Positions 1 to 64,000 of a DNA stretch of 64,000 nucleotides are shown here, piece by piece; within the stretch, counting starts at the first letter, position 1, and every line of letters starts with the position of its first letter. The notes below the pieces were generated by a model. That model was not told the DNA's origin and made no database searches. It saw only the letters and a program-made list of their open reading frames with translations. Where the stretch lies: NCBI GenBank assembly GCA_947561395.2, contig OX387184.1, forward strand, positions 30,494,766-30,558,765, written 5' to 3'. Position numbers and translations under genes: made by a program. The DNA is from Buxus sempervirens (lineage: Eukaryota; Streptophyta; Magnoliopsida; Buxales; Buxaceae).

Positions 1-41
1 GCTTTTGCTAGGGACTAGCAAGTAATAAGTTGGGGGGGGGG

Positions 42-1502
42 TATGATTAAGTGGTTAAATTGCATATTTAAGCCACTTATTGAGGTGAAAAATACAGAAC
101 AATCCCTTTATATTTGCTTAATCATGCATTGACTTGTGTTGGTGGCCTAAGCATTGAATTGAATTTTTATTATATATTTTAGGCTTAATTGTGCATGGAA
201 AGTGTGTTTAATGTGAAATGGGATTGCCTTGAGAATTTTCTGGTTTAATTTTGGGTAAAGAATTGTCTTGGCATCAATTTGAGATTATTTTGGAATTAGG
301 CATGGATTGGATGAGCATGGTATTGATAGAAAATAAAATTAGATGGCATAAGTTTCATGTGGCATTCTACATTGCTATCACAACAAATCAATTTAAAATG
401 GGAATTTACCTATATACCCTTCACTAACAATGTTGTGGTTTGTTTGTTACAAGGGTAAATGAGGAAAGGAAAAGAAGCCAACGATTGGCTTTATGCTGAG
501 TAGGCTAACGGCTTGTCAGGGCCGTTGGAGATGGACGAATGGGGGAATAGGGAGCTGGAGCAGAGGGCGGACAAGAGAAGGAGGAGGTCGTTCAAGAGAA
601 GGGGGATTTTCGGATAGGTTTTAGCTTTTAGCTTTTAGTTTTCTTCTTCACTTTTATTTTGCTGTATTTTCGTTTTTCCTAGAGCTGGGTTTGAATGAAC
701 ACATCAGAACCTGCATCATGTGTGAGTGAATTCGTTCCTAAGCTTAGGTGGAGTTCTTCAACGGGTTGTAGTTTCTGTTTCCTTTGATCTTCACGTTGGT
801 TTTATTGTGTATGTCTTTTTGAATCTTCTATCAGTGCTTATTATATTAAAACAGAGATTCTTCAAACAAATCTTTGATCCACTGTTGACAAAAGGCACAA
901 TGGATGCTTAGCTTTGGAATTGGGTTTCTCTGTTCGGATATGCATTCCATATCTGATCTGAAGTTCAATGGTTAGATTAGATGGATCAAAAATTCGGTTT
1001 ATATTGTTAAATCATCCGATTATCAATCTCATGACTGAGTTGGTAATTGAAGGGGAGAAGATCTGAGAGGAAGATGGATACAACCCATTGAAGAACAATA
1101 CCTGTAGCTTAGGTCTTTGGTATTTTGATCATTAGAACTTTTTACTTGTAGTTTGGTTTGTTCTTAAATTTAGCTTTTATTTTTTTCCCTAAAATTTGCT
1201 AAGTGTATTTAGTTATTCATGCTTAAGTAGATAATCTGATCTGGGTTTCCTCACAAATTTTTCTATATTATCATTTTCATAGTGTATAAAACAAGAGTAG
1301 TTTACCTAACTTGTGTAGTGTAGTTAATATTTTGTTAATTAGATTGTTTAGGTTTGGATTTATTCATTTCTCTCTGTTAATTTAGCTTTTTCAGCACTTA
1401 TCATTTCTGGTTTACTTCTAATCATCGTGTCCCTGTGGAAATCGACCTTGGGGCTACCCAAGTAATACAACTTGACACTCCTACGCGCTTGGGAGGAGCA
1501 CA
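42..1502 (+). mobile_element. Athila-like LTR (3' LTR, sense)
   Basis: Bases 1-41 end in an A/G-rich stretch and ten G residues (32-41), which looks like a polypurine tract, so this should be the 3' LTR of an element whose body lies left of the window. The first two bases read TA rather than the usual TG. The right end near 1430-1502 carries a 'ccctgtggaaatcgacc...' block and stops at CACA; I associate that block with Athila-type Ty3/gypsy LTRs. Between 480 and 1380 there is no coding frame worth calling. Family assignment is from memory of the terminal motifs only. Confidence 0.5.
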
Positions 1503-1514
1503 TTTACGATTACA

Positions 1515-4500
1515 TCACTCTCTAATCCTAGCATCTCTCTGAGCCACAATGGCATCATGCTCGGCAATCAAGTCATCAACAGCTGCTCGCTAGCTTTGAA
1601 ACCGGTCCTCAGAGTATTCAATTCCTCTACCTGCCAATAAAAAATGGGATTAAAGTCATAAATACTGAATTGAAGGACATAAGATGAAAATGTGAGAATA
1701 AGCTTTCAATGTCATCGTGAACTCAGATGTAGATCCCACCAATCTCAGTCACTCCAGCACAAGTAGGCCTGTAACGCCCCAAATCCAAGTTACGTAATTA
1801 AACCGTAACTCATCTCCAAAGGTTCATATATAACACAGGATCGCAATATCAGAGTGAAGGGAAAACATGTATGACAATAACTAGATCATCAGAGTACGCT
1901 AAAAAAACCCAAATTGAAATAAACTCACATGACTAAGCAACTACCCGCAGGAATCGTCCTCTCCAAGAGCAGCTGAAAAAAAAACAAAAAAATACAGAAT
2001 GAGATACGAATATCCCAGCGAGTAGCATATACATGCAAAATAGTTATATCAGTTCTAAAATATGCCATGATAAATAAACGAGCACAAATAATCTGGAGAA
2101 ATACAACCGAGAATCCAAAATCAGCATGATTCCAATATCAATTTAACCAAGAGACCAATAGCAATAACAATCAATCATCGAATGGTCAATGACATGCCTA
2201 TTGCTTAAATTAGTTAATCAACATGCCAAGGAGACATCCACACCTCCATGTACACAGTTCTAACCTACTCAGGGTTTCAGAACTCTGAAATGACGGCCTA
2301 CTCAGGGTTTCATCATCCAATGCCGGCCTACTCATCGGGTTTCAGCATTGCCAACTAGGCCTACTCAGGGTTTCTTGCTACTCTACACTGGTCGTGGCAA
2401 CACACAAGGCCATGTGATTACACCAACAAGCAATAACATTTCATTACTAATCTTAGACATGGATCCATAACATGCTAAACCAATAACCCATCTCAATTAC
2501 CGCGTTTAAACATAATCCGACAAAATAGCGTGAAACCCCACATTCATGTGATAACAAATCATGCATAGGTACTGCTCATCATGGGTCACTCCGGACCAGC
2601 TTACTCCCTCATGGAGTTCTCAAAGTAAATTCTCAAATAATTTTCCCAGAACAGAATAATATATGATTCAAACCGGCCATTGATATAAAACAATATTCAA
2701 AGTAAATCATTCTTGAAGTGCACCGTGCATTCAAAGATGAACTAGCATAATAGTGTAGACAAATTTCAGCAAAACAAATATGGTTTCAAATACTGAATTT
2801 TCAGAAGTAAACACATTGTACAGAAACAATTACAACATCAAAACTTCGATTACACATAAATCAGCAAAACATCTCCTAGATTCTTAATTTCGCTTTCATA
2901 ATCCAAATCAATCAAAACGAAAGCCATAAAATCCTCAAAACACATTTTGGATGAGTAGAATAGTCTTAGGATCCCCTATAAGGTCACCATAACAAAAATT
3001 AATCAATTCCGAGACAAAAAGTTTTGGACCTCAAAATATTCTAAGTTTGGTTAAAAACGTTGACTTTTGGTATATAATTTTTCTAGACAAATCTACAAGG
3101 AGTTTCGAGCTCAAATTCTGGTTGTAGTCTAATGAAGGGTAAACAAATCTACTGAAATTTTATGGGCTTTAAATTCACTCATCTGGGTATCAAACTCAAA
3201 ACGGGATTTTTGATAATTTGATAAAAATCGGGAAAACTGGAAATTTAGGCATGAACTGGAAAGTTGACTTTTTATTGGTTGGGAATTAGACCTTGGAAGT
3301 ATTTTTATTGGTTCCAAATGGGGGGTAAAACCTTATTTATGTGTAAAGACTTAAGTAAATGGAGCAATAAATACACAGGATATTTACTTAAATGTCTTTC
3401 ATGTAATAAGGGGCTGTTTTCAACAATTAAAACTCATTCGATCCATCTACACCTAGGTTTATACAAATTCATAAACTAATAAGCACCTTAAAATTTTAAT
3501 AACACTAAGTTAGTTCCCATAGGTTAGTTTTTCTAAGGTAGAACCATCAAATTTTAGGTATAAACAATTAGCCGCACTTGGCTGATTTGGCGGTAACCTC
3601 TTGAGTTTGGCTCCCCCTTAAGCATCAAGTCTAAGTTGAACCAGCGCTAACCTCTAAAAGATTAGCGCCAGATTGCAAAGGTTGGCGCCAAGCTGATTTT
3701 CCAACAAGGACAAACTAACTTGCTGCTATGCTCAGATTCAACAGGACTGAACAATTTCCTACAACCAAACTCAACAAATACTACCTCCTCTATCTTTTAA
3801 CAATCAAATAAACTTCAATCAGATTTAATTAAAACACAGATCACTCACTAATCAAATTTTCTCTTAAACTTGATCACCAACGAAGAACTACCATACAACA
3901 TCTTGAACTTCAGGTTTAATCGAAATTTAATACACAAATCCGACAAAAACGATTGCTACTCACCTTATTAGATGAACCATTCTGCTATCTACAGTTCTCT
4001 GATCCCAAACACCACCGAAAAGTCAAAATCCAGCGACTGGCTGTCTTTTAATTCAACACCAATACCAGATCTGATCAGATCTTAAGTAAAACCTTGCTTC
4101 AGACTTAAATTGGCTCACAATTGACAAATTTAACTAATCCTACCTGATCTCTTGAAGATCTGAGTCTCAGATGATTGCACCTTCACAAATCCTCAGTCGT
4201 TGAGATTCTCTGATCAGCAATTACTTCTCCTCCGCTTAATTCCAACCTTCTCCAACTCAATCAAACCCTCAGAACCCTTGCTTTTCTCTACTATTTCACG
4301 AATCTCCTTTCATATTTGATCGGCCAAACCCTAATTCAACCCAACAGGGACCTATTTATAGGCCGATGGTCGTGCTCAAACCACTTAACTTATTCATGAT
4401 CTCATGTATACTCACCTACACCATTTCTCTACATGATCATCCTCTTAACCATTTGATTAAGAACTTGCCACTCCACCAATAGCCTATACTAGCATCTTAC

Positions 4501-6612
4501 CTAAGAAAAACAAATTTGAACATATTATTATTATTCAGCTAAATTTATAACCATCACTTGCTTTAAATTAAATCCCTTCTCCTTTAATTTCCAGAAATGC
4601 TAAAATTACCCTTGCTCGCTACACCACCGCATTACCAGAACCCAATCATGGAACTTAAGTAACCAAATTTCCCATTTTAAACATTCATCATATTAAATCT
4701 TAAAATTTTACTCTAATTAACCTCCTTTTCTCAAATTCCTAAATTTTCCCTTAATAAATTAACAACCATAAAATTTAATTTTTAATTTTTATTAAAAATT
4801 CGAGATTTTACAAGGCCGGTCCATTAGGCACCCGATGGATACCCTCCTGATCCACTCGTCATAGTCCCCGACTACCATAAGTCCCTCTGCATCCTCCTAC
4901 TGATGAAACTAGTCAACATCGAACCCAGGCAGGAGGATGATAGGACCAACTGGAGGAGGACGAACTGGAATACGAGGTACACCAATGTGCTAATAGTACA
5001 GTCGCTCGCCTAAATACATAACCCTACCAAGTCTCCCAAGGAAACACTGGTAGGGCTGACGTCGGAGATCTCGATCAAAAGCATCTTGTACTATAAGCTC
5101 ACGAGCAACCCCGTCGTCCACATCCTCAAAGCGTACCAACAAGAGCTGCAATAAGAGAAGAATATCAGGTATAAACGAGGCATGAAAGGAAGAAACAAAA
5201 GGTAAAGGGTTAAGGAATTTTACATTAGAACGTCGGGAACGGTCCAAGTGAACCCGAGCAGAGCGGGGCTGACTCCTGTCTGCATCCCTATTAAGCACGG
5301 ACCACCGTATAGCTAAGGGGAACTCTGCAGCACCAGGCACAGGGGATGGAGGAAAATATGTCATTTAGGTATACATGAATATCTGGTGAAAGAGAAATCA
5401 GTCAGGGGTGGAAAGATAAAATTTTGGAATAAAATAAAGCAAATGCATTTAGTACCTGTAAGATCTGCCAAAAAAATCAGCAGCCAACACCATCTCTCCT
5501 CGGAGAGGCCATACCTCGGACGGCTCGGCATAATCCAACTAAGATAGTCCTGTATATAAGCCGACCCCATTCCAGCTGCCTAGTCTGGAGGAAGTCTCTC
5601 AGGGCATCCAAGAAGAGAGAACTAACCGCAGTCATGTCCTCCTAGAAGAAACAGCTCCCGAGCATCAGCAAGAAAATATGCCTGAATAGCAGTGCAAAGT
5701 CCTCGTCCTCCCTGGTAATTGTCGCATGCCTCCCACCAAAGCGATCAGTAAGGCTACAGCGTAGCCAGCTGATAGAGATCCGGCTGCTCCTCCCATCCCA
5801 GGCATCGTCGAGTAAGACCTCATATCCCAGGAGAAAGCTTATCTCCGCATCAGAAGGCCGATACATCACGATAGTCCGCGGCACCAAAGGGATGCCAGTG
5901 ATCATAACAAAATCAAAGGGACAAATCTCACGCTTGACATCTGGCAAATGGAAGGACTACGTATCAGGGAAATATCGCTCCATCATGGCATAAATAAGAG
6001 GGCGGTCAGCTCGGAATGATGGAATGAGGAGGAAGTGGTCGAAGCGGCACCGACTAAACTTTTGTCTAAGCGCAGGAGAAAGCGTCCGGACTAAATCGTG
6101 AAATCGCCCCCAGCTACCTCGTAGATGAGAGTGGGGGTATGGAAGTGCTACATCAGCCCTGACACACATCGCAGGATGGCGATCCAAGCCGCTAAGGAGC
6201 TCTTTGTCCTGAACAGAAGCTCTCAACTCTTTTGAGAAATCCAAGCGGAAATCTCGAGCAATACCTTCCTGAGCCTGGTCTTGAGCTCCATCTCTATCTC
6301 TGCCCCATCCTTGACCTCTAACACGGCCTCTCCCTCGGCCTCAGCCTCTACCTTGACCTCGATCAGGAGCCACGATGGGCTAAAATAGAAAGGAAAGAGA
6401 TAAAATGTTGTTTAAGGAAAAGAAGGGAAAGAGGGAGAAAAAGGAAATAATAAGTAGCCTACCTCGGCAGACCCCTCTCTAGAGCTCTCTCTAGAACCAT
6501 CCGACGGCTCAGATAAAGAGGCACTGGAATCAGCCTCGATCCTAGCTCGAGAAGAAGAAGGCTGATCAGCTGGATCAACCTCCTCCTCCACGCGGAAACG
6601 ACCTCTAGCCAT
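1515..6612 (-). pseudogene. Plant mobile domain (PMD)-like gene, decayed
   Basis: Minus-strand remains of a spliced PMD-like gene. From its 5' end: an acidic/serine-rich start (6612-6412, 'MARGRFRVEEEVDP'); an Arg-Gly-rich stretch with an in-frame TGA (about 6375-6250); then the conserved PMD core (6244-5642), where 'HFLLIPSFRADRPLIYAMME' is followed after a stop by 'FHLPDVKREICPFDFVMITG', matching the family pattern of a helix block plus 'FxLPxGExxxTLxDVxxLxGLP'. Further pieces lie at 5570-5361 and 5364-4990. After the solo LTR (1770-4812) the frame resumes, and the coiled-coil tail ends in 'VAQRDARIRE' and a stop near 1515. Several stops and frame changes mean no intact protein. PMD proteins are plant proteins often linked to transposons; their function here is unknown. 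It lies antisense, just upstream of the polypurine tract at 8263, as an extra antisense gene of a forward-strand Tat element. Confidence 0.6.
1770..4812 (-). mobile_element. Solo LTR (about 3.0 kb) with 5-bp target duplication
   Basis: Begins TGTAACGCCCC and ends GATTTTACA on the plus strand. The flanks are identical 5-bp direct repeats AGGCC (1765-1769 and 4813-4817), so this is a clean insertion reduced to a solo LTR by LTR-LTR recombination. Sense is the minus strand: a TATA-type box (CCTATAAATAGG on the minus strand) is at about 4351-4360, followed by a leader. A run of 'cctactcagggttt' repeats lies at about 2265-2375. It belongs to the same broad family as 37669-40952 (termini TGTAAAA...GGGGCGTTACA). 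It interrupts the PMD-like pseudogene. Confidence 0.85.
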
Positions 6613-8262
6613 TTACAGGCAACAGGGAAGTGTTTTATATTTCTGTTTAATTACAAGTTTGTGTTTAATTGTTTATCAGGAATTTTGGTTTTAACTTTGC
6701 TCTTGTTTTCTTTTTCAGTGTAGTGGGAAGTGAAAGACTTAGGACTACCAAGTGTAGCAATACATGAAGGGGAATAAGAAAAAATATACAAGAAGCACTC
6801 AAGAAAGTTAAATATATGCATTAAACAGAATGTAACAGCAATTGTCAAGCTTGTTGAATCAGTCATTCAGCAAAATAATAGAACAAAAGACCTATTCTGG
6901 AGATTGTCAAAGCAGGGATGAGGAGAGTCAAGAATAGAAGTACTGAAATGGACAAGTAGCAATATAGTCATAAATCAAGAGGTCCAAAGTAGATCAATGG
7001 TAAAAAGAGTTGGATGACAGAACAACTAAAAGGAAAATTTCAAGTATTGAATCAATACATTAGTATGTCGAGGCAACAGTACATCATTTTTCTGAAAATC
7101 CAGCAGAAGTTGTAACAGCATAGTATGAAGAAATCACAACATCATCAAGCATTTGCAAAAATTTGAGCATTGAAATCTTGAGGAAAAGGCCCTACCTTGA
7201 GGTGTTGGATTGTGGAAAAAATTCTTTTTGGAGAAGAGGCAAAGCCTTACAGAGGATTGAAAGTAAGATACAGGAAAGCACCAACGACAGGCAAACCAAT
7301 GCTCTCGGTTACTGTCAGTTTAGGTCATGAAAAAAAATATAATAATAATAACCAATGTTAACCTTCAATTAGAGAATAGAAAATGTTTGGGATAGAAAGC
7401 AATATGGTCGTAGAGAAGCCTCAAATGTTACTAGTAAGAAAAAAAAAAGGGGGTTTCTTATTTGTTCACTGATCCTGTTTGATTGGCAAGAACAGTGGAG
7501 AGATGAGCAGCCAATTGCAAGCGTCAAACTTGATTGATGAGGAGCAAGGAGTTTAGCCTAGGTTGCCAAAACTCAAATGAAGCCACCGGAGTTTGTGCGA
7601 CGACGTCAAGCAGTGAGTTGTTGTCAAGAAGATCGCCGGAAGTAAAGGAAGTGAGGGTTTGAGAAAAACCAAACTAGGGCATAGCAATACCAGTGAACAA
7701 ATGATCATCGGAATCAAGGGAAGTCGCCAAAGTCAAGGGAAGTCGCCGGAGAAGAAGGGGATTGAGTGCCGTCGCTGGAGAAGATGAGGTAGTATCCAAT
7801 GTTGTCGTTCGGGAGAAGAGAATAGGATTAAGTCTCGGCCGCGCGCACAGGTAATATAATCAAGTTTATCTAAAAAAGTATGTCGGATACAAATAAGGGT
7901 TTGCATATTCGAACATCTATTTCAGCTACAAAAAAAAATACAATAAATGTTGGCCAAAGGACATATTCATTCAATTTTTGAGGTAATTTGACATGATTTG
8001 CTACAAACTCGGTTTTTTTTTCAAAAATATCTTATATTTTGGTCTTGAATTCCACCCCATAGCCACGAGAGCTCAGTGGAATTTAAGACAACTTGAAGAG
8101 ATGCCCCCTTATGGTTAGGGCTTTTCGGCAAATCTTCACCCAAAATTGCTTTGCAAAACTAAATTGAACAAAGCAAATCACAGTTAATTACATATCCTGG
8201 AAGTGCAATTTGGGTTTTTCGAATCTTTGCTGCTCATTGTTTTACAATTCCAGCAAAGAGGG
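6613..8262. other. Internal 3' region of a Tat element, no gene seen
   Basis: No supported coding region. It lies between the start of the antisense PMD-like gene and the polypurine tract, so it is the 3' untranslated region of the forward Tat element and may include the promoter and leader of the antisense gene. A GA/CT-rich part lies at 7500-7860. Confidence 0.45.
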
Positions 8263-8277
8263 GTAGTTGTAGACACC
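8263..8277 (+). other. Polypurine tract of forward Tat element
   Basis: GCAAAGAGGGGTAGT sits directly before the LTR start TGTAGACACCCC. The same purine motif with the same geometry precedes the LTR starts of the two minus-strand Tat elements (15579-15593 and 60439-60453), which supports its role as plus-strand primer site. Confidence 0.75.
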
Positions 8278-8341
8278 CCAAATTACACCACGTAAAATGA
8301 TGAATAATTGGCCGAAAACATAAAAAATATTTATTTCTTTT

Positions 8342-8444
8342 GTAGCCGAAATTTAAATTCGGATAAAAGCTTTCCCTTTTGTAGCCAAAAATAGATTTCG
8401 AATACAAACGTGTATATTTGTATCCGACCTGAGTTGTCGGATAC
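8342..8444 (+). repeat. Three 25-bp palindromes on a 39-bp period (U3)
   Basis: Copies start at 8342, 8381 and 8420, exactly 39 bases apart. The last is perfect: GTATCCGAC, 7-base spacer, GTCGGATAC. The first two are degenerate. The array ends about 185 bases upstream of the TATA box. Confidence 0.8.
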
Positions 8445-8628
8445 TAATGTTTTGTTCCAAATTGGAAGATCCTGAAAGTTTTCACTTATTTACTGCTATA
8501 CCTCTGTCTGAGAAGTGGGAATTTAGCCTCGGAAATTAGCCAAATGCCTCTAAACCATGCCTTAGGTTGGAAGGTTCTAGACACATTTTTGTGTCTACCC
8601 TTGTGACTAACCATGCCCTTGAGTTTTC

Positions 8629-8638
8629 CTATAAATAG
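8629..8638 (+). promoter_or_regulatory. LTR TATA box
   Basis: CTATAAATAG in the sense orientation of the LTR, followed by a CT-rich leader. Equivalent boxes on the minus strand are at 12164-12178 and about 59547-59557. Confidence 0.65.
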
Positions 8639-9883
8639 AGGGTCTCACCTCAAGAAAATGGCTGAGAATTGAAGCTAGAAGAGCTACAAGTGAAGAAAGG
8701 AACCCCTGCCTCTTCGCTTTCTCAAACCCAGGTAAGCCTCTCTCCCCTTTTTCTTTTCTTAAATTCTAGGGTTAGTCTGATCTTCTCTCTTTCTATAGAA
8801 TAAGGCCTTTTTCTATTTGTAACCCCATAGCTAACTCCAAGTACCTCAAGCATCCTCTCTAGCCGTAAAATGTGAAGAGAGAGTTAGAGGAAAGGAGAAC
8901 AGGAATGGATCCGTAGGATAGAACCCTATGTGTTATAATCTCTGATATGTGTCTTTTAATATTCTGTTTATGTTGTGTTCTTATTTTATTCTGAATCTGG
9001 AGGAATCCCATGGATCTATGTTGTTCATAGCATCAGATCCTCTTCTCCTCCTTGAGGTTTTGATTTTCCACACAACTACACCCACCTCACAATTTCCTTC
9101 TTTCTTTTGATTATTCTAGGCTAGGATTCTGGATCTACCATGATCAATATGGTAGATCTGAAATCAAAAGCCTAAAAGTAACCTTTAGGGTTTCATGGAA
9201 GGATTTTAAAGCTGTTTTAATTTTGAGAGAGGATCTTATGGTCTAAACTCTCTCTTTTTGAGGTTTTTCTATCAAAATGGGTAAATTTGGTTTCCATCTC
9301 TCAACTAATGAGAGATCTGGCCCAGATCTGTACCCTAGATTGTTCAGGTTTATTCTTCAATATTTTGTCAAAATATTTCAATCTGAGTCATGTTGATTTA
9401 AAATATTTCAATGATTTAACCTAAGGCTATTTTTCCAAGTTTTACTTTAGGTTTGTTTTCTTTGATGTTCATCTTGATTTTTACTTAATCATGAAACCCT
9501 AGAGATGGCATATTCATATGAAGGGTCCAGAATTGATTGGGCCATTCATATGGAAAAAGCCATACATATTTTTACTCTTTTCTTTACTTTTGATTTGGTT
9601 TTTGTTAGCAAGCCTTTTTCAAAGCATGAACAACACTTGGCAACCACCTTGTGTGGATGAATAGGGGTGCCTAACACCTTCCCTTATTCATAACCTAATC
9701 TCCTTACCCATCTCTGGCTCTAATTTTAAATTAGAATTACTTATAAATTTGATTTATCTCTTTTTTATTGATTTGATTTATTTTGGTGTTCATTCACACT
9801 TAAAAGGAATGGTGGCGACTCCTTGATTTTTTAATCCCGTGTGATGATAAGGAAATCATTGATTGATTTTTCCATGTCTTACA

Positions 9884-10716
9884 CCATGAGATACACGGAT
9901 AGGCTAGCGCGTACAATCCAATCAACTATAAATATGTAACCAAGGGAATACCAATCCGATCAGAGATATATGGATCCTCGACAAACACAGCTAATACCGG
10001 TGCATGTACAAGTCACATGTGAACTAAAAGCACGGCCAAAATATAGCTCTCAGGTGCGAGTCACAAGTAAACTAAAACATGACCAATATAAAACTCGTGT
10101 AAGCCGATGTCTCATTAAAGCACACGGTGGTAACCCAAATAAACCAATGCTGAGATACACGGCTAAAGACCAAGTCGAGATACACAATGGTTTTGGATTG
10201 TTGCCCTCGTCAAGATACACGACGGAATGCATAATGGGAAAACAGGTTTAACTTACCAGACAATTTCATTTCACTTCCTAGCTAAGCTATGGATCCACAC
10301 TAAGCATTGCCTGCTAGACACAACTCACAACAAAAAATATATAACAATAACTTATCTCATAATAGAATATGCTCAAAACCATGATGTAATTTCTCAGTCA
10401 ACAATAAACATCTCTTCCCAAGATACATGGGTGAGGAAATTAACCACTCCGAGGTACATGGAGGAAAGATCAAGGATACTACCCTTTTACCGATGAAATC
10501 ATATGCAAATAATAACAAATATAATAATGAAAGCCAAAAATTGTTCAGATCTGGAGATAAATAGATACCACAAATCTTAAGCTTGAAACCATGCCAACTT
10601 CACCAAAATATGCCCAATTCATTGATTAAATGTCTAAACAGTAATTTATTAATGTGAACCCCCTTAATTTACCCACCTGAATGTGTTAGATAATTTGCCA
10701 AATCAGTATTTTATTG
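9884..10716 (-). mobile_element. LTR fragment with repeated 'agatacacgg' motifs
   Basis: No gene. Repeats of the type 'gagatacacgg' are the reverse complement of the 'ccatgtatcttgg' repeats at 44690-44830, so this looks like an antisense piece of the same LTR family as 43874-45518. It is sandwiched between two Tat LTRs. Confidence 0.4.
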
Positions 10717-12227
10717 TGAGACATGGAAAAAATCAATCTCGTGACTTTCATATCATCACACGGGATTCGAAAAAGGGAGGAGTCGCCACCATTCAATTTT
10801 AAGGTGTGAATGGACACCAAAATCATCAAAATAAGCACAAAAGGAAAATCTAGATTAAAAATAATTCTACTTTAAAGATAAAAAATCCAAAGATGGGTAA
10901 GGGGATTAGATTATGAACAGGAGAAGGTGTTAGGCACCCCTATTCATCCACATAAAGTGGTTGTCAAGTGTTTGTTCATGCTATAAAAATGCTTACTAAT
11001 AAAAATCAAAACAAAGTAAAAGGAAACAAAAGAATGTATGGCTTATTTCCATGTGAATGATCCAATTTATTTTGAATCCTTCTTTATGAAAACAAAAGCC
11101 ATTTCTTAGGCTTCATGATTGACTGAAATCAAAAGAAAACACATTTAAAATGAAAACTTCAAAATCAGGCTTTAAATTAAATCCTTGAAATCTAGGCATA
11201 AATAATAAAAAATCATTTTTACAAAAAATTGCAAAATTGAATCTGAACAGTTCAAGACATAGATCTAGCCCATATTTTTCATTAAATCAAAGAAATCAAA
11301 CCAAATATACCCATGTTGATGAAAAACATCAAAAGGGGAGAGTTTAGGTCGTAGGGTCTTCTCTCAAAAACCAAAATGACTCCGAAACCACTTCATGATG
11401 TAGAACTGAATCTGAACACTCCAGGGCATAGATCTAGTCCATATTTTTCATTAAATGAAAGAAATTAAACCAAATATACCCACATTGATGAAAAACATCA
11501 AAATGGGAGAGCTTAGACCGTAGGGTCTTCTCTTAAAAACCAAAAATGACTCAAAAAAAACCACCTCATGAAACCCTAGAGTTTACTGGAAGGCTCCTGA
11601 TCCCAGATCTACTATATGGATAATGGCAGATCCAAGATCTTAGCCCAAATGATTAAAAACATCAAAAATCATAAAAAAAAAAGGAGAAAACAAGGTGAAA
11701 AATTGAAATATATAAGAAAAATGAAATCTAATACTATGAATAGCATAGATCTATTGTATTCCTTCATATTTCATCAATAAATCATCACACATCCTAAACA
11801 AAACATTAAAACTATACATTTCTAAGATTATCACATATGGGAGTCTGCCTTAGGAATCCACCTATCTCCCTTTCCCCTAGCTCTCTCTTCACGTTTTACG
11901 GCTAGAAAGTAATCTTGAGGTAATTAGAAGTAGGTTTGGGAAACAACCACACACAAGGGCCTTATTCTACAAAAGAGGTAGAAGACAGAATAATTCTAGA
12001 AATTAAAACTAGAAAAGAAAAGAGTTCCAAGCTTACCTGGAGTTCTTAAAGCAGAGAGGCAGGCGTTTCCTTCTGGGGTTCTGAAAGCAGTAAGGCAGGG
12101 ATTCCCTTCTTCACTTGGAGCTCTTCAATCTCCAACTTTTGGCCATTTGCTTTAGGAGAGGCCTCCTATTTATAGGCAAAGGCTAGGGCAAGGGGTGCCC
12201 TAGTAGTAGACACAAAATGTCATGCCC
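10717..12227 (-). mobile_element. Tat-type LTR, antisense, 5' part lost
   Basis: Begins TGAGACATGG on the plus strand, so its sense 3' end reads CCATGTCTCA. GGTGGCGACTCC (minus strand) is near 10776, and a TATA box GCCTATAAATAGG (minus strand) is at 12164-12178. It breaks off in U3 where another LTR fragment starting TGTCATGCCCC abuts. The break comes before the place where related LTRs carry the palindrome array. Confidence 0.6.
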
Positions 12228-13440
12228 CGGAACCAAGCCTGCCCCTTCAAGGCACAACTCGTCCCAGACCGTGGCAAGTGGGCCTTTATACTCAAAAAAA
12301 CGCCAGGGATTTAAAACTTTTCTTAACGAGTGCAAGTGCAACAGTTTATACATGTGCATATCCAAAAGTGTGATCATATATATATATTTTGAAATGAAAT
12401 AAACATGAAAGTTTAGTTACACAAGATGGGTGACTATTCACTCCTCTCAAGGTAAAGGGTTACAGTTCAAAACTATACAAATATAACAAGACAAAACCTA
12501 AGGCCTATAATAGTCTTCCTCTCTATACCCGATGGCCTTTTCCTTTCCTTTATCCCCAACCCGGTCCTTCACACCGGACGTCGATGGATCTGAAAAATAA
12601 GATAGAAAGCAACTGTGAGACGAATGTCTCAGTAAGCAACACATGCATGAGTCGATGAAAACACAGTTTATGCATATATCTCTCAATAAACCATGACATG
12701 CAGGTACATCTAATGCTACGAAATCCACGGCATCTCATGTGACATACAACAGTGCATGGATGTGCCTCAGTGTGTAGATAATCCTTTAATAGCAATCATG
12801 TATTAAATTTATCACTTGTAATCTAGGATGTTTACATATATACACATGGCCCCATCTAGCGTCACCGATTCCACGTGGTGGCTAGGCATCTACACCGATT
12901 CCCCTTGACGTAGGCATCCATATGCCGATTCCCCATGACGTACAAGCATCCACTGCCGATTCCTCGTATCATGTGGGCATCGACCACCAATGATGCTGGT
13001 GCTGGGATGATATCACAATAGAGAGCAGAAACAGTACAAGAACAACTGGCCATGACATATACACAAACAATCCTAGTTAAGTCTATGGCTCCATACCTTA
13101 AGGGTTCATTATGCAGTGTGTTCATTTATCAATTACACAACAAGTATAACAACCAAGTGCGGAATAATAACACATCAATATCCAAGCTTGAGTGGAGGAT
13201 GCTAGTTCTCTATCTCCAAGTTGGGAGGAACAAGGGTCTACTACCCCAACTGAGATGAACCGCTCACAACCCACCAAGACTTACTGATCAATTGCTCATA
13301 TCAATACCTCATGCCTTCTTGCATGGAAAATACTCAAGGGTAGCCCATGGCCTTACCCGAGTCAATATTGGGCCACTGCCCTCTACTCAATGGTACTCAA
13401 TGTCATTTGAGGCCACTGCCCTCTTTCCAGTATCAATACA
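12228..13440 (-). mobile_element. LTR fragment, antisense (TGTCATGCCCC family)
   Basis: The start TGTCATGCCCCGGAACC is the reverse complement of the LTR end near 45503-45518 (GGTCCAGGGCGTGACA), allowing for substitutions. A minisatellite of roughly 32-base units containing CCGATTCC lies at about 12860-12985. It is interrupted at 13441 by another LTR. Confidence 0.55.
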
Positions 13441-14101
13441 TGTAATGCCCCGGATCCGTGTTTTTCATTAAAGATATAACACGTCTCCCAGGGGTTAGTT
13501 AAGGATCTCAATAATGGTGATCGCTGGATAATCACCCTCATTTTATATCACATCAGAGTGCACATTTAAAATTCCTATCCAGGCAAATTATAAAATCATC
13601 AAATACATCAAATGGGCCCAAATTTACTACCTTATTACAATCCCCACAAATTCAACTTAACAAGTTTAAGACCAAACAACCTGCTAGACTAAGGACGGTA
13701 GTAATAATCCTCCTCCCTATATGTGTCAGCCAGATCTACCCTCATAGGCACCTCACCACGAATATCTGAAAAACAAAACAACAACGAGGGAATGAGATAC
13801 GAATATCTCAGCGAGTGACACATGCATGCAGAAATAGTTAACACAGTTATAAGACATGCTTCGACAAATAACCAACAATAATAAACAACGTAATCCGATA
13901 ACAACACAAAACCAGGTCAATGTCATGCATATGGTTACATTGATTAATTTACATGCCAAGTAGACACTCCACACCTCCATGCACACAGTTCCGGCCTACT
14001 CAGGGTATCGGATACTCTGAAATGACGGCCTACTCAGGGTATCGTCATCCAATGCCGGCCTACTCCGGGTATCAGCACTGACAACCAGGCCTACTCAGGG
14101 G
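13441..14101 (-). mobile_element. LTR fragment, antisense (TGTAATGCCCC family)
   Basis: Begins TGTAATGCCCCGGATCC and resembles the first 650 bases of the solo LTR at 1770, including 'cctactcagggtatc' repeats at 13990-14100. It ends abruptly in the repeats where the truncated Tat 3' LTR begins, so both are cut at the same junction. Confidence 0.6.
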
Positions 14102-14766
14102 TACGTAGGGGTACATTGGATGAGGAGAGGGAACAGGCTCCCTTTTTAAAATATCCCGTAGATAGCCTACGATAGTGACTTGCATGGCATTCGAGTAAAA
14201 CAATAAAACTCTCCTCCTCTCATGGGGTCGTGCATGGAGACTCCCTTACCTTTGGAGGTCTCCATACTACCAAAAAGGAAGAAAATGCATGGAAAAGTGA
14301 GATTAACATGAATATGCCACTATGAGAAAGAACAAACATATTAACATGCTCAGAAAGTCCCCGTTTTCATATATGTAAGGTAAAAATGACCAAGAAGTGA
14401 TACCTGGTGGTTCTTGGGTGTTTGTGCAAGATGGAGACACCTCCTTGAAGCCAAAACGTAGCTGTAACCTCCTCCTTGGCAGCACCAAACACAACAGAAC
14501 TTCCACTTGCTTGGATGGAGATGGAGAGGAAGAGATAAAGGAGAGGTAATTTTGTGAGAAGCCAAGAGAGATGGAGGGGAGTGGTTCGAATGGAGGAGAT
14601 TGGAGAGGGTGGAAGAGAGCTCTTGAGAGAGAGGAGTTCGAATGGGAGCTGGTCTTGGAGAACTTGAAGTGAAGAGAAGTGGGAGAGAGAGTTGGAGAAT
14701 TCGAAAAAATGGTAGCCCCCCCTCATGTGTTGGAGAAAATTTCCTTTTTAAATCATGGAAGATGGA

Positions 14767-15236
14767 TGGTTGCCTTGGGGAGATGAAAGATGTCTTGGGA
14801 GGTGAAATGGTTGCTTGGGGAGAGGAAAGGTTTCTTGGGGAGAGGAAGGGTTGCTTGGGGAGAGGAAAGGTTGCATGGGGAGCTGAAGGGTTGCTTGGGG
14901 AGAGGAAAGGTTTCTTGGGGAGAGGAAAGGTTGCATGGGGAGCTGAAGGGTTTCTTGGGGAGAGGAAAGGTTTCTTGGGAGGTGAAAGGTGTCTTGGGGA
15001 GAGGAAGGGTTGCTTGGGGAGAGGAAAGGTTGCATGGGGAGCTGAAGGGTTTCTTGGGGAGAGGAAAGGTTTCTTGGGAGGTGAAAGGTGTCTTGGGGAG
15101 AGGAAGGGTTGCTTGGGGAGCTGAAGGGTTTCTTGGGGAGAAGAAAGGTTTCTTGGGAGGTGAAAGGTGTCTTCGGGAGAGGAAGGGTTGCTTGGGGAGA
15201 GGAAAGGTTGCATGGGAGGTGAAAGGGTTGTTTGGA
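14767..15236 (+). repeat. Purine-rich minisatellite in U3, about 20-bp units
   Basis: Tandem units of the type CTTGGGGAGAGGAAAGGTTG alternating with CATGGGGAGCTGAAGGGTT and 19-base variants. It keeps frames open on both strands, giving apparent proline-rich or glycine-rich proteins; these are repeat artefacts. The same array in the 5' LTR (35640-36075) has a different unit count. Confidence 0.85.
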
Positions 15237-15264
15237 GGTGACACATGTGAAGCACTCATTGGGT

Positions 15265-15325
15265 CCACGTGGCCTCCCATGTACACACGTGGCATCCCAT
15301 GTGAGCACTCCTTGTGCACACGTGG
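15265..15325. promoter_or_regulatory. Cluster of three G-box cores in U3
   Basis: CACGTGG occurs at about 15266, 15286 and 15319, the first within the palindrome CCACGTGG. The same cluster is present in the 5' LTR (about 36100-36180), and two ACACGTGG copies lie in the related LTR at about 36550-36580. G-box/ABRE cores are bound by plant bZIP and bHLH factors; a role here is inferred. Confidence 0.45.
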
Positions 15326-15578
15326 CATCCCATGTGGCATCGCTAAAATTCCCATAATGCCCTTAGCTTTGATTGCTCATATCTTTTCCATTCGGACTCC
15401 GATTTGAGCAAACTCAATTGCGTTGGAACCGTATCGAAGTTCTCTATTCACTGACATGGAACAAGATGGTCAATTCTCACCTGATCAAAAAGTCAAATTT
15501 TCACCCCTTAGGGTTTGACTTTCTATCTAGGGTTTGCATTCCCGACACTTCCGAGAGCGCAAAAATGAGGTGCTTACA

Positions 15579-15593
15579 GTTGCCCCTCTTTGC
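15579..15593 (-). other. Polypurine tract of the Tat/Ogre element
   Basis: On the minus strand GCAAAGAGGGGCAAC lies immediately before LTR start TGTAAGCACC. It is the same motif as at 8263 and 60439. Confidence 0.8.
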
Positions 15594-17729
15594 CGGAGTC
15601 ACTTTGCGGATGAACGGCAAAGAGAAAAAAAAAGAAACTCGTTTTTGCGCCTAGCATTTCTGTCAACATGGTCAACGAGCTTAGTCCTTTGAAGTCTTTA
15701 TGAAGAAAGGGAAGCGTCCAAATGATGTGGAGTCGCTTCCAGGCTTCGGAGTTTCCTTACCCTTTGCTTTTCAGGTTTTTGCGGGGCAACTCTTTAGCAT
15801 TTAGTTTATGTTTGAAAGAGATTAGATTGGACTTGAGCTCGCCAACCTGTTTCGGCGTTGATGCCAGGCACTTGACAATATTCTTCTTTTCTTGTTTGTT
15901 CCATTAAAGCTTTTAAGTGTCTTTAAAATTTTTTTTTTTTAAACTGTTCGGCTAGGAGATGATTTGGGAAGTGGAGAGAGTGATAGGACAGAGAGAAGAG
16001 AAGAGGAGGAGGTGCTGCTGCCGGTGAGGAGGTGCTCTCAGCGCTGTCCAGTGCTTCCAGGAGGTTCTCACACCTGCTCTACTCTAATTACAAAAGTGTA
16101 AAAGCAAAAATCACAATATGGGCCATCTTGCCCGATTAGATCTTCATTTCTGCTTATTTGTCTTCATGCCCTGTTGCTTCCTTTACCACAGCGTGCCTTG
16201 TGGTTCTCCTTCGGCATAGGGGCCTCCTTGTTTGGAGTGATTGCTACTGGTGATTAAGTAGGGACCCCTGCTTCGCGGTCTTCTCTGGCTCTTGGCATGT
16301 GTGAAGGTTCCCTTGGGGAAAACTGCCCTGCTGGGGATAAGTGGGGCCCCTTACGCCATCATTTTCCTTGTGAGGCCTTTTCCTTCTGCCCGGGTTCGAA
16401 CTCATCATCCTGCTTGTCTGAGCTCTTGTTGAGTGTGGAGGAGCTTTGCAGGGGTTCGAACTCATCATCCTGCTTGTCCGCCTTATTTCTGTGTTGCTTT
16501 TCTCCGTGAGGCCGACCTCTTCAGACTGGGTGAGGCTTGGGAGAATTGCATCCTTGATCATCATTTCTTATTGTTGGCAGGACTCCAGTGGGGTTGGTGG
16601 AGATCACCCTCCATTCGTTTGAAAGAGCTTCACTAGGGATTAGAGGAACTCGTCCTCTGTGCGTTGAATGCACACCACTGGAAATCAGGGAAGGAATATC
16701 CGCCTTCTTATTGTTGCCGTACCTATGATGGTTAGCAAGAAACAATGCATTAGTTGAGGAGTAGCTGGGGAATGCAAGCACATCTATTTTCTTTTTCTTT
16801 GCTTCAGGCCATTTTGCCCATTGCAGCTAGAGGTGGCCTCTACCAACGTTGAGAGACTCATCAACTAAGGTTAGTGGCACACTATGGTACTCAAAAACAG
16901 TTAAACAGAACAATTACAGAGAAACAAGTGTGTAAGTGTGTGTCCGTGTTTGCAATATCACAAGTAGTTTCCCAGGTCAGACAGGACTTGGAGTGCTTGG
17001 TGCTCTCAGTAGCATTGTCATCACAGGCCTCTGTGGAGTTTTCTGTTCAGGCACAATCTGCCAGCCTGGATCCTTAAGACATCATTGTCTGCTCATAGTT
17101 TGCCACTGTTACTGCCCTTTCTGTTCCTTGTTCTTCCCAATTTGGATGTGACCAGCTTTTTTTTTTTTTTTTTAACTGACCGCCTTTGTACACAGCGCCC
17201 CTTTTTCGGGTTCTCACCATGTCCGGTCCTTCCAAAACTTTGAATTCCATCATTGCCAACGAATGCGAACCTAACTGTTTGCCCTGATCATTCCTTTTGG
17301 GATCCAAAAGGTCTTAGAGATAGGACAAAATGTAGGCTTGGTCTTGGTTATGAAATAAGGGTAAGTGGCTCAAAAGGCTTAGACTTATAGGTTTATCAAG
17401 TGTGCTACTTTATTGATGGTGGGACTTACATCCTGGCTTATTTGCATTTCCATTTTTTGGTTAGGTAAGAAATTTCCCAACTTTTTCTGTTTCCTTTTCT
17501 TCCTCTTTTTTTTTTTTTTTTTTGAAGTTTTTCGGGGCATGGGTGCCCCATTTCTTCTCTTTGCTATGCCAGGAATGCCCTATTTGAGGTGTAGAACACT
17601 TGTGATGGGCTGAAAGAATTTCAAGGCTCAAAATTGTCTAACTAGGGGAGAATTTGGGGTACCTGAAGGGGTTTATGGGCTAAAGGAGGGTCAAGGATGG
17701 CCTCTCTTCATTTCCCAATTGGAACGATC
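15594..17729 (-). other. 3' untranslated region of the Tat/Ogre element
   Basis: Between the integrase stop and the polypurine tract. No conserved coding region seen on either strand. It has T-runs at 17158-17174 and 17508-17523. Unlike the other two Tat elements here, I see no DUF7745/PMD-like antisense gene in this interval. Confidence 0.6.
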
Positions 17730-19688
17730 TCAGGCATAGTACAGTTTGACTGCATCTGCATTTATCGGCTTAGGAAAAACTGCCCCGTCCATCTCTTGTA
17801 GGATGAGTGCTCCTCTAGACAAGACTTTGTGGACTACGCATGGCCCTTCGTAGTTTGGCTTGAATTTCCCTCGGTTGTCCTCTTGATGGGGAAGGATCCG
17901 TTTCAACACTAGATCTCCTACTTTGAACTGTCGTGGCTTTACCTTCTTCTTATAGGCTCGCGCTACTCTTTGCTGGTAGAGTTGGCCATGACACAAAGCC
18001 TTGATCCTTTTCTCATCCAATATCTGCAACTGGTCAAATCGGGACTCTTCCCACTCGACATCACTGATCTCGGCTTCCTTTAGAATTCTGAGTGATGGGA
18101 TTTGTATTTCTACGGGGAGGACTGCTTCCATTCCACATACCAAGGAGAACGGGGTTGCCCCAGTCGATGTCCTGATCGACGTCCGATAGGCGTGTAGTGC
18201 ATAAGGTAACTTCTCGTGCCAGTCTCTGTAGGTGACCACCATTTTCTCGAGGATCTTCTTCAGATTCTTGTTGGCAGCCTCTACTACCCCGTTCATCTTG
18301 GGTCGGTATGCTATGGAGTTCAGATGTCTGATCTTCAGATCTGTACACATCTTTTCCATGTCCTTGTTGTTCAAATTCTTTGCATTGTCTGTGATGATCG
18401 CCTCAGGTACGCCATAGCGACAGACTATGTTGTTTCTGATAAACTTGAGCACATGGGATCCCTTCACATCTACAAAGGACATGGCTTCTACCCACTTGGT
18501 AAAGTAGTCGATTGCCACTAAGATGAACCAGTGCCCATTCGAAGCCTTCGGATGGACCTGGCCTATCATATCAATCCCCCAGATGGCGAACGGCCAAGGC
18601 GACGCCATGGAATACAGTGTGTTCGGTGGTGCATGGATATTGTCGGCATAGATTTGGCATAGTTGGCACTTTCTGACATGAGCGTAGCAGTCTGCCTCCA
18701 TGGTCATCCAGTAGTAACCCATCCTTAGGATCTTCTTGGCTAGGATATGCCCGTTCATGTGTGCCCCGTACAACCCGCCATGGACTTCCTCAATTAGCTT
18801 CTGAGCCTCGTCTTCTTTGACACATAGCAATAGCCAATCATTGTATGATTTTTTGTACACTCTACCTCCACTATAGAAAAATTGCCCTGCCAACCTCTGA
18901 ATGGTTCGCTTCTCTGCAGTTGTGGCACTTTCTGGCAAGGTCCTTTCCCTTAGATATCTCTCAATGTCCGCATACCAAGGTTCTCCTTCGAGAGCGAGTT
19001 TCTCAATGCTAAAACAATAGACGGGATAACGCCGAATCTCTATCCCCAAGGGTTGCACCCAGGTGTTATCAATGACGGTGGCCATTGACGCCAATGTTGC
19101 TAGCGCGTCTGCAAACCGATTCCCGTCACATGGCATGTAGTCAAAGGTCACACTTTCAAATTGCTTTTCTAATTCTTTGACCAACTCTTGGTATGGTACC
19201 AACTTTGCATCTCGGGTTCTCCAATCTCCCATAACTTGATGAATGATGAGACCTGAGTCACCGAACACCTTCAGCTCTTGTATGCGCATTTCAATTGCTG
19301 CCCGCAAACCTAACACACATGCCTCATACTCAGCCATGTTGCTAGTGCAATCGAACATAAGTTTTGCTGCTATTGGGTGGTGGACACCATCTGGGGAGAT
19401 TAGTACTGCTCCAATTCCTTTTCCATTTACATTGACTGCCCCATCAAAGAACATCTGCCGTTTGGTTTCTTCTGTATCCTTTGCAGATTCTGTGCACATC
19501 ACATCTTCGTCCGGGAAGTGAGTCAAGAGTGGTTTGTAATCAGGTAGGGGATGCTCTGCCAAGTGATCCGCCACTGCTTGCCCCTTTATCTCCTTTCTAG
19601 TTGTGTAGACGATATCATATTCTGATAAAAGCACTTGCCACTTGGCGACCCTACCCGTGGAGATCGGCTTTTCAAAAATATACTTCAA
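17730..19688 (-). pseudogene. pol: pol: RNase H end, archaeal-type RNase H, integrase
   Basis: A 652-residue open stretch. Residues 1-60 finish the RT-linked RNase H ('KYIFEKPISTGRVAKWQ'). About 75-205 is the second, archaeal-type RNase H ('FFDGAVNVNGKGIGAVLISP', 'AEYEACVLGLRAA', 'ADALATLAS'), a hallmark of the Tat lineage. About 270-345 is the integrase zinc domain (HxxxxxxxxH and CQLC). The integrase core shows GID, TDN and VVEAANK as its D, D, E residues. The C-terminal part ('LVLKRILPHQEDNRGKFKPNYEGP') resembles the family's DNA-binding end. It is in the same frame as all upstream pol segments, separated by the TAG at 19755-19757. The reading frame is intact here, but the full polyprotein is broken. 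Confidence 0.9.
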
Positions 19689-19754
19689 CGGATCGAGATT
19701 TGAAATCAGTAGGACTGTGTGACTTAGTAGATAGTGCCGAAGCTTCTGAGCTGC

Positions 19755-20237
19755 CTAGACCAGGGCGCAACACGTCTTTTCAAGTATCGTGTATCTGACC
19801 TCAAAGTTGGTAAACTTCTTGCTCAGGTAGTAGATAGCTTGTTCTTTTCTTCCGTTCTCATCGTGTTGCCCTAGCACGCATCCTACAGCCGTCTCCGAGA
19901 CTGTCAGATACATGATCAAGGGTCGTCCCGGAACCGGTGGTACCAACGTCGGTGGACTCATCAGATAAGCCTTGATCTTGTCAAATGCTACTTGGCAGTC
20001 CTCATTCCAAACCACAGGGTTATCCTTTTTCAGCAGCTTGAATATAGGCTCACACACGGGAGTCATCTGTGCGATGAATCTACTGATGTATTGCAGTCTG
20101 CCCAGGAACCCTCTCACTTCCTTTTCTGTCGAAGGCGGTGGCATTTCCAGAATCGCCTTGGCCTTGGCAGGATCAACCTCAATTCCACGCTTGCCTACTA
20201 TGAATCCGAGCAGTTTGCCTGAAGTGACTCCAAACAC
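19755..20237 (-). pseudogene. pol: pol: RT thumb and RNase H segment
   Basis: Same frame as its neighbours. It starts after the TGA at 20256-20258, with 'CVFGVTSGKLLGFIVGKRGI' marking the RT fingers/palm end, then the connection 'FLGRLQYISRFIAQMTP' and the RNase H beginning 'RPLIMYLTVSETAVGCVLGQ'. It ends at TAG (19755-19757) within 'CCALV-AAQKLRHYL', where the family has tryptophan, so this is a point nonsense change. Confidence 0.85.
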
Positions 20238-20255
20238 ACACTTGTTTGGGTTGAG

Positions 20256-20507
20256 TCAGAGCTTGTGTTCCCTGAGTCTGTCAAACACTTTTCCGAGATT
20301 TACCAAGTGGTCCTCTTCCTCCTTTGACTTTGCTATCATGTCGTCCACATACACTTCCATATCTTTGTGCATCATGTCGTGGAACAACAAGGTCATTGCA
20401 CGCTGGTATGTAGCACCCGCATTCTTCAGTCCAAATGGCATCACACGGTAGCAGTAGGTGCCCCTGTGCGTGATGAAAGATGTCTTCTCCATATCCTCAG
20501 GTGCCAT
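20256..20507 (-). pseudogene. pol: pol: RT palm with YVDD catalytic motif
   Basis: Contains 'FGLKNAGATYQRAM' and 'YVDDMIAKSK', the RT active-site loop. It is bounded by TAG at 20514-20516, in the family's conserved 'GYNQI' position, and by TGA at 20256-20258 after 'REHKL', where Arg is usual. Both look like single-base nonsense changes. Confidence 0.88.
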
Positions 20508-20513
20508 CCTTAT

Positions 20514-21980
20514 CTAGTTGTAACCAGAAAAGCCGTCCATGAAAGAGAACATTGAATGCGTGGCTGTATTATCGACCAATACGTCTATGTGTGGCAACGG
20601 GAAGTCATCCTTTGGGCTTGCTCTATTCAAATCTCGGTAGTCCACACACATCCTAACCTTCTCGTCTTTCTTGGGAACTGGGACAATGTTGGCCAGCCAC
20701 TCAGGGTAGTGAGTTACTTGTAAAAATCCGGCATCCAATTGCTTGGCAACCTCTTCCTTAATCTTCAGGGCCCATTCCGGTTTCGTGCGCCTAAGCTTCT
20801 GCTTCACAGGGATTGCCTCAGACTTTGTCGGTAACCGGTGCACAACCAAGTCCGTGTCTAACCCGGGCATATCTTCGTATGACCATGCAAACACATCAGA
20901 ATAAGATTTCAGAAAATCAATCATCTGTTTTCTCAATAATTGTGACAGTTTTTTACCAATTTGGAGTATCCTTGGTTGTGCCATGTCACCTATGTCAATT
21001 GGCTCTGTTTCCTCGATATTTGCCTGGAGACCCTTTTCATGTCTTTCCAATGCAAGTTGGATTTCGAGCGGGGTATCCCATGATTCATCGTCGTCCTCAT
21101 GCTCGAAAGGCTCACAGGGGACGATGTTTGAATCTCCTTGCTGCGATGGGCTGGTGTCGCGATCTGACCTGTTGAGTCCTTGCTCGTTTTCAAGATTGGA
21201 CACTGGCCCATGCTCTTCATTTATTGCTGCCATTTGCATTGGCTTTTCAATTTCTTTTTGTTCTTTTTGTTCTTTTTGTTCCATTATGGCAATCCTATTA
21301 TCTATCCCGTGCCCCAGCTCCTCCGGGTGTGCGTCGGGATTGACACTAAGGTTGCGATGCTTATTTTTGTTATTTTCATTTCTAAACAGATGCAAATAAT
21401 AGAAAGAGTTCAGATATTCATTAAAAAGTTCAGCAGTAGCTACAACAGAAATTTCAGAGGTGACAGAAACCCCCTTGAAAGTATTAGCCCTGCTAGTTGC
21501 AAAAGGTTTGGCGCTCCAATTCTTCAGTGGTGCCTGGTTTTCCTTGTTGATAACAGCTGCCTTCTGCAGTTCCTCTGCCAGTATCATGTTGGTGCTCTTG
21601 TCAGCTGAAATGTAGATGGGATCATTAATCGAGCCTCCGATTGGGATATAGGGAGGTGGAGGAGGCGACCTTGGCCTACGGGTTGGAGTCCCTGAGCTGT
21701 CTTGCCCTTCCATCATGCAGATGTACATGACAGGACCTTCCTCCTCTTTGGATTCTTCGATGGGAGCAGGTGGCGGTGCTTCAACTGCAGTTACAGGTGA
21801 GACTAGTATTCCCTCAAGGATGAACGGCTCTTCTGGTGGAGGGAAGGCCACGGTGACTTCATCTGTAGATTCCAAAGTGACCAATGTCGGCAGATTACCT
21901 GGTGATCCTTCAAGCGCCAATGGGTCTACTTCCACTGCATTTTCGATCATTTCTAGGGTTGGCGGCTCTTCCCAAAGCAT
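20514..21980 (-). pseudogene. pol: pol: linker and RT N-terminal part
   Basis: The first 300 residues are low-complexity, acidic and proline-rich linker without a recognised domain. RT begins near residue 330: 'FAWSYEDMPGLDTDLVVHRL', 'EWLANIVPVPKKDEKVRMCV', 'DYRDLNRASPKDDFPLPHID'. It is continuous in frame with the upstream gag-protease segment across a TAA at 22047-22049. Ogre elements are known to have a stop or spliced intron between protease and RT, so that TAA could be an original feature rather than decay. Confidence 0.85.
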
Positions 21981-22046
21981 TTGTGCTAGTCCTTGCAGAT
22001 AGTCCTCTTCCGTATCTGGGGTGTCCTCGAACTCGTCGCCCCATCC

Positions 22047-25000
22047 TTATGGAATGATGTTCTTGAGGGACTGAGCCGCTTCACACTCCATATTGGTGAA
22101 GTGATGGTACAACTCACCATGCACGTAGATCGGCCAATGCGAATCCCTACCTTCAGCTCTAGCTCTTTTCCTTTCTGCGAGGTTCCTGAAAAGTCGTGCA
22201 TAGTCCTCTGGTTGCAGCTTAAATCCAAGTCCGAATCCCACAGTTTGCTCACAAGGCTGGACAGCTGTTGTGATGCCCTGTTTGTACCTGCCCAGTCCTT
22301 CACCAGCTCGGAGACCCCAGTCTGCACACTCTACTGCGCCAAACATGGTTACCCTTTTCTTCTTGGGAAGTCTCTGCCCTTTCTTGGATGCCGGGATCTG
22401 ATTCACTTGCACCATTTCCACAGCTTGGAAACTAAGTGCGTTGGGTAATTCATAGTCGACATAGGGCATTCCGACCCTCTCAAATTCACGGTGATCTTCA
22501 GCATACACTGTTATCAGCTCATTGCCAAAAATGAACCGCACCATCCTATGCAAGGAGGAAGGCACAGCCCCTGCCTGATGTAACCAAGGCCTCCCGATCA
22601 ATAGGTTGAAGGACGAGTTGATATCCATTAGTTCAAAGTCCATGGTGAAGGGCCTTTCCGCAATCAAAACCGCCAAAGTGACCTCCCCCAGTGACTCTCT
22701 CCTGGCATTGTCAAAGCCCCTGACATTATGCCCGCTTGGCTTGATCATGGAAGGGCTCAACTGCAGACTATGGAAGGTTCTCATCGGGCATATGTTCAGA
22801 GCTGACCCATTGTCGATCATGGCACGCTTTACAATGAGGTCAACACACTTCACCATTATGTAGAGCGGCTCTGTGTGGTTGCACCCTTCAGGTGGCAGGT
22901 CCATTGTAGAGAAGGAAATTGCCTGAGGTGCCATGATTACTGACACTACTGCCCCTAACTGCTCAGGGTCAATGCTCTCTGGGACATGTGCGTCACCCAG
23001 AACCCTCATCAATACTGCCCGATGCTTTTCTGAGTCAATCAGAAGCCACATGATGGAAATTTGGGCCGGCACTTTGTTAAAATGCTGGAGCAGATCGTAC
23101 TCGGGTGCATAAAAACTGTGGTACAAGTCTGTGATCTCTTCCTCCGTGGCCTTTCCCTTTCTCTTGAGGGTCTGTGGCAATTCCGTAGCCATTTCCTTCC
23201 CCTTTTCCTTCTTCCTTTCCTCTTCAGTTGCTCCTCCCTCTGGTGCAGGTGGAGGGTCTGTGTTAACGTATCGGCCGGATCGGGTGATTCGGTCGATTTC
23301 TGCATTGAGGGTGATGGTGGTGGAGGGGTGGTAAAGTGGTTGAGTAGGGTATAGCGGTGGTACGGCATTGTAGGAAGGTGGTTCTAATTTGAGTTGTGAG
23401 AGGTTGAGGGTGAGTGGTTCAAATGAAAGTGAGAATGGGTCCTGTGGAGGTGAATCCATGATGTCGTGGATGCTGAGGGTGGACGGATTGGTGAGGGGGG
23501 TTGGGTAAAAGAAGTCTTGGTCTTCAGGTGGGTGGAAGTGCACCAGAGGGAAGCTGGTATGGGATTCATCGCCCTCCTCTTCAACGTAGTTCACTGTCTT
23601 ACTCGCCCTTGCTGACGTTTCTTCTGAGTCTGCATCGTCGGATTCATCTAAGCTCTCATATAGTTCAGGCGGGTTTGCGAGTTCAGGAATAGCTGGCGGC
23701 TCATCCTCTCCTGCACCGTGAGGGTGATTGAGCCAATCCCGTATGTCATATGAGAAGGGGACAGGACTGGACTCAAGTGATGATGAGTCAGAAGAGTACA
23801 CTGGATGTAGGTTTGCCTCTGACGTCGCCGACATGTACTCTGGCGGCCATGCAGTAGACAACTGGGGAGGTACCCTTGAACTATCCACTGATTCGTTTGA
23901 GAGTTGAGGTCCGTCTTGGATCTGGAGTCCATTGGAACTACCCGCTCCTTCTCTACGTGAAGGGGACGGAGAGTCGCTAATCCACCCACACTGCATTGGT
24001 TTCCACGGCCCAATGACTTCTTCACTGCTCTGGGGTTCATCTTTGATAGCATGGACATAGCTGTCTAAATTCTCCTTAGGCATCTGGAGGTGCACCTTTA
24101 CGGTCTGTCCTGGCTGCCCAATCAGCACTGAAGGGTCAAACTGCCTGGTGCCTCGATCACTGCTCACTTGATTCGTTGTCTTGCTAGTGGAGGCCTTCGT
24201 GTGATCGGGGAGAGGATTGGTGGTCACTCCGGCTGCTGGAGTTTGAGCTGGTGGGGCCGGGGGGTCAATCGTGATACGTTTGCTATCAATCAAGTCCTGG
24301 ATATCATGCCTTAAGTCCCAACACCGATTAGTGTGGTGCCCTAGAGCACCGAAATGGTACTCGCACCGTTCCGCCGCATTGTAGCTTCTGGCATTGACCA
24401 ATCTGGGGTTCGGGGGTTTGACTTGCAAGTATCCCTTCTTCAGCAAAGTAGGCAGTAACTCTGTTGGTGCGTATGGGAGTGGAGTGAAAACCCGCTTCAT
24501 CCTAGCTTCCATTTCTTCTCTTGTCCTTCTCATCCCTTGGTAGGCGGCCTGCCCGGTTCCTTGGGGTTCCACTGCTTCTGGTCTTTGGGAGAAGTGGTGG
24601 GGCTGTGCCGGGTACACGTAGTTCATGGCTTGCTGTTCCTGCCTCCTGGGCTCTTGCCCCTGGTTTCTGCTAGTTTGCCCAGTCACAGGCCTTCTTGGTG
24701 GGGCACTCTGTCCACTGCCATCTATCTTTCCGGCTCTTACTGCATCTTCAATCCGATCTGCCGTCAGGATCAAGTCATTGAAATTCGACGTGCTCTGCCC
24801 CAGCAGCAGAGTGAAGAAGGGCTGACCCAATGACGCAATGAACAACGACGTCATCTCTTGCTCCAGCAAAGGTGGCTGCACTAATGCTGCCAGCTCCTTC
24901 CAGCGCTTGGCATATTCTCTCATTGATTCCTGGCTCTTCTTAGCCAACCTATGCAATTCTGCCCTAGTCTGCACAATCTGACTGTTCAGGCGATATTGCT

Positions 25001-25310
25001 GAATGAAGACAGCTGCCAAATCGTTCCATGTCTTGATCTTGGCCTTGTCCAAACTCAGGAACCAGGAGTAAGCGGCCCCAGTCAATGACTTCTGGAAGAA
25101 CTGCACCATGATCCGTTCTTCCTTAGCGTACTGACACATGTCGCCTGAGTACGACCTCAAGTGGTTTAGTGGGCACCCGGTGCCATCGAACTGGTGTAAC
25201 TCAGGGCACTTGAACTTGGCCGGGAGTTGGATGTCTGAAAAGAAGCAGAGGCTTTCCAGGGTAGCCTCACTCTGCACTGTGCTTGGTTGGAGCTGTTTGA
25301 GCTGTACCAA
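22047..25310 (-). pseudogene. gag-pro: gag-protease with G-patch
   Basis: An open stretch of 1,087 residues. Gag capsid region at about 35-190 ('FFQKSLTGAAYSWFLSLD', 'LAAVFIQQYRLN', 'SMREYAKRWKELA'). A zinc-knuckle-like CxxH...GHxxxxC motif is near 315-330 ('CEYHFGALGHHTNRC'). A long Pro/Ser/Asp-rich part follows. The aspartic protease is near 835 with 'MIDNGSALNICP' and the later 'LLIGRPWL'; the active site reads DNG rather than D[S/T]G. A G-patch-like 'WGLRAGEGLGRYKQG' is near 990. The start codon is absent: the true N-terminus lies upstream in another frame, so a one-base frameshift near 25300 is inferred. Confidence 0.87.
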
Positions 25311-25567
25311 TCCTCATCGCCTTGCCCCAGTTGGACAGGCAGAAACTGATCTGGTTGGGGAACATGGAATGGCACCGCCGGTGGTGGTGGTGGTGCTAGG
25401 GGAGGGGGGTTCGCTGGACGCGGCGGTGGTGCTACTTCTGCTTGTGGCGGTTGCTGGGCGACTGGTGCCACTGGTGGGGCCTGTCTTAATTCTCTCAGCT
25501 CAGCCATTAGTTCCTGAATGATGGAACTCATGCCGTCAATTCTCTGTTGCATCTCATTGACTACTTG
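25166..25567 (-). pseudogene. gag: gag N-terminal part, right up to the hAT insert
   Basis: Frame reading 'VNEMQQRIDGMSSIIQELMA' (short coiled coil) followed by a Pro/Ala-rich stretch and 'QPDQFLPVQLGQGDEDWY'. It then leaves frame near 25300, where the gag-protease frame takes over. It was continuous with 28738-28875 before the hAT insertion. Confidence 0.75.
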
Positions 25568-25992
25568 TAGAGCTGGCAACGTGTCGGGTCGGGTCGGGTT
25601 CGGGCGGGTCATAATCGGGTTGAGAAGTAATCGGGTTGAACCCGATTACTGGCGGGTTGGGAAAACCCCAAACCGAACCCAACCCGCCAACCCGATTAAT
25701 TTTTTATTTTTGCAAAAAACCAGTTTTACACTTTTATTTCTACTGTTTTACATGTTTTACATCTTCGGATTTGCCACCATTCGTCAATAGACTCAATACA
25801 CGTTGCTAAAAGCCTAAAACCATTGGATTTGACGCCCATCGGCCCATACAGATACAAATACATCAATTCAGCAAACAGTTATACTCAGTCCTTATTGAGG
25901 TTTCCCTATGTTTTAATAAGCTGTTGGTTGCTGTTGATACAGGTGGAAACCTCTCTTCCTCGCTTCTGAGAAAAGAATTTAGAGGGTAACTA

Positions 25993-28221
25993 TGGCATCA
26001 GCTTTAGCACGTTTTCAAGACTTGGCTCCAAGAAGCTTACTGTGGCCTTCATATAAAGAAAACAAACTTGAAGCGAAGTAGAGAACAGCGGCACTGAGGT
26101 AGCACCACCATGGCCATGCATTTGCATTGTCTAGTTTGAGAGTCCCATTGAGGGACCTCCTTCGACCCTCTTCTCTATCGCTCTTTCCTGTCAGCAACAA
26201 AAAGAATTTTTTCTTTCCTTCCATGAATAATAACAACCATGTTTACATTTATTAACAATGAAATCGGCTATTAAGTCTAGTCATTCATCCAATTATATAA
26301 CCCCTGTAATCTTCAAATTTACTCATGTACAAACTTTTAATGGTCTGTTTATCAAATAAAACAAATAAACCATCATATCTATCACTTTTTTTTAATGCAG
26401 CTAAAAATTATAAAAGCGACGACCTAATTGTTGTCTTTCTAAGCAGAAAGTCAGCAACCATGAACATCAGTCAAACTCAACAAACATCATTGTTCTCATG
26501 ATTAAAACTTCATGACCTAAGTAACCACAATATCCAAAGAAAGAAATGAAATAAAAATTTTCTAAACATTCAATAGTTGAAGTTGAATATAGTTAGGATG
26601 CTGAGATTGATGGGTAAGGACATCAATTCAGGAATCACATCGCAAGTTGAGAAATGCTTTTACTGAAGATTGAACTGGAATAGATTAAAATCAAGATAAA
26701 CTGTGAGTTGGAAGGGAATTAACCTCAACTATAATCTCAAATATAAAAATAAACAGAGCATAAATTTACTTTTCTGATATATTAATGTAGAGAGTCCAAC
26801 CATCAACATCCAGCAACATATGCCATACGTTACAATTCTAAATCTTCATGAGCTAGAATCGAAAAAGTGCAGACTGGCAGCTCAATTTATTTTCAAAACA
26901 AAATTAAATTCAGAAAAGGATAGGAAAATTACCTCAAAGTTGGGAAAGAAACCGGGATATACACCAGTCCACATGGGAGGATGCTCAGGTCTCATTGCCA
27001 GGCTATTGGGGCATTGACCGCCCACTGTTACTGAAGGTGAGTTATCCATCTGTATGAGCACAACAGAAGAAACAGACAATTAATTTTGTTTATGATTCCA
27101 ACTTTAGTTGGAAGAACCTGTTTGTTTCAATAATCAACAAACATAAGAAGACTAATAGATCTTGCTACATGTTTTCAGGTGTTAGTTGATTTGCTAGAAA
27201 AGCTTTAATTCAAATATTACTCTTGTTCTCCTTTCAACAGACATATCATAAGGACCGCAATGGATATGAAATCCCTCGACATTGTCACCCCCTTTTGGAC
27301 CATCAGCCAAAGAAGGGGGAGAGATCCCCAAGTTGAGATCAAGATTGTAATCGCTGCCTGCATCAAAAGCATTAGGGAACCATTGTTCCCCCAATTATCA
27401 AAGCAGAGTTCCCAAGCATTTTTATTTTATACAAAAAGACACGAATGAGGAAAAAAAAAACACACAAAAGAAAAGACCAACATGGTTGAATGAGATTACA
27501 AAGATTCAACCCCTCTATTATCTCATCATACGACAAACCCAAACACAGAGATTGTCTATGAGCTCCAGCTCTAGCTATTTTCACAGAAAACCTGTTGGTT
27601 GTTCTAGGAACATGGTTGAATGAGGTGTTCAAACCATACGCCAGAAATCTTGCCAAACAGATAATGAATTTAAGCATTTGATGGTTAATCAGGTCAAACA
27701 AGTAATTTTGCTCTATAAATCTATGAGAAAACAAAATGATGAAATAACAATTTTTAGTTTTTAGCGTTCCTCACTTCTTTCCAAGGAATTGCCCCATCCG
27801 AGCTTCCCATCGCCCACATTTATACAGCGTTACCCCTCTGTATTTCGAGCTCCCTCTTGAAAATCCAGTGCTCTGACGACGGAGTATATGCACAAATTCT
27901 TCCTTGGTAAGGTTCCTCATCTGCAGAACAATAAAAATGAGATAAATAACACAACTAAGATTTCATCCGATTGATCAGCAACATTCCAAAACCTAACCAT
28001 CCCATATGTTTCAGATCCTCTTCATAATCGCTAAGGTTAAAGTTGATGTCAGCATCAATTCCCAGGAGCTTGATGGCGGCTTGATCATAAGGTCTGGAAT
28101 CAGAAAACCAAAAAGAATCAATGTTAGAGAGGAAAAAGCGAAAAAAAAAAAACGAAACGAAACAAAGATCTTAATTCAAGCGATGGTCACCTGGCCGCAA
28201 CATGAGCAGTATCAAATCCAC
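25993..28221 (-). pseudogene. Captured AP2/TOE-type transcription factor gene fragment
   Basis: Minus-strand exons separated by introns with GT/AG borders. 28191-28221 is a 31-base micro-exon (GGFDTAHVAA, end of AP2 repeat 1). About 28009-28093 reads '[18 protein letters not shown]'. 27775-27920 is the linker and start of AP2 repeat 2 ('[19 protein letters not shown]', '[20 protein letters not shown]'). 27221-27357 reads 'GSDYNLDLNLGISPPSLADG'. 26933-27049 reads 'PPMWTGVYPGFFPNFE'. The last exon starts at 26187 with 'ERAIEKRVEGGPSMGLSN' and an in-frame TAG at 26131-26133. I could not find the exon finishing AP2 repeat 2. The 5' half of the gene, including the first part of repeat 1, is absent. 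This is the euAP2/TOE (RAP2-7-like) class. Introns are kept, so capture was at DNA level. Confidence 0.87.
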
Positions 28222-28500
28222 CTAAAGGCCCAAGACAACAAAATCACAAAAAGAGTATAGAAAACCAAAGGACGATCTAATCTCCCAGGGATCTGAAACA
28301 AACGAGAGGAGCTGAGCTGAAAGCCTGAATGGAACTATGGAGTATGGAAGAGCCGATTAGCGGCATTAGCCGAAGAGGAATTGAGGAAGAAGAGGGCGAG
28401 AGTCGAGAGACTTACTGCGAGACGGCGAGAGGAAAACTGGCGAATGGCTGTGGCGATTCTGGCGAAGACAAAACGAAAAGTCGAAAACCCTAAACCTAAA
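28222..28500 (-). other. Leader-like segment in the hAT, probably a second captured piece
   Basis: On the minus strand it begins near 28500 with 'tttaggtttagggttttcg', a typical plant transcription-start/leader context, runs through CT-rich sequence and reaches a possible splice donor CAG/GTAAGT-like near 28415 (gcagtaagtctc). It does not look like AP2/TOE coding sequence and may be the 5' leader of another gene joined upstream of the AP2 exons. Confidence 0.4.
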
Positions 28501-28737
28501 TGGCTAATTCCGCTCCGCTAAAAGGTAAATGTAATTTGAAATTTCCGAAAATTTTGTAAACATTTTAATCGGGTAACCCGTCGGGTGGACGGGTTGTAAT
28601 CGGGTTGACCCGATTTCAGACGGGTTGGGAAAACCTCAACCCGTACCCAACCCAATTACTAAACGGGTCAACCCAACCCATTTATAATCGGGTTGACCCG
28701 TCGGGTCGGTTCGCTTTTTGCCGGCTCTAACTACTTG

Positions 28738-28875
28738 TGCGTGACTAGGTTCTACCGGATTCTGCCCTGGCGGCGTCTGCTCTCCTTGTTGGTCCATTTC
28801 GAGCCTTCTCCTCGATCTTAGCAAGTACGGACTTCTGAAAGCAATTTTGGGTACCTGGTAGCAATTCGCAGGCAT
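28738..28875 (-). pseudogene. gag: gag start region, cut off by the hAT insert
   Basis: Likely gag start 'MPANCYQVPKIAFRSPYLLR', then 'MDQQGEQTPPGQNPVEP' and 'SHAQVV', where the hAT target site lies. The duplication ACTACTTG encodes part of this junction. A second Met at 'MDQQGEQ' is an alternative start. Confidence 0.65.
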
Positions 28876-28966
28876 TAGTGCAATTTTACATGAATCATTT
28901 ATTGCAATTTATTTGACAGAACTTGTTTATTTCATTTATGCTGATTTCTTGATTGGATTTGAGTTC

Positions 28967-29403
28967 ACTGATCTATTTTAGTTACCCTAAGGCAACAAGG
29001 GAAGAGAACCTAAGTTTTGATTAAACTGATCTATTTTAAATACCCGCAAGTACCAGGGAAAGAGAACCCTCGGCGAATTCTAAAGACTGATCTATTTTGG
29101 TCATCCTAAGACAACCGGGAAAGAGAACCCCAAATAACCGAATCTGTTTTAGCTACCCATAGGCAGCAGGGAAAGAGAACCTAATTTCTTTCAACTGATC
29201 TATTCTAGGTAACCCGTAGGTGCCTGGGAAAGAGAACCCTAGTTTCATGAATACTGGTCTATTTTAGCTGTATGAGAGCAGCTGGGAAAGGGAACCCTGT
29301 GAACCTGGTCTATTTTAGATACCCGCAGGTACCTGGGGAAGAGAACCCAGTTTAACTGGTCTATTTTAGTCGCTTTTAACACGACAAGGGAAGGGAACCT
29401 TTT
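28967..29403. repeat. Eight tandem 50-63-bp repeats with covarying stems
   Basis: Each unit has 'ctgatctatttta', a short inverted repeat, then 'gggaaagagaaccc'. Stems differ between units but keep pairing: GTTACC/GGCAAC, GCTACC/GGCAGC, TACC/GGTA, GCTG/CAGC, GTCG/CGAC. The array lies between ORF1 and gag of the Tat/Ogre element and would be part of its genomic RNA. Confidence 0.75.
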
Positions 29404-29541
29404 AAAAACTGGGTTTTTTTTGTTGAGCTCAGAATCACAAGGCTGGACCACACATGGCCAAAGAAGGGGGCTGATAAGGCAGCACTCAGGGTTGCTTTAG
29501 CTACGTCCGACTCATCCGTCGACGGCTTTGGCAAACTGAGA

Positions 29542-29980
29542 ATTCGGCTAGTAGTACCCAGACGCTCCGCAGCCAATATCCGATTCAATCACCGGCGGCT
29601 TTGGTGTCACAAAAAGGGGTAGGCTATGCCAGGACGCTCCTCCACCAATATCCGACTCATCCGTCGGCGGTTTCAGTGCCCTAAAGGATTCGGCTAGTAG
29701 TACCCGAACGCTCCACAGCCAATATCTGATTCAATCACCGGCGGCTTCGGTGTCACTAAATGGGGTAGGCTATGCCAGGACGCTCCTCCACCAATATCCG
29801 ACTCATCCGTCGGCGGTTTCGGTGCCCTAAAGGATTCGGCTAGTAGTACCCGGACGCTCCGCAGCCAATATCCGATTCAATCACCGGCGGCTTCGGTGTC
29901 ACTAAATTGGGTAGGCTATGCCAGGACGCTCCTCCACAAATATCCGACTCATCCGTCGGCGGTTTCGGTGCCCTAAAGAA
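29542..29980. repeat. Three 146-bp tandem repeats
   Basis: Units start at 29542, 29688 and 29834 ('attcggctagtagtaccc'). Each is itself a diverged dimer of about 73 bases, 'ccaatatccgattcaatcaccgg' type against 'ccaatatccgactcatccgtcgg' type. A partial upstream unit is visible from about 29500. It lies in the ORF1-gag spacer. Confidence 0.85.
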
Positions 29981-30312
29981 ATTCGACCGAATGATCTTGG
30001 GAAAGATACAGACGGGTGTGATCTGAGCTCAAATTCTTGGGTGTTTTAAACACTTGCTGGTTTTCAGGATCTCAATGAGAGAGATGCAATTAAAAGAGTT
30101 AGGGGTCACAGCGACCAGAAATTCTGCAATTTATTGAGAGAGATGGTCTATTGGAGACCGAGTTGCCCTATTAGTTCTTTTATTTCAGGTTCTTGTTTTG
30201 TTAAGTTTGAACACATAACAGAATAGAAAGGCAATTCATGCTTAAAAAAAAAGGGTGCCGCAGCGGTTCACAGTACATTAGCATATTCATCAAAATACAA
30301 CAAAACCAAAGT
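29981..30312. other. Spacer 3' of ORF1, no gene seen
   Basis: Internal Tat/Ogre sequence between the 146-bp repeats and the stop of ORF1. No coding or repeat signal identified. Confidence 0.5.
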
Positions 30313-31707
30313 CTAGCTAGGTTGGTCATCATCATAGTGGGAGGACACGTCTTGCCTCCTCAAGGCGCGCTTACGTACCAATTCCAATTCATGTTGCAAG
30401 GCCGTATTGGACTGCCTACTCTCCCGTTCCGAATCCACGTAAGCTGAATGGATACGGGAGTGGGTCTCCTGCAGTTTGGCCACCCTGTCCCTATATGTGT
30501 TAGGGGGCGGAACTGGAATGTCGCTTGAAGCGACAGGCTGAAGAGGTGGGGGGCCGTCGTGGCCAAATTCCCGAGCTATCCACTGCTCGTAGTCTTGAAA
30601 GTGTAATTCGGTGAAGACGTCTTCTCGATATACGCAAATTGTCTTCCACTCCATTATCAGTTGCGTCCTTAGTCCTTTAGTGAGTGGACCAATCAAACTT
30701 CTCATGTCATCCTTGACTGGGATCCCCTGCGGTTTCCCAAACTGTCTCAGAACCCGAATCGGATAGTACGGCACGGCATGGGTGAGTCCTATCAGGGAAA
30801 GGCCCTCTCTTTTCTTGAAAGCTATGATGGGGGTGTAGGGGATATTGTATGTACCCCACCATCTAATGTCTGTTTCTCCCTTCAGGCGGAGAAAGTGGTT
30901 AAACCAATCCTCACGAGCGGGTAGGTCTGGTTTGATCTCTTTTTGAGCCAACCAATAGATGTTGTCGCCGGTTGCCTTGTAATATGCATTGACAGGTGAT
31001 GACACCATCAGGTGGTCTTGCAGCCAAATGTGGAGAAGGGGAGCGCACCCTTGAAACCTCCGAGTTCCGTTTTTGGACAAAGTCAGGGAATGGAACAGTT
31101 GAGCTAGGATCAGTGGCATGATTCGGTACCCCGCCCTGAGTTGATCCAAAATTTCCATGAGGGCCAAATTAATGGTGTCTCCCCTAGTTGGAAAGAAGAT
31201 TTGTGACAGAACCACAAGGGTGAAGGTGTCAAACCAAGCCCGGGGTCTTTCCTGTTTTTTGTTTCTCATTTTCTCAGCTAGGAATGTTTTAGAGACCCGA
31301 GTAAATGATTTGTCACCTCCTAAGGTCTGGAATTCTCCCCTTGAGAGGCCAAAGAAAACGCAAGCTTCATTCTTGTAACTTTCTTTGAGACTTGGCCTAG
31401 CGGGTTCTCCTAAGTCACGAAATCGGAGGAACAGGTCAAGTTCCTCAATTGTGGGAGTCAACTCGTAGATCCCGAATTGAAACACTGAAAGCTGGGGATC
31501 CCAGAAAAGCAAGACCGCTTGGATCATATCCCAGTTGATCGGTACATTTAACAGGGACAAAGTCTGTCCCATACGGTATTTGTGCTCCCATTCAATCTGC
31601 TCACTCCCTTGGAGCTGCCTTGTCCAAGAACGGATCCAGGGGGTATCCCAGGCGCACTTCTCTATTCTAGGGAAGCGGATTCTCTCAGATGAGGATGACG
31701 ATGCCAT
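30313..31707 (-). CDS. ORF1: DUF7745-like protein of the Tat/Ogre element
   Basis: An intact frame of 464 residues from 'MASSSSSERIRFPRIEKCAW'. An upstream in-frame Met at 31782 adds 25 residues, but the Ser-rich Met start is the better family match. The core shows 'LSLLNVPINWDMIQAVLLFW', 'FQFGIYELTPTIEELDLFLR' and 'RVLRQFGKPQGIP', the plant DUF7745 pattern, followed by a Gln/Arg-rich, probably coiled-coil tail ('YRDRVAKLQETHSRIHSAYV'). Extra ORFs upstream of gag are known in Ogre elements; their role is not established. It lies in the same orientation as gag-pol. A homologous segment occurs antisense near the 3' end of the other Tat element (61446-62330). Unlike gag-pol, I see no stop codons in it. 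Confidence 0.75.
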   Translation of the reverse strand: MASSSSSERIRFPRIEKCAWDTPWIRSWTRQLQGSEQIEWEHKYRMGQTLSLLNVPINWDMIQAVLLFWDPQLSVFQFGIYELTPTIEELDLFLRFRDLGEPARPSLKESYKNEACVFFGLSRGEFQTLGGDKSFTRVSKTFLAEKMRNKKQERPRAWFDTFTLVVLSQIFFPTRGDTINLALMEILDQLRAGYRIMPLILAQLFHSLTLSKNGTRRFQGCAPLLHIWLQDHLMVSSPVNAYYKATGDNIYWLAQKEIKPDLPAREDWFNHFLRLKGETDIRWWGTYNIPYTPIIAFKKREGLSLIGLTHAVPYYPIRVLRQFGKPQGIPVKDDMRSLIGPLTKGLRTQLIMEWKTICVYREDVFTELHFQDYEQWIAREFGHDGPPPLQPVASSDIPVPPPNTYRDRVAKLQETHSRIHSAYVDSERESRQSNTALQHELELVRKRALRRQDVSSHYDDDQPS

Positions 31708-31782
31708 GCCAACTATCCAATCGAAATTCCAAATCAGCTTAAGGTTCCACACCAAACTCTCAATTAGTCCTAAAGTATGCAT

Positions 31783-33220
31783 AATCGTAAGTAAAAGGGC
31801 TATCTACTTAGCAGTTCTAACATGCTTCACAGAATAAAGCAAAAGATAAAGCAATGCGGAATTTAACTTAGGCACACATGGTGTGTGGTCCTAAGGGTTG
31901 GCACCAGTGAAGGCGCGACTCCTAGACATACTTGTGTAGAGGAGCACACTCAAGTCCTGATCAGTCTTTCTATCTTTCATCTGTTCTTTCATCTGCTTCC
32001 GGTGTCGGACCACAGCAAAAATTACAACTTGCCATCGAGGGCGAAGGTTTACAAAAATATTTACAAAGCTGTAAAGAATTCATCCTTAAGGCTGTTGGGA
32101 GCCAAAAGGGAGGGTACAAATTGCCTTCCAAGCGGGTAGGCTAAAAATTCCTAGATCTAGGGTTTAGTGCCCTTGTTCTGATCTGGCCTGCTTTCATCTG
32201 TTTGTCTGATCTGGCCGGCTTTCATCTGCTCTAAAAGACCAATCTGGACTTAAAGTGCTCCCAGCGGACTCTAATGGGTCAAGACCCATAGCATACAGGA
32301 CTCAATGCATGGATCTGGGGTGGTTCCCCTGATCGAAGTTAGGTTAGCTTCCTAAATTAGGGCTGAGGTAGCCCAGAATCTAGGGTTTACTCGATTTTGT
32401 ATGAAAAAAGCGGGGGTTGCTGCCCCTAATGGACTCTGGATTTTACTTTAATTTTAGTATTCATCATTCAACTCTTACTCACCCTCACATGCTCAACGTA
32501 GAGTTCATTCAGAAACGTTAGGTGGGGAAGGATACCCAGCCCAAGACATAAGCCTACAAGGGTCTGGACCAGTACTGGATCCTCGCGTGCCACGGCAAGA
32601 AACCGGTGGTGCTAATGGACTCCAAAAAACTGGGGGGATGGGTTTACCCTGCTTTCCCCGGCAAGCCACGGGAGCGTAGGTGCTAATACCATCCCAAAGA
32701 TCAGTTTGTAGGAATCAGAAGGGTAGGCTGCTAGAGAGGTCTAAGTTTTGGTAAAGAAGTAGCAGTGTCCGATTCACTCATCTATTCAGGGTCGAATCAT
32801 CCACGTAGCCTCCCTCGTGCGTATCACCCCACGCAGTTCATCACATAGATGTGGAAAAAAAATCCAACCACGGTGTGGTGGCGTGCCTGTGTGTGCAGTT
32901 GGGCTGCGTGCTGTGTCTACACGGGTGAGTTTTGTCTGGATTTAGGTGATAAAGGAATCCTTACTGCTTCGTATAGTAAGGTGCAGAATTGGTACGTTTT
33001 ACGATGTCCTAGGAGAATCCCCAAGTAAGTGGAGGGTCACAGGGGACCACTTAAATTCCACTTGCCTTAGGCAATTATCGCGTCCTTGTGACAGGATTCC
33101 CCAGAACACGTAATTACGTGTATTCTGTGCCTTGTTAAACGGGGTAGCAAGAGTTCCTAAATGTCAACCAAATCCCTCTTAAGCTGACTCAGTCTAAACA
33201 GGGTCCTACTGGGCTGAGGG
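31783..33220 (-). other. 5' leader of the Tat/Ogre element
   Basis: Between the primer-binding site and ORF1. No supported gene. Confidence 0.55.
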
Positions 33221-33239
33221 GTCCCCAGTGGAGTCGCCA
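33221..33239 (-). other. Primer-binding site
   Basis: TGGCGACTCC followed by ACTGGGGAC on the minus strand, three bases after the LTR end CACA. TGGCGACTCC would pair with a tRNA 3' end reading GGAGTCGCCA. I associate this with tRNA-Arg priming in Ogre-type elements, but the tRNA identity is from memory. Confidence 0.75.
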
Positions 33240-34104
33240 AGCTGTGCGCGCGTGGGAAACGCGGCACGGGAGAGTTCGGAGTCGCCACCGCCTGATGGGG
33301 TGCAGGCGGACACCTGGGTGCCTAGTCTTGTCTATTAGTCTGGTCTGCGGCTTGAGATTCTAAGTCGATTCTCGGTTGTGGTCGGGGGAAGTCCGTAGAC
33401 ACCCCCGTCCACCCCGTCGGATGACGGGTCCCGTGAATTCCCTGGTTTGAGTCAGCTTTCTACTTGGTTCTCACCTGATTCCTAATCCAGCATGTATTTT
33501 AGTTAAGTCTTGGCCGGACCACCTGAGTGGTGTGGGTCCCTTTAGTTGATTTTATCTTTGCTTAATTTAGTTGATCTGAGTCTGACTAGGTGGGCCCCGT
33601 TGGAAGGCCCACGGTGCCCTTGGTGGGCTAGGGTAAGCCCGTGTGCCCATGTGGGCCTCGGTCTAAGCCTAAGAGGCCCTGTGGGCTTTGGTTAAGTGTG
33701 TTGGTTCTATTTGGTTTGTTCAAGTTGGAGCCTTATGTGATTTTCATGCAATAGTGGGCCGGCGTTGGTTTGCGGGCCCCTAAGTGGACCCCCATGGTGG
33801 TTGCCAAAGTATTTTGGATTTGCTTTATTCAAACTTGCCAAAATGGGCTGGTCACTGGGCTTGGGGCCCGTGATCCAGGTTTGGGCTTGAAAGCCCAGTT
33901 CTTTGAAGTCTAGGGCGTGCACCCTAACTTGGTTCGGTTAGCGGGCTTTGGCGGGCCCGATAGGCCCTAACCCTTGGTCTCGGCCAAACCACGCAGTTTA
34001 AACATTATTCCACACGTCAAGGCTCGGGCGAGCCGCACTGGGTTTGGCCCATCTGATTCAATCGGTTCATTTCATTTTAACTTGCTTATTTACATGCTTT
34101 GAGG

Positions 34105-34168
34105 TTTATCGGGCTTGGTGGCCGGATACGCATGGGCCCTAGATGATCCGGCCTGAGTTGCCGGATCA
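34105..34168. repeat. Two 25-bp palindromes, 39-bp period (LTR 3' part)
   Basis: The copy at 34144 is perfect (TGATCCGGC, CTGAGTT, GCCGGATCA). The copy at 34105 is degenerate (right arm GCCGGATAC). Start-to-start distance is 39. The matching pair in inverted orientation is at 41692/41731. Confidence 0.78.
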
Positions 34169-35574
34169 CCTTAAAATAGGCTTTTTCGGGGTTTGGCCAT
34201 TTGGGATGGTTTCCTGGGCTTCCTAGGAGTCTTCCATAAGCTGTGTGGGCCCCTGGATGGGCCCACACTGGTTCAGGTTCAAGGGAGAAGCCCCATTGGG
34301 CTTCTTTTTTGGGCTTTTAGCAAAAGCAAAAAGGGGGGAGGGAAGTGGGCTGTGTGGCCCCTCCTCCATGGCACCGATGGGTTGCTGCTAGGGATGGCGT
34401 GGGGTTCCCAAACCTGCTGGGACAGTGGAGGCTAAGGGGTGGCGGTGTTGCTGCTGTTGCACGCAACAACAGCTTGTATTGACCATGACAGTGGACTCAA
34501 AGGGGTGATGGGATCATGCTTGTGGTGGTCCAAGGATTCCCAGCCTGTTGGGACATGTAGAGAGTAGTGAAGGCCTTCGGGGGTGAGGGGAACATGCTTA
34601 TGTACATACAAAAAAAACATGACTAACAATAAAAGCATGATCACTATACATATTTAGCAATATGTCTAAAATAGTATGAAGAGAAAACAGCAAGCTTGGG
34701 GAAATGAAAGGATCATGGCATTGGCATGCGTCCTCATGTAATGATACTTTTCAGCAGGAGATCAACAAGAGAGGTTCTCGAAAAACCCCCATTCCACATG
34801 CATGCAAGAAAGGATAAAAACAACAAAATAAGAACAAAAGAACCATACACATGCTAAAAACACAGCCTAACATACATTTCCTACACATCTTAGCAATGTC
34901 TGGACCTAAGAATCATGCCTAGGCCTAACGAACATGCAGAGAAAGGGAAGAGGGGGGGTTTACGTAGGGGTACATTGGATGAGGAGAGGGAACTGGCTCC
35001 CTTTTTAAAATATCCCATAGATAGCCTACGATAGTGACTTGCATGGCATTCGAGTAAAACAATAAAACTCTCCTCCTCTCATGGGGTCGTGCATGGAGAC
35101 TCCCTTACCTTTGGAGGTCTCCATACTACCAAAAAGGAAGAAAATGCATGGAAAAGTGAGATTAACATGAATATGCCACTATGAGAAAGAACAAACATAT
35201 TAACATGCTCGGAAAGTCCCCGTTTTCATATATGTAAGGTAAAAATGACCAAGAAGTGATACCTGGTGGTTCTTGGGTGTTTGTGCAAGATGGAGACACC
35301 TCCTTGAAGCCAAAACGTAGCTGTAACCTCCTCCTTGGCAGCACCAAACACAACAGCACTTCCACTTGCTTGGATGGAGATGGAGAGGAAGAGATAAAGG
35401 AGAGGTAATTTTGTGAGAAGCCAAGAGAGATGGAGGGGAGTGGTTCGAATGGAGGAGATTGGAGAGGGTGGAAGAGAGCTCTTGAGAGAGAGGAGTTTGA
35501 ATGGGAGCTGGTCTTGGAGAGCTTGAAGTGAAGAGAAGTGGGAGAGAGAGTTGGAGAATTCGAAAAAATGGTAG

Positions 35575-35597
35575 CCCCCCCCCCCCCCCCCCCCCCT
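35575..35597 (+). repeat. Run of 23 C residues
   Basis: The homologous site in the 3' LTR (about 14716-14722) has only seven C. Either slippage or an assembly artefact. Confidence 0.8.
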
Positions 35598-35639
35598 CCT
35601 CATGTGTTGGAGAAATTTTCCTTTTTAAATCATGGAAGA

Positions 35640-36075
35640 TGGATGGTTGCCTTGGGGAGATGAAAGATGTCTTGGGAGGTGAAAGGGTTGCTTGGGGAGA
35701 GGAAAGGTTTCTTGGGGAGAGGAAGGGTTGCTTGGGGAGAGGAAAGGTTGTATGGGGAGCTGAAGGGTTGCTTGGGGAGAGGAAAGGTTTCTTGGGGAGA
35801 GGAAAGGTTGCATGGGGAGCTGAAGGGTTGCTTGGGGAGAGGAAAGGTTGCATGGGGAGCTGAAGGGTTTCTTGGGGAGAGGAAAGGTTTCTTGGGAGGT
35901 AAAAGGTGTCTTGGGGAGAGGAAGGGTTGCTTGGGGAGAGGAATGGTTGCATGGGGAGCTGAAGGGTTTCTTGGGGAGAGGAAAGGTTTCTTGGGAGGTG
36001 AAAGGTGTCTTGGGGAGAGGAAGGGTTGCTTGGGGAGAGGAAAGGTTGCATGGGAGGTGAAATGGTTGCTTGGAG
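35640..36075 (+). repeat. Purine-rich minisatellite in the 5' LTR
   Basis: Same units as 14767-15236 with a different arrangement and count. Confidence 0.85.
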
Positions 36076-36735
36076 GTGACACATGTGAAGCACTCATTGG
36101 GTCCACGTGGCCTCCCATGTGGAGCTCCCATGTACACACGTGGCATCCCATGTGAGCACTCCTTGTGCACACGTGGCATCCCATGTGGCATCGCTAAAAT
36201 TCCCATAATGCCCTTAGCTTTGACTGCTCATATCTTTTCCATTCAGACTCCAATTTGAGCAAACTCAATTGCGTTGGAACCGTATCGAAGTCTTCTATTC
36301 ACTGACATTAAGCAAGATGGTCAATTCTCACCTGATCAAAAAGTCAAATTTTCACCCCTTAGGGTTTGACTTTCTATCTAGGGTTTGCATTCCCGGCACT
36401 TCCGGGAGCGCAAAAATGAGGTGCTTACACCTATGTCAGTGGATAGAAGGCTCCGATACGAGTCTAACGCAATTGAGTTTGCCCAAATCGGAGTTCGGAT
36501 GAAGGAGATATGAGCTGTCGAAGTTTCCGAGCAGCAAAACCAGAAACTGCACACGTGGCGCAGGAACTGCACACGTGGCAGCCAACGCAGCAAAATATCT
36601 CGGGGATTAAATCTCAAATATCCAAAAATCTCAGGGACTAAACCAAAATTCGCAGGGGGCAATCCGTAGATATCCAAAAGTGTCAAATCGGTCGAATCGG
36701 TCAAGTCGAAGGGCAAATCCGTAATTTTTTTATTT

Positions 36736-36980
36736 GTATCCGGTCAAATATGCCGGATACACATACCCTTGTGTATATCCGAACTCAAATATCGGATACA
36801 AAGATCTGCTCGGCAAGATTCGCGCCGATTCGCAGACAAATTCGCGGCGGCATTTAATTTTCGGATGATTATGTTTTGTATCCAGCATTAAAGGCCGGAT
36901 ACAAAGAAGCACCTGTGTAACCGGCCATAGAGGCTGGTTATGAAGAGGGCTTAGTGTATCCAGCCTGAGTTGCCGGATAC
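36736..36980 (+). repeat. Five 25-bp palindromes in two 39-bp-period blocks (U3)
   Basis: Starts at 36736, 36775, then 36878, 36917 and 36956. Examples are GTATCCGG...CCGGATAC (36736) and GTAACCGGC...GCTGGTTAT (36917), where the T-to-A change in the left arm is matched in the right arm. The last copy ends about ten bases before the TATA box. Confidence 0.82.
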
Positions 36981-36990
36981 ATTAAGTTTG

Positions 36991-37000
36991 CCTATAAAAG
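36991..37000 (+). promoter_or_regulatory. LTR TATA box
   Basis: CCTATAAAAG, followed by a CT-rich leader and a possible donor (ggGTAAGGC near 37282). Confidence 0.65.
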
Positions 37001-37668
37001 GCAAACAGCAACTCAGTTTCGGGGTTGGCTTCTTTTGGCTCTTCTCCAGCTCTCTTCTCCCATTTGCTCACCTCCGAATCCCATCTCTTCCCACTCCCTC
37101 AGCCCTTCACCACCTCCCAAGACCAATCCAAGTGCCTACCACCATTCTTCTCCTTCTCCTTCTTCACTTGCTCCTTACCAAGGATTGGAGCAAGAGCTGC
37201 TGTTGCCAAGGAAGAAGGCCACCAGCTGCTGTACCACCTCAAAGGAGTATCACCACCTCGCCTAGGAGTGCAAGAACCATTGGGTAAGGCTTCTCACCAC
37301 ATTGTATCATGCATATGTTAAAATTAGAATTTTCTGAAAATCTTCCCACATTTGTTTCCCTCATGGCATGAATTTGTTTCCATGAATGTTATGCATGCAT
37401 TTGGTGCTCTTCTCATGGTATGAAGCTACCACAAGTAGGAGGTTCACGTAGGGTCCCTTGGGAGTAGGAGAGCCCATCTTTCATGTCATTCTAGTCCACT
37501 ATTTTGAACTTTTTTTGAGGAGAATGTTCCTCCCAGTCTAATCTCATGTATCCCCCATATAACCCTCCTTCTCTTTCCCTTCTCTAAAGGTTTTATGTTG
37601 AGCAGTAAGCCTGGGTTTAGATTTTGCTAGATGTTCTTTTTCCTTTGTTTTCAGTTGTACATGTGTAG

Positions 37669-40600
37669 TGTAAAACCCCGAATTTTCACTAAATAAATAA
37701 ATAAAAATTTAATACGAATATTTGGAGTGTCAATGCATTTGTCAAAATAAATTGGGGATTTAATATAAAGGAATGATTTGCGGTACTTATAATTCGTTCG
37801 GGATGTATAACAGACTAATAATGACAAAGAGAATAAACATGGAAAATTTCGGAAGAAATTGAATGGGTAGATGTGAAAATATTAAGAGAAGGGTATTTCG
37901 GTCAATTCACATTAATTATCGGTAAATAATTAAATACATTAATTAAAATTTGTTATTAGACTTGAGAAATAATAATAGATTTAAATTGGGGTTTACATTG
38001 TCTATTAACCATGATATTTAAAGCTTAGTAATTGTAATAATGGCATATTGGTAGTTATACTTGATTTGAAACCTGAAGTCGAGGAGAGGAGAATTTTGTT
38101 GAAGGATATTAATTATAATTATAGATGATTACACTGATAGGGGAGATCTAGAGTTTGACGCAGATCTGACCGTTGGATCGCGAGATATCGAGTTAAGTAT
38201 GGATTAACGGTCCTTATTAAGTCTAATGGGTGGATGAGTATGGAACCTGATCCTAGGGAGATGCGTGGGATCAGGGAAGAATAAAATAGGGTTGAATAGT
38301 TTTAGTTGTATTCGTAGGATGTCTTGTGCGTTGAAGTTGGAGGCTGCGGCGGAAGAGAAGAAGAATGAGAGAGAGAAAGGGAGACCGAGAAGAAGGAGGA
38401 AGAGGGCATATCTTTGGTTTCTCACCGTTCCTGGAACGTCTCTTGCCTGCGAAGAGGAGAGGGAATCTCTGGTTGGAAGAAGAAAGGATCGTGAGCGGAC
38501 GGAGGTAGGTGGCACTTCGTTTTAACGATTTTTGTGTTTATGAGGTTATTCGATTCGATTGCATGATCTCCTATGTTGTAAATATGTATATATTGATTTA
38601 TATTAATTTATATGAAGGTTAGAAGCGATTAGAACATAAAAATTTGATGTTTAGAAACTCGGGTTGTCGTTTTAGATAGAGCGCTGACCTCGCCTGCACT
38701 TAGCGCTCCTCAGCGCTGTGCGGCGTTCGTTTAAAATTTTGAGCGCCCGAGATCGCCCTTTGACGGTCGCTCGGCGCTCATGTTATTTAAACCAAATCAC
38801 GCGTTTCCGAAAAGCACTACCGCTGAAGACCGCCAAACTCGTTACCCTAGCGATCCTAGGCGTTCGTTGTAAAACACAATTTTATGGTTGCAATCATTAC
38901 AAGCCTAATCTTTAATAACTTTTATTAAAATTTAGTCAATAACACTCATTTGTAATAACTCCCTTTTTACTTTATTTGACTTAAACTAAAACCTAAATAC
39001 TTCTATTTGTCTTTTTGACCATGACTAAACCTTAATAACTTTAAAAACACAAACCAATGTAAAATCATGCTATGTATGTGAATTCCTCCCCTATATCCAA
39101 ACTTGAATAATTTTTATATTATAACCGAATCTTAATTAAATTGTATTACCTTAAAAACCACTCACCTATACTGTTAAACAATTGAGTATTAATGTAATTA
39201 ATACATGATTAGAACCGCACTCTAGCGTACGTGTTATGCATCAAATTTCTTACTTAATTAAATATCTACCTGACACTAAATTGGGTTATCATGCGGAAGA
39301 TATTTTTATATACTGAACAAAATATTATGATTAATAAACTGGGGAACTGTTTAGAACCGGACTTTTAACATGAACCTAATATGTTATAAATAATAATGGA
39401 ATTGAGAATTATCTGTGTGATGGCTTGGTGGCCAGCTTTATTAATAACCCGCTTGGTGGCGGAGACCCTAACCTGCTTGGTGGCAGAGATACCCGCTTGG
39501 TGGCGGAGACCCTAACCCGCTTGGTGGCGGAGACCCTAACCTGCTTGGTGGCAGAGATACCCGCTTAGTGGCGGAGACCCTAACCTGCTTGGTGGCAGAG
39601 ATACCCGCTTGGTGGCGGAGACCCTAACCCGCTTGGTGGCGGAGACCCTAACCTGCTTGGTGGCAGAGATACCCGCTTGGTGGCGGAGACCCTAACCTGC
39701 TTGGTGGCAGAGATACCCGCTTGGTGGCGGAGACCCTAACCCGCTTGGTGGCGGAGACCCTAACCTGCTTGGTGGCAGAGATACCCGCTTGGTGGCGGAG
39801 ACCCAACCTGCTTGGTGGCAGAGATAACCCGCTTGGTGGCGGAGACATTACCTCCTGTGGGGCAGATGTATTTCCGACGGATTGCATCCTACAGGAGAGA
39901 TACCTCATGTGGGGGAGATGTGATTATGCGTGATTGCATCCCACATGGAGGATGGGTGTGTGAGTTACCACTGGAAGGTGAGGAAGCTATCTCCTATGGT
40001 AGAGGTAGATGCTAGGTGTTCACATCCTGCGGTAGAGTTATGCTGTCTCCTGCAGGGGGTACCTGTAGTCTTAGAGATGTGCATTCTCCTGCGGAGCTTG
40101 TGTGGATACTACGTGTTTGCGTTCTATGGTAGAGATAGGCTACTACCTAAAGGTTGGCTTTTATTACTGATATGATGATTGATTCTCAGGATGATGGATT
40201 GTTTATTTAAAAAGGAAATATTGAAATGCCATAACTGAATAGAATTGCTATGATTTAATGAGAACTGTTAAAATGGAATATTATGGAATCACGAATAAAA
40301 TGTGGAACTGCTCTTAAGAAGACACTACAGAAAATAAACCAGAAATCATGGGAATGTGAAATATGATACATTGTCCTTTAAATTGAAATGAAACACACAT
40401 GATTAACTTCTTTTAAATTCGGGCATTGATTAAATGTTTGTTTTATATTGAGATTATTCGTTTATCTTATTGACCGTAATTAGTCGTCTATTTTACCGAG
40501 CATGAAACCACTGTTATTTTCTGTATGTATAAACTGTTTCCTCATGCATGTGTTACCTACTGAGATAGTTGTATCTCACCCCTACTTCATATTCTACTTT

Positions 40601-40952
40601 TCAGGTCATCTTGGAGAGGACGCCACGGGTTAGACAGATAGTGGGTTGAAGTCTAGAAATTTCATATGAAAAGAGTAGGATAATTTTATATAGTTGTATT
40701 TATTTTATTGGAATCATAATAGATGATTTGGTAGGATATTAAGAGTTAGTTAATTTGTAGTTGCCTTCCATTTGATTAGTGAATGTAATCGGATGATTCA
40801 GCTTCTAATAAATGATTTAAGCTTCCTAGTACTCTGATAAATCTTAGTTCTTTATTTCCTTATATTTGAACTGACTGTAATGTACCACAAGTTAATGCCT
40901 TGATCCGAGTCAAAATGAAAAAAAAAAAGAGACCCGGATTCGGGGCGTTACA
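37669..40952 (+). mobile_element. Solo LTR (3,284 bp) with 5-bp target duplication
   Basis: Starts TGTAAAACCCCG and ends GGGGCGTTACA. Direct repeats TGTAG flank it at 37664-37668 and 40953-40957. It contains a minisatellite (39434-39850) and a 'tcatgtgttacctactgagatagttgtatctcacccc' type segment near its 3' end. It is nested in the forward Tat LTR. Confidence 0.9.
39434..39850 (+). repeat. Minisatellite inside the solo LTR
   Basis: Alternating 24-base (CTTGGTGGCGGAGACCCTAA + CCCG) and 20-base (CTTGGTGGCAGAGATACCCG) units. Frames through it on the minus strand give repetitive 'ATKRVRVS' peptides, which are artefacts. Confidence 0.9.
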
Positions 40953-41691
40953 TGTAGTGACATGCATGCTAGGATCGTATGAGCATGCCTTATTTGCTAC
41001 TCTTACATGCTTGGTAAATCTCATGCATGCAAGCTATTATCCTTTCCGGTTTTCTTACTAATCGCTTGATGTTGCTGGGGATGCTTGGTATGTTTGCCCC
41101 CATTGGGGAGATGTTTGAAGTATGGAAGCATGTTCCTTTCACCTCCCAACCCCTTTGCCATTTCTAAATGAAAGCATGACCCCCCACCTCTTATCCGCTG
41201 TTCCTACGTAGGCATGCATGCTCCCCGGTGTGCCTTCCAAAGCCTACCATTTCTTTCGATTGTTAATACCAGATTCTTTTCTACTGCGGATTCCTCATCT
41301 ACAGCATGTTAATGGCATTGATCTCCTGCTTGTATGCCATGTTCTGTATCCGGTTGTTGTTGAGTGCATATGTATGCACAAGTGAGCCATTTGTATGCTC
41401 CCCTCAACCCCAACACCCTCTCCCAATAATGTGTGCCGGCTGCTGCTGGGAGCAGTAGCAAAGCACTCATGGCTTGTTGCTATCCCAGCAGGTTCGGCAG
41501 CACCCCCAGGCACCCATGGCTAAGCCCTTTGCTTTAGCTAAGAAATCAAACGTGAAAGGCCAAATGAGGCTTCTCCTCCGCACCTGAACCAATGTGGGCC
41601 CATCCTGGGGCCCACACGGCTTGTAGAAAGGCCCCAAGGAACCCACAGATGCATCCCAACTGGCAAAACCCCAAAAAATGCAACTCTATGG

Positions 41692-41755
41692 TGATCCGGC
41701 AACTCAGGCCGGATCACCTACGGCCTATGTGTATCCGGCAACTAAGGCCGGATAC
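41692..41755. repeat. Two 25-bp palindromes, 39-bp period
   Basis: TGATCCGGC, AACTCAG, GCCGGATCA at 41692 and GTATCCGGC, AACTAAG, GCCGGATAC at 41731. Both are perfect. The start distance is 39. Confidence 0.85.
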
Positions 41756-42806
41756 ATGATAAAAAGGCCATTTTCATGTCGTCTTGATCCTTGACCGAAT
41801 TTTATGATGATTTTTACTAAACCAAGCAAACCAGCAGGGTTCCCGGGCCACCTGGGAACCCAATTTGAGACTTGGACCATGATCCAACTTGGAAACACTA
41901 GTGGGCCTTCCAACGGGGCCCACCAAACCCGGTAAACCCAAAATCATGCAAATGAATAAGTTAAGTAAAATGAACCAATTGAATCGGGTGAGCCAAACTC
42001 AATGCAGCCCACCCAAACCTTGTTCTGTGGATTAATGATTGAAATTGCATGGTTTGGCCGATACCAAGGGCAAGGGCCTATCGGGCCCGCCAAAGCCCAC
42101 CAATCAACCAAGCTAGGGTGTAAACCCTGGACTTCAAAAGAACTGGGCTTTCAAGCCCAAGTCTGGATCACGGGCCCCAAGCCCAGTGACCAGCCCATTA
42201 TGTCAAAAATAAATAAAGATAAATTAAAACATTCTTTTGGCAACCAACATGGGGGCCCACTCAGGGCCCGCAAACTAATGCAGACTAACTTATTGCATGA
42301 AAGTCACTAAATCTCCAACTTAAACAAACCAAGTAAAAACAAATCACCTCACCTAAACCCAAAGGGCCTCTTAGGCTTAGACAGAGGCCCACATGGGATA
42401 TGTGGGCTTAATCAGGCCCACCAGGGACACCGTAGGCCTTCCAACGGGGCCCACCCCATCAGACTCAGTACATTTAAATAAGCAAGATAAAATCAATTAA
42501 AGGGACCCACACCATTCAGGTGGTCCCGCCAAGACTTAACCAATTTACATATCGGACTAGGAATCGGGTGAAAAAAAAACCAAGGTAAAGTTGACTCAAA
42601 CCAGGGAACCCACGGGACCCGTCATCCGACGGGGTGGACTAGGGTGTCTACGGACTTCCCCAGACCGCAACCGAGAACCGACTTAGAATCTCAAGCCACA
42701 GACCAAAGCCCAAAATAGACTAACTTAGGCACCCAGGTGTCCGCCTGCACCCCATCAGGCGGTGGCGACTCCGAATTTCCCATGCCGCGTTCCCGACGCT
42801 CGCACA

Positions 42807-43873
42807 GAAATGACCCACAATTAAGCATCTAAAACATACGATAATCAATGCAGTTCCTCCAGTTTAAAAGGGTTTGCTACTTGCCTGATTATGTAAACTC
42901 ATTCTTTCGAAAATCTGATTATCCACCAATTTTCTGGGCTTGTTCGCACCATCTTAGACTTCTCCAAATCCAATCTCCACCGTTCAGATTGTAGTTCTAT
43001 GAGTGAAGAACATAACCTCAAAATTTCAGGTCGAACAAATGGTTGGATGTCCCTAGCTCTCTGTTCGAACTTGGCTGGTTGGCCATCTGCAGCACTCCCC
43101 TTTCTTCAATAAACCCTATTTTCTTTTCTCAATTCTTCCTTCTATTTTCTCCAGCTCTTATGCACGAATTTCTCCCTTCTCTTTCCCCTTATTTTGAGCT
43201 CATTTGAAAACCCTAAACTCCTTTTAAAACCTCTCTTTTATAGGCTTAATAATAAGCAACCCTAATAGGTTATCTCCACTTAAGTTTTTAAAACTCTTTC
43301 CTCCTTTACCTCTTCTTCCTAATTATTTCCCTTAACTTTACTCTTAAAGATTATTCTCATAATTTTCGCGCAAATTATCACCCTAAATTTTAAATTTTAA
43401 TTAAACACTTCATATCCTCCCATATTACTTAATTTAAGGACCCTAATTATACATAATTACAATTAAGACCTTATTCCTTCTTTTAAACCTTAAATTCATT
43501 ATTTTAAATCTAACTAAACTAAAATTTGATCTAGTTTAGTTTATTAACTTAATAATTAATTATTTTATTACTTTCATGAATTTGACCAATTGGAAATGAC
43601 CAAAATACCCTTTTCTTTTATTTCCTTACTTAATCTTTAAATTTCTTCACAATTCCTCAAATATTATTATTCTCATTGTTTCTCTTCATAATTTGAAGTT
43701 TTGAAACTTAAATATTAGTTCTTCATATTCTCCTTTATAATATAAATTAGATTCCTATACTTGGTTCATATTTTTCCTTTCTAATTTATCTTCACTTCTA
43801 AATCTCTCTAATTTATTCATTAATTATTTATTTATTGATTTCTTTTATTTTAGGAAAATCCAGGGTTTTGCAA
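42807..43873 (-). mobile_element. LTR fragment, antisense
   Basis: On the minus strand it starts near 43873 with TGCAAAACCCTGG, has a TATA box GCCTATAAAAGAG near 43231-43245 and a CT-rich leader, and breaks off at the end of the forward Tat LTR. The left boundary is inferred from where the Tat LTR ends. Confidence 0.45.
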
Positions 43874-45518
43874 GACGGGTCGTATGATGCAGGGGTCAAA
43901 AAATGTAAATGTAAAAACTTAATATGCTACTTTGTTATTTTAGAACAAAAGCAAATGATTGTTTTTAAAAAATGTCACTTAAACCCCTATCTTTAGTTTA
44001 GTATAAAAATTCTCCTATTGAATATCTATTATTTAATTTAAAGGTATTAGTGACATTGTTGGGATTATGGTCTTCATCCTAACCAAATTAATTTGTATGA
44101 TGTTTAAATAATTCATGAGTTGTTATTATACTAATATGCATGTGTTCATATATTTGAGTAAATAAATGATGAATTATTAGAAGGGAAGTAATAAAATAAA
44201 TTGTTACTTTAACCAAGGAATTACATAAATAAAATTAATGATAATAGAAAAATATATGATAATTTAGGATGAGTTCCTAATCACTTTTAATTATTAAATC
44301 ATTATTAATAATTGATCCTATAATGAAAATCATTTTTAAAGGGCTTCCATCATAATTCTAAGAATGTATAAAGGATTTTGACTTATGGAATAATTCTTAA
44401 AATTCATAAAAGTGTTTGGACTTGGTTTTATTCGTTTTATGGTGATTTTGGCACCTACATGTATCTGGTAGGTTATGTTTTCTCTCTCATATATCTTGGG
44501 ATTAAACCTTGATTTTCCCCATGTATCTTGGATTGGGTTTTATGCTATGATTGGCAATATTGGAATGGATTGGTAATTTTGATTTTGGGTTTAGCGTCTA
44601 GCGGGCATAGTTATGTATGGATCCATGCGTCAGCTAGGTAATGAAATGAGCCGGCCTTTGTTAGGTTAATCCCGTGGTCCATGTATGCATGCCACCATGT
44701 ATCTTGGTGAGGCATTCCTGTATCTTGTTGAGCTGCAACAATCCGTACCACCGTGTATCTCAGTGAAGTATTTCTATATTTTATTGTTGCAGTCTGATTG
44801 GGTTGTACTTGCCAACCACTCCTGTATCTGGTTTGGGTGCTCCGCACATAAGTCGTGAGGTGACAATTGGAACGGGTAGTTGACCTCTCAAAGAAGTCTA
44901 ATTTTATAAGTCCTGTGATATCACACTGTACATTGTTTGAATATGTTTAATCTAAAAATGGTTATTGGTTTTACATCGAAAAGTTATTCTTTTTTTTTTT
45001 ATCTTTGTAACCTCATGAAGGTTTTGATAAATTATATGGACTGTATTTTATTACATGCATGTTACTGCCTATTAGGATTTCGATATCATAAAATGTTCTT
45101 CAAATGTTTTGTTTTCACATTGCCCAAGTGAGAATGTTCCAGAAGGGGTAGAACATACAGGGGTAGAGGATTTTGTTGAATACAACTCAAACGACCATTA
45201 CTATGTGATGTAGGGTGTTTTATGTTTAGAAGATGATTTAGTTTATTGACTTAATGATTATGGATTTTTATTTCATTGTTAGCGGAATTATTAGATAGTT
45301 GACCTTGTTTCCAGATTATTATTAAGGATTTTATTTAGTTATTGGATGTCACGATTTTACATTTTTAGTTAAGCTATTAATAAATGGTTTTAGATTTTGC
45401 ATACTCTGATGTCTTTAATATTGTAGTCTGGATTTAGTTATTTGTTTTGGGCTCACAAGGTTCACGTTTTGGGCTTAGATTTATTTTATTAAGAATAAAT
45501 TCGGTCCAGGGCGTGACA
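43874..45518 (+). mobile_element. LTR fragment, sense, ending GGGCGTGACA
   Basis: The right end GGTCCAGGGCGTGACA is the reverse complement, with changes, of the start of 12228-13440. It contains 'tgtatct(t/c)gg' repeats at 44690-44830. It ends 193 bases before the MSL start codon. The left boundary is not clear. Confidence 0.5.
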
Positions 45519-45593
45519 GCCTCTATGTAAAACCTTATGTACGTAGAGCCTTCATAGGATGTGAACTGCTCTTTGGATCAGGTGATTCGAATC

Positions 45594-45601
45594 TATTTAT
45601 A
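45594..45601 (+). promoter_or_regulatory. Candidate TATA box of the MSL gene
   Basis: TATTTATA followed by a CT-rich stretch (45634-45668) typical of plant 5' leaders, 110 bases before the start codon. The LTR fragment ends only about 75 bases upstream. Confidence 0.5.
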
Positions 45602-45710
45602 TCTCTCCCTGGCTGGCTGTAGGCTGTGTGCTTATCTCGCTTTCTCTGTTTCTCTCTCGTCTCGTCTGTAGCTGTTAATTAAGAATCTCAGTTTCAAGGG
45701 AGATCTAGAG

Positions 45711-48700
45711 ATGAACGTGGAGAAGGAAAAACTCACCACAGACCAAGTTATAGTGCAAATGAGTGAGCAAAAGACTAATCAACCTAACCAAACTGTCGAC
45801 ACGGATCAGCTCAAACCCCCATCTTCACCACCAGTACATGAAATACAGCAAAAGCAAAACCCCACAAGAGCAATCAGTTTTCGTACCATCGGGAGGTCGA
45901 AATCCAAATTTCGATTCGTCGAGACAAATCATCCATTCTCCAGAAACTCAACCGCTGAATTCGTAGAGCCCGGAAAAGACGACGGCCATACCTCATCAGA
46001 TGAGGACGACGACGAGGGCGACGTTGCAGAAGGAACCATCCAGGACAATACTACAAATAAGAAGAAGAGAAAGATCAAATGGAGAGCCTTGATCGAATGG
46101 GTTTCCTTTTTCGTTATATTAACAGGCCTCGTCTGTTCTCTTACTGTGGAACCCTTCAAAAACCAGGTGAAATGGGGTCTTAAGGTATGGAAATGGTGGT
46201 TAATGTTCATGGTGATCATCTGTGGCCGCCTTGTTGCAGGATGGGTAGTGGCTCTTCTCGTCTTCTTCATCGAGCGGAACTTCATGCTCAAAGAGAAAGT
46301 CCTCTACTTCGTCTTCGGACTCAGAAAAAGCTTCCGGAATTTCTTCTGGTTAGCTCTGGCTCTCTTAGCCTGGACCTGTATCTTAAACCCGGAACTCCAA
46401 AACAACAACAAATACCTCAAGAAGGTCTTCCGAGCACTTGTTGCAGTCCTCATAGGCACCGCCATCTGGCTTGTAAAGATCGTTCTCGTCAAGCTTCTGG
46501 CCACGTCGTTCCACGTAGCTAAGTTCTTCGATCGAATGAAAGTGAGCGCGTTCCACCATTACGTACTGGAGAACTTATCAGGACCCCCACTATCTGATGG
46601 ACAGAAGACAAGTGATCACCCACTGCCGGCGGATAACCGGAAGAACATGAAATTAGTGAAGTCGTTGCCGGCGAGATTGAGAGGGTCGGAGGAGTCTGTG
46701 TCGGGAAGGATCGACATGGAGACTCTGGAGAGGCTGAGGAAGCTGAGCTTGGAGAGTACGAAGTCGGCGTGGAGTGTAAAGAGACTGGTTAGCTATGTGA
46801 GATCTTCGTGTCTGTCGACGATATCGAGGGACAAGGACGAGTTAGGAAAGGCCGAGTCTGAGATCACCAGCAAGTCGCAAGCCAAAGTTTGCGCCAACCG
46901 GACTTTCAAGAAAGTCGCAAAAGAGAACAGCGAGTAAGTAAAGTTTTTATTTATTTATTTATTTCCTAGTTAATTAAATCAGGATCCTCTCATGTGATTA
47001 CGATGAGCTTCTTTTTCTTCTTTTAAAACATTTTTACCTATCTACGGTACGTATAAGGATTAGACATTTTCCATATCATATCAAACTTAGGTCTTAATTG
47101 AGGTTAATTTGGTTAATTTAGATTAAATTTCAGAGGTGTTAAAGTCCTAGTTCATGATAAGGATGCTATTTGCATATATCTTCTAATGTCAGGGATGTTA
47201 CTACCATTTTCTAAATGACTGCGAATCGGTACATCCAGTGTAAATTGTGGTGATTTGTGTTTTAATTTTTGTTTTCAACCTGTTTCATTTTCTCATGGAT
47301 TCACATCGTCTGCTAGGTGCCCAGCAGACGATGTGAATCCTTTTCTTATACCCTAGTAAAACTCATCACAATAACATTTATGATATATAAGTGAAAATAA
47401 GAGAAATTTACACTTACACTGCTGACATTTTAACATTTGGAAAGGTGCACTTACAATCCTAGTGTCAACACAAGGGGCCAAATGGGTTGTGCTATATCAC
47501 CACACAAGCCAAATTGGGTTGTGCCTAAACCAGTTGATAGCCAAGAGCGGTTGGCCCAGCACTGCCATGGCTACAATAATCAGTTTGTCCTATGCCAAGC
47601 TTTAAGCACGCACAACACTCTCTAATTATATCCGTTTGGGCCACACATGGGCCAACCGGGTTATTTGACACCCTCTAATGTAGACCTTCCCACCATATCC
47701 TTTGTACAATTTTTTTTAAGGAAAATTACTGTTTAGTTTTTTTTTTTTTTTTTTCGTTTTCCAATGCAAGAGAGAAAGGAGAGGGACTATTGATTGCCTA
47801 TTTGGCAAGCAACAATTGGCTACAGTTGAGACCATTTATGAGCTCAACTGTAGATGATTTGAATCCATATAACTCATTGGTAGTACCTTTTTCACAAATA
47901 ACCAAATGAGTCTTATAATAATGAGAAAATATTGACCATTTGATCATGTTGATAAAAATTATAAGTCTATTAATGGGGAATTACAAATAAGATGATGTTA
48001 GTAAATCCTATCGACAGACTTGTAACTCCCATCATCTGATTTGTAATTCCCTATCAATAAACTTGTAATTCCCATTATCGAACTTATAATTCCCCTGTAA
48101 CAGAAGACTTTAATTCCTATCATTTAACTTTTAGTTCCCTATCAACAGACTTATAATTTTGATCCATACGACCAAATGGTCTATATTTTCTCATTTTTAG
48201 ATTTATTTAACCATTTACAAAAATGTACGACGAATGGGTCATAAGTTTTCTAAAATTTAACCGAACGGTAATTTCCACGTTATTATTTAGGATTTCTCGT
48301 CCCTTCTTGGAAAATAGATTACTCTCTCACTCTTGGCATGCGTAAGCAAAACCACGTAAACATGATGTCATCATTGTCCCTATATGTCACATAAGTGCAT
48401 TAATCATACGTCCTTTTACTTAATTAAATTCTCGACCTAACTTTTGACTAGTGGCTGCATTTTCCAGATCTTATCACTTCCATGTCCGGAATTTATGGCC
48501 ATTTTACGTACAATAATCCTGTTTTGTAGAGTCGCTCTCGGCCGCTGGTGATTGCAGCTGGCTTGTCTTTTTTTTTTTTTTTTGGGGGTCAAAACTAGCT
48601 TGTCGTTTTCCTTTGAGATCTTCAATCTCCCAAATTGACTCTGGACCCCACATTTTAAGGGCCATTTTGTTAGATATTCTAGAATCTGGATTCTTTCAAG

Positions 48701-50269
48701 AGGATTCTATACCAATCCAGAAAAAGGGAATTTGGTTAGGATTTTCAAGCTGGATTCTATAATCTAATTCTATAATCAAGTCCATAATTAGAATCCACCT
48801 TTTTGCCGGTTATAAGGATTATGGGCATTCGTACCTAAATTTCTAAAATCAATTATTCTACAAAGTACGCATAGCATATTACATAACACATAATGTAATA
48901 TAATATAATATATTTTATTATAATATATTATTGATATTTTGAAGCATACAATATTATATTATGTTACATATAAAATATATTTTACAGTATACATAGTATG
49001 TGTAATATCATATATCTCCTGCAGTATATGTAATATATTTAATATAATATTATATAATGTACATAAAATATATACATTGTATATTGTATATGATATGTAT
49101 ATTATTTATGATATCTGTTATTAGATATAACATATAAATAGTTTATGTTATAATAAGATACATATTATTATATTTAATAGTATATACTATTTTAAAATAA
49201 GATATTAATTTTTCAATATACATTATATTATTTTTGTATGCAATTTTTAATATAAAAACTCCAAATTTAATCTCAATAATCAATGTCAACAAACGAGATT
49301 CTAAATTCTAATCTTATAATTAGATTCAAAAATCTATAATATCCAAACAAGATTCTGGATTTTGAAAATCAGCTATTATAATCTGGATTATTAAAATCCA
49401 AATGATAATCCATAATGCCTACCAAACTCCCGCTAAGTTTTCTTTTGAGTTATTAGATGTGTTATTTTATTAAAGTCATGAGTTAGAATATTACAAATTA
49501 ATTAAATCATAAACATCTAAACAAGCCTGTTTTCTTGGTTGTGCAAAAGGAGCATATATCTTGGAAAGCCTCAATTACTGCTAAAAAATATAAAAAAAAA
49601 AATAAAGTTACTGTCTTAGTAATGACCTTAAGGTACCTTGAATGTTCTCTAAAGCATAAATATCTAAACACAGGTAAGCACACCCATAATGAATGAAAAT
49701 CCATCTGTAGATGAGCATACCAAGGAAAAAAAATTCCCAGTTTGCCAATAATTTAAGGGAAAATTAGCTTCTAGTGATACATTTTAAAAATAATTAGAAG
49801 TCATTGTTTTGCATTTCAAATTTTAGTGATATTTTACTATTATAAGGCCAATTCTTCCAAGAATGCAATTATACAATGTTATACAAGTCGATTAGTAAAA
49901 GATACAAGTCACCCTATAGCTGTACAAGTTAGTACAATATATTGTACAAGTCCTTTTATAGAGATGTACGGGTCACCCTATAGTTGTACAAGTCAGCACA
50001 TTGTATTGTACAAGTAGGGTGACTTGTATTTCTCTATGAAATGACTTGTATAATGTATTATACAAGTCATTTCATAGGATGACTTAGATAGCATTGTATA
50101 AGGGCATTCTTGTAATAGTTAAATATCACTAAATTAAATAAAGGTTTCCCCAAAGTTGAAACTCAACAATGCTGACTGCATTTTAATTATTTCAAAAAAG
50201 TATGACTAAAAGTTAATTTTCCCATATTTTAATGGAAGCAACCATGAAATGCTTTGATTAGGAGCTGAA

Positions 50270-50327
<58 letters not shown>

Positions 50328-53300
50328 AGTCATATTTTATGATTTTAGTGTGTTCCTAAATGATCAAATTTTTAGTATATAATGAGAGTTCCTTATGTTC
50401 TATCTTATCTAGGAAGCACAAGGCATTGCTCCTTGAGATAAAAGGAGGGGTAAAATACTTAAACAAGTGGTTCTTATTACTTTTCAATTAATGAATTGGA
50501 ATTAGTTAGTTCAATTGTTTAAATAAGAAGTAGTTATTTAAGTAACAGCATAGACGACTTAAGGTTTTGTGTTTTCTCATATAAACGAAGAAGGCTATTG
50601 ACTTCATGAGAAATACGATGCATCTAATCAATCACAATTTTACTTTTTCCACTCAAGTTTATTGTTGCAGACTTAAGAAAGTGTAGGTACTGATAATTTG
50701 TTCTTTTATATGCATTATAATCTAAAGGTTTTGGAGATAATGTCTAATAAAGATGCTGTACTAGCAGAAAAGCCTTGGGTTGTTCTGCTTGTATCTAATT
50801 GTATTTTTTTCTTTATTTTACCTTTCTTATGGAGGCAGTTATATTGAAGTGGCGGATCTATCGAGATTTCTGGAGAAAGAAGTAATAGATACCCTATTAC
50901 AATTATTTGATGGAGCTGTTGAGGAGAATGGAAAGGTCAAGATCTCAAAGTCTTGTTTTAGAAAGTGGGCGGTAAGTAATAAAAGCATATATTTTCTTCA
51001 AAACGTACTTATATTTGCATAAAGAAAAAGATTTTCAGCATATTTTTATCTTCAAAATCATCTATATTTATTTATGTTTTGGTTTAAGATTTGTTATGCA
51101 AAAATTAAATCCCATAAATAGTATGATATAAATCTTTGAAAAACAAAAGAAAGAAAAAATGCAAGTCTGTTCTTTTGACAAATTATCCATTTTTCCCATT
51201 AAAACTTTAGGTATATACTTCTATAATCACTAAAGAAATACTATGGGCATGTTGATTGAATAACAAAACTCAATGAATTAAGAACTAAAAATTACAATAC
51301 ATTGTTGAGTTAATTAAAAGAAGACCAAGAAGAAAATATAAGAAGAAGAAGATGAATGATGGCAATGAGTTGCCTTGTGTATGATAGAAAAAAAATATTT
51401 CATCAATCTAAAGTACATCATCCTAGCATTCAGGCCTATTGATGTACATATTATGAAGTTCTCAACCATCTTGACTGATAAATAGCTCTTAATTTGGGTA
51501 AAAGTGCCCTGAAAGTACAAACATATCATAAACTTAGGGTACTATGATACCAAAATATATCTCTAAGCATTTTGTTTTATTTTATTCTCAATAGTAGAGT
51601 CCAATCCATTTTTTGGGATCTCTTAGATATCACCCTTCTTTTTAGTAGCATATGATCTTACTTATGTAACTTGATTGAATTGGTATCTAATCAACAACGC
51701 TTCTGACTAAATTATTTTCAAGATCAAACGAAAGGTTTAGAGAAGAAAGCCAAAAAAAAAAATGTTTTTGTCTAAAAATGCTTTTGATGATGATCATCGA
51801 ACCATCAGGTCCGAGCTTATGAAGAACGAAAGAAGCTACGACATTCCCTAACTGATACAAGGACAGCAGTTCAACAACTACACAAGCTAGCGAGTGCAGT
51901 TGTGATTGTGATTATATTTATAATGTCAGTGCTCGTGACGGGTATAGCCACCACAAAAGTTATTTTTGTGGTAACTTCACAGTTATTACTAGTGGGCTTT
52001 ATGTTCAAGAACACCTGCAGGACCATCTTTGAATCCATCGTCTTCGTCTTCGTCGTACACCCATTTGATGCAGGTGATCGTTGCGTTATTGATGGAGTTA
52101 TGGTAAGACAATCTTTCTCTGAAATGGAGGATACAAAATATTTGATGCAAGTTTTACCGACCCTAAATTTATAACAATAAAAACTTCCCAGCATTGCAGG
52201 AATGGACAATACATTTCTCCTGTTACCACTACCTTTGTTTTGGTAGGTGGATATCAGTGACCAGAAAAAAAGTGTCAACGGTCCCACAATATCTCATATA
52301 ATCGAAAACTACCATAGGGTAGCATCCTAGGGGATCTGAAATGTTAATTTAGACATGTGAAACCAATTGTTTTAAGAAAATGGAACTGGACATCAATCTT
52401 GGTGCCATGAATTATTCATCACAATGCTTTTATAGATATGGACCCTATCTATTGCACCTTTGTGTCATTGACATGTACTATGCTGAGTTGTGTTAAGGAG
52501 CAAATAAAGATCATACCAATGCATAGATTTATTTTTGGTCATACAATTAAAATGTTAATTTAGGCATATAAAATTACAAAAGTGTTTTTAACCCCTAATG
52601 CTATTTCTTTGGTGCAGATGGTCGTGGAAGAAATGAACATTCTGACAACAACCTTCCTTCGATACGACCGGGAAATGATCTATTATCCCAACTCAGTTCT
52701 GCTCGCGAAGCCCATCAGCAACTTCGGTAGGAGTCCAAACATGAATGACACTCTTGAATTCACTATTGATTTCTCCACACCTATCCAAAAGATAGAGGAA
52801 TTCAAGGCTGCCATAAAAACGTAAGCATTTTTTTTTCTGTTGAGTTTATTTTAGATTCAAATTATCTACGATCCTTCATCTAGAATAGATTTTAATTAAC
52901 AAAAGATATCAATTGAAAGATAACAATTTTAAAATTTTTTTTTTTAAATTTTACATTTTTTTTAATGAGAGATAGTAGGAGTTGTTATGTTATTGAAATA
53001 AGGAATAAGAAATCTTAAAAATTGAGCATCTCTATTTGAGAATGGGTCTTCCCTTTAAATAAACTATGGGAGTGAAAGCATTATGTGCGTAGCAAATTTA
53101 AAAAAAAAAAAAAGAGGAGGATGTTTTGGGTATACAATGTTAGGCAATTAGTAAGTCATATACGTGGCATTAACAAATGGTATAGCGTTAATTTGAAAAA
53201 AAAAATTTTGAAAGGCATTTTGGGTGAAATGTCAACGAGAAAATAGGGTATCGGCTTTATATAATGGTATAGATTTAGAGAAAGATCAAATATATTAAAA

Positions 53301-53781
53301 TCAATTATAATATTTTCAAAATTTCAAGTGAATCAAGTTTTTTCAAGAAATTTGCATGACTTGCCAAGTCAATTAGGCAAGTCCATATGAATTTTGATTG
53401 ATTTGAGTTATTCACTGAGTTTTGTAAGTTACAAGGAAGGTTTTATTTAAACACTTTTTTGTATATATTTCGTAGAATCTTTTAATTTGCCTCCTATTGT
53501 CCCTTTTCTTTTATTTTTTTGTTGGGGTTATGAACTGCAGATACATAGAGAAAAGTCGTCAGCATTGGGATGCAAAACACTCCGTGATAGTGAAAGAGAT
53601 TGAGAATGTGGACAAGATGAAGATGAGTCTTGTTGTTCTACACACAATGAACTACCAAGACATTGTGGAGAGGAACAAAAGGAGAACCAAACTAGTCCTA
53701 AAGTTGAAGAGCATCTTTGAAGATCTTGGCATAAAGTACCACCTCCTTCCTCAACAGGTCATTCTGACCAAGAACATGTAA
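45711..53781 (+). CDS. MSL10-like: MSL10-like mechanosensitive ion channel (MscS-like)
   Basis: Five exons join to a 697-residue protein: 45711-46933, 50839-50971, 51809-52102, 52618-52820, 53541-53781. All introns are GT-AG and the sum is exactly 2,094 bases with stop. Residues 1-125 are a charged cytosolic N-terminus with an acidic run near 96-104. Membrane segments are near 130-147, 163-187, 205-226 and 240-262. A cytosolic loop encoded by exons 1-2 follows. Then come TM5 (about 480-500) and the pore helix TM6 (about 502-535) leading into 'PFDAGDRCVIDGV', the MscS-family signature. Exon 4 carries 'YYPNSVLLAKPISNF' of the beta domain. The family releases ions under membrane tension at the plasma membrane. 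Length and layout match MSL9/MSL10-class proteins (MSL10 is about 734 residues). The exact orthologue is not settled. Confidence 0.92.
47297..47340. repeat. Perfect 18-bp inverted repeat in MSL intron 1
   Basis: GGATTCACATCGTCTGCT, 8-base loop AGGTGCCC, then the exact reverse complement of the arm. It stands alone in AT-rich intron sequence. Confidence 0.9.
47921..48194. mobile_element. MITE-like inverted repeat in MSL intron 1
   Basis: The left end ATGAGAAAATATTGACCATT is mirrored at the right end by ATGAGAAAATATAGACCATT (reverse complement). Pairing continues for roughly 60 bases through 'aaaattataagtct'. The interior has repeated 'acttgtaattccc' motifs. No convincing target duplication found, so superfamily is open. 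Confidence 0.6.
48659..49433. mobile_element. PIF/Harbinger (Tourist-like) MITE candidate
   Basis: Flanked by TAA on both sides (48656-48658 and 49434-49436). Ends GGGCCATTTTGTTAG and, reverse-complemented, GCGGGAGTTTGGTAG match at 10 of 15 bases. Subterminal 'aatctggatt' motifs occur in inverted orientation. The centre is extremely AT-rich (48890-49210). Confidence 0.6.
49757..50223. mobile_element. Mutator-like MITE (467 bp)
   Basis: Terminal inverted repeats about 45 bases long, starting GGGAAAATTAGCTTCTAG and GGGAAAATTAACTTTTAG. 9-bp flanks ATAATTTAA and ATATTTTAA differ at one base, fitting a MULE-type duplication. The interior has an inverted series of 'tacaagtc' motifs able to fold. 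Confidence 0.75.
50273..50325. repeat. (TA)n microsatellite in MSL intron 1
   Basis: About 25 uninterrupted TA units, just downstream of the MULE-type MITE and about 510 bases before exon 2. Confidence 0.95.
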
Positions 53782-54152
53782 GCGGGCTCTATTGATCCTT
53801 CAAAGTATGTTCTCCGTTTTCAAGTAATGTGACATATAGGATGTTAATAAGCTTTAAGGTACGGTACATTTATAGTTCTTATAATATGTGGTGATGCTAT
53901 GCTTTGTATTTAGATCATGGTTTTATAACTCTATAAGAAAATATGAAAGATCATCTATGTGGCTTCAACTTGATTCGTTTGAATTTTGGTTCATGAACTC
54001 AAACATTCACTTTTTAGCTTTGTGTTGAATAATGGGGAAATATTTCAATGCTACGACTAGGTATGGGTTCCATAATCAACCCAACTGATCAAAGACGTGT
54101 GGCATAAAAATTATGCCTTTCAAGGCTACGTAACGTCGCTCTTTAAATTTAA

Positions 54153-54357
54153 CTAGTCGGATGCACGTGCAATACTGCACATATGAAGAAACGAAGCTGG
54201 AACAGTTTTGCAATTGATTATTAAGTTTTAAAAATTTGAGGCATGTAACCTTTTATTAATGAATATTTAGGATGATGTGTAAGGGCTTTTTTGAAAAGTT
54301 GCAAATTTTGGTTGGAGCGATTCCCAAAGGGGCGCCTCGTTTTATATATAGTATAGA
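54153..54357 (-). mobile_element. Mini-Helitron (205 bp), non-autonomous
   Basis: On the minus strand it starts TCTATACTATATATAAAA and ends with a short hairpin (GTGCA, 4-base loop, TGCAC) ten bases before the terminal CTAG. The base before the start is A and the base after the end is T, as expected for Helitron insertion between A and T. Located about 370 bases after the MSL stop codon. Confidence 0.7.
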
Positions 54358-55351
54358 TAGATTAGGAGGTAACACGAATGAGCAAATGAAAAGCGAGACA
54401 TTGTTAATTTTTTAGGGACATCAAAGGATTTAAAATATAGTAATGGAAATTTTTTGGAATGTAAAAAATAAAAAGATAAACTTGACACCATAAATAAAAA
54501 TATATTATATTTGTAAGCCATGGCTCTTGAAATGCATGGCAACCTCATCTACATTTATTTAAGTGCTTAAAAGTTCTATGAAGCCATGGCTTTTTCTATA
54601 TTTTGGGGCTAAATCTATATGAGTTGATCAACTTAGAAGGACAATTCTAGATTGTCACTAATATTAAACACTTTATCAAATGACATTCACAGAAGCCGTC
54701 ATGGAGCCTATCAATGAATGTTACAGCAAATGTGAGATTTGACGACCTAACTTGAAGATTGTGTATGGCACTGCTCAGCAAGAGCCACATTCTTCATGGC
54801 ATACATGAGAACAAATAACCTAAGCCAAGGTTTGTGTTTGGCACTGGGCTGTAAAAGTCACATTCTCCTTGACAAAAGGTGCCAAAAGAGAATAAGAATA
54901 AAACAAAGTCCTGACGTTATAGGTTTGTGTATAGCATTGATCTCGCTAGATGGCATAAGTAGACAGGAGCCACATTTCTTATACCCACAGACATTATTTA
55001 TGAAGAAAAGGGTTTGTTTATGGTACTTAACTCGCACAAAATACAAGTGAATAGAAGCCCCATTCCCTAAAGCTGAAGATAGTATTGAGCGAGGTAGAGT
55101 GCCAAAGAGTTATTAAAGATGCTGAAGTAATGAAACAAGGCACAAAATAAGGAATTAAAGAAAGTATGAAGGCATACCTTCCAAGGGTATGGCGGAATGA
55201 TTTTCCAACTACAATGCCTAAAAGTCGATACTAGTTCTTCACAGAACGTGACATAAGCATTAAGCCAAAAAGACAAGCAGTTATCCTTCTTCTTCATCTC
55301 ATCCACGCATCTCGGTGTAAAGCTTTTCTTGTCCTACCTTTGCTTCTGCCA
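54358..55351. other. Intergenic stretch, nothing identified
   Basis: No gene, terminal repeat or tandem array recognised. It has loosely repeated phrases of the type 'gtttgtgt(t/a)tggcac' (54830, 54925, 55012). Confidence 0.4.
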
Positions 55352-56016
55352 TGTAGAATCCCGAATTCTAGGAAATAATAATATAATTGTAAATGTAAAT
55401 ATTAGAAGAAATAAAATAAATAAATTTAAAATATCAAGAGATAAATATTTAATCTAAATATTTGGGAGATCGAAACTATAATCCATACTTATATTATGAA
55501 GAGAAATAATGAGGAGATTAAATATGAAAATTTAAGAAATAAATCTAATGGTTAAATTTGGTATAATAAAGAAAAAAGGTATTTTAGTCTTTTCCCAATT
55601 ACCAATTATTAAATTAATTAAATAAATAATTATTAGAATTAGAATAATTAATTAGATTCAAGTTGGATTAAATTGGAGTTAGAAAGCTTGATTTATGGCT
55701 TAATTAATGGTAAAAGGGCTTATTGGTAATTATACTTAGTTAGGAACTTTAAATTTGTAAATAAAAGAGATTTTAAGGTGATTTAATAATATTTAAAAAT
55801 AAGGAATTAAATTAGCGCGAAAATAAAGAAAAATAGAAATTTTCCAAATAGGATTAGGAATCCTAGTTGCGTAAGTATAAAAGTGGAGGCTAAGAAGGAT
55901 TTTGGGTTTCCTCATTCAATATTGGTGGATCCATGTGGCTAAAGAGAGAGGAATAGAGAAATAAAGAGAAAGATCAACTGGTGAAGAAGAACAAGAGAGA
56001 GAAAAAGATCAACAGA
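55352..56016 (+). mobile_element. LTR fragment, sense, 5' part
   Basis: Starts TGTAGAATCCCGAATTC, in the style of the TGTAAAACCCCG LTRs. TATA box GTATAAAAG at about 55875, then a purine-rich leader. It is cut off by the CACTA end. Confidence 0.55.
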
Positions 56017-56809
56017 CACTACAAGAAAATTGGCATTTAGTAACAGCTGGCAGTAACGTTTATAATTTAAATGCTACAATAAGATATAATTAGTAACCAT
56101 TTTTATAAACTGCTACTAATTATATTATTAATGTTTATTTGTAACGGTTTTGTTTTTAAAAGCAACTATAACCATAATTTAGTAGCAATTTTAATAGCAA
56201 TTGCTACTATAGTTATCAACCACCGCTACTGTTTATGCTATCTAAAAAAGCGCGCGACTATGCTCTTCGCACCTGTGGTTGAGAATCGAGATTGAAAACC
56301 CTTGTTCTTTCTTTTCTCAACCTAATTGATATCTCCGGCCATGAAAGTTTGCAAACCTAATCGATATCTCCTGCAATTCATTTCTCAACGTAATCGATCT
56401 CCTGTAAATCTTCTCTCTGGTTGACATGGCATAATAAACGTCTCCAGCGTTGCAAAGCACCTTTTTCTCAGGTCACAGTCTAGAGCACATTGCAAAATCC
56501 TCTCTTCTTCACTTTCTTGTCAGGTTTCCATCTGGTGTACATTGCAAAGAACTTTCTTCTCAGTTATCAACCACGTTGCAAAGCACTTTCTTCTCAACGT
56601 CGCAAATCGATATGTCCACATCACAAAGCATGCTCTTTGTTCAGGTTGAAATTGGGCGCTTGAGATAAGGTGTGGAGGAGACTTTGTTTCTTTCCCCAAT
56701 ATTCTATCTAATTTTTCTCATTCCTTTTAGACCAATTAAAAAAATTCCTCTGTGGTTCTCAATCTTCATCTCACGCCTCTGATGTTGATTTTCCATGATA
56801 GAGGTAATT
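56017..56809 (+). mobile_element. CACTA (En/Spm) transposon end
   Basis: CACTACAAGAAAATTGGC is the classical plant CACTA terminus. Subterminal 'agtaac/gctac' motifs follow (56035-56240), as is usual for this group. I find no matching TTCTTGTAGTG end in the window, so the right boundary is only the start of the next LTR. The short frame at 56450-56668 is not convincing. Confidence 0.55.
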
Positions 56810-57650
56810 TGTGAAACCCCAGATTTCTATACCATTAGCACACCCTAAACAGAGTAATTTATTGTGTAGGTGAAGTTGGAGAAGCCCAGACTTGAAGTTA
56901 GCCAAGTGGCTAAGTCCAGGCTTATCAGAAACGGATAAATGTGAGCAATCCCAAGATTTGCTAAATCAATTTAATTGTTGAGACGGAAAATAGCTAAGTG
57001 GCGGTTTGTATTGTGTGTAATAGGTGGAGAAAGGCAAAGCTGGAATTTTCCTTAGCGCATTGGAGAAATTTGGTTAAGTGTCAAAGAAAGGGGTTTTATC
57101 CCCACATGATTGAAGCACTCTCCTCTCCCCCATCTTCTCTTCCTTCACTCTCCTCTTCTCCTACCATTCTTCATCTTCTTCTCCAAATTCTCTCCCCTTC
57201 ATCACACTCCCTTTTCTCTTTTAAGTTCATTGGAGAGACCCTTGCAAGAAAAGGAAGAACACAAGGAGATTTTCGTTTGGAGGTTTTTGAAGGAAGCAAC
57301 CAAGGAAGCAAGGGTGCTGTTCGTGGGTTTCCCTAGGAGCCAGAAGACTTTCTAGCTTGATTAGAAGAGGTAAGCAACACCACCCTAACCTAGTTTTCTC
57401 TTTTTCCCAATTTTCGTATGCAAAATGTATATTTTTGGGGTTTGGGTATCAATTTGCTTATCCTTGCAAATAGGAGGGATTTTTGTTGGGGGTTTTGTAA
57501 GAAATAGGTAACCACACATGCTAGAAACAATTTAGAGACCAAAAAACATCGAAAAGAGTGAGATTTGAAAAACCCTAGAAGTTAGGAAAAATCGGATTTT
57601 TGCGAACCTGAGAAATCGTGAGGGCGCCCGAACCGCCGCTCGAGCGACTG
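56810..57650 (+). mobile_element. LTR fragment, sense, 5' part
   Basis: Starts TGTGAAACCCCAG, has a CT-rich leader (57110-57230) and a possible donor (GAGGTAAGCAAC near 57368). It ends in a CG-rich 'gcgcccgaaccgcc' segment resembling 38690-38790 of the solo LTR. It is interrupted at 57651 by the Tat LTR. Confidence 0.55.
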
Positions 57651-59546
57651 TGAGACACGGGAAAAAATCACCCACCGTCAACACACGGGGCTCAACTTGA
57701 AGTTTGGGAGAGTCGCCACCATTCAGAATTTTGAGGTGAGAATGGACACCAAAGGATCAAAAATAAGCAAAAAAGAGCCAAAAGAAACATTCTAGGATAA
57801 AAATAACCCTACTTGAAAATCAAATCCAGAGATGGGTAAGGGGATTAGATTATGAACGGGGGAAGGTGTTAGGCACCCCCATTCATCCACACAAAGTGGT
57901 TGCCAAGTGTATGTTCATGCATAAAGAAAGTAAGAAAGCTTGCTAAAAATCATGAAAAATCTTGAAAAAGGATCAATGTATGATATTTCCACATGAAGAT
58001 CTAAATGGATTCCAGATCCTCTCTGATGTCAATATCATTTCTGAAATGTCATAAAAGGATAAAAATCCAAGCAAAAGAATTCACAAAACCAAGTTGAGGC
58101 AAATCCGGGAAATTTGGTGAAAGTAATGCTATTTGTCTTGAAATCATTCAAATCCAATTTTAAATCAAATCAAACCAAATCCATTTGAAAGATTATAGTA
58201 AATAAGAGTCTCATGCAAAATTTCACTTCATTCCAATAAAAATCCTAGGAGTAATGCTCCTTTAAAGTTGCTGTTGGGGATAATCAAAAAGTGATAAGTG
58301 GGCAACTTTGGGAAATTGCATAGAACAATCCACTCCATAAAAATCCACGAAATTTGGTGTGATTGAAGTCTGTATGGCCATATTTCAAAAGAAACTAGCC
58401 TCATACAAAAATCCCTTCGGATGTGCCTCGGGTGGTCTCCCGAACAGGCCCCGAAGATCACAGATTTACCCAGAAAAATGCCATTAAGCAGTTCTGATTA
58501 AATCGGCTACCAATAATTCAAATGGAGTCACAAAATTATGAAACCAACTGGATTTGAAAATAGACTCATAAAGGAGTGCCCAGAAATAAAAATCATTTGA
58601 ATCGGACTTAAAACGAACACATGGCGCTCCGTCGAAGTGACAAGTTCTATATTTGAACCTGAACTGTCCACTCAACTTCGACAGAGAGGTGTCAAACATC
58701 CGTTCGATAGAAATTTATGAAATTTGGTGGACATAAACTAGACAGCCTCACCTTTCCCATGGTTCTAGAATCGCTCCAAAATTCATCCGGACGATGAAGT
58801 TATGAGCGTCCGAAGTAAGGGTACAGTTGCTGTCAAGCTAAGCCACTTTTGAAGAAAACCAAATCCGAAAATTGATAAAAATGTGTGATCCGTGCAAGAT
58901 GAACACAAATACTTTAAAAATCATTCAAAGACATTCCAGGATTGATTGAGGCCATTTATTTCAGATTTATCACAATAAATTCAATAAACCCAAAATAGGA
59001 GCCTATCCCGCCAAAATGGTACTATGTATGTGCAAGTGTGGAAAACAATATAAGATCAATAGAACAACATAGCATGCATACATTTTCATCAAAATAAGGT
59101 TCTAAAACAACCTAGGGTTCCGTTCCATTATCGTTTCCCTCTGTTCTCTCTCCCCGTTAAACACGGTTCTTCAAGATAATCAAGGGTACTTTGAATATGA
59201 AACGGTTTACAATCAATCAAAAGGCTTTATGCTACATAGGTTCTAGCACTAGGGTCAATCCCCAGTCTCGTTTCTCCTAGATCCCGCCTCCACGTTTTAC
59301 GGCTAGGGGGAGTCTCGAGATACTTTGAGCCGGGGAAGGATTTTTACACACAAAGAAGGCCTTATTCTACATAAAGGTAGAAGAAGAGATCTAGATCTAG
59401 GAATGTAAAAACAGAAAATAAATGAAAAGTTTGAGGCTTACCTGGGTTCTGGACGCGATCCCGCAGCGGTTTTCTTCTTCTCTTGGAGTTCTTTTTGGCG
59501 AGAATTCAAAACAAGAGTTAATGGCCATTTGCCTAAGGAGGAGCCT

Positions 59547-59557
59547 CCTATTTATAG
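59547..59557 (-). promoter_or_regulatory. LTR TATA box (minus strand)
   Basis: CCTATAAATAGG on the minus strand, about 165 bases downstream (sense) of the palindrome array. Confidence 0.65.
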
Positions 59558-59722
59558 GCAAAGGTTAGGGTTATGGTTGGTGAGAATGGTAGACACAACA
59601 TAATGTCTATAGCCACCAACCTTAACCCTAAGGCTATTTCCGAGATTTCCCTTCATTTAATGAAGGACATGATGGTAAAAGTGAAAATCTCTCGGAAAAC
59701 CCTAATTTTGAGCAAAACTAAT

Positions 59723-59864
59723 GTATCCGGCATATCAGGCCGGATACACAAGGGTCTTAATGTATCCGGTATATAATACCGGATATACTAAGGATTGCTT
59801 GTATCCGGTATCTTTCACCGGATACAAAGAAGAACACTTGTATCCGGCCTGAGTTGCCGAATAT
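59723..59864. repeat. Four 25-bp palindromes, exact 39-bp period (U3)
   Basis: Starts 59723, 59762, 59801, 59840. Arms are GTATCCGGC/GCCGGATAC, GTATCCGGT/ACCGGATAT, GTATCCGGT/ACCGGATAC and GTATCCGGC/GCCGAATAT. The 7-base centres and 14-base spacers vary freely. The C-to-T change at the arm's ninth position is matched by G-to-A on the other side. Confidence 0.9.
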
Positions 59865-60438
59865 AAGGAAAAAAGCCTTTTTTTCGAATTTTAACACAGG
59901 CAATACTTATTTACATGTAATATCGTTTAAGTAAATGTCCTCGTATTTTTTAATCTCCATTTACTTAAGATATTACATGTAAATAAGCAAACAGCCCCCC
60001 CCCCATTTGAATCCATTAAAAATAGTTCCAGACCCAAATTCCAAGTGAATAAAAAGTCAACTTTCCAGTTCTAGGCAAAATTCTGATTTTTCAGGTCTGG
60101 AAAAAAGGTTCAATATGTTAAAACCAAGGTATTCGTCAAGATTTAAAATCTCAAAAAATTCATTTATGCAATAACATTGCTAAAAACCTGATTACCGGGA
60201 AAAATTATTTGGAAATCTTGCTTTAAAAAATATTTCATTTTCTGGGGGCAAAAGTCAACAAAATTCCACCGGAAAAAGTTTGACTTTGCACAAAAGAAGA
60301 ATTTGGGCCTTTTCCTTTACGGCTTTGGATTCAAATGGGTTAAGTATCTCAAACCCAATGCAAAGAATTGAAAATTTCAATAAAATATTTCTCTCCTTCA
60401 AGATTTATCAAAAATCGTGCAATTTTGGGGTGTCTACA

Positions 60439-60453
60439 ACTGCCCCTCTTTGC
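60439..60453 (-). other. Polypurine tract of the second Tat element
   Basis: GCAAAGAGGGGCAGT on the minus strand, directly before LTR start TGTAGACACCCC. Confidence 0.8.
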
Positions 60454-61252
60454 TAGAGTTGTAGCACAATGAACAGCAAAGAATAGACACAACTCAAAAT
60501 TGCACGTTTGAAAGACACCTCATTAATTGAACTTGCTTTGGTCAAACAAATGAGTGATAAAAAACATGGATTTGAAGATAGCCAATGAAACCCCTGTTGT
60601 GTATAGTCTGACGGGGTGGCGTCTCTTCCTTATCTCAGATTTCTTTGAGCTCTTGTGGCTATGAAAAGAAATCTGAGACAAGCAAATTTTGAAAAGAATG
60701 TGGATTTAAAATTGACCTCTGCAAACTCAATTGCTTTTGATGTTTTTCAACAATAAGGAAGGAAATATTTTATTGAATTTTCCTGATTGATTTTCTTATT
60801 TGATTTACCTGGGTGCCATTTGATGCCCAAACCTGTGCTTGAATATTCTGAAACTTGCTTTTGCTTCTTCATCTTCTTGCTCTCTCAATAAGGATGTATG
60901 TGCCATTGATGCCCATAGCCTGCCTTCATTCTTTTCAATTGCCCAATTGAATGCCTCTTCTTGATTGATGGATCATGATCTGTTGATCTAGCCTCATGCC
61001 CTTACAACCCATGACCTCTCATTCATGCCTTCTTACTGCTCCAGTAAAATCCTTCTTCAGAATTGGAAACCTTTGTTTAAAGGAGAAAACATGCAACTGC
61101 TTCGAAGCTTCTTTTTTTTTTTCAAATCCGAAGACTAAGGCCTGACTGCTTCTTCCAGATGCTGTAATTTATTTCAATGAAAACCCAGAGGGAAAGGCAC
61201 TGTGCATGCCCTGGTTTTGATTGCTTGAAGTAGTATTTTCCCCTCAGCAAAG

Positions 61253-61440
61253 ATGATCCTCTTTTTTCCTCTTTTTTTTCTTCTTTTTTTCTTTTCCTTT
61301 TTCTTCTCTTTTTTTTTCCTTTTCTTTTCTCTTTTTTTTTTCTTTTTTTTCCTTTTTTTCTTTTTCTCTTTTTCCTCTTTTTTTTTTTTTTTTTTTTTGC
61401 TTTTTTTTTTTTACAATATACTGAAATATCCCTTCTCCTT
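61253..61440 (+). repeat. Long C/T tract before an antisense splice acceptor
   Basis: About 170 bases almost purely T with scattered C, ending near TTTGCAG at 61439-61445. It fits an oversized polypyrimidine tract for the acceptor of the DUF7745-like exon that starts at 61446. Confidence 0.7.
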
Positions 61441-61445
61441 TGCAG

Positions 61446-62330
61446 CTCTGGTTACTTGACCACCTGAGTCAGATTGAGGAGATCAATTGACATTTCTTCC
61501 CAAGCTTGAAGGTTCCCATCTTGATGAGCAACCGGGGGTGTCCTAACACTCCAGGAGGTAAACAGGGCTAGTTTACTTTCTTCCAGGATGATCAAGTGAG
61601 GTGGCCTGGTACTTATCAGCCCAATGCAGAGACCGTGATCAGCTTCAGAGATCGTAATTTTCTGATTCTGGCTGGCCTGAGACATGCGGTGCTCTACCTT
61701 CCTTTGCGGGTCCTTCGTCAGTTCAGAGCGACCCAGGGGATTATAATCCCAAGTGGGTATGAAGATCATCCTGGTCCACTTTCTCCAGCTACCATGAAGC
61801 TGAATGCCTGGTTGATGAGGTAGTGGTCTTATGTTCGCTTTATGAGGGGCCCCGTCTTCTCAGAGTCCCATGTGAAGGACTATCTCTTCTGGATTAGGAA
61901 GCAGATACAGAGTCAGGCTCCATTACCTGAAGACTCTCCTGCAGTTTTAGCTCCCACTTACGAGGATATCTTGGAGTCTGAAAGAGCTTCTCACAGGCGC
62001 CTTCAGCAGATCTGGGTGCGAGAGGCCCAGGAGCTTAGGATACGGGGCCTTGATATGGAAAGGCAACTTGCACAGCAGGTATCTCGCCGTCTGGATATGG
62101 AGAAGCAACTTGAGGAACATAGGCAGGCCCACTGTCTTGAAGTCCGAGCACTGCGGCAGAAGCATCAGGATGCTTTAGCCAACCTTAGGAGTATGAGGAT
62201 TAGGCAGACTCTTTCAGATGATGTCATTTCCTTCTTGAGTGATCCCGCTGCAGAGGAGGCTTCTGGAGTTATCGCAGCTCAGGCAGCTCGGATTCGGGAG
62301 CTTGAAGAGCGACTAGGAGACAGAGATTAG
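61446..62330 (+). pseudogene. DUF7745-like exon, antisense in the second Tat element
   Basis: A single plus-strand frame from the AG at 61445 to the TAG stop near 62330, with three internal stops (61488, about 61572, about 61821). Readable parts are 'LWLLDHLSQIEEIN', 'HFFPSLKVPILMSNRGCPNT', 'VRWPGTYQPNAETVISFRDR' and 'AVLYLPLRVLRQFRATQGI', then a long coiled coil ('MEKQLEEHRQAHCLEVRALR', 'IRELEERLGDRD'). The Trp...Arg-Val-Leu-Arg-Gln-Phe block aligns with the C-terminal half of ORF1 (30313-31707). It lies between integrase and 3' LTR but on the opposite strand to the element. No upstream exon was recognised. Confidence 0.75.
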
Positions 62331-63272
62331 CCTTATTTCCTGCACATTTTTCTTTCATACCTTTGTACGAAATTGAACTCCAATAGTGGAAAACCAAAGT
62401 ATTCAATTCAAAATAAAATTTTTATATTATTGGCCTCAGAATGCTCAGATGCTTGTAAAAACAAAGGTTTTATGAAAGGTATTTGATTTCTCATCACTGG
62501 CCAAAGTATAATTTTTCCTTTTTTTATTTTTTTTATTTTTTGAAATTTGGCCCATGCACTTAATCACCTATAATTAAAGGAATTAGAACTAGATTAAATA
62601 ATGAAAAGGGTAGTCCAGAAAATAATGAGGGATCAGAATCGTCCATCTTAGGACCTTTAGAGTCATCCCCAAATGCCTTTTTTCCAGAATTGACCGTATT
62701 ACCCAATCTGCTCAATTTCAGTACTTGTGCTGATTTTTCTTCAAGCTTGGGTTTCCATGATCAACTCAACCACTGATTTTTCCTTTATATTTTCTTTTCC
62801 TTTTTTCTTGCCAATATTGCCCCTAGCGCCAGTTACGGTTTTCACTAGGGCCGGCTTCTGTATTCCGTCATCACCAATCTTACTCTGACATTTGAATGAA
62901 CAAACTAAGATCACCAAAAGCTTAAAAATAGGACGAAATAAAGGCTAGGCTCGGTTTATGAAAGAAAGGGTATTAAAGGCCCAAAAAATTTTCAAGTGTG
63001 GAAATAGGTCAATCGGACTTACAGTCATGATGAATTTAACCATTTTCCCCAAATTGCCTTCTTTGCATCTTTTTTCACATTTGGCTTTCATTTGCCATTT
63101 TTCATTGCTTTTCCTCTTTTCTTTTTTTTTTCTTAACTTTGCCCCAATTTGACTGTAAATCCGGTTTGGGTTTATCAAAGAAACGAACCGGCTCAATTTG
63201 GCTAGACTAGGGATTAAAATTTTGAAGGAAATAAAGAAAAATGGCCTCGGATCATTTCCTAGAAATATTCAC
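62331..63272. other. Tat internal region between antisense exon and integrase
   Basis: No gene seen. T-rich stretches at 62516-62541 and 63110-63135. Confidence 0.45.
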
Positions 63273-64000
63273 TCAAGGAAAATACCTTTTTACTGCATCA
63301 GAGTTAATTGGCTCAGGAAAATCTGACCCATCCATTTTTGCTAAGATGAGTGCACCCCCTGATAGGACCTTCTTGACGACATACGGCCCCTCCCAATTCG
63401 GCTTGAACTTACCACGAGGGTTTTCCAAAAATGGTAAGATTTTCTTTAGAACTAAGTTTCCTTCTTGGAAAGTTCTGGGCCTCACTTTCTTATTGTAGGC
63501 TCGGGCCATTCTCTTCTGGTACAATTGGCCATGACATAGTGCTTTCAATCGCTTCTCTTCTATTAGGTTGAGTTGATCATGTCTTGACTGTATCCATTCG
63601 GCTTCTTCCAGTTCTGCTTCCATGAGCACTCTGAGTGATGGGATCTCTACTTCCACGGGTAAGACTGCTTCCATCCCATAGACTAGGGAATACGGGGTTG
63701 CCCCAGTTGAAGTCCGGATTGAGGTTCTGTAGGCATGTAGAGCAAGTGGCAGTATTTCATGCCAATCCTTGTAGCTTACTACCATCTTCTGAATGATTTT
63801 CTTTATATTCTTGTTTGCTGCTTCCACTGCCCCATTCATCTTTGGCCTGTACGGAGCTTACTTATGGTGGGTGATCTGAAACTGCTCACACATTTTCTTC
63901 ATGTCCTTGTTCTTAATATTTGAAGCATTGTCTGATACTATGGCACTTGGCAGTCCATAGCGACAAATGATATTGTGCTTCAAAAATTTAATAACATGGT
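63273..64000 (-). pseudogene. pol: Integrase C-terminal part of the second Tat element
   Basis: Runs off the right edge. Readable are 'CRYGLPSAIVSDNASNIKNK' (second catalytic Asp), a TAA at 63858-63860 just before 'PYRPKMNG', 'AVEAANKNIKKIIQKMV' (catalytic Glu), and the C-terminal 'LVLKKILPFLENPRGKFKPN' block, ending at a stop. It is very similar to the integrase end at 17730, which places it in the same Tat lineage. Confidence 0.88.

Follow-up and report, generated by a model that had tools for sequence, protein, structure and literature searches.

The U3 boxes of the Tnt1 and Retrolyc1 retrotransposons are arranged in tandem and have been tested by experiment. Tat/Ogre-like Ty3 elements are defined by a second RNase H domain between the reverse transcriptase-RNase H and the integrase and by an additional open reading frame beside gag-pol. 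Regulatory regions of LTRs are described as consisting, in many cases, of arrayed repeats that can be palindromic, and the palindromes of maize Sireviruses have been linked to small RNAs and proposed as hairpin sources (PMC10760457). The closest system known for the arrays described here is the palindromic repeat (RM) of the LTRs of Sireviruses, which are Ty1/copia elements. Several copies are present per LTR, predominantly in its upper half and upstream of the TATA box (Bousios et al. 2010, section on the RM in PMC2829016). According to the same section, palindromes with a CGG-CCG core are found in 12 of 13 elements and form CpG-rich clusters, and the RM was called Sirevirus-specific among the elements compared.

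The window, i.e. the whole 64,000-nucleotide stretch of Buxus sempervirens DNA analysed here, was described in an initial annotation as containing sixteen copies of a 9-7-9 palindrome at steps of 39 bases. The motif is indeed present at all sixteen start coordinates and the step within every block is exactly 39 bp, while the palindromic character holds for 15 of the units, with at least 6 of 9 arm positions paired (nine in six units, eight in four, seven in four and six in the unit at 8381). The remaining unit at 34105 pairs at 4 of 9 positions and is not palindromic. The interval of 103 bp from 36775 to 36878 is a gap between two blocks, which amounts to 104 bp (29 cases) or 103 bp (2 cases) in other copies of the same family. 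A location 10 to 190 bases upstream of a TATA box had also been proposed, in agreement with distances of 13 bp for the block at 36736, 167 bp for that at 59723 and 186 bp for that at 8342. The four-unit array starting at 59723 lies about 575 bp inside an LTR that runs from 60438 to 57649 on the minus strand, as its polypurine side is placed at 60439 and beyond, and its promoter and TATA box are therefore located below 59723.

Table 1. Positions of the arrays and associated features, in window coordinates.
Feature	Position	Strand	Basis
Palindrome starts, by block	8342, 8381, 8420; 34105, 34144; 36736, 36775, 36878, 36917, 36956; 41692, 41731; 59723, 59762, 59801, 59840		
Family A LTR, TGTAGACACC...GTCTCACA, 2.79 kb, polypurine (PPT) side at 60439+	57649..60438	-	
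Four-unit 39-bp palindrome array, family A, U3 of 3' LTR	59723..59864	-	motif check, locus comparison
TATAAAT box, 167 bp downstream of family A array	59550..59556	-	
B/C-type LTR, U3 array and downstream C array with inserted DNA between	36430..42807	+	inferred from L007, L008
Family B U3 array, blocks of 2 + 3 units, 103 bp start-to-start across gap	36736..36980	+	
TATA box, 13 bp past last B palindrome	36993..36999	+	
Downstream C array, two units, arms TGATCCGGC and GTATCCGGC	41692..41755	+	
Downstream C array in 5' LTR of 22-kb element, one unit decayed (4/9)	34105..34168	-	
20-bp direct-repeat array (CTTGGGGAGAGG) in the U3 place where relatives have B palindromes	35651..36073	-	
22-kb Tat/Ogre-like element, gag + pol + DUF7745/PMD ORF	~14100-36429	-	
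Diverged D-type array, three units	8342..8444	+	
TATA box, 186 bp downstream of D array	8630..8636	+	

The U3 arrays belong to LTRs of Tat/Ogre-like Ty3 elements, where they precede the TATA box. The window and twenty 10-kb segments of contig 1 surrounding exact sites yielded 44 arrays or single units, and the ends of the LTRs were obtained by locus-to-locus comparison. LTRs of family A are up to about 2.8 kb long. Identical 5-bp flanks are found in six of the twelve family A copies examined, the LTR of the window not being one of these six, and the other six border internal element sequence, are incomplete or are without matching flanks. In 21 of 22 arrays of family A, a TATAAAT box is found 139-168 bp downstream, and in family B the TATA box is positioned 12-13 bp past the end of the last palindrome in all six cases of this first sample. 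The B and C pieces form one single LTR in loci L007 and L008, where the U3 array of 2+3 units is accompanied by a second array, which lies past the TATA box at a distance of about 0.9 kb in L007 and 1.4 kb in L008. The blocks at 34105 and 41692 correspond to this second, downstream array, and none of seven such arrays has a TATA box within 300 bp. In the window, the 5' side of the B/C-type LTR has apparently been cut by the 22-kb element. The C part (window 41692-42410; L007 5600-6100) harbors several other G+C-rich inverted repeats in addition to the array with TGATCCGGC arms, and a compound 20/24-bp tandem repeat (TAACCCGCTTGGTGGCGGAGAC) is located at 39445-39846, in the DNA that separates the B part of the interrupted LTR from its C part.

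The 22-kb element shows a Retrotrans_gag match and a Ty3_capsid match below the cutoff. Within 17730-19754 the domains RT_RNaseH, RVT_3, H2C2 and rve are found, so that a second RNase H-like domain (RVT_3) precedes the integrase as in Tat/Ogre elements; the order RNase H, RVT_3, integrase sets the element apart from the Ty1/copia Sireviruses. The additional reading frame is found upstream of gag and encodes a 496-residue protein (30313-31803) with matches to DUF7745 (5e-25) and PMD (1e-20). A tandem repeat of 146 bp with 3.2 copies occupies 29506-29978 in the same element. The domain order was established for the 22-kb element, and the family A element was compared with it at nucleotide level near the integrase end (67.6%). 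Between its pol and 3' LTR, a broken relative of the DUF7745/PMD frame is located in antisense orientation (61440-62117; 29% identity over 240 columns, tblastn E 1.8e-20). This relative runs on into an open frame of 168 residues (61824-62330; 61440-62330 in total), for which Pfam gives no match. Both element types thus carry this protein family, and a 10-kb stretch analysed at the 5' end of the family A element contains no relative. The 22-kb element's own LTR contains neither U3 palindromes nor a TATAWAW match.

Throughout the 676.5-Mb genome the exact motif GTATCCGGC-N7-GCCGGATAC occurs at 6434 sites and its reversed control at none, which excludes chance for a motif of 18 fixed bases. If the inner gap is allowed to vary from 0 to 17, 36 sites are added (6470), i.e. 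99.4% have a gap of 7. The facing arms of neighbouring units, GCCGGATAC-N(0-17)-GTATCCGGC, are found at 2096 sites genome-wide, and the spacer is 14 bp in all 50 of these among the matches listed. Judged from these counts with a variable gap, both the inner gap of 7 and the spacer of 14 look fixed. Searching viral contigs with the neighbouring arms gave two matches, each an isolated half-site pair within G+C-rich sequence, with no array in the 200 bases inspected of each, and the whole window gave no Rfam match at the gathering threshold.

Further copies were selected by their flanks. For family B, 39 copies were picked because they resemble the flank that starts at the TATA box (78-95% identity), and 38 of them carry an array, the exception being L112. 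When weak units lying one period from strong ones are included, a procedure that favours the period and was also applied in the 44-array, D and E scans, 109 spacings are 39 bp besides the block gaps given above; the others are 24 (three), 38 (two) and eight single values. The TATA box is again found at 12-13 bp in 37 of the 38 array-bearing copies, with none called in L101. In L101 the B-type array is expanded by 63-bp sub-unit repeats (39+24), an example of a change in unit number. For family D, 39 copies were picked by the downstream flank (81-94%); 21 of them carry arrays of 1-6 units, in which 52 of 54 spacings are 39 bp, one is 40 and one is 60. The remaining 18 copies constitute a sister subfamily, E (L054-L085; e.g. 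L068 207-309), with a different array, ACCGCAT-N5-ATGCGGT, at the same place. Its 64 units, 61 of which pass without period stepping (chance mean 1.8 in shuffles), are distributed such that every one of the 18 copies has at least two, and all 46 spacings are 28 bp. If the gap is left free from 0 to 20, ACCGCAT/ATGCGGT gives 753 exact sites vs 9 for the reversed control. As the same place holds 39-bp palindromes, 28-bp palindromes or 20-bp direct repeats, the U3 appears to act as a slot for periodic arrays of different kinds.

In 26 family B copies with the regular 39-104-39-39 layout, the mean pairwise difference is 0.107 for the arms, 0.199 for the centres and 0.267 for the spacers (permutation p 1e-4 for arms against centres and spacers). 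It rises to 0.275 towards the TATA box and is 0.081 in the 79-bp stretch between the blocks (window 36800-36877), which probably holds further regulatory sites, since it is better conserved than the arms. The TATA-proximal palindrome (36956-36980) is the best conserved of the five B units, including its 7-bp centre CTGAGTT, as if this centre were also read. Unit 2 often persists as a poor palindrome, with 5/9 in many copies. Among 22 arrays of families A and D, most of them from loci picked for an exact palindrome, the differences are 0.146 for the arms, 0.029 for the core TATC/GATA, 0.302 for the centres and 0.347 for the spacers, vs 0.421 in the upstream and 0.186 in the downstream flank; without 24 exact units the arms differ by 0.183 and the centres by 0.378. 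From the conserved stretch between the B blocks and the downstream flank in A/D it follows that the arms are not the sole constrained part. Indels other than multiples of 39 amount to 0.21 per 100 bp within the A/D arrays, 1.18 downstream and 2.90 upstream.

The initial annotation had named two grounds for abandoning its reading, namely disappearance of the period in other copies of the family and a simple recent tandem duplication. The 39-bp step is kept in the flank-picked copies of B and D, and the units do not show the likeness over their full length that a recent duplication would give; they diverge more in centres and spacers than in the arms, which outlast both. Unit-specific centres are common to subfamilies, so that the units have to be old. 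Furthermore, comparison of three family A LTRs with three B/C-type LTRs, that of the 22-kb element included, gives plus-strand matches (E 0.1) on the arrays which extend at most about 60 bp beside them; one weak exception concerns an A LTR and the LTR of the 22-kb element (E 0.023). In 21 young family A copies the arms (0.0225) show no sign of constraint relative to centres (0.0153) and spacers (0.0159), and selection would therefore have to act on active lineages and not on dead copies. This is what dead copies are expected to show, yet it lends no support to the explanation preferred below.

Within a unit, the two arms are coupled. The 152 units of 41 arrays contain 159 arm mismatches vs 199.5 +/- 7.7 after the right arms are shuffled within each array (5000 shuffles), counts that are not independent events because the copies are related. 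The difference is larger between arms that face each other over the 14-bp spacer than between the two arms of one unit (0.156 vs 0.120). At arm position 9, 6434 sites genome-wide are C/G, 5920 are T/A and 2966 are mixed, vs 7651 mixed sites expected under independence. The coupling is weaker in subfamily E (97 vs 108.1, p 0.015).

The explanation we favour, with a probability of about 0.6, is that the U3 array is a promoter module that can be exchanged and that is bound by a dimeric transcription factor, probably encoded by the host. From the position, spacing and conservation of the arrays, the coupling of their arms and the different arrays of sister subfamilies we infer protein binding, a dimeric state, activation rather than repression and a host origin of the factor. 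The U3 arrays would thus act as promoter or enhancer modules of Tat/Ogre-like Ty3 LTR retrotransposons, with each 25-bp gapped palindrome (half-site approximately TATCCGR, inner gap 7) as the putative target of a DNA-binding dimer, probably of a host transcription factor. The 39-bp step would let adjacent dimers cooperate on the downstream TATA box. Selection on active elements would preserve the arms and their spacing but leave centres and spacers free to drift, and the entire module could disappear or give way to a different array, such as the 7-5-7 palindromes at 28 bp. MYB-related or similar factors are presumably candidates in view of the GATA/GGATA-type core, and we would also name LOB-domain proteins. 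The initial annotation had offered a binding platform for a dimeric protein or units kept for folding. The former draws support from the fixed gap and step, the near-invariant half-site core, the coupling within units, the kept place before the TATA box and the sister subfamily having another palindrome array with a fixed geometry of its own, the binding itself being putative. Against it count the poorly palindromic unit 2 of family B, the weak coupling in subfamily E, the further constrained stretches outside the arms, the second array of the B/C LTRs behind the TATA box, where an upstream enhancer is unexpected, and a symmetry that goes beyond simple binding of a TATCCG core. Changes at arm positions 8-9 are symmetric, both from unit to unit and from family to family, and in A-type arrays the seven bases flanking the arms pair at 0.50-0.80 vs 0.28 in random sequence, as do the centres of units 1 and 4 at 0.65 (random 0.28-0.30). 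The symmetry thus reaches somewhat past the nine-base arms, which fits a longer symmetric binding site or else a component of pairing or template switching.

This extended symmetry also speaks for folding, in which pairing itself would be kept in RNA hairpins or DNA cruciforms; the hairpins might, for instance, give rise to small RNAs like those attracted by the maize Sirevirus palindromes (PMC10760457). The 156-nt array folds strongly (-76 kcal/mol and z -11.2 for RNA; z -10.3 for DNA), but strong folding is inherent in palindromes. G.U pairs show no excess over A.C (22 vs 34, p 0.14), pairing of the spacers across the array (0.33 and 0.41) is to be compared with 0.28 +/- 0.06 in random sequence, and hairpins need neither a fixed loop of 7 nor a step of 39. 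The TATC/GATA core is near-invariant although pairing would permit double changes. Units kept for folding are the less favoured half of the original proposal, with the pairing of the flanking bases on their side and the G.U result against them, and we regard this explanation as unlikely. Mutation without selection could maintain the symmetry of the arms, by template switching during reverse transcription, and set the 39-bp step, by tandem duplication. Units are indeed gained and lost as whole 39-bp steps, as seen from the varying unit number of the D copies and from L009 and L023 with one unit fewer, and L101 is expanded by its sub-repeats. The age of the units, the preservation of the arms over centres and spacers, and the likeness of the arms in A and B/C LTRs, which match practically just in their arrays, make this account quite improbable.

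VANC anti-silencing proteins bind motifs of VANDAL elements, and by analogy the palindromes might be bound by a protein of the element itself, for instance the DUF7745/PMD-like protein, whose family is represented in both element types. The host PMD proteins MAIN and MAIL1 have been linked to a promoter motif (PMC7156037). However, nothing connects the protein to the palindromes, and the 22-kb element, which encodes it in one open frame, has a decayed C array and lacks U3 palindromes. The two relatives are just 29% alike between element types whose arrays share arms, and the 10-kb stretch at the 5' end of the family A element is devoid of one, all of which renders an element-encoded binder very improbable.

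Returning to the preferred explanation of a host factor acting on a promoter array, an extension is conceivable, which we put forward tentatively and consider rather doubtful in its entirety: arrays swapped in an exchangeable U3 slot (9-7-9 at 39 bp, 7-5-7 at 28 bp) might serve different dimeric factors binding as cooperative dimers, and the same CCGG-type host factor might have been reached by Sireviruses through convergence. At 3.71 and 2.67 turns, the two steps are 11 bp apart, close to one helical turn, and in this extended reading adjacent dimers would therefore keep the same rotational offset. Should the preferred explanation be true, high-copy plant retrotransposons would be driven by rigid, swappable arrays of dimer sites, and motif, gap and step would provide a concrete means of identifying the factor in control of thousands of LTR copies and of testing whether one regulator has recruited Ty3 and Ty1 lineages alike. 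As the consensus half-site contains a CpG, the array could also represent a methylation off-switch of the element, so that methylation at this position could silence it at the very same array.

With respect to known systems, a literature search covering titles and the starts of abstracts, subscription papers being mostly outside, gave no 39-bp palindrome period in Tat LTRs among the papers listed, and one with the letters of the motif gave no plant LTR paper among the matches listed. Tnt1 of tobacco and Retrolyc1 of tomato resemble the present arrays in having LTR regulatory boxes, one of them symmetric, in a region variable between relatives (PMC2829016), but they are copia elements with other sequences, and the arrays described here are known from sequence alone. 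Tandem repeats in the 3' UTR of Tat-lineage elements, which seed satellites, share lineage and tandem repetition (cited in PMC10794571). The present arrays are located in the U3 promoter instead, with the C arrays behind the TATA box, and their arms are conserved across families. The passages on Retrosat2 in PMC3485330 mention no palindromes. The resemblance to the Sirevirus RM is closer. The half-sites TATCCGR...YCGGATA contain the CGG-CCG core, the Citrus Sirevirus RM AATCCGGCTWRCCGGATT is close to the half-site (section on the RM in PMC2829016), and multiple copies upstream of the TATA box are found here in family B (37/38) and family A (21/22), though in none of the C arrays (0/7). The observed/expected ratio of CpG is 1.18-1.21 in the U3 arrays, compared with 0.60 for one family A LTR outside its array and 0.56 for one B/C LTR taken as a whole. 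The statement of the initial annotation that no such plant LTR element has been described has thus to be narrowed: CGG-CCG palindromes upstream of the TATA box are known from Sireviruses, whereas the section on the RM in PMC2829016 gives no fixed step. The arrays of the present elements differ from these known relatives in belonging to the Tat lineage of Ty3/gypsy and not to copia, in their 25-bp palindromes with a 7-bp gap on a rigid 39-bp step, and in the alternative 28-bp array of a sister subfamily.
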